From positions 1-34,870 of the forward strand of contig NZ_LNDC01000192.1 in the NCBI RefSeq assembly GCF_001870905.1: a stretch of 34,870 nt of DNA, read 5' to 3'. This document shows, one piece after another, positions 1-34,870 of the stretch; within the stretch, counting starts at the first letter, position 1; every line of letters begins with the position of its first letter. The notes below the pieces were generated by a model that was not told the DNA's origin, made no database searches, and saw only the letters and a list, made by a program, of their open reading frames with translations. This DNA is from Geitlerinema sp. PCC 9228 (GTDB lineage: Bacteria > Cyanobacteriota > Cyanobacteriia > Cyanobacteriales > PCC-9228). A program made the translations under genes and the position numbers.

Positions 1-26
1 ACGGAGTCTGCTACGAGACCAAGGCT

Positions 27-85
27 GGACTAACCGAACGCAATCGACACGAATGTCATTTTTTGTCCAGTGATTGGGTTAGTCC
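27..85. repeat. inverted repeat GGACTAACC / GGTTAGTCC
   Basis: A perfect 9-bp inverted repeat lies at 27-35 and 77-85, with a 41-bp spacer, just beyond the stop of the minus-strand Cys-rich gene. The spacing is long for a simple terminator and there is no adjoining T-run. It could be part of a structured RNA or chance. I cannot assign it. Confidence 0.25.
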
Positions 86-130
86 TGGTAACAATAGTTT
101 TTAAAAACAAATTTCTAAAATGTCAAACCG

Positions 131-457
131 CTACATGGTAACTGATGTAGCAGCTTCTGTTTCTGTGGTTTTGGTTTTTCCGGGGACCGCTGTGCGATCG
201 CTTTTTGTAGATTCGGCGTTCGTGCGATCGTCACTCGCTTGGAAAAACGCTCTTTGAGAACCAACACGAGCAACCAATTGCCAACCAGCATCTATAGATT
301 CCCAGGTAGGAGCAAAAGCTGGTAGGGCTAAACTACAAGATGTCCAGCTTCCACCAACTCGAACACCTAGCTGCTGGCAGTGCCCTCCACGCCTACCTTC
401 CGGCGTATAGAACCGGCAGTGACGACAAGCGGAAGTAGAGCTTTTCAGGCTGTTCAT
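131..457 (-). CDS. conserved cyanobacterial Cys-rich small protein, unknown function
   Basis: This encodes about 108 aa. The N-terminal half carries a tight cysteine pattern (CRHCRFYTPEGRRGGHCQQL followed by a WTSC motif about ten residues later), which could bind a metal or form disulfides. The tail (last ~35 residues) is rich in Thr, Glu and Lys and looks disordered. I recognise the Cys-rich part as a conserved cyanobacterial hypothetical type but cannot attach a function. I chose the ATG at 457 because AGAGG lies about 10 bases upstream. An in-frame TTG at 484 would add nine residues and has no comparable ribosome-binding site. It lies downstream of dciA on the same strand, but a 440-bp gap makes a shared transcript uncertain. 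Confidence 0.7.
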   Translation of the reverse strand: MNSLKSSTSACRHCRFYTPEGRRGGHCQQLGVRVGGSWTSCSLALPAFAPTWESIDAGWQLVARVGSQRAFFQASDDRTNAESTKSDRTAVPGKTKTTETEAATSVTM

Positions 458-484
458 GGCTTTTTTGCCTCTCTTAGGAAACAA

Positions 485-899
485 ACATACAAGCGACAGA
501 ATAATGCGATCGCGTTTAGCAGTTCGTTATCTGTCACGAGAAAATTGTTTGCTGCTACAGCGAAGTGTAGGAGCCTTCAATGCAACAGCTAACTAGTTTT
601 CTATCTTCTTTGAAGTTAGCACAGGATATTAGGTGTGCCAGCAAGAGAAGAAAAACGGCAAAACCATACACAGCGTTCTTTTAGATTGTCAAAACCTGCT
701 GACAAGATTTTATATTTTTTTTATATTTCAATTTTTCTTTTCTTTGCCTAAGTATATAAACTTATATTGCAGCAAACGGTATGGGGATCGACGATGCAGG
801 CATAGAAATTCAACCATAATTTGATAATTTCTAATAGCGATCGCTTGCAATTCCCGTATAATTTATATCATGAAGACCCTCAAATTTTGAGGGAAATTA
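485..899. other. intergenic region between dciA and the Cys-rich gene
   Basis: This stretch of about 415 bp has no convincing gene. Its centre (roughly 700-770) is very AT-rich with T-runs. It must hold the promoter of the minus-strand Cys-rich gene. Frames of 60-70 codons here are low-complexity and have no recognisable protein character. A HIP1 copy lies near 838-845. Confidence 0.6.
877..893 (-). terminator. hairpin just downstream of dciA
   Basis: CCCTCAAA and TTTGAGGG form a near-perfect palindrome seven bases past the dciA stop codon. There is no good T-run after it on the minus strand, so it is either a weak terminator or an mRNA-end stabiliser. Confidence 0.4.
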
Positions 900-1559
900 C
901 TAGTTTTGGCTATCTGCTTGGGGCGATTCTTCTGCCGCATTCTCTTCCCTACTCGCCATCAAATTTTGCTCGAACTGCCGGCAAGCACAAATAGAACAAA
1001 CCGACCAACGTTGGAGTTCCCCTGCCGGTACCGGACAACCGCATTGCGGGCAAACCGACCAAGATTGGGTGCGATCGCGTATGGTTTTTGACCAATTTTG
1101 AAAAGCCAAAACAGCATCCGAGGAGTTTTGAGTGGGAGGTGGGGCAGCTTCAGAAGTGCGATCGCTAGTAGGAACATTCTGGTAATTCTTCCCACCACCG
1201 ACCCAACTGGGATGCGCTTGAAAAATAGATGTCGCACTATCAGCAGGACGCCAAGACTGGCGATCGTCGTACCAATCTCGCGAAGAAAAGCGAACATCGC
1301 GAATGGAAAGCCTGACTTGCTTTTGCAACTTACTAACAATACGACGGCGCTGAAAAGTTAGATTTTGCGCCCAACTGGCATTGGGAACCGCCACTGTGAG
1401 AATACCTCCCCGTACGTGTAAAGGGCGCGTTTTGGCTGCCACTGTTTTGCCCACGACCCGCGGCCAAATCTCCAGCAAAACTTTCCACTCGCGAATTTCC
1501 TGCCACACATCCGTTGCCTGCAAACCGCTCAATACGCGACGAACCGAAGTAAAATACAT
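900..1559 (-). CDS. dciA: DciA-family (DUF721) protein, predicted helicase loader factor
   Basis: The 219-aa product has an N-terminal DUF721/DciA domain (about residues 5-100). It includes the typical features: a W-x-x-VVGK segment (EIWPRVVGKTVAAKTRP), then a 'G-x-L-x-V-x-V-x-N-x-x-W-A-x-x-L' strand and helix (GGILTVAVPNASWAQNLTFQ). DciA is the widespread bacterial factor that helps load the replicative helicase DnaB in bacteria lacking DnaC or DnaI. The C-terminal half is a long linker ending in a CxxC...CxxC arrangement (VCPQCGCPVPAGELQRWSVCSICACRQ), which looks like a small zinc ribbon; cyanobacterial members often carry such an extension. It starts with ATG and is divergent from the nuclease gene with about 100 bp between starts, which must hold both promoters. 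Confidence 0.8.
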   Translation of the reverse strand: MYFTSVRRVLSGLQATDVWQEIREWKVLLEIWPRVVGKTVAAKTRPLHVRGGILTVAVPNASWAQNLTFQRRRIVSKLQKQVRLSIRDVRFSSRDWYDDRQSWRPADSATSIFQAHPSWVGGGKNYQNVPTSDRTSEAAPPPTQNSSDAVLAFQNWSKTIRDRTQSWSVCPQCGCPVPAGELQRWSVCSICACRQFEQNLMASREENAAEESPQADSQN

Positions 1560-1657
1560 AGAGACAAATAGAAACTAGAAACGTTTCGGAATTTTCTCCA
1601 CCCAGCCTTCTATTTTAACTGTTTTTCAGGGTATTGTTTCTAGCGAAAAAAACTGGT

Positions 1658-2197
1658 ATGGGCACAAATCGTCAAATTCAGATCGCGCTATCAACCATCG
1701 CCATTACGATTTTTCTCTGGCTAACCGCTTGTACGAACCAATCTGCCACCACCCCCATGCAAGTGCGAGTGGTTCGCGTCGTTAGCGGTCAAACCCTAGA
1801 AGTACTGCCTTTAAATAGCAACCAAAACGCTTCCCCCAAAAGAGTGCGCTTAATTGGTTTGGATGCACCAGCCAGACGCCAACTGCCGTGGGGTCCAAAC
1901 GCCAAACAATACCTGCAAGCACTTGCCAGCGAACAAACCCTGCAATTGGAATTTGACCGCCAACGGGAAGACAAATACCAACGATGGTTGGCTTATGCCT
2001 GGCTTGATGGTACCCTCATCAACGAACAACTGCTACAACAAGGACACGCGATCGCGGTATCGCGATATCCCAACACCAAATACCAACAACGCTTCACCCA
2101 TGCGCGGGAGCAAGCTAGACTGTTAGGGCGTGGCATTTGGAATCCCGAACAACCCATGCGTCAGACACCGGCAGAATTTCGCCGTCAAAATCGATAA
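1658..2197 (+). CDS. thermonuclease-like (SNase) lipoprotein, catalytic Glu apparently missing
   Basis: About 179 aa. The N-terminus has a hydrophobic signal ending in a lipobox (LWLTAC), so the mature protein should be lipidated and membrane-anchored outside the cytoplasm. Residues ~35-170 form a staphylococcal-nuclease (OB-fold) domain: VRVVSGQTLEV, RVRLIGLDAPARRQLPWG, DKYQRWLAYAWLDG and a final GIW motif. The catalytic Arg equivalents (R in RVRLIG and R in KYQRWLA) and the Asp of LDAP are present. The Glu that follows 'DxP' in S. aureus nuclease (E43) is Ala here, so activity is doubtful. I chose ATG 1658 over an in-frame TTG at 1634 because it gives a normal signal-peptide length. Confidence 0.8.
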   Translation: MGTNRQIQIALSTIAITIFLWLTACTNQSATTPMQVRVVRVVSGQTLEVLPLNSNQNASPKRVRLIGLDAPARRQLPWGPNAKQYLQALASEQTLQLEFDRQREDKYQRWLAYAWLDGTLINEQLLQQGHAIAVSRYPNTKYQQRFTHAREQARLLGRGIWNPEQPMRQTPAEFRRQNR

Positions 2198-2255
2198 ATT
2201 GGGCATGGGGAAATCCTGACCAACTCACCCAATTTCATAGCGACTGAAAAAAATC

Positions 2256-3089
2256 ATGAGCGCACAACTAAAAAACTTTCTCGATATTGCCACCGAAGCC
2301 GTGTTAGCCGCCGGCGGCGTCTTACAATCCTACTGGGGAAAACTAGAAGAAATCAACGAAAAAGGACGTTCTGGAGACCTGATCACAGCCGCCGATAAAG
2401 CCGCCGAAGCCGTCATTTTGGACGTTTTGCAGCGTCACGTTCCAGACCACGGACTCTTAGCCGAAGAATCGGGAAAACAAGGTTCCCAAACCAGTCGCTA
2501 CTTGTGGGCAATCGATCCTTTAGACGGAACCACCAACTATGCTCACCAATATCCCCTCTTTTCCGCTTCCGTTGGCTTATTAATTGACGGTATTCCCCAA
2601 GTGGGAGCTGTTTTTGTTCCCGCGCAAAACGAACTATTTCGAGCCGCCAAAGGCATCGAAGCCACCCTCAACCGCCAACCCATTCGCGTATCGAGTACCG
2701 ATAAACTAGAAAAAAGTCTCTTAGTCACGGGATTTGCCTACGATCGCCGGGAAACCTTAGATAACAACTACGCTGAGTTTTGTCACTTCACCCATCTTAC
2801 TCAAGGCGTCCGTCGCGGCGGTTCGGCGGCAGTAGATTTGGCTTACGTAGCCTGCGGACGTTTGGATGGCTATTGGGAACGGGGATTGTCGCCTTGGGAT
2901 ATTACCGCCGGTACAGTTTTGGTCGAAGCAGCTGGCGGCAAGGTAACAGCTTACGATGGTTCGCCAGTGGATATATTTTCCGGACGGTTGGTGGCTGCCA
3001 ACCGTCAATTACATCCTGCTCTCATCCAAGAACTGGCACAAGTAGAACCCTTACCCGATCGCATTTGGCAAAAATCGAAAGATAAGTAA
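2256..3089 (+). CDS. inositol monophosphatase family phosphatase
   Basis: The 277-aa product has the full set of metal-binding motifs of the Mg-dependent, Li-sensitive phosphatase family: LLAEES (E70/E71), AIDPLDGTTNYAH (D87, D90) and, near residue 216, SPWDITAGTVLVEAAGG. Family members dephosphorylate myo-inositol-1-phosphate, histidinol phosphate, 3'-phosphoadenosine phosphate or fructose-1,6-bisphosphate. The sequence fits the IMPase/SuhB side best, but substrate cannot be fixed from sequence alone. Length is normal and it should be cytosolic. It sits 58 bp behind the nuclease gene, so they may be co-transcribed, though no functional link is evident. A perfect 9-bp hairpin follows the stop. 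Confidence 0.88.
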   Translation: MSAQLKNFLDIATEAVLAAGGVLQSYWGKLEEINEKGRSGDLITAADKAAEAVILDVLQRHVPDHGLLAEESGKQGSQTSRYLWAIDPLDGTTNYAHQYPLFSASVGLLIDGIPQVGAVFVPAQNELFRAAKGIEATLNRQPIRVSSTDKLEKSLLVTGFAYDRRETLDNNYAEFCHFTHLTQGVRRGGSAAVDLAYVACGRLDGYWERGLSPWDITAGTVLVEAAGGKVTAYDGSPVDIFSGRLVAANRQLHPALIQELAQVEPLPDRIWQKSKDK

Positions 3090-3101
3090 TCGAGAGAATA
3101 C

Positions 3102-3140
3102 CTGCTGTTGCTATTGTTCGTTCAACAGCAGCAGTTTTCT
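3102..3140 (+). terminator. probable terminator after the inositol-phosphatase gene
   Basis: CTGCTGTTG (3102-3110) and CAACAGCAG (3123-3131) form a perfect 9-bp stem, followed within four bases by TTTTCT. It lies 12 bp past the stop at 3089, as expected for an intrinsic terminator, although the U-tract is short. Confidence 0.6.
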
Positions 3141-3339
3141 AGGTGAGAAACCATCTCCAAATTACTAGAAACTTGAAAAATCTTTATCCTTGGCGAGAAA
3201 ATTTGAATTTACAGCAGCTTAAATATAGATCTACAACAAAAATATATTTTTATTGTAGATCAAATCCGCTTCTATTAATCCCCTCAAACATACACCCCAA
3301 ATAAAGCAAAAATGCTTTTGTAGCAGTGCGTCTAGATGC

Positions 3340-3482
3340 CTACCATTTCTTAAAAATTTGCAATAAATAATCGGGGTATTTTTGTAGGGGCGCAACGCGT
3401 GAGCGCCCCTAATTGCGTGTTGCGTCCTACAAGGGCAATTAGAAGATTTCAGAAAATCATTGTTTTTTTTTAGAAATACTAG
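3340..3482. repeat. diverged copy A of the 123-bp palindromic repeat family
   Basis: The same order of blocks as the other copies is visible: a left end resembling ATACCATTTC, then TTTTTGTAGGGGCGCAACGC, the arm GAGCGCCCCT, and a right end near AGAAATACT. It is about 143 bp, because about 18 extra bases follow the core (around 3411-3428). The right terminal repeat is degraded. A short open frame across it gives the 'GAHALRPY' peptide often mis-annotated in cyanobacteria; I do not regard that as a gene. It lies in the 512-bp convergent gap 3090-3601, which otherwise shows only the terminator and AT-rich sequence. Confidence 0.65.
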
Positions 3483-3601
3483 AAAATAGTGGTTCATATA
3501 ATGGCTAGATTGTTTCCAAACTAAAAACTGATGGTGCCAAAGATACCAGTCCTTCAGACCATCGCTTTACCCACCAAGTTAGAATAGACGCGCTACTACT
3601 T

Positions 3602-6082
3602 CTACGATAAATCCTCCAAAGCCCGAGCATCCTGCCAAGCCTGCCAAACATTTCCCTGCATCAAAGCCGCGACACCGCGCAGTACCTTGAGTTCCGGCAT
3701 ATTGGGTGCCTGAGTCAAAGCCGGCTGCAAAGCTTGTTCGGCAGCATGGGGTTGCCAATCGTAAAGATAGACAAAAGCCAAATAGGCACGAGCGTAAGGA
3801 TTGTTTCCATCCAACTGAACCACCCGCTGGAAAGCATCAATGGCTTCCGTAGCTTTACGTTGCAAAACATAAGTAAATGCCACCGCATACGCCCAATCCA
3901 CCCGATGGGGATTTTCCTCCAGTCGATATTGCAGCGTTTCTCGTGCGTGAACCGTATAATCCTGGTTAGGATCGTACTGATTCATGCGGGCAATTTCCGT
4001 AAAAATAGCGTCCAAAGCCGCCATTCCCCGAGGCAATCGCGATGCCAAAACCCGCAACTGACTGACCAAATCCGGTGCTGGTGCGATAACCGGTTCTGCT
4101 TTCCTATCAACCGTAACGCTGACACCACCATCCACAGCCAAGGGATAGGTTTCTCCCGTACGACGGTTGAGATAAGTTGCTTCTAGGGTATATTCTCCAC
4201 TGGCATTTGGCGAGGGCAGCATGGCAGTTTTTTCTGTCACTTGGAACCAACAACCCCCATCGCGGCTAACTGGAGAATCTGGCAGTGGCAAGCAAGCAAC
4301 CGCCAAATCGTGCCATCTGCCGTTTCCCAAAGCATGGTCGTGCAGCCAGTAGCTTTCGTTGTCTCGTCGCCAAGTTAACAAGACCAATCCTTCTTGCAAA
4401 GCTTTGGCAGTTCCCAACCATTTGTAAGTAACGGGAATAGAATGATTGGGAGGAACTTTATTGGGAACGGTTACCTGCTGCAACTGAAGTGGCGCATCCG
4501 AGGCTGGTGATGCTGGTTTGACGTTGATGGGAAGGGATTGGCGGCGATAGAGCTGCAATTGACTGCCATCGGGAAGTTTCCAGCTTTTCTGTTTTTGGAA
4601 GTTGGGATTTTCCCGTACCAGTTGGGTAATGGTGGCTTGCGATGGGGGAACAGAACCTTGGTTGCCAGTTTTGGTGACAAACCAATCCAATGCTTGCATA
4701 TCCTGGAAAACTTGGTTTTCCTTGACACCTACCTGTCTGCCATATACTTGAAAATCGGCAAGCGCTCCGTAATAGTTGATATTATGTTGGTTGACACTGG
4801 GGGTGGAAGGCAGGACGCCTACAGTTGTTTGTAAATGGGCAATGGTGGTGGTAATTTCCCGAATGAGTTCCTGGTGGGGATAGGGAGGTCCGAGGTAGGG
4901 AAAATGTTGTACGCGATCGCTTGATAGGGGAAATCCTCCGGTTACAATAGGGAAAGTATTGCCAATGGTGAGCAGTAGGGAAATGGCGATCGCGCTATAG
5001 GGAACCCAGATTTGTCGCCAGCAAGTGAAACCATAGGCCAAAACCAGCGATAAAACTGGTAAATAGGGCAGTACGTATCTGGGGTCTTTATTGACATTGA
5101 GGGTATTCAGAAAATAGGCACCCAATAAAAAGACCGCTACCCAAATCCAACTATCCCGTTGCGGCTTGCCAGAATTAGTGGGTTTTGGTCGCCAGCCGTA
5201 AAGCAACAATCCCACAATCGGTACCAGCAGCAACACCCAAGAGACGATATTGGGCAAATCTTGCCAGTAATAAGTCCAAGCGGCTAGGCTGTCTAACGGC
5301 GGGTCGGATTCGGCAGCGGCAGCATCCACGGTGGCGCGTTTGCTAGAGGTTAGCACCAGCAACCAATTGGTACGGTACCACCATCCCCATACGCCAACAG
5401 ACGCGATCGCTGCTACAATGATTTGCAAAAATCGTTCCCAATGTTTCTGGCGTAGCTGGTTGAAGGTGACCCACAGCAAAGGAATCAATAAAAATAACAG
5501 CGTGGTTTGTTTCACCATCAAGGCAATTCCCAGCGCCAGTGCCAATGCCAGTGCTAGCCACCAGGAATTCCGCCGATTTTGGGAAAATTTCCAGGTGGTT
5601 AGAATCAAGAAACAGCCAGCCACCACCGCCGTTACTGGATAATCTAAAAGAAAATTTAGACGAACTTGGTACAAACCGGGGAACAACCAACACATCCCGG
5701 CAGCCAGCAAACCCACCTGACGGGAAAACAATTGCCTGCCCAAGCCGTAGACAGAAACCATTAAAATGGCGCTAAAAAAGATATAGACCAGGGTGGCGTT
5801 GTCGGTTCCCGTGCCCACGAGTTGGTAGCAAAAAGCTGTGACCATATAGGTAAACGGGGGAATTTTGGAAGAGAGCAGCCACAAATCCCGCCACCATTCG
5901 CCAGAAAACCAATGGGGATTTTGAAACGCTTGCCAGTAGTTGAGGCTGCCGGTGAGGTAGTCGGCCACATCCCAGGAAGGAACGCTATTATCGAGGGCAA
6001 ACCACAAGCGATCGCTGGCTATCCCCACCAGCCAAATGGTTGTTAAGATGACCCAATCTCGCCGATTGTGCGATTTTCCCAT
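3602..6082 (-). CDS. GT39/ArnT-like membrane glycosyltransferase with C-terminal TPR tail
   Basis: This 826-aa protein has three parts. Residues 1 to ~410 contain about a dozen hydrophobic helices and the features of the PMT/ArnT (GT39) superfamily: a first loop with SWDVADYLTGSLNYWQA (the acidic residues fall where the catalytic Asp sits) and KDPRYVLPYLPVLSLVLAYG, a signature shared by this superfamily. Such enzymes move a sugar from a polyprenyl-phosphate donor to an acceptor on the outer face of the membrane. Residues ~520-660 form a beta-rich periplasmic region. Residues ~690-826 look like TPR helices (e.g. AIDAFQRVVQLDGNNPYARAYLAFVYL). The TPR tail could bind the acceptor or a partner. 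Donor and acceptor are unknown. It starts at ATG 6082, divergent from the PPC-domain gene. Confidence 0.8.
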   Translation of the reverse strand: MGKSHNRRDWVILTTIWLVGIASDRLWFALDNSVPSWDVADYLTGSLNYWQAFQNPHWFSGEWWRDLWLLSSKIPPFTYMVTAFCYQLVGTGTDNATLVYIFFSAILMVSVYGLGRQLFSRQVGLLAAGMCWLFPGLYQVRLNFLLDYPVTAVVAGCFLILTTWKFSQNRRNSWWLALALALALGIALMVKQTTLLFLLIPLLWVTFNQLRQKHWERFLQIIVAAIASVGVWGWWYRTNWLLVLTSSKRATVDAAAAESDPPLDSLAAWTYYWQDLPNIVSWVLLLVPIVGLLLYGWRPKPTNSGKPQRDSWIWVAVFLLGAYFLNTLNVNKDPRYVLPYLPVLSLVLAYGFTCWRQIWVPYSAIAISLLLTIGNTFPIVTGGFPLSSDRVQHFPYLGPPYPHQELIREITTTIAHLQTTVGVLPSTPSVNQHNINYYGALADFQVYGRQVGVKENQVFQDMQALDWFVTKTGNQGSVPPSQATITQLVRENPNFQKQKSWKLPDGSQLQLYRRQSLPINVKPASPASDAPLQLQQVTVPNKVPPNHSIPVTYKWLGTAKALQEGLVLLTWRRDNESYWLHDHALGNGRWHDLAVACLPLPDSPVSRDGGCWFQVTEKTAMLPSPNASGEYTLEATYLNRRTGETYPLAVDGGVSVTVDRKAEPVIAPAPDLVSQLRVLASRLPRGMAALDAIFTEIARMNQYDPNQDYTVHARETLQYRLEENPHRVDWAYAVAFTYVLQRKATEAIDAFQRVVQLDGNNPYARAYLAFVYLYDWQPHAAEQALQPALTQAPNMPELKVLRGVAALMQGNVWQAWQDARALEDLS

Positions 6083-6265
6083 AAAAGCGACTGTTTGCTA
6101 CGGCTTCTTGCTTCCCGTGACCCTGCTAGCATCCGTTGGAGCTACCATATTGGTGTGGTAGCCTAGAGCAGAACCGAAAAAATCTCCCGATTTAAATAGG
6201 GCTAGCCAGAAAGTAGGCTATCAGAAGATTGAGGCCCCATTGTTTTTAAATTTTGCAGCTCCTAC
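6083..6265. promoter_or_regulatory. divergent promoter region, GT39 gene / PPC-domain gene
   Basis: These 183 bp separate the starts of two divergent genes and so must contain both promoters. I could not pick out convincing -35/-10 pairs. A palindromic segment around 6140-6165 (TACCATATTGGTGTGGTA) might be an operator but is imperfect. Confidence 0.35.
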
Positions 6266-6739
6266 ATGAGAAAATCCGATTTTCATCCGTTCCATTTCCA
6301 TCTATCCCGTCTAGCTTTATTTCTCCCAGCCACAGCTTTGATGTTGGGTTCCCATTTTGCTAGAGCCAATGCCCAAGAAGTTTTGTACGATCCAGTTGAG
6401 CTACCAGATAACAATCAGGTTACCGATACACTTTCTGCCGAGGATATTCCCACCGGTCAAGGGGGTTTTGCTCGGGATTACGTTGTGGAATTGGAAGCAG
6501 ACGACCACATTCTCATCGAACTGTCTTCTGACAGCTTTGACCCGATTGTATCGTTGATTGCTGCCGATGGCTCTACGATTGCCGAAAATGACGATGGTCC
6601 CGATGGCGGTACCGATTCTGTCTTGTTTGCTCGCATTTCGGAAGCTGGCAGATATATCGTGCGAGTTCGCTCTTTCGGCGAAACGGGGATGGGGGATTTT
6701 CAGCTGAAATTAACCCGTCTCCAACCCGTTGACAATTAG
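6266..6739 (+). CDS. secreted PPC-domain protein
   Basis: 157 aa. An N-terminal signal peptide (basic start, hydrophobic core LALFLPATALMLGSHFA, probable cleavage at ANA) is followed by one bacterial pre-peptidase C-terminal (PPC) domain: YVVELEADDHILIELSSDSF, DPIVSLIAADG, AENDDGPDGGTDSV and GRYIVRVRSF. PPC domains are beta-sandwich modules, usually attached to secreted proteases or cell-surface proteins. Here the domain stands alone, as is common in cyanobacteria. It is likely periplasmic or exported. No partner is apparent nearby: the next gene is a tRNA. Confidence 0.75.
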   Translation: MRKSDFHPFHFHLSRLALFLPATALMLGSHFARANAQEVLYDPVELPDNNQVTDTLSAEDIPTGQGGFARDYVVELEADDHILIELSSDSFDPIVSLIAADGSTIAENDDGPDGGTDSVLFARISEAGRYIVRVRSFGETGMGDFQLKLTRLQPVDN

Positions 6740-6887
6740 AAGCGATCGCTCAAGCTGCTTGAATGAGGGGGATTTGGCGACTCGGCAAACAATATTTCCC
6801 CCGTGCCAAAATTTTTTTCCAAAAAGCCTTGCCAAGACCGCGATCGCTTGCTAGGATAATAAAGCGTTAAAAAAGAAAGGCGCAAAG

Positions 6888-6960
6888 GCCGGGATAGCTC
6901 AGTCGGTAGAGCAGGGGACTGAAAATCCCCGTGTCCCCGGTTCAATTCCGGGTCCTGGCA
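6888..6960 (+). tRNA. trnF: tRNA-Phe (GAA)
   Basis: A complete 73-nt cloverleaf. The acceptor stem GCCGGGA pairs with TCCTGGC (one G-T pair), the discriminator base is A and no CCA is encoded. The D arm is GCTC-AGTCGGTAGA-GAGC-like. The anticodon stem GGGGA/TCCCC encloses the loop CTGAAAA, giving anticodon GAA at 6921-6923. The T arm is CCCCGG-TTCAATT-CCGGG-like. A -10-like GATAAT lies at 6855-6860 and a strong terminator follows. Confidence 0.97.
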
Positions 6961-6979
6961 TATTTGAAAATATACTAGG

Positions 6980-7008
6980 AAAGGGCAGTTTTGACGGCTG
7001 CCCTTTTT
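6980..7008 (+). terminator. intrinsic terminator of tRNA-Phe
   Basis: AAAGGGCAG (6980-6988) and CTGCCCTTT (6998-7006) form a perfect 9-bp stem with a 9-nt loop, continuing into TT. It is placed 20 bp after the tRNA. Confidence 0.85.
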
Positions 7009-7030
7009 GCTAGCTGGAAGTTGGGATAGC

Positions 7031-7079
7031 ATCCCCCCCTTTTTGAGCAAGCTCGGCACCAACCTGGAAAAGGGGGGAT
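7031..7079. repeat. inverted repeat ATCCCCCC... / ...GGGGGGAT
   Basis: ATCCCCCCCTTTTT at 7031-7044 is mirrored by AAAAGGGGGGAT at 7068-7079, leaving a loop of about 23 nt. It may act as a bidirectional terminator for the minus-strand phosphatase gene ending at 7331, or be an interspersed repeat. Similar C-run/T-run palindromes are frequent in cyanobacterial intergenic DNA. Confidence 0.5.
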
Positions 7080-7121
7080 TTTCGAGGCTAAGATGTCTGA
7101 AATTTGTTGGTCAGGGGCGTT

Positions 7122-7244
7122 ATACCATTTCTGAAAAACAATGATTTTTTGAGATGTTCCGATTTCCCTGGTAGGGGCGCTCACGCGTTGCGCCCCTACA
7201 AAAATCCCCCAATTATTCCTTGCAGATTTTTAAGGAAATGGTAT
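7122..7244. repeat. copy B of the 123-bp palindromic (MITE-like) repeat
   Basis: Exactly 123 bp from ATACCATTTC to GAAATGGTAT, which are perfect 10-bp terminal inverted repeats. The centre is the palindrome GTAGGGGCGC...GCGCCCCTAC around ACGCG. TTA stands on both sides of the TACC...GGTA unit. No coding capacity. It matches copies C and D base for base over long stretches and has the same length. Confidence 0.85.
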
Positions 7245-7330
7245 TAGAAGCGCGTTTGCTGGCAAACCTATCTAGATATCATCATCTGGATGCGAGAGAG
7301 TGGGAATTTTCACGACTACAACCACGCCGT

Positions 7331-8980
7331 CTATCCTCTATCCAAAGGAGCGGGGGTTGATTCCAATTTGGGAACAATTTGCCAGCCAAATTCTTGCTCG
7401 AACACCTCTTTCTTGTAGTTTAAACTCCACACTTCCAACTCGCAGTCATCATCGGGTTGGGTGGGTTCGAGGTGCAAGTACAAAATTTGGTTTTTCTCGT
7501 CAAACGCGCAGGTGACTTCGCGAATAGCCCCCAACTGACGACGGTCGAGGGCAATAGCCAACCGCAGCAAAGCCGATAGTTGGGCGACCAAACGGCGGTA
7601 TTTTTTGGAGGTGAGATTGCGGAAATTATCGTGTTTCTTTTTGGGAGGACTTTTGCGGTGGTAACGGGCTAAATTGGCAATAATTTCCAGTTCGGTTTCG
7701 GTATAGCCAAATAGTTCGCTGTGGCGAATTAAATAGTAAGAATGTTTGTGGTGGGAGTTATGGCTGATGTAGAGGCCGCAATTGTGTAAAACCGCTGCTG
7801 CCCACAGCAGTTCCCGTTCCTCGGCTTGCCACTGATGCAGGATGCCTTGGGTGCTGTCAAACAAACGCAGGGCAAACTGGGCCATTCGTTCGCTAGCGTT
7901 GAGATTGACATGGTATTTTTTGGCAATTTTATAGACGCTGCGGGTACGTACCGAACTGTGGTAGCGTAGCTGGTCGGAAATCAACCCGTGGGTGAGCATC
8001 CAATCGACAATCAGCCCTTCCCGCAAGGCGCGATCGCAGATGGTGAGGGTTTCTACCCCCAACATAGCCATGGCTTCTTTTAAAATTAAGGCACCGGCTA
8101 GAATAATTTCCGCCCGGCGTTCCGACATGCCTGGAAGTTCTGCACGCTGTTTGACGGGAAGCTTGCGCAAGCGATCGACGATCTCTTGAATTCCCTTAAA
8201 CCCGATGGAATAGCCATTGAGGGGATTGGGGGCACTGCCGTAGACTTGATGGGCATGTAACGCTGCCACAGCTTCGATGGTTCCTGAGGTCCCCACCATC
8301 CGCAGTTCTTCTTGGGGGTTGAGGTGGGTGCGAATTTCTTCGACGGGTCGTTCCAACATGCCGCGGATGTACGCCCGCAGGTAGTGAAATTCTTCGTTGC
8401 TGATGGGGTCGGTGTGGACGAATTCTGAGGTCAAACGAACTGCCCCTACTTTGGTACTGTTGAGAACCCGCGGTTCGCCACCATCGCCCAAAACCAATTC
8501 GGTGGAGCCGCCGCCAATGTCAATGACCACGTGGGATTTTTGGTCGAACTCAATGGCTGAGAGAACCCCCAAATAAATGCGGCGGGCTTCTTCTTGACCG
8601 GAAATGAGATTGACTTTCAGATCCAGCTGTTTGTCGATTTGGCGGAGAAAATCCCGACCGTTAGGGGCTTCGCGAACCGCACTGGTGGCAACGGCGACGA
8701 TGCGGTCGGCATGGTAACTTTTGGCGATTTCTTGAAAGCGTCCCAAACAAGCGATCGCTCGTTCTACGACTTCTGGCCGCAATTTTCCCGTTTCCCAGCA
8801 GCGATCGCCCAGGCGTACAGTTTCTTTTTCCCGCGCTACAATCGAAAAGCTTGGTAAAGTAGGTTCGATTTGTGCCAAAACCATGTGAATGGAATTGGTC
8901 CCCAAATCAATTGCCGCGAGCGTGCGGTTTTCTTGCCAAACTGGCGTAGGCGCTTGCACGAGCCCAATTGTTTCTACCAT
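7331..8980 (-). CDS. ppx: Ppx/GppA-family exopolyphosphatase / pppGpp phosphatase
   Basis: 549 aa. The N-terminal sugar-kinase/Hsp70-like fold has both phosphate loops: LAAIDLGTNSIHMVLAQI near residue 20 and VVIDIGGGSTELVLGDG near residue 150. An Ala/Gly-rich adenosine-type motif GTSGTIEAVAAL follows near 230. The C-terminal third is a helical HD-like domain (LLWAAAVLHNCGLYISHNSHH...LARYHRK), as in long bacterial Ppx proteins. The family cleaves terminal phosphates from polyphosphate and/or pppGpp, and which activity dominates cannot be read from sequence. Length is typical of cyanobacterial Ppx. It starts at ATG 8980, and 173 bp separate it from the divergent prenyltransferase gene. Confidence 0.88.
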   Translation of the reverse strand: MVETIGLVQAPTPVWQENRTLAAIDLGTNSIHMVLAQIEPTLPSFSIVAREKETVRLGDRCWETGKLRPEVVERAIACLGRFQEIAKSYHADRIVAVATSAVREAPNGRDFLRQIDKQLDLKVNLISGQEEARRIYLGVLSAIEFDQKSHVVIDIGGGSTELVLGDGGEPRVLNSTKVGAVRLTSEFVHTDPISNEEFHYLRAYIRGMLERPVEEIRTHLNPQEELRMVGTSGTIEAVAALHAHQVYGSAPNPLNGYSIGFKGIQEIVDRLRKLPVKQRAELPGMSERRAEIILAGALILKEAMAMLGVETLTICDRALREGLIVDWMLTHGLISDQLRYHSSVRTRSVYKIAKKYHVNLNASERMAQFALRLFDSTQGILHQWQAEERELLWAAAVLHNCGLYISHNSHHKHSYYLIRHSELFGYTETELEIIANLARYHRKSPPKKKHDNFRNLTSKKYRRLVAQLSALLRLAIALDRRQLGAIREVTCAFDEKNQILYLHLEPTQPDDDCELEVWSLNYKKEVFEQEFGWQIVPKLESTPAPLDRG

Positions 8981-9153
8981 TCTGATATGCGTTTGCGAAA
9001 GCTACACTAGATATCTCCCATCACTTGGAGAAAAATTCCCATCAGGAAGGCTGTGCCCTTCTTCAGACCCTCCAAGCGATTGAGGGATTCCTTCCCTCTC
9101 CTTCATTAACGATATCTTAGAAAGGGAAAGAGTTTACGACGAGATGCTGCCCT
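8981..9153. promoter_or_regulatory. divergent promoter region, ppx / prenyltransferase
   Basis: 173 bp between divergent starts hold both promoters. No convincing sigma-70 box pair was found by eye. An inverted motif CCCTCCAAGCGATTGAGGGA (9067-9086) lies in the middle and could be an operator or a small hairpin. Confidence 0.3.
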
Positions 9154-10038
9154 ATGGTTCCATCATCTTCATCCCCCAGCCAGCCCACTTGGCTGCAAAT
9201 TGTGCGACTGCTGCGGTGGAACAAACCCACCGGACGTTTGATTCTCATGGTTCCTGCCCTCTGGGGTGTTTTTGCTGGTGCCCGCGGGACGCCAGATTGG
9301 CTGTTGGTGGGCGTGATTGTGTTGGGAACCCTCGCAACCAGCGGTACCGGCTGCGTGATTAACGACTTGTGGGACCGCGATATTGACCCTTACGTGGAAC
9401 GGACGAAAACCCGTCCCATTGCTTCCAAAGCCCTTTCCGTCACTACTGGTATGATTGTAGCTTTGGTGGGAATGCTTTGCGCCGCGATTTTGGCAACGTA
9501 CCTCAATACGTTCAGTTTTGCCCTATGCGTGGCTGCGGTTCCCGTGATTGTTTTGTATCCCCTCGCCAAGCGGGTGTTTCCCCTTCCCCAGTTGGTGTTG
9601 GCTATTGCCTGGGGATTTGCGATATTGATTAGTTGGAGTGCTGCTACCGGTACGGTGGAAACACCCACCTGGTACTTGTGGGGCAGTACGATATGTTGGA
9701 CCCTGGGATTTGATACGGTGTACGCTATGAGCGATCGCGAGGACGACCTGCGTATTGGCGTGCGCTCCAGTGCCATATTTTTTGGGAAATATACCCCGCA
9801 AGCAGTGGGGGTGTTTTTTGCGGGTACGGCAATGGGAATGGCGTTTTTCGCTGTTTCTATGGGGTTACATTGGATTTTTTGGCCCCTCTGGGGAGTAGCG
9901 GTCATTTTGTGGGCAACCCAATCTTGGCAGCTCGCCCAACCTGAAATCCCCCAGGACCGATACGGTAAAATTTTTACTCAGAACGTCCAAATCGGCTTTA
10001 TTTTGCTTGTTGGTATCGTTTTGGGAAATTTACTCTAA
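9154..10038 (+). CDS. ubiA: 4-hydroxybenzoate solanesyltransferase (UbiA family), plastoquinone synthesis
   Basis: 294 aa, polytopic. Both Asp-rich motifs of UbiA prenyltransferases are present: NDLWDRDIDPYVERTKTRP (near residues 70-88) and DREDDLRIGVRSSA (near 193-206). The enzyme attaches the solanesyl chain to 4-hydroxybenzoate, the route cyanobacteria use to make plastoquinone-9. The sequence closely recalls the cyanobacterial type (LATSGTGCVINDLWDRD, AVPVIVLYPLAKRVFPLPQL, AWGFAILISWSA, FDTVYAMSDREDD). About eight to nine membrane helices are expected, in the thylakoid or plasma membrane. The start at 9154 gives the usual short hydrophilic N-terminus; an overlapping ATG at 9144 is in another frame. 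A hairpin and then der follow. Confidence 0.9.
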   Translation: MVPSSSSPSQPTWLQIVRLLRWNKPTGRLILMVPALWGVFAGARGTPDWLLVGVIVLGTLATSGTGCVINDLWDRDIDPYVERTKTRPIASKALSVTTGMIVALVGMLCAAILATYLNTFSFALCVAAVPVIVLYPLAKRVFPLPQLVLAIAWGFAILISWSAATGTVETPTWYLWGSTICWTLGFDTVYAMSDREDDLRIGVRSSAIFFGKYTPQAVGVFFAGTAMGMAFFAVSMGLHWIFWPLWGVAVILWATQSWQLAQPEIPQDRYGKIFTQNVQIGFILLVGIVLGNLL

Positions 10039-10055
10039 ACTTACCATCATTTGGT

Positions 10056-10079
10056 GTAGGGGCCACTGGCTGCCCCTAC
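10056..10079. repeat. short palindrome GTAGGGGC...GCCCCTAC
   Basis: A perfect 8-bp stem with an 8-nt loop in the 89-bp gap between the prenyltransferase and der. The arms equal the central arms of the 123-bp repeat, so it is probably a minimal relative. It could also serve as a terminator or mRNA stabiliser, although no T-run follows. Confidence 0.55.
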
Positions 10080-10127
10080 TTGCAATCATCCATATAGATA
10101 CTTGCGCTTAGAGAAACTTGTATTGCT

Positions 10128-11492
10128 ATGTCTCTTCCCGTTGTTGCTGTGATTGGACGCCCGAATGTGGGCAAATCCACGCTGGTCAATCGCATTGCCA
10201 GCGATCGTTTCGCCATTGTAGACGACGAACCGGGGATTACCCGCGATCGCACCTACCGCCCTGCCTTTTGGCAAGACCGAGATTTCTTGATTGTAGACAC
10301 CGGCGGTTTGGTATTTGATGATGATAGCGAATTTTTGCCTTTAATTCGCGAACAAGCACAAATTGCCCTCAGCGAAGCTTGCGCGGCTATTTTTGTGGTC
10401 AACGGTCAAGAAGGTCCCACTGCCGCTGATTTGGAAGTGGCCAATTGGCTGCGCCAGCAAGATATACCGCTGGTTCTGGCGGTAAACAAATGCGAATCAG
10501 AAACCACTGGCTTTGCCCAAGCAGCCGAATTTTGGGAGTTGGGCTTGGGCTATCCCTATCCGGTTTCTGGCATGCATGGGACTGGTACGGGAGATTTGCT
10601 GGATGCGGTGATTCCCTATATGCCCCCAGCCAGCGAAATTGAAGAACGGGAAGAAACCAATGTGGCGATTGTGGGACGCCCCAATGTGGGCAAATCCAGT
10701 TTGCTGAATGCCCTCAGCCAAACCAGCCGCGCCATTGTCAGTCCCATTGCTGGTACCACCCGCGATAGCTTGGATATGGTGTTGGAACGGGAGGGCAAAA
10801 TGTACCGCCTCATCGATACCGCTGGCATTCGCAAGAAAAATAAGGTGGAATACGGCGTGGAATTTTTCAGCATTAACCGCAGTTTCCGTGCTATTCGCCG
10901 TTCTCAGGTGGTGGTGTTGGTTCTGGATGCGGTGGATGGGGTCACCGAACAGGACCAAAAATTGGCCGACCGTATTATTGACGAAGGAAAGGCTTGTGTT
11001 TTGGCGGTCAATAAGTGGGATGCGTTGGAAAAAGACAGTCATACAATTAATAAATATCTTAGCTACCTCAGCGATCGCTTGTATTTTATCGACTGGTCGG
11101 AAAAAATCTTCATTAGCGCCCTCACTGGCAAGCGGGTGAGCAAAATTTGGCAGTTGCTGGATTGTGCCGCTACAGAACACAGTCGCCGCGTTCCTACCGC
11201 TGTGGTCAACGAAGTTATTGAAGAGGCGGTGAGGTGGCAGACCCCTCCCACCAACCGCCAGGGCAAAGCCGGGAAAATCTACTACGGTACCCAAGTAAGT
11301 ACGGCACCGCCGACCATGGTTTTGTTTGTTAACGATCCGAAACTTTTTAAGGAAAATTACAAACGTTACATGGAAAAACAGTTTCGCTTACAATTGGGAT
11401 TTGCCAGTACGCCCATTCGACTGTTGTGGCGCGCCAAACGCCCCCGCGATGTGGAACGTACGACCGACCAACGGCGAACCACTCCTGTCTAG
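10128..11492 (+). CDS. der: ribosome biogenesis GTPase Der (EngA)
   Basis: 454 aa with the tandem GTPase arrangement unique to Der. GTPase 1 has G1 GRPNVGKST (residues 10-18), a DEPGITRDR switch, DTGG and NKCE. GTPase 2 has a second GRPNVGKSS (about 182-190), the [10 protein letters not shown] switch, DTAGI and NKWD. A C-terminal KH-like domain follows (from about residue 360; [43 protein letters not shown]). Der binds the 50S ribosomal subunit during assembly and is essential in most bacteria. Length and start are standard. The ECF-type T component begins 69 bp downstream, separated by a palindromic repeat. Confidence 0.96.
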
Positions 11493-11508
11493 CCTACGGT
11501 TCGGCACA

Positions 11509-11536
11509 GTAGAGGTGCAACGCGTTGCGCCCCTAC
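11509..11536. repeat. short palindrome related to the 123-bp repeat core
   Basis: GTAGAGGTGCAACGCGTTGC followed by GCCCCTAC forms an almost perfect 28-bp palindrome between der and the next gene. It keeps the ACGCG centre and GCGCCCCTAC arm of the larger repeats without their flanks, so it looks like a core-only relative. Confidence 0.6.
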
Positions 11537-11561
11537 ACCGTAAAATGTCTCTAGCGAACTA

Positions 11562-12476
11562 ATGGATTTACTGCGATCGCTTCCTTTAGGTTTATATCTG
11601 GAACAACCCATTACCTGGATGCACCAACTAGACCCAAGGGTCAAATTAGGGTGGCTGATCGGCTTTTTGCTAGCTCCGGTTTTAGCCTCTACCCTCTGGC
11701 GTCTGGGTTTGGTGGTACTGTTAATTTTGTTGACTGTTCTGGCTACCATTCCCATGCGGGTGTGGAAGCAGCAAATGGGATGGCTGTTGGTGTTATGCTT
11801 TTTGGTGATGCTGTTTAGCGCGATCGCACCCGATGGGCTAAACATCACCTACCAACCCCGTCTCCCCGATGCCGAACTGGCTTGGCAACTGGACCCATCC
11901 ACCGGCGAAGCTGCGGAACTGCCACCGGCAACGGAATACAACTATATCTTATTTCAGCAAGGTCCGATAACTGTAACCCGCCGCTCCCTCAATTTAGGAT
12001 TGCGGTTGAGCAGTCTTTTGTTTACGCTCATTTACAGTACCAATTTATATTTGCTAACCACAGCCCCAGAAGAAATTACGGCAGGCTTGGAAAGTTTAAT
12101 GCGTCCCCTGCGTTGGTTTCGGATTCCAGTTACCGAACTGAACTTAACTTTGACGCTTTCCTTACGGTTTATTCCTTTGGTGCTGGAAGAAGTTCAGAAT
12201 TTGATTCGCTCCGTACAAACGCGAGCCATTGATTGGCGGAAGTTGGGATTGAAAGGCAGCGCTCAAGTCTGGCTGACTGTTGCCGAACGCTTGCTAGAAA
12301 ATTTACTCATGCGTGCCGAACAAATTGCCAGTGCCATGCAGGTACGCGGGTTTACCAGTCCCGACAAACATCGCGTTTACTGGTCGCAATTGCGGCTAAG
12401 ACGCGGCGATTGGGTGGCTTTGGCGGTTTTGATTGCTTTTTGGGGCGTGCGTTTTGCAGTGGGTGGGGAGGCTTAG
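11562..12476 (+). CDS. EcfT/CbiQ-type transmembrane component of an ECF transporter
   Basis: 304 aa. The N-terminal region has several hydrophobic helices after the typical opening (TWMHQLDPRVKLGWLIGFLLA). The C-terminal cytoplasmic part carries the two Ala/Arg-Gly-like coupling motifs of T components (around SVQTRAIDWRKLG and ASAMQVRGFTSPD). EcfT proteins connect a substrate-binding S component to two ABC ATPases for import of vitamins or metals. No S or A subunit lies in this window, so the substrate is unknown, and the protein may share ATPases encoded elsewhere. The placement directly after der is one I recognise from other cyanobacteria. Confidence 0.8.
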   Translation: MDLLRSLPLGLYLEQPITWMHQLDPRVKLGWLIGFLLAPVLASTLWRLGLVVLLILLTVLATIPMRVWKQQMGWLLVLCFLVMLFSAIAPDGLNITYQPRLPDAELAWQLDPSTGEAAELPPATEYNYILFQQGPITVTRRSLNLGLRLSSLLFTLIYSTNLYLLTTAPEEITAGLESLMRPLRWFRIPVTELNLTLTLSLRFIPLVLEEVQNLIRSVQTRAIDWRKLGLKGSAQVWLTVAERLLENLLMRAEQIASAMQVRGFTSPDKHRVYWSQLRLRRGDWVALAVLIAFWGVRFAVGGEA

Positions 12477-12560
12477 GTAAGCGTACTAAGTCTGTGGGCA
12501 TGGGAGCCAAAATCTATGCAGAGGCGAACTATAGTTAGTAAAAATCAATAAGTTAGTTTC

Positions 12561-14012
12561 ATGATGGCATTACAAGGTTGGTATTGGCGATCGCTACCTT
12601 TGGAAAATCGTACGGGTTCGGACGTTTTTGCACGCTTGTTTTTAAAATCAAATGATGGCTCGCCAGAAGCGATCGCAACGCTGTTGGAAAGTCCGGCAAA
12701 CCGAGGAGAATTACCCCTGCATTTGTCTCGGTATTCCATTTGTGCGGGATCGCCCCGTTGGATGCAAGGCAAGTGGCAATTTTGGACCCCTGAAGTAGGA
12801 GAGATTTTACCGTTTTTGCGGCTTTTGCTATCTACCGCGGCATCTGGAACAACTGCGGCAAAGGAGGAAAGTTCCCTGCCCTTTTTGGGGGGATGGTTGG
12901 GATGGTTGGGCTACGATTTGGCATGGGAAATCGAATCGCTGCCCTCGCCGCATCAGGAAACAAGTCCGTTTCCAGTGGCTTATTGGTACGAACCCGACTG
13001 TTTTGCCATTGCCGACCACTACGAACAGCGTCTCTGGTTGGCGGCTACCCGCGATCGCGATTTGGATACAATGGAAACACGCCTGGCATCTACAACATCA
13101 TCCCTGGTGGTTGATGGATCTCCGGCAGCATCGACCCAACCGCAGCTGCAAATGTCCGCACAGGCATACGCAGACATGGTGGTTCGGGCGAAACAATATA
13201 TCCAAGCTGGCGATATTTTTCAAACGAATTTATCTTTACGCTTCGAGACGCAAACCTCGGCCTCCAGTTGGGCAACCTATCAGGCATTACAACAAATCAA
13301 TCCTTCTCCCTTTGCTAGCTACTGGCAAACCCCTTGGGGAAGTATTGTGAGCTGTTCGCCGGAACGGTTGGTGCAGGTTGCAGGCAATTCCGTACAAACG
13401 CGCCCCATTGCCGGAACCCGTTCCCGTGGAAGCACCCCTGCCGAAGACGAACAACTGGCCCGGCAGCTATACAATAATGTGAAAGAACGCGCCGAACACG
13501 TGATGTTGGTGGATTTGGAACGCAACGACCTGGGGCGGGTTTGCCAGTGGGGATCGGTGGTGGTAGACGAGTTGATGGCGATCGAACGCTATTCCCATGT
13601 AATGCATTTGGTGAGCAACGTACGGGGGATTTTGGCCAGCGATCGCGATGCGGTGAATGCGATCGCAGCCATGTTTCCCGGGGGAACCATTACCGGATGT
13701 CCGAAAGTTCGCTGCATGGAAATTATCGCCGAATTGGAACCTGTTCGTCGCCATTTGTTCTACGGTTCCTGCGGTTATTTAGACTGGCGGGGGCATTTGG
13801 ACCTCAATATTTTAATTCGCACCCTATTGTGGCTACCCCAAGAACAAAGCGACAATACCACCGCCACTGTATGGGGTCAGGTGGGGGCTGGCATTGTTGC
13901 CGATAGCGATCCCCAAAAAGAATGGCAAGAGTGTTTGCACAAAGCCCAAGCCCAACTGCAAGCCCTGCGGTGGCTGCCCGCCAAGGATGGTGCTTGGGCG
14001 ATCGGGCTGTGA
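12561..14012 (+). CDS. chorismate-binding enzyme, anthranilate/aminodeoxychorismate synthase component I family
   Basis: 483 aa. The C-terminal ~270 residues form a complete chorismate-binding fold: RPIAGTRSRGSTPAEDEQLA (about 280-299), ERAEHVMLVDLERNDLGRVC, HLVSNVRG, FPGGTITGCPKVRCMEII and GAGIVADSDPQKEW. The N-terminal region has FLGGWLGWLGYDLAWE, as in PabB/TrpE partners. The motif reads PIAGT, as in TrpE; classical PabB has PIKGT with the catalytic Lys. TrpE-like chemistry (anthranilate) is therefore plausible, but the short N-terminal region and context also fit cyanobacterial PabB-type paralogues. No glutamine amidotransferase is adjacent. It starts with two ATGs; the first was taken. 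Confidence 0.82.
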   Translation: MMALQGWYWRSLPLENRTGSDVFARLFLKSNDGSPEAIATLLESPANRGELPLHLSRYSICAGSPRWMQGKWQFWTPEVGEILPFLRLLLSTAASGTTAAKEESSLPFLGGWLGWLGYDLAWEIESLPSPHQETSPFPVAYWYEPDCFAIADHYEQRLWLAATRDRDLDTMETRLASTTSSLVVDGSPAASTQPQLQMSAQAYADMVVRAKQYIQAGDIFQTNLSLRFETQTSASSWATYQALQQINPSPFASYWQTPWGSIVSCSPERLVQVAGNSVQTRPIAGTRSRGSTPAEDEQLARQLYNNVKERAEHVMLVDLERNDLGRVCQWGSVVVDELMAIERYSHVMHLVSNVRGILASDRDAVNAIAAMFPGGTITGCPKVRCMEIIAELEPVRRHLFYGSCGYLDWRGHLDLNILIRTLLWLPQEQSDNTTATVWGQVGAGIVADSDPQKEWQECLHKAQAQLQALRWLPAKDGAWAIGL

Positions 14013-14076
14013 ACAGCAAACAAAATCTTGGATCAAGCATGTTATACTTGAAAAAGTAAGCATATTTAACGGATAT

Positions 14077-14598
14077 ATGTCTAATTTGGTTACGGTTTCT
14101 GAGGCAGCAGAACTCTTAGGTGTTTCGACAAGAACTATTCGTAGGTGGGAGTCTGAAAGACGGATTCAAACCGTCCGATTGAACTATTGCTTACGGTCGT
14201 GTTAGTAGTAATGGCCAACAAGAAGACTTGAAAAGATATGAAATTGTATTAGAGTCTTTCTGTTCTAAAAATGGTTGGTCTTACAAGTTAATATCTGATT
14301 TGGGGGCTGGGGCTGATTATCCCCAGAAAGGATTAAACAGATTAATTAAGTTAATCTGTTCCTATCAAGTCGAATGATTAGTCTTAATTCATAAATACAG
14401 GTTATTAAGATTAGGTGGTAATTTAATCTTTACTCTTTATGAAGTTTTTGGGACAGAAGTTGTTATTATTAACCACAGTGAAGACTCAACCTCTGAAGAG
14501 GAGTTAACTAAAGATGTTCTAAAAATTACAACCGTGTTTTCGGCAGAAATAAACAGATTATTCAAGAACTAAAAGAGGTAGCCAAAGAGTTAAAATGA
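14077..14598 (+). pseudogene. tnpA: decayed IS607-family serine recombinase (TnpA)
   Basis: The first 34 codons encode an intact MerR-like helix-turn-helix start (VSEAAELLGVSTRTIRRWES). The frame is then lost where IS607 TnpA normally has a GGHRRY segment. The recombinase domain resumes in another frame from about 14188 (TIAYGRVSSNGQQEDLKRYE, then KNGWSYKLISDLGAGADYPQ, GLNRLIKLI). A TGA interrupts it near 14376, where related proteins have Arg. Remnants continue (FGTEVVIINHSEDSTSEEEL), then a deletion, and the tail ends in QELKEVAKELK and TGA at 14596-14598. The nucleophilic-Ser region (RVSS) survives. It is a clear pseudogene of the small serine recombinase that moves IS607 elements. Confidence 0.85.
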
Positions 14599-15470
14599 TT
14601 CTCTCTTTTAAGACTGAACTAGAGCTTAATAATCAACAGAAAATTCTTTGTGCCCAACATGCAGAAATGGCTCCTCATGCTGATAAATGAGGGTTCTCAT
14701 TAACGAACTTCATTCTTGACTATAACCAAAAATCCTAATAATAAACTCAAATTCCCTAGCGCAATTGAGTTTTATAAACTTTTCGTTGCTTGGTGTAAAC
14801 CCAAAAATCTTTAGTATTATGAAGTTAGTAAATGCGCCCCTCAATTATGGTATGATGCTATTTCTGAAAAACAACGATTGTATGGAATTGGCCAATTGCC
14901 CTGGTAGGGGCGCTCACGCGTTGCGCTCCTAAAAAAATGCCTCTATTATCTCTTGCAGATTATCAAGAAAATGGTATAAGAACTGGAAGGAAACACAGAT
15001 GAAGATACCTAGATTTCATCGAAAAATAGGCAACCATAAATTAACAACTTTTCTTGCTAAGAACCACAGTGAGATGGTTATCAAAGACTTAAACGTCAAG
15101 GGGATATTGGCTAATTAAAGTTAGCTAAAGCAATCTCCGATATGGGCTTCTACAAGTTCCGTCGTTAACTGGAGTGCAAATGCCCGTTATATAGTTTTCA
15201 ATTCATCATTGTTGACCGATGGTTTCCTGCTTCTACAACTTGTTCTACCTGTGGAACAGTAAAAGAAAAACTCTCCTTGTAAAAAAGAACTTTTCACTGC
15301 GAAAGTTGTGGCTTTCGTTGCGAGCGAGATGTGAACGCAAGTATTAATTGGGCTTTTGCGGGTAGTTCGCTCGTGTAAGCCCGTGGACTAGGTTGCGCCG
15401 TCGCATCTAGGAAAAGCCCCTGGTGGGAAAGAAACAGGAAATTAACGTCAAGTTTAACCGATTTGGTTAA
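14595..15470 (+). pseudogene. tnpB: decayed TnpB (IS607-type RNA-guided nuclease), interrupted by a repeat
   Basis: The start ATG overlaps the tnpA stop (ATGA), the usual IS607 arrangement. The N-terminus reads MILSFKTELELNNQQKILCA and leads to YYEVSKCAPQ near 14845. There a 123-bp repeat interrupts the gene. Beyond it most of the central region, including the first RuvC motif, is missing. The C-terminal part is recognisable with in-frame stops: FLAKNHSEMVIKDLNV (RuvC-II; the usual Glu is Lys), DMGFYKFRR, DRWFPASTTCSTCG, CESCGFRCERDVNAS (zinc finger and the RuvC-III Asp) and a final NVKFNRFG. TnpB is the RNA-guided endonuclease ancestral to Cas12. This copy cannot be functional. Confidence 0.85.
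14855..14977. repeat. copy C of the 123-bp palindromic repeat, inside dead tnpB
   Basis: 123 bp, colinear with copies B and D (CTGAAAAACAACGATTG, then CCCTGGTAGGGGCGCTCACG, CGTTGCGC, TCTTGCAGATTATCAAG, ending AATGGTAT). The left end is partly decayed (ATGCTATTTC). It separates two recognisable stretches of tnpB, so it arrived after the IS607 element. Confidence 0.8.
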
Positions 15471-15933
15471 GTTTGTGTAAGTTTGTCAGAACGGTGATAG
15501 AACGAGAACCAATGGCAATGAAAAATTGGGTGGGGGGCTAATGTCATATTCATTATTCAAACGTGCGGTAAAGATTTCCCATTGTCCTAGAAACAAAGAC
15601 AAATCGTGCTAAACTAGTTGCTACCCTAGCGACCATTTGGGAAAATCGTAAAATTCGATACAGCAACAAAAAGGAGGCTATTAAAAAGGAAGGTTTTTCC
15701 GGCTCGTATGTTGCTATTTGGCGATCGCTGTTGTCAAACGAACCCCGCGATCGCGATCGAATCGATTTTCTCGGTTGCGCTCGACCCATTATTTTCTAGG
15801 AAATAGTTGACAAAATCCTCCCTTTATGGACATTGATTGCCACTTTCCGATTCCTTGAAATTTGGCAGCCAGAACATTTCCATCGCATTTTTGGATTTCT
15901 GCTTCTAGCATTGCAGAAAAGTTATGAAGCTTC
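15471..15933. other. intergenic region between the IS607 remnant and pipX
   Basis: 463 bp. It contains the possible broken small gene at 15541-15799, a TTGACA -35-like hexamer at 15807-15812 without a good -10 at normal spacing, and AT-rich sequence before pipX. The pipX promoter must be here. No further structure was seen. Confidence 0.5.
15541..15799 (+). pseudogene. possible frameshifted small gene or gene fragment
   Basis: A frame open from 15572 to TAG at 15797-15799 encodes a charged, protein-like stretch (LETKTNRAKLVATLATIWEN... and KEGFSGSYVAIWRSLLSNEP). It has no ATG. An ATG at 15541 begins a different frame (MSYSLFKRAVKIS), which could join it through a single frameshift near 15580. 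The minus strand is also open across the interval, so the evidence is weak. It may be the remains of a gene broken when mobile DNA entered. Confidence 0.25.
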
Positions 15934-16215
15934 ATGAATACGGAAAGCTATCTCAACCATCCCACCTTTGGCCTGCTTTACATGATTTGTAAAGTTGGAG
16001 AAGACCAGGAACTCTTTGCCAGCCTTTACGCCCAGCGTCTGTTCTTTGTAGTAACAGGAAACTCGGGAAAAATGAATCGAAGGGTAAGCTTTGAACCCGT
16101 TACCCGTGGCGATGCTCGTTTTATGGTAGAAAATCGCCTGCGCATGCTCCGCCGGCTGGGCAAAATGGAGGAGTACGAACAACTGCAAGCCATCTACCAC
16201 CAAACATTCCAATAA
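15934..16215 (+). CDS. pipX: PipX, co-activator that bridges PII and NtcA
   Basis: 93 aa. The sequence is unmistakable: ESYLNHPTFGLLYMICKVGE, then ELFASLYAQRLFFVV, a beta Tudor-like core (residues ~5-60), and C-terminal helices (DARFMVENRLRMLRRLGKME, QLQAIYHQTFQ). PipX binds the nitrogen regulator NtcA and strengthens its activity when 2-oxoglutarate is high. It is sequestered by PII (GlnB) when nitrogen is plentiful. It occurs only in cyanobacteria. It is followed after 46 bp by pipY, the standard pairing. Compared with shorter homologues there are a few extra residues around position 45 (NSGKMNRRV). Confidence 0.95.
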   Translation: MNTESYLNHPTFGLLYMICKVGEDQELFASLYAQRLFFVVTGNSGKMNRRVSFEPVTRGDARFMVENRLRMLRRLGKMEEYEQLQAIYHQTFQ

Positions 16216-16261
16216 CCGCATCGTCAAAGTCCATCGCAGCCACTTTGCCGAAACGCGCCCT

Positions 16262-16933
16262 ATGAGCCAATCTACAACCGAACGCATTGCCCAAGTTCGC
16301 CAAACCCTGCCCCCCCACGTACAGTTGGTTGCCGTCACCAAATACGTGGACACCCAAGCCATACGCACCGCTTACCATGCTGGCATTCGCGATTTTGGAG
16401 AAAGCCGCGTCCAAGACGCCCAACGCAAACAACAAGCCCTAGCCGATCTCGAAGGGATTACCTGGCATTTGATCGGACATTTACAAAGCAATAAAGCCAA
16501 AAAAGCAATAGAACATTTTGATTGGATTCACTCCGTTGATAGCCTTAAATTAGCCCAACGTTTGGACAAACTCGCCGCCGAAATGGGGCGTACCCCTCAG
16601 GTATGTTTGCAAGTGAAGGTCCGCCCCGACCCACAAAAATATGGTTGGGAAATTGACGAGTTGCTTTCCCATTTGCCTGCATTGGACCAGTGTCATTCCT
16701 TGCAAATCATGGGATTAATGACCATCTTGCCCCAGGGACTCAACCAAGAGCAAACGCGAGCCTCCTTTCAGCGGCTGTCAGAATTAGCCCAGACCATCCG
16801 CGAAAGAAACTACACCCACATCAGCATGAAACATTTGTCCATGGGCATGTCCGCCGATTATCATTTGGCTGTGGAAGCAGGGGCTACCATGGTCCGCCTG
16901 GGGCACATTCTGTTTGCCGATTCAGTATCCTAG
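16262..16933 (+). CDS. pipY: PipY, YggS/PLPBP-family pyridoxal-phosphate homeostasis protein
   Basis: 223 aa, a fold-type III PLP-binding protein. The PLP-lysine motif is LVAVTKYV (near residue 27), followed by DFGESRVQDAQRK, WHLIGHLQSNKAKKA, GLMTILP and LSMGMSADYHLAVEAGATMVRLG, all typical of the YggS/PROSC family. The family buffers PLP and influences amino-acid and keto-acid pools; no catalytic activity is established. In cyanobacteria the gene is co-expressed with pipX, which the 46-bp spacing supports here. It starts at ATG 16262 and is of normal length. Confidence 0.93.
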   Translation: MSQSTTERIAQVRQTLPPHVQLVAVTKYVDTQAIRTAYHAGIRDFGESRVQDAQRKQQALADLEGITWHLIGHLQSNKAKKAIEHFDWIHSVDSLKLAQRLDKLAAEMGRTPQVCLQVKVRPDPQKYGWEIDELLSHLPALDQCHSLQIMGLMTILPQGLNQEQTRASFQRLSELAQTIRERNYTHISMKHLSMGMSADYHLAVEAGATMVRLGHILFADSVS

Positions 16934-17138
16934 AAACAGGCAGTTGCCCAGAAAAATGTCCCTTTTCCCTCATCAAAAGCCAATAATTTTCGATAAATTT
17001 GTTGAAAATTGGCATATTTGCTGTAATGAATATCTTAAGATTGCATAGGAAACAATAAAAAATAGGGTGCGCGTGCTGGTTGTTTGCCAGGGTGGGTGAA
17101 TCGAACAATATCTGTTTCGTTGTTATGGAGTTTGAACC

Positions 17139-17780
17139 GTGAAAGCAGTATTTACGAAGCTACGGGATTTTGTTGGCCTCAACGAACCTCTCGACGAGGA
17201 AGAGTACGAGGATGAAATGGACCCGACCTATCAAAACCAGGTCTCGTCCCTAGGGGAAACCTTTACCGATGAAGAACCAGCACCGGCACCGCCAAGTTCG
17301 GAACCGGATTTGCGCCAATCTTGGCGGGAAAACGCAGCTGGAACCAGTAGAAGTGGGATTGGTCGGTCGCAATCGCAACGAGGAGCGAGTATGAACAACG
17401 TCATTGGTATGCCGGGGGCGACCAACGGGATTTCCGAGGTTATGGTCCTCGAACCCCGTTCCTTTGAAGAAATGCCCCAAGCCATTCAAGCCTTGCGGGA
17501 ACGCAAATCCGTGGTCCTCAACCTCACCCTGATGGACCCAGATCAAGCCCAGCGAGCAGTTGATTTTATTGCCGGCGGTACCTACGCCCTCGACGGGCAT
17601 CAAGAACGCATTGGCGAGAGCATTTTCTTGTTTACCCCCAGTTGCGTTCAGGTAAGTACTCCCACCGGCTTAGTCAACGAAGCCATGCAGCAGTATCAAG
17701 CCCAACAGCAAGCCCAGCAAACCGGTAACAGAGCCGTGGGCGGTCCTTGGTCCTCCCAACAGGTCCGCATGGTGCAATAG
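17139..17780 (+). CDS. sepF: SepF (Cdv2/YlmF), FtsZ-associated division protein
   Basis: 213 aa. A short N-terminal segment ([20 protein letters not shown]) may act as the membrane-binding helix. An acidic, Pro/Ser-rich linker (~20-100) follows, and then the SepF core (about 105-180): [60 protein letters not shown] and [10 protein letters not shown]. The tail is Gln-rich. SepF binds the FtsZ C-terminus and tethers the Z ring to the membrane. In cyanobacteria (Cdv2) it replaces FtsA. The start is GTG with GGAG about 10 bases upstream. The order pipY-sepF-proC mirrors the ylmE-ylmF clusters of Gram-positive bacteria. Confidence 0.93.
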
Positions 17781-17831
17781 CACCGTTGCTGGATATCGAA
17801 CACTCAGAAAATAGGACGGCGATTGAAGCCC

Positions 17832-18638
17832 ATGCAGTTAGGCACAATTGGAGGCGGGGTGATGGCAGAAGCCATTGTCTCCCGCCTGGTTAACCAACAG
17901 GTGTATTCCCCCAGCGAGATGGTGGTTAGCGACCCGTCGGCAGAAAAACGGGAAAAGCTGGCGTCTCGCTACGGCGTGCGGGTAACAGAAAACAATCGGG
18001 AAGCAGCCCAACAAGCACAACAGGTGTTGTTGCTGGCGGTAAAGCCACAAATTTTCGATCGAGTGGTGGCACAGCTGGGACCCCCGAGCCATAAAAATCA
18101 ATTGGTGCTGTCGGTGCTGGCAGGAATGCCCCTGTCGCGCCTGGAGGCAGCCTTTCCCGAACAACCGGTAATTCGCGCCATGCCCAATACGCCAGCGACC
18201 GTAGGGGCCGGTATGACCGCGATCGCACCTGGAGCAGCCGTACAATCCCAACATCTGGAGATAGCACGTCGGATTTTAGAAGCGGTGGGTCAGGTGGTTA
18301 CCGTACCGGAATATCAAATGGATGCGGTGACCGGCGTATCGGGTTCGGGACCGGGATACGTATCGGTGTTTATCGAAGCCCTGACCGACGGCGGCGTTGC
18401 GGCTGGATTGCCGCGCTCTGTCGCTTCCCAGCTGGCGGTACAAGCGGTTTTGGGAACTGCCCAGCTGCTGCAAGAAACCGGCATGGATGCTTGCCAACTG
18501 AAAAACCAAGTCACCAGCCCCGGTGGCACCACCATTACTGGGATTGCCCAGCTGGAACGTGCTGGTTTGCGCGCTGCCACGATCGATGCCGTGCAAGCGG
18601 CCTGCCGCCGTTCTCAAGAACTGGGCCAAGGCGAGTAA
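17832..18638 (+). CDS. proC: pyrroline-5-carboxylate reductase
   Basis: About 268 aa. The N-terminal Rossmann fold begins QLGTIGGGVMAEAIVSRLV and continues with LLLAVKPQIF and VLSVLAGMPLSRLEAAF. The dimeric C-terminal domain has AVTGVSGSGPGYVSVFIEAL and VTSPGGTTITGIAQLERAGL, the ProC signature. The enzyme reduces pyrroline-5-carboxylate to proline with NAD(P)H in the cytosol. I prefer ATG 17832, which puts the start two residues before the dinucleotide-binding motif; an in-frame TTG at 17823 is the alternative. It is 51 bp behind sepF, consistent with one transcript. Confidence 0.94.
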   Translation: MQLGTIGGGVMAEAIVSRLVNQQVYSPSEMVVSDPSAEKREKLASRYGVRVTENNREAAQQAQQVLLLAVKPQIFDRVVAQLGPPSHKNQLVLSVLAGMPLSRLEAAFPEQPVIRAMPNTPATVGAGMTAIAPGAAVQSQHLEIARRILEAVGQVVTVPEYQMDAVTGVSGSGPGYVSVFIEALTDGGVAAGLPRSVASQLAVQAVLGTAQLLQETGMDACQLKNQVTSPGGTTITGIAQLERAGLRAATIDAVQAACRRSQELGQGE

Positions 18639-18692
18639 CCAGACCGTTTGGCCACGCTGGCAGCCTGCAAACACCCTATCCCTGACCCAGCC

Positions 18693-19910
18693 ATGCGCGT
18701 TCTCCAAATCGTTCCTTCTATTGCTCTGGTGTACGGCGGTCCCAGCCAAATGGTTTTGGGGCTGTCCTCGGCGCTAGCCCAACAAGGGGTTGATGTAACG
18801 ATCGTTACTACCAATGCCAATGGCGATGCCGGTCAACCGCCTTTAGATGTGCCTTTACGGGTGCCCGTGCGCGAAGGGGATTATACGGTTTGGTATTTTC
18901 CCTGTTCTTGGCGTCGCTATAAATTTTCGGGGGAGTTGCTTTCTTGGTTGTGGCAGCATGCTGGCGATTTTGATGTTGCCCACATCCATGCTCTGTTTTC
19001 TCCGTTGAGTACCTTGGCAGCTAAGGTCGCGCGATGGCGCGGTTTGCCCTACGTATTGCGCCCGTTGGGAACGTTAGACCCGGCGGATTTGCGCAAGAAA
19101 AAATTCCTCAAGCAATTGTATGGTTGGGGATTGGAACGGGGGAATTTGGCAGGGGCAGCCAGAGTGCATTTTACCACCGCCCAGGAGGCGCGGGTGTCCC
19201 GTCGGTTTGGCACGAACACCACTGATGCCATTGTGCCTTTGGGGGTGGAATTGCCTGCTCTGGACCCGGATGTGGCAGCACAGCCGCGGGCATTTGTCCA
19301 ACAGCAGTTACAGGTTCCCAGCGATCGCCCTTTGGTTTTGTTTTTATCGCGGATCGAACCAAAGAAAGGCTTGGATATTTTGATTCCGGCTTTGGAAGAA
19401 CTATGCCGGCGCGATTTGGACTTTCATTTGGTTTTGGCTGGGTCCAACCCCCAAGATCCCCAATACGAAGACAATATTCGCCGCCAGGTGGAACATTCGG
19501 TACTGGCAGAGCGAACCACTATGCCGGGGTTTGTGCGGGGGAATTTGAAGGTGGCTTTGTTGCAAGCGGCGGATGTGTTTGCCCTGTTTTCCTACTACGA
19601 AAATTTTGGTATTGCTGTTGCGGAAGCCATGGCTGCGGGAACGGCGGTGGCTATTTCCCGCGGAGTGTATATTTGGGAAGAGGTGGAACAGGCGCAAGCC
19701 GGATGGGTAAGTAGTGCCGATGTGCTGGCAGCCACCGATGTTTTGACCCAGGCTTTGTCCCATCCCGAAGAATGCGACTGGCGCGGTGCGAAAGGACGAG
19801 TGTATGCCCGCCAACATTTTAGCTGGGAAGCGATCGCTGCTTCCACCCAACAGATTTATCAAGATGCCATCACCTCGCAGACAACCTCCCAACGCGATCG
19901 CCCCTGGTAG
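18693..19910 (+). CDS. family 4 glycosyltransferase
   Basis: About 405 aa with the GT-B fold of GT4 enzymes. The N-terminal domain has the acceptor-side glycine loop (IALVYGGPSQMVLGLSSALA), IVTTNA and DVAHIHALFSPLSTLAA. The C-terminal donor-binding domain has LVLFLSRIEPKKGLDILIPA, LVLAGSNPQDPQYED and FALFSYYENFGIAVAEAMAAG, which contains the E-x7-E pair binding the nucleotide sugar. Sugar and acceptor are unknown; exopolysaccharide or lipopolysaccharide synthesis is plausible. ATG 18693 gives the normal MRVLQIVPS start; an upstream in-frame TTG at 18648 would add an unrelated leader. It lies 54 bp after proC. Confidence 0.85.
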   Translation: MRVLQIVPSIALVYGGPSQMVLGLSSALAQQGVDVTIVTTNANGDAGQPPLDVPLRVPVREGDYTVWYFPCSWRRYKFSGELLSWLWQHAGDFDVAHIHALFSPLSTLAAKVARWRGLPYVLRPLGTLDPADLRKKKFLKQLYGWGLERGNLAGAARVHFTTAQEARVSRRFGTNTTDAIVPLGVELPALDPDVAAQPRAFVQQQLQVPSDRPLVLFLSRIEPKKGLDILIPALEELCRRDLDFHLVLAGSNPQDPQYEDNIRRQVEHSVLAERTTMPGFVRGNLKVALLQAADVFALFSYYENFGIAVAEAMAAGTAVAISRGVYIWEEVEQAQAGWVSSADVLAATDVLTQALSHPEECDWRGAKGRVYARQHFSWEAIAASTQQIYQDAITSQTTSQRDRPW

Positions 19911-20063
19911 CGCCATTCACCGCAGAAGCTTAAATTTTCCCAAAAAATTTGCAGTTTTCCCGCCATATACGTTATTCCTAAAAAGGATTTCGTTGTTGGT
20001 TTCCGATCCAAGGGTTCGGAAATTTTCTCCCGTTCCGCGCCTGTCGAAGTCCAATAAATTCCC

Positions 20064-20069
20064 TATACT
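20064..20069 (+). promoter_or_regulatory. -10-like element TATACT upstream of CP12
   Basis: TATACT lies 39 bp before the CP12 start in an otherwise gene-free 197-bp gap. No good -35 is visible at 17 bp, so this is only a candidate. Confidence 0.35.
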
Positions 20070-20107
20070 AGAAAACAGAAGCAGTTGTTACAAGCGAAAG
20101 CGCTCCT

Positions 20108-20332
20108 ATGTCTGACCTCAACCAACAAATCGAACAAGAACTAGAACAAGCCCGTGAAGTTTGCGATACTTCCGGCAACACTTCCGAAGAATGTGCCGCC
20201 GCTTGGGATGCCGTTGAAGAGCTGCAAGCCGAAGCTGCCCACCAACGCTCCAGCGAACCCGAAAAAACTTCCTTTGAAAAATACTGCGACGACAATCCAG
20301 AGGCCGCCGAGTGTCGCGTGTACGACGAATAA
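20108..20332 (+). CDS. cp12: CP12, redox regulator of the Calvin cycle
   Basis: 74 aa, strongly acidic. Both cysteine pairs are present: C19/C29 around the conserved helix (CDTSGNTSEECAAAWDAVEE) and C60/C69 in the C-terminal tail (KYCDDNPEAAECRVYDE). CP12 is an intrinsically disordered protein. When oxidised it folds and clamps glyceraldehyde-3-phosphate dehydrogenase and phosphoribulokinase into an inactive complex in the dark; thioredoxin reverses this in the light. The AWD-VEEL core and the C-terminal GAPDH-binding segment are both intact, so full function is expected. It is monocistronic in appearance: a terminator follows directly. Confidence 0.97.
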   Translation: MSDLNQQIEQELEQAREVCDTSGNTSEECAAAWDAVEELQAEAAHQRSSEPEKTSFEKYCDDNPEAAECRVYDE

Positions 20333-20347
20333 CGTCAAAGCAGGGGG

Positions 20348-20373
20348 AAAAGGAAGCGATTGTTTCCTTTTTT
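20348..20373 (+). terminator. intrinsic terminator of CP12
   Basis: AAAAGGAA (20348-20355) pairs with TTCCTTTT (20364-20371) and runs into TT. It begins 16 bp after the CP12 stop. Confidence 0.7.
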
Positions 20374-20505
20374 ACCCTCAATCCTGTACAATAAAAAGGC
20401 TATGCTCCTCACCACCAAATCGAGAACGAGCAATCGGCATCCGAACTTTGCGGGTGCCGTTGCTTGTTTTTGCCGCTCCATCGTACCAGTCCCCCATCGT
20501 TGCCC

Positions 20506-21105
20506 ATGAACGAAGTTTGGTTTCGACCCTACATATGGATGGACTTTCGCCTGGCCTTGTTATTTGCCATGGCCATTCCCCTGATTCTCCTGATTTGGTC
20601 TCTGGTCAAAAACAACGACCCCATCCAGCGTTTGCTCGCCATTTACTGGCGCGTTGCCAGCCTGCTCATTGTTAGCCTATACCTAGCTATGGGGGCCCTC
20701 CCCTTTGCCTTTGCCAGCGGTTTCTTGGCGCGGTTGCTGATTCCCCTGAGCTTGTGGTTTTGGGTCGATCTCAACGAAGAAATTCAGGACCAACCCGCTA
20801 CGCCACTGAAATGGGTTTTCTCGGCTTGGCGTTGGGCAGCCACCATTTACCACCTGCTGGGAACCTTAGCCATGGTGCCTTTTTTGCGCTGCAGCTTGCT
20901 GCAAACTCAAGCCATCCTGGAAACCCCCTCTTGTACCGTTTGGCTGGAAGTTCCCTGGCGCTATCGCGAAATCTTCCACAGCGCCAACACGCCCCAGTTT
21001 CTAGGTTTTTTGGGCATGTTTGCCCTCACCATCTACGCTCTTTATTTTCTCTACTTTTTGGTATTTCGCCTCACCAAACAAGGTCGGTACACCACGAACC
21101 CATAA
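20506..21105 (+). CDS. DUF3177-family membrane protein
   Basis: About 199 aa with four to five hydrophobic segments (LALLFAMAIPLILLIWSLV, LLIVSLYLAMGALPFAFASG, a helix near ATIYHLLGTLAMVPFL and a C-terminal ALTIYALYFLYFLVF). I recognise it as the cyanobacterial DUF3177 type; its function is not known. ATG 20506 gives the conserved-looking start MNEVWFRPYIWMDFRLALL; an in-frame TTG at 20464 is less likely. The small conserved gene that follows starts 12 bp after the stop, so the two probably share a transcript. Confidence 0.8.
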   Translation: MNEVWFRPYIWMDFRLALLFAMAIPLILLIWSLVKNNDPIQRLLAIYWRVASLLIVSLYLAMGALPFAFASGFLARLLIPLSLWFWVDLNEEIQDQPATPLKWVFSAWRWAATIYHLLGTLAMVPFLRCSLLQTQAILETPSCTVWLEVPWRYREIFHSANTPQFLGFLGMFALTIYALYFLYFLVFRLTKQGRYTTNP

Positions 21106-21117
21106 GGCCAAGGTTCT

Positions 21118-21417
21118 ATGTCACCCACACCCGAAAAACGTCTGGAAAATTACACCGAAAAGAATCCCCAAGAAGTCTTACTCGTTACCCTAGACATCGA
21201 AGGGGAAGAAGACCAAGTAACCATCTTCAAAGGCTTTTCCAGTTCGTTGATGCGCCCCACAGCCTACGACCCGGAAGTTCCCGTGATTCCCGAAAACGCC
21301 ACCATCGTCTCCATCGACCGCATGGCCAGCCCCTACGAACCCAATAACCCCCGCTACATCCAACGGGGGTTAACCTGGGAAGCCATGGAATCTTTGCTCT
21401 CGCAAGCTGGCTTTTAA
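21118..21417 (+). CDS. small conserved cyanobacterial protein, unknown function
   Basis: 99 aa, acidic, with no membrane segment or signal peptide. A beta-strand-like core (QEVLLVTLDIEGEEDQVTIF, then KGFSSSLMRPTAYDPEVPVI and ATIVSIDRMASPYEPNNPRY) looks like one compact domain. I recognise it as a type conserved in cyanobacteria, possibly with plastid relatives, but cannot name a function. It lies 12 bp behind the DUF3177 gene and its stop is only 17 bp from the convergent epsilon-subunit gene, with no obvious terminator between them. Confidence 0.75.
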   Translation: MSPTPEKRLENYTEKNPQEVLLVTLDIEGEEDQVTIFKGFSSSLMRPTAYDPEVPVIPENATIVSIDRMASPYEPNNPRYIQRGLTWEAMESLLSQAGF

Positions 21418-21434
21418 AACCGCTTTCAATAAAT

Positions 21435-21854
21435 TTAAACAGGTGCTTTCCCGGTAGCCGCCTGCAAGCGAGCGCGCGCCCGCTTCAAGGATTGCTTGGC
21501 TTGAATTTTTTCCTGACGGGTACCGCTGTTTTCAGCTTTTTGGACGCGAGCTTGTGCTTCTTTGTAGTCGCTTTCCGCCTTGGTGGCATCGATTTCGCTA
21601 CCGGGTTCGGCAGCATTGACTAAAATGGTCACATCGTCGTTTTCCACTTCCGCAAAGCCACCCACAATCGCAAATGACATCCAATCTTCTTTGCCCGGAC
21701 GTACCCGCATTACGCCCGTATCCAAAGCCGTTAGCAAAGGCGCGTGACCGCCCAAAATGCCCAACTGCCCGGTCGTACTGGGCAGCACAATTTCCTCGGC
21801 TGTCGAATCCCAAACGGTTCTGTCTGGAGCAATGACACGTACCTGTAAACTCAT
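21435..21854 (-). CDS. atpC: ATP synthase F1 epsilon subunit
   Basis: 139 aa. The N-terminal beta-sandwich ([67 protein letters not shown]) and the C-terminal helical hairpin ([34 protein letters not shown]) are complete. Epsilon sits on the central stalk and its C-terminal helices can inhibit ATP hydrolysis. Many cyanobacterial papers call this gene atpE. It is the second gene of the usual cyanobacterial two-gene beta-epsilon operon and lies 136 bp behind the beta gene, with a long hairpin between. Confidence 0.95.
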
Positions 21855-21926
21855 AGTTCTGTTTTGACTCTATAAATCAATGAATGGGTAGCCACAAAAA
21901 GTTCGTTGGCACAGAAAAGGAATATG

Positions 21927-21972
21927 GAAGACTAAGGACCGAGGAAATCTACCATCCTCAGTCCCTAGCTTC
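21927..21972 (-). promoter_or_regulatory. long imperfect hairpin between the ATP synthase beta and epsilon genes
   Basis: The strand pair GAAG-ACTAAGGACCGAGGA / TCCTC-AGTCCC-TAGCTTC forms a stem of about 18 bp with one bulge and two mismatches around a 9-nt loop (AATCTACCA). On the transcribed strand only a weak T-rich stretch follows, so partial termination, mRNA processing or stabilisation are all possible. Confidence 0.5.
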
Positions 21973-21990
21973 CTATAGAGAAATCGGCGC

Positions 21991-24056
<2,066 letters not shown>

Positions 24057-24827
24057 ATGGCTATTATTTCTTTAAAAGCTTGGTATATTGATAAGTACGA
24101 ACCCATTCAAGAAATTGAAAAACGTCCCCACGATTTGCGATTGAGCAAGCAAAGTTTGTTAAAATCAGCCCTGCGAGCGGATTTCTTAAATGATATTGAA
24201 GAGGTCAAACAAGCTTCGTGGTTTCAACGGTACCTCGAAGGGGCAGAAGTGGAATTTTATATTGAAGGGAGCGGCGGATATGCGATTTCCAATATCGATT
24301 TAATCAGCCATGAAATTTATTTCACCAAACGGGATGTCATGGCTCATTTGGACCCGACGATTTTTTTGAGCTACCAGCAAGAATACAGCGCATCCAGTAC
24401 GGCTTTATCGGAGGCACTATCGACGGCGCTGGAACAGCTTAACCAACGATTGCGATTTCCTTTAAAAGTGGAAGTTTCTCCGCGTTCACAAAAAGCGCCT
24501 ACGCGCTTGAACCAAACCACTATACGGCGGTTGCAAAAAAGTTTGCTTTTTATTGCTGATGTTACTCCGATTTTTGAAATGGAAAATGAATTGCGATCGC
24601 AGGTTCCCAGCCCTCAAGTTTGTTTGGAACTTGGCTGTGCTTTGCAAGGAAAACGAACCGAACAAATTTTGCTGGCCGGGCAACAACGCTACGATTCTCT
24701 AGAAGGACATTTCCCTTTTGAATTGCCCAACTACCAACAACTTTGGTTCGATCGCACTGGTGAACTTGAGGAAACTTTGCCGGTGGTTTTAGAAACGATG
24801 CTGCAAAAATTTGGTTTGTTTTTATAA
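24057..24827 (+). CDS. uncharacterised protein with possible TIR/deoxyribosyltransferase-like C-terminal domain
   Basis: 256 aa, soluble. The N-terminal half (to ~125) is a mixed alpha/beta region of no family I can name (ISLKAWYIDKYEPIQEIEKR, WFQRYLEGAEVEFYIEGSGG, SNIDLISHEIYFTKRD). The C-terminal half reads LLFIADVTPIFEMEN (~162-176) and VPSPQVCLELGCALQGKRTE (~182-201), then QILLAGQQ. This 'hhhhADVT...sPNVxhELGhAhG...hhLh' pattern is characteristic of nucleotide-binding folds related to TIR-like and nucleoside deoxyribosyltransferase domains, often effectors that degrade NAD or nucleotides; the Glu of LELG would be the catalytic residue. This is inference from a motif. A good GGGAG ribosome-binding site precedes ATG 24057. 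An ATPase gene and a STAND gene follow on the same strand. Confidence 0.7.
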   Translation: MAIISLKAWYIDKYEPIQEIEKRPHDLRLSKQSLLKSALRADFLNDIEEVKQASWFQRYLEGAEVEFYIEGSGGYAISNIDLISHEIYFTKRDVMAHLDPTIFLSYQQEYSASSTALSEALSTALEQLNQRLRFPLKVEVSPRSQKAPTRLNQTTIRRLQKSLLFIADVTPIFEMENELRSQVPSPQVCLELGCALQGKRTEQILLAGQQRYDSLEGHFPFELPNYQQLWFDRTGELEETLPVVLETMLQKFGLFL

Positions 24828-25130
24828 TCCCTTCCCAAATGAGCTAGCTGCGGTCTGTAGGTTACCTATTTTTGGATGTTTCCCAGAGAACAGATAAGCC
24901 TCAAAACGACTTCATCTTTTTGAATTCGGGCTATAGTAGAAACAAACAGCGATCGCGGGAGCGAACTTGCCCCTAGCAACGTTGGGGGGTAGTCTTCCCC
25001 CAAAGGGGGATGCCCATCTCGTGTCCCACCAAGCATGGATGGCTACGGAAAATTACGTTGAAATCGATAGAATTTTGTCAGGGCAGTGTCCCCGTACCTG
25101 CCCTGTACGCCCAAAATTTGCTCAGCGGCT
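24828..25130 (+). promoter_or_regulatory. 303-bp leader before the ATPase gene, with two competing hairpins
   Basis: There is no gene. A TATAGT -10-like hexamer lies at 24932-24937. Downstream, TTGGGGG (24982-24988) can pair with CCCCCAA (24997-25003). Alternatively CCCCC (24997-25001) can pair with GGGGG (25005-25009). The two hairpins are mutually exclusive, as in attenuators, but no T-run follows. Confidence 0.35.
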
Positions 25131-26504
25131 ATGGAATTAGATTTACCGAGATTTTATCAAGCTTGCAATCCCAGCAAACCCCTTTACATAGGCAACGAAA
25201 CTGACCGCAGGTATTATATTGATTTTTCCGACCTGCGCGGTGGCAATATTATTCGACAGTTGGGACGTACGATTACTTTGCTATCGCCAGAAGAACCTAC
25301 CTGCCAGCTATTTACCGGGCATATTGGTTGCGGAAAATCCACCGAACTGCTGCGTTTAAAAGCCGATTTAGAAGCCCAGGGATTTCATGTTGTCTATTTT
25401 GAATCCAGCCAAGATTTAGATCTAGTAGATGTAGACATTACCGATATTTTATTGGCGATCGCGCGCCAGGTCAGCGAAAGTTTGGCAAAACAAAAAGTTC
25501 ATTTATATCCCACCGGCTTCAAAAAAATGCTCAAAGAAGCCGCCGAGCTGTTGCAAACCTCCATTGAAATTACAGGCGAAGCCTCGGTGCCTGGGGTAGG
25601 CAATCTCAGCGTTAGTTCCGAAGGGCAAGCCGAACTTTCCCTACCCATGGGCATTGGCAAAATCACCGCCAAAACCAAAGACAGCCCCCGCATGCGTTCG
25701 GTGTTGCGGCAATATCTAGAACCGCGCACCAACAATATTTTAGAAATTACCAACCAAGAACTGCTGCAAACCGCCAACGAAAAACTGAAACAACAGGGCA
25801 AAAAAGGCTTGGTTGTCATCGTCGATAACCTCGACCGTTTGGACAACTCCCCCAAACCCTGGGGCAGACCACAACCAGAATATCTATTTGTCGATCGCGG
25901 GGAACAACTCGCCAAACTCAACTGCCACCTGGTTTATACCATTCCTCTATCATTAATTTTTTCCAACGATTTAAGCCGTTTGACCAATCGATTTGGCGTG
26001 AAACCCAAAGTTTTGCCCATGGTGCCAGTGCGCCAGCGTTCGGGAGAAACTTGCGATCGCGGCATTCAGTTGCTGAGACAAATGATTTTAGCCCGCGCCT
26101 TCCCCGAAGCCACCCCCCAAAAACGCCTGGATATGGTAGAAAAAGTTTTCGACAGTACCGAAACCCTCAACCGCCTGTGCCAGGTTAGCGGCGGTCACGT
26201 GCGCAATCTCTTGGGGTTGCTGTACAGTTGCCTGCAACAAGAAGACCCACCCCTAGGACGGGAAGCTGTAGAAAGCGTCATTCGCGAATACCGAGACGAC
26301 TTGGTGGCAGCGATTACCGACGACGAATGGGAACTGCTCTTTCAAGCTCTGCGGGAGAAAAACGTCCGCGGCGACGAAGACTACCAAATCTTGCTGCGCA
26401 GCATGTTTCTATACGAATATCGCGACGAACAAGGACGTTGGTTTTGGATTAACCCTGCCCTTGCAGAAACCAAGTTATTTCAAGACGCAGCGACCCAATT
26501 TTGA
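25131..26504 (+). CDS. P-loop ATPase (AAA/STAND-like), second gene of the putative NLR-like cluster
   Basis: 457 aa. An N-terminal region (LDLPRFYQACNPSKPLYIGN, YYIDFSDLRGG) leads to a Walker A motif GHIGCGKST (residues 63-71). Walker B follows in KGLVVIVDNLDRL (D232, D235). A sensor-like strand (CHLVYTIPLSLIFSNDL) and a C-terminal helical/winged-helix-like region come next (SGGHVRNLLGLLYSCLQQED, DDEWELLFQALREK). The layout recalls AAA ATPases of the Orc/STAND group, but I cannot assign a named family with certainty. It should hydrolyse ATP and be cytosolic. ATG 25131 is preferred over an in-frame GTG at 25086. Its position between the TIR-like gene and the STAND gene suggests one system. Confidence 0.75.
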   Translation: MELDLPRFYQACNPSKPLYIGNETDRRYYIDFSDLRGGNIIRQLGRTITLLSPEEPTCQLFTGHIGCGKSTELLRLKADLEAQGFHVVYFESSQDLDLVDVDITDILLAIARQVSESLAKQKVHLYPTGFKKMLKEAAELLQTSIEITGEASVPGVGNLSVSSEGQAELSLPMGIGKITAKTKDSPRMRSVLRQYLEPRTNNILEITNQELLQTANEKLKQQGKKGLVVIVDNLDRLDNSPKPWGRPQPEYLFVDRGEQLAKLNCHLVYTIPLSLIFSNDLSRLTNRFGVKPKVLPMVPVRQRSGETCDRGIQLLRQMILARAFPEATPQKRLDMVEKVFDSTETLNRLCQVSGGHVRNLLGLLYSCLQQEDPPLGREAVESVIREYRDDLVAAITDDEWELLFQALREKNVRGDEDYQILLRSMFLYEYRDEQGRWFWINPALAETKLFQDAATQF

Positions 26505-26743
26505 CACTCTCACGAATAGAATTGGTGAGATTCTCGCTTCATTGGGTGTGCCTAGATGGGTTCGCGGATTTGCGAACAGAGCTAGTCCCTCTCCGGCGAC
26601 AGGGACCCTCGGCGAGCGTTTTTCCGCCCCATTGTGGACGTACTTTGAATGCAATTCAAGCATATTTTTGACGGCGGCACCGGCTGCACGGGTCGCTCTT
26701 TTCCCCTTCAAAATCGCAGTTGGCTGTTTCAATCGTAGCTCCC
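26505..26743. other. gap between ATPase and STAND genes with hairpins
   Basis: 239 bp. GTTCGC/GCGAAC (26560-26565, 26572-26577) and GTCCCT/AGGGAC (26585-26590, 26601-26606) are two perfect 6-bp hairpins, followed by TTTTT at 26619-26623. The unit looks like an interspersed repeat that could also act as a partial terminator. No gene was seen. Confidence 0.45.
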
Positions 26744-29700
26744 ATGGCAAAACTAGACACCGTAGACGATGCGCGCGCTTACAACCAGCGTTCCCTCAAA
26801 GCCTTGCTGCGAGCGATCGCCCTATCCGAGGGCACCTTTTCCCTCATTTTGGTGCGCTGTAATTACCACCAACTGCGCCAAAAAATCGTCCAACAGCTGC
26901 GAGACCGCTACGCCGACACCAACCCGTGCTTTCGCGAAATCTACCTCGATCCCAACATCCGCACCCTGTACACCACCCTGCGATCGCAACTGCAAGGGGA
27001 ACAACTGGGGGGAAAAGGCACACCAGCCTTAATGGTCTTTGGTCTGGAGTCCGTACGTGCCCTCGATTACGTCCTCAGCTCCACCAACCAAGTGCGCGAA
27101 GAATTTCGCAAAAACTTTCCCTGCCCCCTCGTGCTGTGGGTGACCTCCGACGTATTGACCAAGATGATTCGCCTGGCACCAGACTTTCGCAGTTGGGCAG
27201 CCAGTTCCATAAAATTCGAACGCTCTACCGAGGAATTGTGGAGCGAACTCGTCCAAGTGGCCAATGCTGTTTTCCAAGCAGGGTTAGCCTTTGGCAGCCA
27301 AACAGCTGCCAGTGCCGCCTCCCCCGACACCAAAACCAGCACCAGCGATTCGGCGAACAACGACCTGGTGGACCTGGCCGTTGGCTCCTCCTACCGCGCT
27401 CAGGTAGAAGCAGCCGTACGGGACTTGCGCGATCGCGGTGTTTCCCTCAACTCCCCCGAAGGACTGCGGCTACAAGCCAGCATTCAACTCGTCTTAGGCA
27501 GGGATGACTACGCCAACGATCGCCCAGACGCCGCCCTCGAACACTACAACCAGAGCCTGCAGTTGTGGTCCGCAGCCAGGTCACGCCACAGCCAAGACAG
27601 CGATCCATCCCCAACCGGCAGCAGTCACAACCCAGCATCCCATACTGACACCATGGTTGAAGCCAGCCAGCAGTCCCCGAAAAATCCGTCAGTCCCCCTT
27701 ACCGTAAACTGGTTGGAACGCCAAGGCGTTTTGCTATATCACATCGCCCTTTGCTACCGCCGGCAAGCCGACCTCAACCCTCCCCAGCAAATTGAATACC
27801 TGCAAGCTGCTAGAACCTACTTTCAAGACTGCATTGAAGCATTTCGTAACTGCGATCGCCAAGAACTGGTCGCTCAATTTACTTGCAGCTTGGGAGAAGT
27901 TCTGCGGCATTTAGAAGCGTGGAAAGAATTAGAAACCCTCGCCCAGAATGCCCTGCAAATGGACGCCGTTTGCCAAAATTCCCTACTGCGTGCCTCATGT
28001 TATGGATTTCTATCCGAAGTAGGACTTGCAGAAGGTCGGTGGATTCGCGCGTATCACCTAGCAGAAGAAGCCCTTTCTTTAGCCAACAGCGCCTGGTCGC
28101 CCTCATCAGAGACACCAAAAGTCCCGCCGCAACATAAAGGATTGTACCTGTGGTTGTTAGGGCGATCGCTGCAAGCCATGAACCGCCACCAAGAAGCGCG
28201 CAACTACTTGCAACAGGCACGGGACACCATCGCCCCCCAACAGGATCCCAAACTGTACATTCGGATCTTAGAAACCCTGCGTTCCATTTACTTCCAACAA
28301 GGAGGATATTTAGAAGCATTTCGCATCGAACAACAGCAACACCAAATCGAACACCAATTTGGCTTTCGCGCCTTTATCGGTGCCGTGCAGTTGCAGCCTC
28401 AATTGCACACCCTGCATCCAGTAAGCAGCGTCCCCTTTTTCTCGCCACCGCCATCGGCCAACCACCCATCCCTCGATACCGCTGGGGATAGGTCCGGTTG
28501 GCGTTCGCGAAGGGTCTGGTACGGAGAATGGTCCGTTCGCGAAGGGTCTGGTACGGAGAATGGACCGGTACCAAAGGCACCATCGCCAGAACACCTAGCC
28601 GACCCCAGCCACACCACCTGGGCCCCGGAAATCGACGCAGCCGGGCGAGGAACCGACGTACGCAATCTGCTCAGCCGCTTAAACCGCAACGACTGCAAGC
28701 TCACCATCATTCACGGTTCTTCCGGCGTCGGCAAAAGTTCCATGCTCAACGCCGGTTTGGTCCCCGCCTTAAGATACCGGCAAATGGGCGATCGCATCGC
28801 CCTGCCCCTCATCGTACAGGTATACACCGACTGGATGGGAAACATCACCAAACAGCTTGCCGAAGCCCTTGCCATCGAGCCAGTCACCTCAACACCACCC
28901 AAAACCAACTTCGAAACCTTTTGCCATCTCCTGCAGCACGCCCAAAACCGCAATCTACTTATTGTTATCTTATTCGACCAATTTGAAGAGTTTTTCTTCG
29001 TTTGCCAGAAAAGCACCGAACAAAACCTATTTTGCCAATTCCTCAATCGCTGCCTAAATAGCCCCTTCGTCAAAGTCGTCATCTCCCTACGGGAAGACTA
29101 CCTGCACTATTTGCTTTCCTGCGAACAAACCGTTTCCCTAGACGCCATCGGCAACAACATCCTAGACAAAAACGTACGCTATCCCCTGCGAGACCTCGCC
29201 CCTGACAAAGCCAAAAGCACCATCGAAAAACTCACAGCCAACTCGCAGTTCTACATGCAAACCGCCCTCATCGAAACCTTAGTCCAAGACCTCGCCCAAG
29301 AAAGTGGTGCCGTGCGTCCCGTCGAACTGCAAGTCGTGGGAGAACAGCTGCAGGAAGAAGGCATTCATACCCTAGACAAATACCTGCAACTAGGCGACAG
29401 CGCCAAAGCCAGAAAACAAAAACTCGTCTTGCGATCGCTTTGCGTTGCCATCGAAGACTGCGGACCCGCCAACGAAGAAATCACCTGGAAAGTCTTATTC
29501 TCCCTCATCGACGACAAAGGCAGACGCCCCCTCAAAACCAAACAAGAAATCGCCACCTCCATCAACGGACACCCCAACCACACCCACCAAACCCTAGACC
29601 TCATCCTAGAAATCCTCGTAGGTGCCGGTTTAGTCTTTTTACACCTAGAAGAACCCACCAACCGCTACCAACTCGTCCACGACTATCTAGTCGAACCCAT

Positions 29701-32290
29701 CCAACAAAAATACAACGAAACCTTCCAAAAACTCAAACAACAACTCGCCGCCTCCCAAGCCGCCGAAAAATCCAGCCAGCAGCAACTAGAAAAACGCAAC
29801 CGAGAACTCAACCGCCTCCTCAAAATCACCCTCGGCTTAATCCTGTTGTTGCTAGGTGCCACCCTCTCCACCGCCACCTTTTGGCGCAACGCCGAAAAAC
29901 AAAAACAAGCTCTCCAACAGCAGCGAGAACAAGTAGAACTGCAAAAACAGCGCGCCGAACAGCAGAGCAAAATCGCCGAAATCAACGAAATGAAAGCAGA
30001 AATTGCCGCCACCTCCGCTAGCGCCGAAGCCCTATTCCTCGATAACAAACCCTTCGACGCCCTCATGGAAGCCCTGCGCGCCGTTCGGCGGCTGCAAACC
30101 TTTCGCCACACCATCGCCACCGGCGGGTCCATCAGCCAGAACAGCGCCACCACGCGCCGGGTTTCCACCGCCGACATCGAACTGCAAGTAGCAGCCGCCC
30201 TACAACAAGCCATCTATCGTTCTGAAAAAGAAAGCAACCGCCTAGAAGGGCACCGCAACGCCGTATGGGACGTACGCTTTAGCCATGACGGGCGTTTCAT
30301 CGCCTCCGCCAGCAACGACAAAACCATCCGCATCTGGCAACCCAACGGTCGGCTGGTGCAAGTTCTCGACCGCCCCACAGCCAGCCTATCCAGCGTAGAC
30401 TTCAGCATAGACGGTCGGTGGATTGGTGCCGGCGACACTGATGGCAACCTCTACCTGTGGCAGCGAACCAATGGCCAATACCAGCTCGTACAAACCCTGA
30501 AAGCTGGCGAAAAAGTATACAGCGTGCGTTTCAGCCCCAAAGGTAACCTAGTAGCTGCAGCCGGAGACAGTACCCAAGTCAAACTGTGGCAGCGCCAGCC
30601 CAACGGCAGCTATAGCCAACAAGCCACCCAAACCTTATCCGGACATGCCGAAGTCGTGCGCTCGGTTCAGTTTCGTCAAGATGGAGATTGGCTGGTCACC
30701 GCCGGCGTACAGGGAAAAATTCGTTTGTGGCGGCAAGGGCGCGGGGGGCGCTACCAACTACGAAGAACCATTGCAGCGCACGATCGGAAAATCAACTTCC
30801 TCGATTTTGCTCCCAACGGTCAAATTTTTGCCTCCGCCTCTGACGATAAGACTATTAAACTGTGGAACTTGCAAGGGGAAAGATTGCGAACTTTTTCCGG
30901 GCACCAGAAATGGGTGTACGCCCTGAGTTTTAGTCCTGACAGCCAATCCCTGGTCTCGGCCAGCGGAGATGGCAAAGCGATTTTGTGGGATGTAGCTTCT
31001 GGAGAGAAAAAACGGGAATTTGAAGTGCATACTGATGGGGTAACCAGCGTGGACTTTAGTCCCAATGGCAACTTAATCGCCACCGGCAGTTGGGACAAAA
31101 CCGTACGTTTGTGGAAACTCGAATCGACCTCTCTGCCCCGGTTGCGCGCTCACGAACAGCGGGTATACGGTGTCGGTTTCTCTCCTGATGGACAAACCAT
31201 TGCCACCGGCAGCAGCGATCGCAGTGTGAAAATTTGGAACCGGCAAGGGGAACTCCTCCAAAGCTGGCAGGCACATGCAAGTGGCTTGTACGACGTATCG
31301 TTTGCTCCGAACGGCGACATGCTGGCATCAGCCAGTCACGACTGTACCGTGAAATTATGGGACCCCTCTGGAACCGCGATCGCGACCCTAACAGACCCCA
31401 GCCTAGCTGACAAAAAAGACCTCCCCGGCAACTGCGCCCCCAACCCCAGCCATGCCGATCGAACCTACCAAGCTGCCTTCGATCCCCAGGGGAAATTGGT
31501 TGCCACCGCCAGCCGCGACGGCACCGTCAAAATTTGGTCCCTTTCCGGCCAGCTACTGCACACCCTCGCCGCCCACCAAGGCAGAGTCAACAGCGTCGCC
31601 TTTTCCGCCAACGGGCAACTTTTGGCCTCAGCAGGGGACGACCAGCAAATTCTCCTGTGGCGTCGCAACGGCGAATTAGTGGGGACGGTTACCACCAGCA
31701 AAGACCCCTTTGGGCATCAGTCTTACATTACTGATATTGCCTTTAGTCCCGATGGCAAGAGGTTGGTGTCGGCGGGGTGGGATAATACAGTGAAACTATG
31801 GCGTTTGCCTACCAACAGTAGAAGCGCAACGCGAAGCGTCTCTACTGGGGCCACGCCCCCAAAAACCGTACGCGATCGCTCTTTATTGGTGGATACCTTG
31901 TACCGGGGCTACAACGACAGCGTCAATAGCGTTGCCTTTCGTCCGGATGGCAAAGCGATCGCCTCTGCCAATTGGGATGGTACCATCAAGCTATGGAGCC
32001 GCGATGGCAGTCTGTTAAAAGCCTTGCACGGCCACGAAAGCGGCGTTTTGGATGTCAGCTTTAGTCCCGACGGCCAAACCTTGGTATCGACGAGTGCTGA
32101 TAGTACGGCGATTTTATGGAATTTGGATTTGCAAGATTTGTTACAGAAAAGTTGCCGCTGGGTACGGGATTATTTAGCGACCAATCCCAACCTTTCCCAA
32201 AGCGATCGCGCCTTGTGTCAGGACAAGCACGGGAGCTTTGCCCCTACAGATTTTTTCGCCAGCCAAGGGAACCAGCAAAATGATGGTTAA
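26744..32290 (+). CDS. giant TPR-STAND NTPase-WD40 protein (NLR/Apaf-1-like sensor)
   Basis: 1848 aa in modules. (1) Residues ~1-190 are NTPase-like with no Walker A (FSLILVRCNYHQLRQKIVQQ, ALMVFGLESVRALDYVL, LVLWVTSDVLTKMIRLAPDF), a degenerate domain I have seen in other cyanobacterial repeat proteins. (2) ~215-560 are TPR-like helices (GVLLYHIALCYRRQADLN, GLYLWLLGRSLQAMNRHQEA). (3) ~587-607 is a linker built from a 32-bp tandem repeat. (4) ~635-1000 is an nSTAND-type NTPase, with Walker A GSSGVGKSS (658-666) and Walker B LLIVILFDQFEEFFF (D745), then a winged-helix-like part. (5) ~1028-1048 is one membrane helix, followed by a coiled coil (to ~1095). (6) ~1167-1810 holds 14 WD40 repeats, enough for two seven-bladed propellers. 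STAND proteins are ligand-triggered switches. ATG 26744 was preferred over TTG 26720. Confidence 0.88.
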   Translation: MAKLDTVDDARAYNQRSLKALLRAIALSEGTFSLILVRCNYHQLRQKIVQQLRDRYADTNPCFREIYLDPNIRTLYTTLRSQLQGEQLGGKGTPALMVFGLESVRALDYVLSSTNQVREEFRKNFPCPLVLWVTSDVLTKMIRLAPDFRSWAASSIKFERSTEELWSELVQVANAVFQAGLAFGSQTAASAASPDTKTSTSDSANNDLVDLAVGSSYRAQVEAAVRDLRDRGVSLNSPEGLRLQASIQLVLGRDDYANDRPDAALEHYNQSLQLWSAARSRHSQDSDPSPTGSSHNPASHTDTMVEASQQSPKNPSVPLTVNWLERQGVLLYHIALCYRRQADLNPPQQIEYLQAARTYFQDCIEAFRNCDRQELVAQFTCSLGEVLRHLEAWKELETLAQNALQMDAVCQNSLLRASCYGFLSEVGLAEGRWIRAYHLAEEALSLANSAWSPSSETPKVPPQHKGLYLWLLGRSLQAMNRHQEARNYLQQARDTIAPQQDPKLYIRILETLRSIYFQQGGYLEAFRIEQQQHQIEHQFGFRAFIGAVQLQPQLHTLHPVSSVPFFSPPPSANHPSLDTAGDRSGWRSRRVWYGEWSVREGSGTENGPVPKAPSPEHLADPSHTTWAPEIDAAGRGTDVRNLLSRLNRNDCKLTIIHGSSGVGKSSMLNAGLVPALRYRQMGDRIALPLIVQVYTDWMGNITKQLAEALAIEPVTSTPPKTNFETFCHLLQHAQNRNLLIVILFDQFEEFFFVCQKSTEQNLFCQFLNRCLNSPFVKVVISLREDYLHYLLSCEQTVSLDAIGNNILDKNVRYPLRDLAPDKAKSTIEKLTANSQFYMQTALIETLVQDLAQESGAVRPVELQVVGEQLQEEGIHTLDKYLQLGDSAKARKQKLVLRSLCVAIEDCGPANEEITWKVLFSLIDDKGRRPLKTKQEIATSINGHPNHTHQTLDLILEILVGAGLVFLHLEEPTNRYQLVHDYLVEPIQQKYNETFQKLKQQLAASQAAEKSSQQQLEKRNRELNRLLKITLGLILLLLGATLSTATFWRNAEKQKQALQQQREQVELQKQRAEQQSKIAEINEMKAEIAATSASAEALFLDNKPFDALMEALRAVRRLQTFRHTIATGGSISQNSATTRRVSTADIELQVAAALQQAIYRSEKESNRLEGHRNAVWDVRFSHDGRFIASASNDKTIRIWQPNGRLVQVLDRPTASLSSVDFSIDGRWIGAGDTDGNLYLWQRTNGQYQLVQTLKAGEKVYSVRFSPKGNLVAAAGDSTQVKLWQRQPNGSYSQQATQTLSGHAEVVRSVQFRQDGDWLVTAGVQGKIRLWRQGRGGRYQLRRTIAAHDRKINFLDFAPNGQIFASASDDKTIKLWNLQGERLRTFSGHQKWVYALSFSPDSQSLVSASGDGKAILWDVASGEKKREFEVHTDGVTSVDFSPNGNLIATGSWDKTVRLWKLESTSLPRLRAHEQRVYGVGFSPDGQTIATGSSDRSVKIWNRQGELLQSWQAHASGLYDVSFAPNGDMLASASHDCTVKLWDPSGTAIATLTDPSLADKKDLPGNCAPNPSHADRTYQAAFDPQGKLVATASRDGTVKIWSLSGQLLHTLAAHQGRVNSVAFSANGQLLASAGDDQQILLWRRNGELVGTVTTSKDPFGHQSYITDIAFSPDGKRLVSAGWDNTVKLWRLPTNSRSATRSVSTGATPPKTVRDRSLLVDTLYRGYNDSVNSVAFRPDGKAIASANWDGTIKLWSRDGSLLKALHGHESGVLDVSFSPDGQTLVSTSADSTAILWNLDLQDLLQKSCRWVRDYLATNPNLSQSDRALCQDKHGSFAPTDFFASQGNQQNDG
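28502..28565 (+). repeat. two tandem 32-bp units inside the STAND gene
   Basis: CGTTCGCGAAGGGTCTGGTA plus CGGAGAATGGTC occurs at 28502-28533 and again, with one change, at 28534-28565. Because 32 is not a multiple of three, the two copies are read in different frames (one gives RSRRVWYGEW, the other VREGSGTENG). The gene stays open through both. Confidence 0.9.
31816..31847 (+). repeat. palindromic repeat inside a WD40 loop of the STAND gene
   Basis: CAGTAGAAGCGCAACGCGAA followed by GCGTCTCTACTG is a 32-bp imperfect palindrome of the type scattered between cyanobacterial genes, related in centre to the 123-bp family. It is translated as part of NSRSATRSVSTG, an extended loop after the twelfth WD40 repeat, and does not break the frame. 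Confidence 0.8.
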
Positions 32291-33335
32291 ATCGATCGCA
32301 GGATGTTTGCTCGCCGTGCTGTTGGTTGTTCTTTCCCAAGTCTTCTTCAGTACTGTACGCACCCCACCGACCCTTGGTTCCGCACCAGCACCAGTCCGGA
32401 GCGCCCCACCGACAGCCCCGCTGCTGGGTGAAAAGACGCCTATGTCCCCCGCCGTTCCCCAAATCGATCGGGTCACTCTGTGGCAGTTTCTAGAAGACCT
32501 GAACTACGAACGCCATACCGAAAGCCAGCGCCAGCGAACGCGGGATTATTTGAGCGAGAAATTGCGATCGTTTGGTTTATCGCCCCAAAAGCAGGTTTTT
32601 GACCTTCCCCGCGACAACGCTCGGGACAAGGGCGTCAACATCTGGGCACAACGCCCCGGGAGCAACTCGCAAGCAGGAAAAGTTATTGTCGCCGCCCACT
32701 ACGATACCGTAGCCGGTTCCCCAGGTGCCGACGATAATGGCAGCGGTGTGGCCACTGTGTTAGAAATAGCGCGGTTGTTTGCCCAGCATCCCACGCCAGC
32801 GACCCTGCAAGTTATCTTTTTTGACGCGGAAGAACAAGGCATGTTGGGTAGTTTTGCTTTTACCGATGTTGCTGCCCACCGCGAAAACGTCGAAGCTGCC
32901 ATTGTCTTGGAAATGGTGGGGTTTGCCTGTTACCAACCGGACTGTCAAACCTATCCCCAAAGTTTGCCCATAGAACCGCCCAGCCGTCGCGGGAATTTCC
33001 TAGCTGTCGTCGGCAACAGCGAACATCCCTTTCTATTGCAGGCGTTTTCCCAGGACATGCCGGCACATTTGCCGCCCGTGGAAACTCTAGCGGTTCCTGC
33101 TAAAGGGGCTCTCTTTCCAGCTGCCTTGCGCAGCGACCACGCCCCCTTCTGGTGGCACGATATTCCCGCAGTGATGGTGACGGATACTGCTAACTTTCGC
33201 AATCCCCACTACCACCAACCTAGCGATACCATTAACACCATTAACCGGGATTTTTTCACGGGGTCGGCACAAATCGCCGCGCGCGCTACTGCCCATTTGT
33301 TAGCCCAGCCGGAAAAAAACACCGCCACCAAATAA
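32280..33335 (+). CDS. M28-family zinc aminopeptidase, exported or membrane-anchored
   Basis: About 351 aa. A hydrophobic N-terminus (SIAGCLLAVLLVVLSQVFFS) is a signal peptide or anchor, followed by a Pro-rich linker (~20-65). The catalytic domain has all M28 metal ligands: VAAHYDTVAGSPGADDNGSG (His and bridging Asp), IFFDAEEQGMLGS (catalytic Glu and a ligand Glu), an Asp in SDHAPFWWHDIPAVMVTDTA and the final His in NPHYHQPSDT. Such enzymes trim N-terminal residues from peptides in the periplasm or outside the cell. Its start ATG lies inside the last codons of the STAND gene (11-bp overlap), so translation is probably coupled. I chose 32280 because an upstream in-frame start lacks a signal peptide start. 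Confidence 0.85.
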   Translation: MMVKSIAGCLLAVLLVVLSQVFFSTVRTPPTLGSAPAPVRSAPPTAPLLGEKTPMSPAVPQIDRVTLWQFLEDLNYERHTESQRQRTRDYLSEKLRSFGLSPQKQVFDLPRDNARDKGVNIWAQRPGSNSQAGKVIVAAHYDTVAGSPGADDNGSGVATVLEIARLFAQHPTPATLQVIFFDAEEQGMLGSFAFTDVAAHRENVEAAIVLEMVGFACYQPDCQTYPQSLPIEPPSRRGNFLAVVGNSEHPFLLQAFSQDMPAHLPPVETLAVPAKGALFPAALRSDHAPFWWHDIPAVMVTDTANFRNPHYHQPSDTINTINRDFFTGSAQIAARATAHLLAQPEKNTATK

Positions 33336-33509
33336 AAATCTGCCGTTTCAAAGTTTTTAAAGTTTTGTAAACTATATTAGATAGAGGCGAATGGCGTCCC
33401 CCGCGTTGCGTGATGGCATCTCTCCCTTCATGGGACTCCGGGTAAGCCTTCGATTGGGCTGGGGATGGTTCGTCTGGAAACAGAAATTTTTATTTGGTTG
33501 AGGATTATC

Positions 33510-34433
33510 ATGAGCAAGCTTGCACGAGCCGAGCGTTTTTCCCTGGTGGGTCATATTTTTTCAATGGCCTTTGGACTAGCCGGACTGCTGTGGGTGCTGC
33601 CCCATCCAGAAATTATTACGGCGTTAGGAAGTTGGGGGCAAACGGCTTTTCGCTGGAGTATGGCCGGAGGCGGCGTGGTATATATCTTGTTGGGGGCGGT
33701 TGCGGTTGCCATCGCTCTCTATCGCCGGTTGGGGATGAAATCGCTGTTGGCTTTTTTCCTTCCTACTGTTTGTCTGTCGTTGGGCAGCGAATTGTTGGGG
33801 ACCAGTACGGGATTCCCATTTGGCGAGTACGAGTATTTAAATGGTTTGGGATACAAAATTGGCGGCTTGGTGCCGTTTACCATTCCCCTTTCTTGGTTTT
33901 ATTTGGGGGGTACTGCTTACTTGCTGGCTAGAGCGGGATTGGAAAACCTGTCGCTGCCTGGTTGGGTTCGCCAGGGAATGGCGATCGCTTTGGGAGCTGT
34001 TTTGCTGACTTCCTGGGATTTCGTCCTCGATCCAGCCATGAGTCAAACTTTGGTGCCTTTCTGGCATTGGAACCAACCGGGTGCCTTCTTTGGCATGCCC
34101 TATCAAAATTTTATCGGTTGGCTGGGAACCGGCGCTCTGTTCATGGGGGTGGCGGCGCTGTTTTGGCCGGGACATTCTTTGGGGGTAACCCGCGCGCAGT
34201 TGGGTGTTCCCCTAGCGGTTTATCTCAGTAATTTTGCGTTTTCGGCCGTGATGAGTGTGGCTGCCAATTTGTGGATTCCCGTCCTTTTGGGGGTGGTGTT
34301 CGGGGTCTTTCCTGCTATACTCTTGTGGCGTATGGCGAACCCAGCTGCCCCAACAACGGCGGTAGCGGCGGACCAAGCTACGGCTGTGTCTGAAGGCAGA
34401 ACTTTAAACTCTGTGGAAATTGCGGCTAAGTAA
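33510..34433 (+). CDS. cruF: CruF, carotenoid 1',2'-hydratase of myxol glycoside synthesis
   Basis: About 307 aa with seven to eight membrane helices. The sequence fits the CruF/bisanhydrobacterioruberin-hydratase-like family: FGLAGLLWVLPHPEIITALG, CLSLGSELLGTSTGFPFGEY, YLNGLGYKIGGLVPFTIPLS, SWDFVLDPAMSQTLVPFWHW and PGAFFGMPYQNFIGWLGTGA. CruF adds water to the psi end of gamma-carotene-type intermediates, leading to myxoxanthophyll in cyanobacteria. The usual partner, the glycosyltransferase CruG, does not follow within the window. I chose ATG 33510 (MSKLARAERFSLVGHIFSMA); an upstream in-frame ATG at 33465 is less likely. Confidence 0.85.
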   Translation: MSKLARAERFSLVGHIFSMAFGLAGLLWVLPHPEIITALGSWGQTAFRWSMAGGGVVYILLGAVAVAIALYRRLGMKSLLAFFLPTVCLSLGSELLGTSTGFPFGEYEYLNGLGYKIGGLVPFTIPLSWFYLGGTAYLLARAGLENLSLPGWVRQGMAIALGAVLLTSWDFVLDPAMSQTLVPFWHWNQPGAFFGMPYQNFIGWLGTGALFMGVAALFWPGHSLGVTRAQLGVPLAVYLSNFAFSAVMSVAANLWIPVLLGVVFGVFPAILLWRMANPAAPTTAVAADQATAVSEGRTLNSVEIAAK

Positions 34434-34440
34434 GCCAGCG

Positions 34441-34562
34441 CCTCCACCAAACGTGTGGAGGTTCCTGGTATCCTCCGTCGCTAGCTGAGGTGCCAGGGTG
34501 CCCTGAAGGTCTGTCTCCGGGGAGATGGCCAGCTACTAGCTGGAGACCCCCGTTTTTTCCCT
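34441..34562 (+). ncRNA. strongly structured RNA / complex terminator after cruF
   Basis: Three ordered elements follow the cruF stop. A hairpin CCTCCAC/GTGGAGG (34441-34447, 34455-34461) comes first. A second, CCTGGTA-CCTC / GAGG-TGCCAGG, spans 34464-34497. Then a three-way junction: GGTCT (34508-34512) pairs with AGACC (34544-34548) and encloses TCTCC/GGAGA and CCAGCT/AGCTGG. It ends in CCCCG and TTTTTT (34553-34558). This is at least a strong terminator. The extra structure suggests a 3'-UTR-derived or independent small RNA, which I cannot name. Confidence 0.45.
34508..34558 (+). terminator. intrinsic terminator with a branched stem, downstream of cruF
   Basis: The branched stem GGTCT...AGACC with two internal hairpins is followed by six T residues at 34553-34558. 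It is the best terminator signal in the last kilobase and would end the cruF transcript. Confidence 0.7.
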
Positions 34563-34609
34563 CCTAGCAGCTAGAAAAAGCCACCGGTAACCTTGGCGAG
34601 GTGAACCTT

Positions 34610-34732
34610 ATACCATTTCCTTAATAATCTGCAAGAGATAATAGAGGCATTTTTGTAGGGGCGCAACGCGTGAGCGCCCCTACCAGGGAAATTGGAAAAT
34701 TCCAGAAAATTATGTTTTTTCAGAAATGGTAT
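34610..34732. repeat. copy D of the 123-bp palindromic repeat (inverted relative to B and C)
   Basis: 123 bp from ATACCATTTC to GAAATGGTAT, both ends intact. Read on the minus strand it matches copies B and C in order and length, including CCCTGGTAGGGGCGCTCACG and TCTCTTGCAGATTATTAAGG. TTA stands on both sides of the TACC...GGTA unit, as in copy B. A peptide frame across it is not a gene. Confidence 0.85.
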
Positions 34733-34787
34733 TAGTGGTACAAATGGCGTTTTGGGGGATTCTAAACCCCCATAGCCCCTTTTTAGA

Positions 34788-34870
34788 AAAGTCACTGACC
34801 CCGCGCTAAAGCGACGGGGCTTGGGAACAGCCAGGTTCCCGTAGTAGTGGCTAGACCAAGAGCCGATAGT
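34788..34870 (-). mobile_element. possible right end of an IS200/IS605-type element
   Basis: On the minus strand, AGCCCCGTCGCTTTAGCGCG followed by GGGTCAGTGAC forms a compact hairpin, CCCCGTCGC-TTTA-GCGCGGGG. Hairpins of this look close the right end of many cyanobacterial tnpB-bearing IS200/IS605 elements, just after the tnpB stop. The rest would lie beyond the window. One minus-strand frame ending at a stop in this hairpin (VALARGQ) could be a tnpB C-terminus. The evidence is only suggestive. Confidence 0.35.

Follow-up and report, generated by a model that had tools for sequence, protein, structure and literature searches.

The window analysed here is contig C192 in its full length (34,870 nt), part of a draft genome of 4.8 Mb on 223 contigs (C-numbers denote contigs of this genome). 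It carries four copies of a short repeat, termed A to D. All four are located between the larger open reading frames (ORFs) of the ORF list, and an 88-aa frame across copy A is the only ORF of at least 80 aa that overlaps any of them. Copy B has a tRNA gene (6888-6960) on one side and an ORF (7331-8980) on the other. The copies and their palindromic centres are the following:

Copy A, 3340-3482, minus strand: diverged; the family model matches 3341-3478; longer mainly by an extra, decayed centre unit.
Copy B, 7120-7246, plus strand: 121-bp element TACCATTTC...GAAATGGTA at 7123-7243, with the TTA duplication at 7120-7122 and 7244-7246.
Centre of B, 7171-7199, no strand: palindrome GTAGGGGCGC-TCACGCGTT-GCGCCCCTAC, one unit of type a; the main hairpin in the fold.
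Copy C, 14855-14977, plus strand: 123 bp; older, with diverged ends and unequal flanks, TGA and TAA (element orientation).
Centre of C, 14904-14932, no strand: 2 mismatches to the centre of B.
Copy D, 34608-34734, minus strand: 121-bp element at 34611-34731, with TTA on each side on the plus strand (TAA in element orientation).
Centre of D, 34655-34683, no strand: one unit of type a.

A sequence-only reading of the window had described B (7122-7244), C (14855-14977) and D (34610-34732) as exactly 123 bp each, with perfect ends and an identical palindromic centre, and A as a diverged, longer relative. The three lengths were borne out, as were the TTA on both sides of B and of D and the status of A, whose added length lies mainly in a second, decayed repeat unit of the centre. 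The ends are perfect in B and D but not in C, in which the left end is changed (ATGCTATTTC) and the right end carries one change (AAAATGGTAT). Similarly, the centre is identical in B and D over 29 bp but not in C; the 29-bp centre of A has 1 mismatch. With up to 3 mismatches allowed, the centre pattern is found at 4 sites in the window versus 0 in 100 shuffles, and the repeat is present far beyond chance. The predicted RNA fold is strong for B (z -4.2) and D (z -4.6) and not for C (z -0.9), so that a role as RNA is not argued here. At gathering thresholds, Rfam returned nothing in the window except a tRNA. A query with the ORF at 7331-8980 yielded 27 loci, none with more than 64% identity, and therefore provided no empty site for the copies of the window. 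Two further repeats were seen in the window. A GTAGGGGCC...GCCCCTAC palindrome (10056-10080) lies between two ORFs, outside any copy of the family, and two tandem 32-bp copies (28502-28565) that are 97% alike lie within the 1856-aa ORF at 26720-32290; their length is not a multiple of 3.

To determine the size of the family, the genome was searched in several ways. BLAST with copy B gave at least 43 matches (40 candidates scored). A sequence-only family model, built from 26 copies, gave 166 matches, of which the 150 listed correspond to at least 137 copies after merging of halves split by an enlarged centre. Some of these 137 copies are partial, and the number is a minimum, as scoring covered 150 of the 3344 candidates. 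The mean density is about one copy per 35 kb, so the four copies noted earlier in the 35-kb window, which were confirmed, are above the mean. A genome-wide search for the ends had been proposed as a check. The pattern TACCATTTC...GAAATGGTA at a spacing of 85-115 retrieved 25 elements, all with perfect 9-bp terminal inverted repeats, against 0 in the reversed control, and the one-ended pattern TNATACCATTTC retrieved 119 sites against 0 in the control. The supposed rigid length did not survive this wider view. Both ends were recognised in 97 of the 137 merged copies, and these range from 86 to 159 bp, with modes at 120-121 bp (n=40) and 139-141 bp (n=15). The size varies because the number of units in the centre varies. 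On contig C155 (800-4500; L070), near locus position 590, a family copy was seen to pass into a GGAGTGGGA minisatellite from its centre on.

The flanks of the 97 both-ended copies reveal the target duplication. TNA is found on the left of 75 copies, on the right of 72 and on both sides of 62. In 48 of these 62 copies, N is the same on both sides and in 14 it is not; when the right flanks were re-dealt, the mean number of equal pairs was 23.9 and the maximum 39 (20,000 shuffles). Since N matches beyond the shuffles, the element is delimited as TACC...GGTA, 121 bp in its commonest form, with a 3-bp TNA duplication. A family copy at C101:50194-50316 is nested within the terminus of a second one. 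On the contig strand, TGA is doubled there, while the family consensus has a single TGA at this site, which represents the empty site. Elements with other TACC-type ends are inserted in the centres of family copies on C136 and C145, again with TGA doubled and a single one in the consensus. Other TNA-flanked repeats with TACCAAATC ends occur in the genome at C103:77261-77359, C98:1103-1225, C136:30446-30568 and C137:63112-63249; one TACCAAATC-ended repeat is located in the centre of the family copy at C136, and a diverged one in that at C145. The matching triplets and the nested copy on C101 support the proposal of a non-autonomous mobile element that is bounded by terminal inverted repeats and duplicates 3 bp of its target.

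An autonomous transposase with the same ends was found in other genomes, as IS630-family elements, but the own genome shows remnants only. The autonomous type, known here from other cyanobacteria, is about 1.14 kb long and has the same kind of ends. In genome G023, a DNA search found an end with 22 exact bases of the left end of copy B (query 1-22) and an IS630-like gene directly inside. The DDE part of this gene lies in a different reading frame, and beyond the gene follows another TACC-type end. Its N-terminal region matches 168 of the 388 genomes of the order (E 1e-20). At locus L235, the catalytic ORF scores 122.4 bits with the NCBIfam IS630 model NF033545 (cut-off 100) and 58.4 with Pfam DDE_3 (cut-off 28.6) and thus qualifies as an IS630-type transposase; the helix-turn-helix (HTH) ORF of the same locus reaches 73.8 with NF033545, which is under the cut-off. 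On C99 of the own genome, a TACCATTTCC end led to a broken IS630-like gene that starts about 70 bp inside that end and is interrupted by a copy of the family. An intact 141-aa ORF at C98:29029-29454 (L247:1530-1955, plus strand) is the HTH half of an IS630 transposase, with no catalytic part after it, and may represent a remnant or else a DNA-binding protein that has been retained. A search of the own genome for DDE_3 at E 0.001 was negative. Because both IS630 remnants seen are broken or truncated and DDE_3 is without a match, the partner in this organism is one that we infer; it is likely an IS630-family insertion sequence. Two other candidates were rejected. An orphan end on C92 (L087) leads into other sequence, as read from its ORFs, and the DDE_Tnp_1 genes on C20 and C124, whose position had suggested partners, have nearby ends that belong to decayed or truncated copies of the family.

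The target duplication was also examined in the autonomous relatives. In four genomes, TNA is equal on both sides in 27 of 27 end-paired copies (G341, 9/9 listed; G323, 9/9 listed; G375, 6/6; G273, 3/3), where for L282 the end pair 1144 bp apart was preferred to an alternative one at 1285 bp, whose triplets are unequal. Two further regions of G375 are without proper paired ends, G055 L286 and G023 L275 are without paired ends, and the end-paired region L285 of G055 has unequal N. Among the 30 IS630 homologue loci listed, 11 have both TNA-TACC ends, with N equal in 6 and unequal in 5; these 11 include L226, with ends 1.5 kb apart, and L230, which is the same copy as L273. TNA flanks are absent from the TACC-ended relatives of two genomes (G196, 4 copies; G147, 2 copies), and TNA is therefore not universal in the group. 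In the phylogenetic tree, which includes just 2 TA rows, the TNA elements do not form one clade; 5 changes are counted, at least 2 of them forced by well-supported branches. The tree labels were taken from end pairs at the loci, with five TNA rows having unequal N, and not from the automatic end-finder, which picked wrong ends at several loci (e.g. L225, L283 and L284).

Empty sites were sought for nine IS insertions of G375 and G273, whose flanks were joined with one TNA and compared with 13 genomes of that genus. For four of the nine, a match spanning the junction without a gap there was found among 30 loci, and in three cases it extends 30 bases or more to either side of the junction. L273, inserted at TTA, aligns with G320 and G392 at 92% identity and without any gap. 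L284, inserted at TCA, aligns with another locus of G273 (85%) and with G110 (83%); TAA replaces TCA in these, and two small gaps lie well away from the junction. L267, again at TTA, aligns with G388 (78%) and G393 (81%) without gaps, and the TAA insertion L270 matches G034 (86%), also gapless, with just 17 bases left of the junction and a changed triplet. The other five insertions had no junction-spanning match among the 30 loci.

These data bear on two other readings of the ends. Elements of the IS5/IS1031 type likewise duplicate TNA, so the 3-bp duplication of the family would suit a MITE of that type. The elements found with these ends and a transposase gene, however, carry an IS630 one, most of them having been retrieved by an IS630 query and the G023 end and the C99 remnant by the ends. 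In addition, DDE_Tnp_4 was not detected in the own genome (E 0.001), the DDE_Tnp_1 genes on C20 and C124 are not inside paired ends, and those on C105 and C177 are without such ends within the stretch examined. An IS5-type origin is thus regarded as extremely improbable. The textbook target duplication of IS630 is 2-bp TA, and the type found here, with a 3-bp TNA instead, is therefore a variant. A canonical IS630 MITE could still be read into the family if CCATTTC...GAAATGG lay between duplicated TA and the outer TNA were a target preference only. The ends do read TACC...GGTA, the TACC-ended relatives in G196 share no outer triplet, and ISY100 duplicates TA according to the available part of its description (PMC2170065). 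Yet the outer triplets form matching direct repeats, including TCA/TCA and TGA/TGA, and the nested insertions on C101, C136 and C145 fit one TNA only. A TA duplication would moreover predict five more bases than the empty sites of the tested IS elements show, and this reading is considered very unlikely. With the TNA duplication retained, the family comprises short elements without coding capacity that have terminal inverted repeats, many dispersed copies, a target duplication and an autonomous relative with the same ends. It is a genuine family of miniature inverted-repeat transposable elements (MITEs).

The centre of the element consists of GTAGGGGCGC followed by units of type a (TCACGCGTTGCGCCCCTAC, 19 bp) or b (TTCGCGAAGCGCCCCTAC, 18 bp), mostly one to three in tandem. 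Among 61 cleanly parsed copies, the types are a (35), b (12), ba (9), aa (4) and aaa (1), with the order ab absent; the other 36 of the 97 both-ended copies (17 with other centres, 19 unparsed) were left out of the test. In the unparsed copy C45:25127, a turned a-like unit precedes b. A precisely empty centre was found in none of the 97 both-ended copies. In the 61 parsed copies, linkage between the left arm and the right is evident (r 0.507; 0/2000 permutations as high), although weak among the 46 young copies (r 0.185; 72/2000), and between arms and centre there is none (r -0.06; 1599/2000). Disregarding indels, eight pairs of copies are without arm substitutions, and in seven of them the centre differs, as in copy D (centre a) and C19:18069-18190 (centre b). 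The eight pairs form three clusters and call for at least four changes of the centre. By this comparison of sequences, the centre is judged to turn over faster than the arms. It would gain, lose and exchange units, most simply by slippage between GCGCCCCTAC direct repeats; slippage suffices because a or b can arise when ba contracts, and aa when a is duplicated. Gene conversion could likewise have caused centre changes.

The centre might instead be a separate mobile palindrome of the REP or SDR kind that inserts into MITEs and moves between them. Genome G014, which has no match to the whole MITE, has numerous occurrences of a very similar palindrome (36 matches), and 11 of the 12 G014 loci examined show it without paired TACC ends. 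At L058 of G014 (about locus position 1460-1570), it lies mid-way in a different TNA-flanked element with TACCAAATC/GAATTGGTA ends. The independence of centre type and arms fits such a palindrome, as do GTAG repeats within long palindromes in Anabaena variabilis, according to the part of PMC3733652 available. In the own genome, however, 77 of 83 palindromes counted lie in listed family copies (a sampling biased to copies), and of the 6 outside, one (C15) is in a further family copy. The lack of precisely empty centres speaks against insertion into MITEs, and direct-repeat slippage accounts for the changes among a, b, ba, aa and aaa. The unpaired tag of GTAG-type REPs is also missing, as GTAG is base-paired with CTAC on the opposite arm. 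None of the 8 Y1_Tnp matches represents a RAYT gene flanked by the repeat; near these genes, the palindrome occurs within family copies only, apart from one unpaired half-match at L157. A mobile palindrome is accordingly viewed as unlikely, though not negligible. Somewhat less probable still is a combination of two mobile layers, in which an IS630 variant cutting TNA with a 3-bp stagger would move the MITE and an independently spreading palindrome would have been inserted, copied and expanded in it. This combination is made slightly likelier by L058, which holds such a palindrome inside a different TNA-flanked element.

Elements bounded by TNA with the same 9-bp ends and MITE spacing are found in 37 of the 388 genomes (own included) and 17 of the 149 genera of the order, against 0 among the listed matches of the reversed control. 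Among the matches listed, their internal sequence is unlike that of the window's family. In a search of 40 genomes (own included) with copy B, the whole element was found in none of the 39 others, which are related at the order level only, and four gave short partial matches. In G304, three MITE matches on contig C30 (18922, 20690 and 22458) are alike over the bases printed and spaced by exactly 1768 bp, which suggests a tandem duplication carrying the MITE.

Taken as a whole, the family is very probably a MITE with a TNA duplication, ends served by an IS630-type transposase and a centre of shuffling units. An IS630-type transposase would recognise the ends (TACCATTTC plus subterminal bases), cut the element out and paste it into a TNA target, of which 3 bp would be duplicated. 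The parent would be an IS630 element of about 1.14 kb with the same kind of ends. Mobilisation in trans, the cut-and-paste mode and the attribution of centre changes to slippage are steps that we infer. As only broken remnants were found, the MITEs may now be immobile or may be served by a copy missing from the assembly.

Among relatives of IS630, Zator elements, with a TWA target duplication, are a precedent for a duplication other than TA. In the available parts of the sources, the target of the IS630/Tc1/mariner group is TA (PMC2170065, PMC8533490), and exceptions serving as precedents are Sailor (TATA) and Fot or Fot-like elements (TAA, TAAA) (PMC8533490, PMC7386202). Sailor, Fot and Zator are separate superfamilies or families, whereas here N of TNA is free and the elements are cyanobacterial IS630. 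Small dispersed repeats of Nostoc were reportedly treated by Elhai in 2008. ISY100 of Synechocystis shares an HTH and DDE transposase of the IS630 family and short terminal inverted repeats with the elements described here but, in the part of its description available, differs by its 2-bp TA, which here lies inside the element next to a 3-bp TNA (PMC2170065). Nezha is likewise a cyanobacterial MITE and is set beside the family by description only, as cited in parts of PMC3733652 and PMC10969869. BrickBuilt of Porphyromonas gingivalis also contains a minisatellite inside a MITE, with units of 23 bp according to the available text (PMC4596501), in contrast to the 18/19-bp palindromic units, mostly one, found here. 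In the excerpted account of GTAG-15 REP dimers of Anabaena variabilis (PMC3733652), a short palindrome likewise lies mid-way in a longer cyanobacterial inverted repeat, with other ends and an unpaired GTAG that is paired in the present family. Judging by these partial sources, precedents thus exist for a minisatellite in a MITE (PMC4596501) and for a short repeat in cyanobacterial palindromes (PMC3733652). A TNA duplication in bacterial IS630 was not found in the literature searched, mostly at the level of listings and with ISfinder outside its scope. The available parts of PMC8533490 and PMC7386202 do not name TNA, and those of PMC2246112, PMC3542288, PMC4853749 and PMC10969869 contain no TNA statement for IS630.

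A cyanobacterial IS630 branch with clean TNA beside relatives without it offers a natural comparison from which to ask which feature of the transposase determines the stagger. The ends can be used for finding MITEs elsewhere in the order, and the fast-changing centre could mark recent copies.
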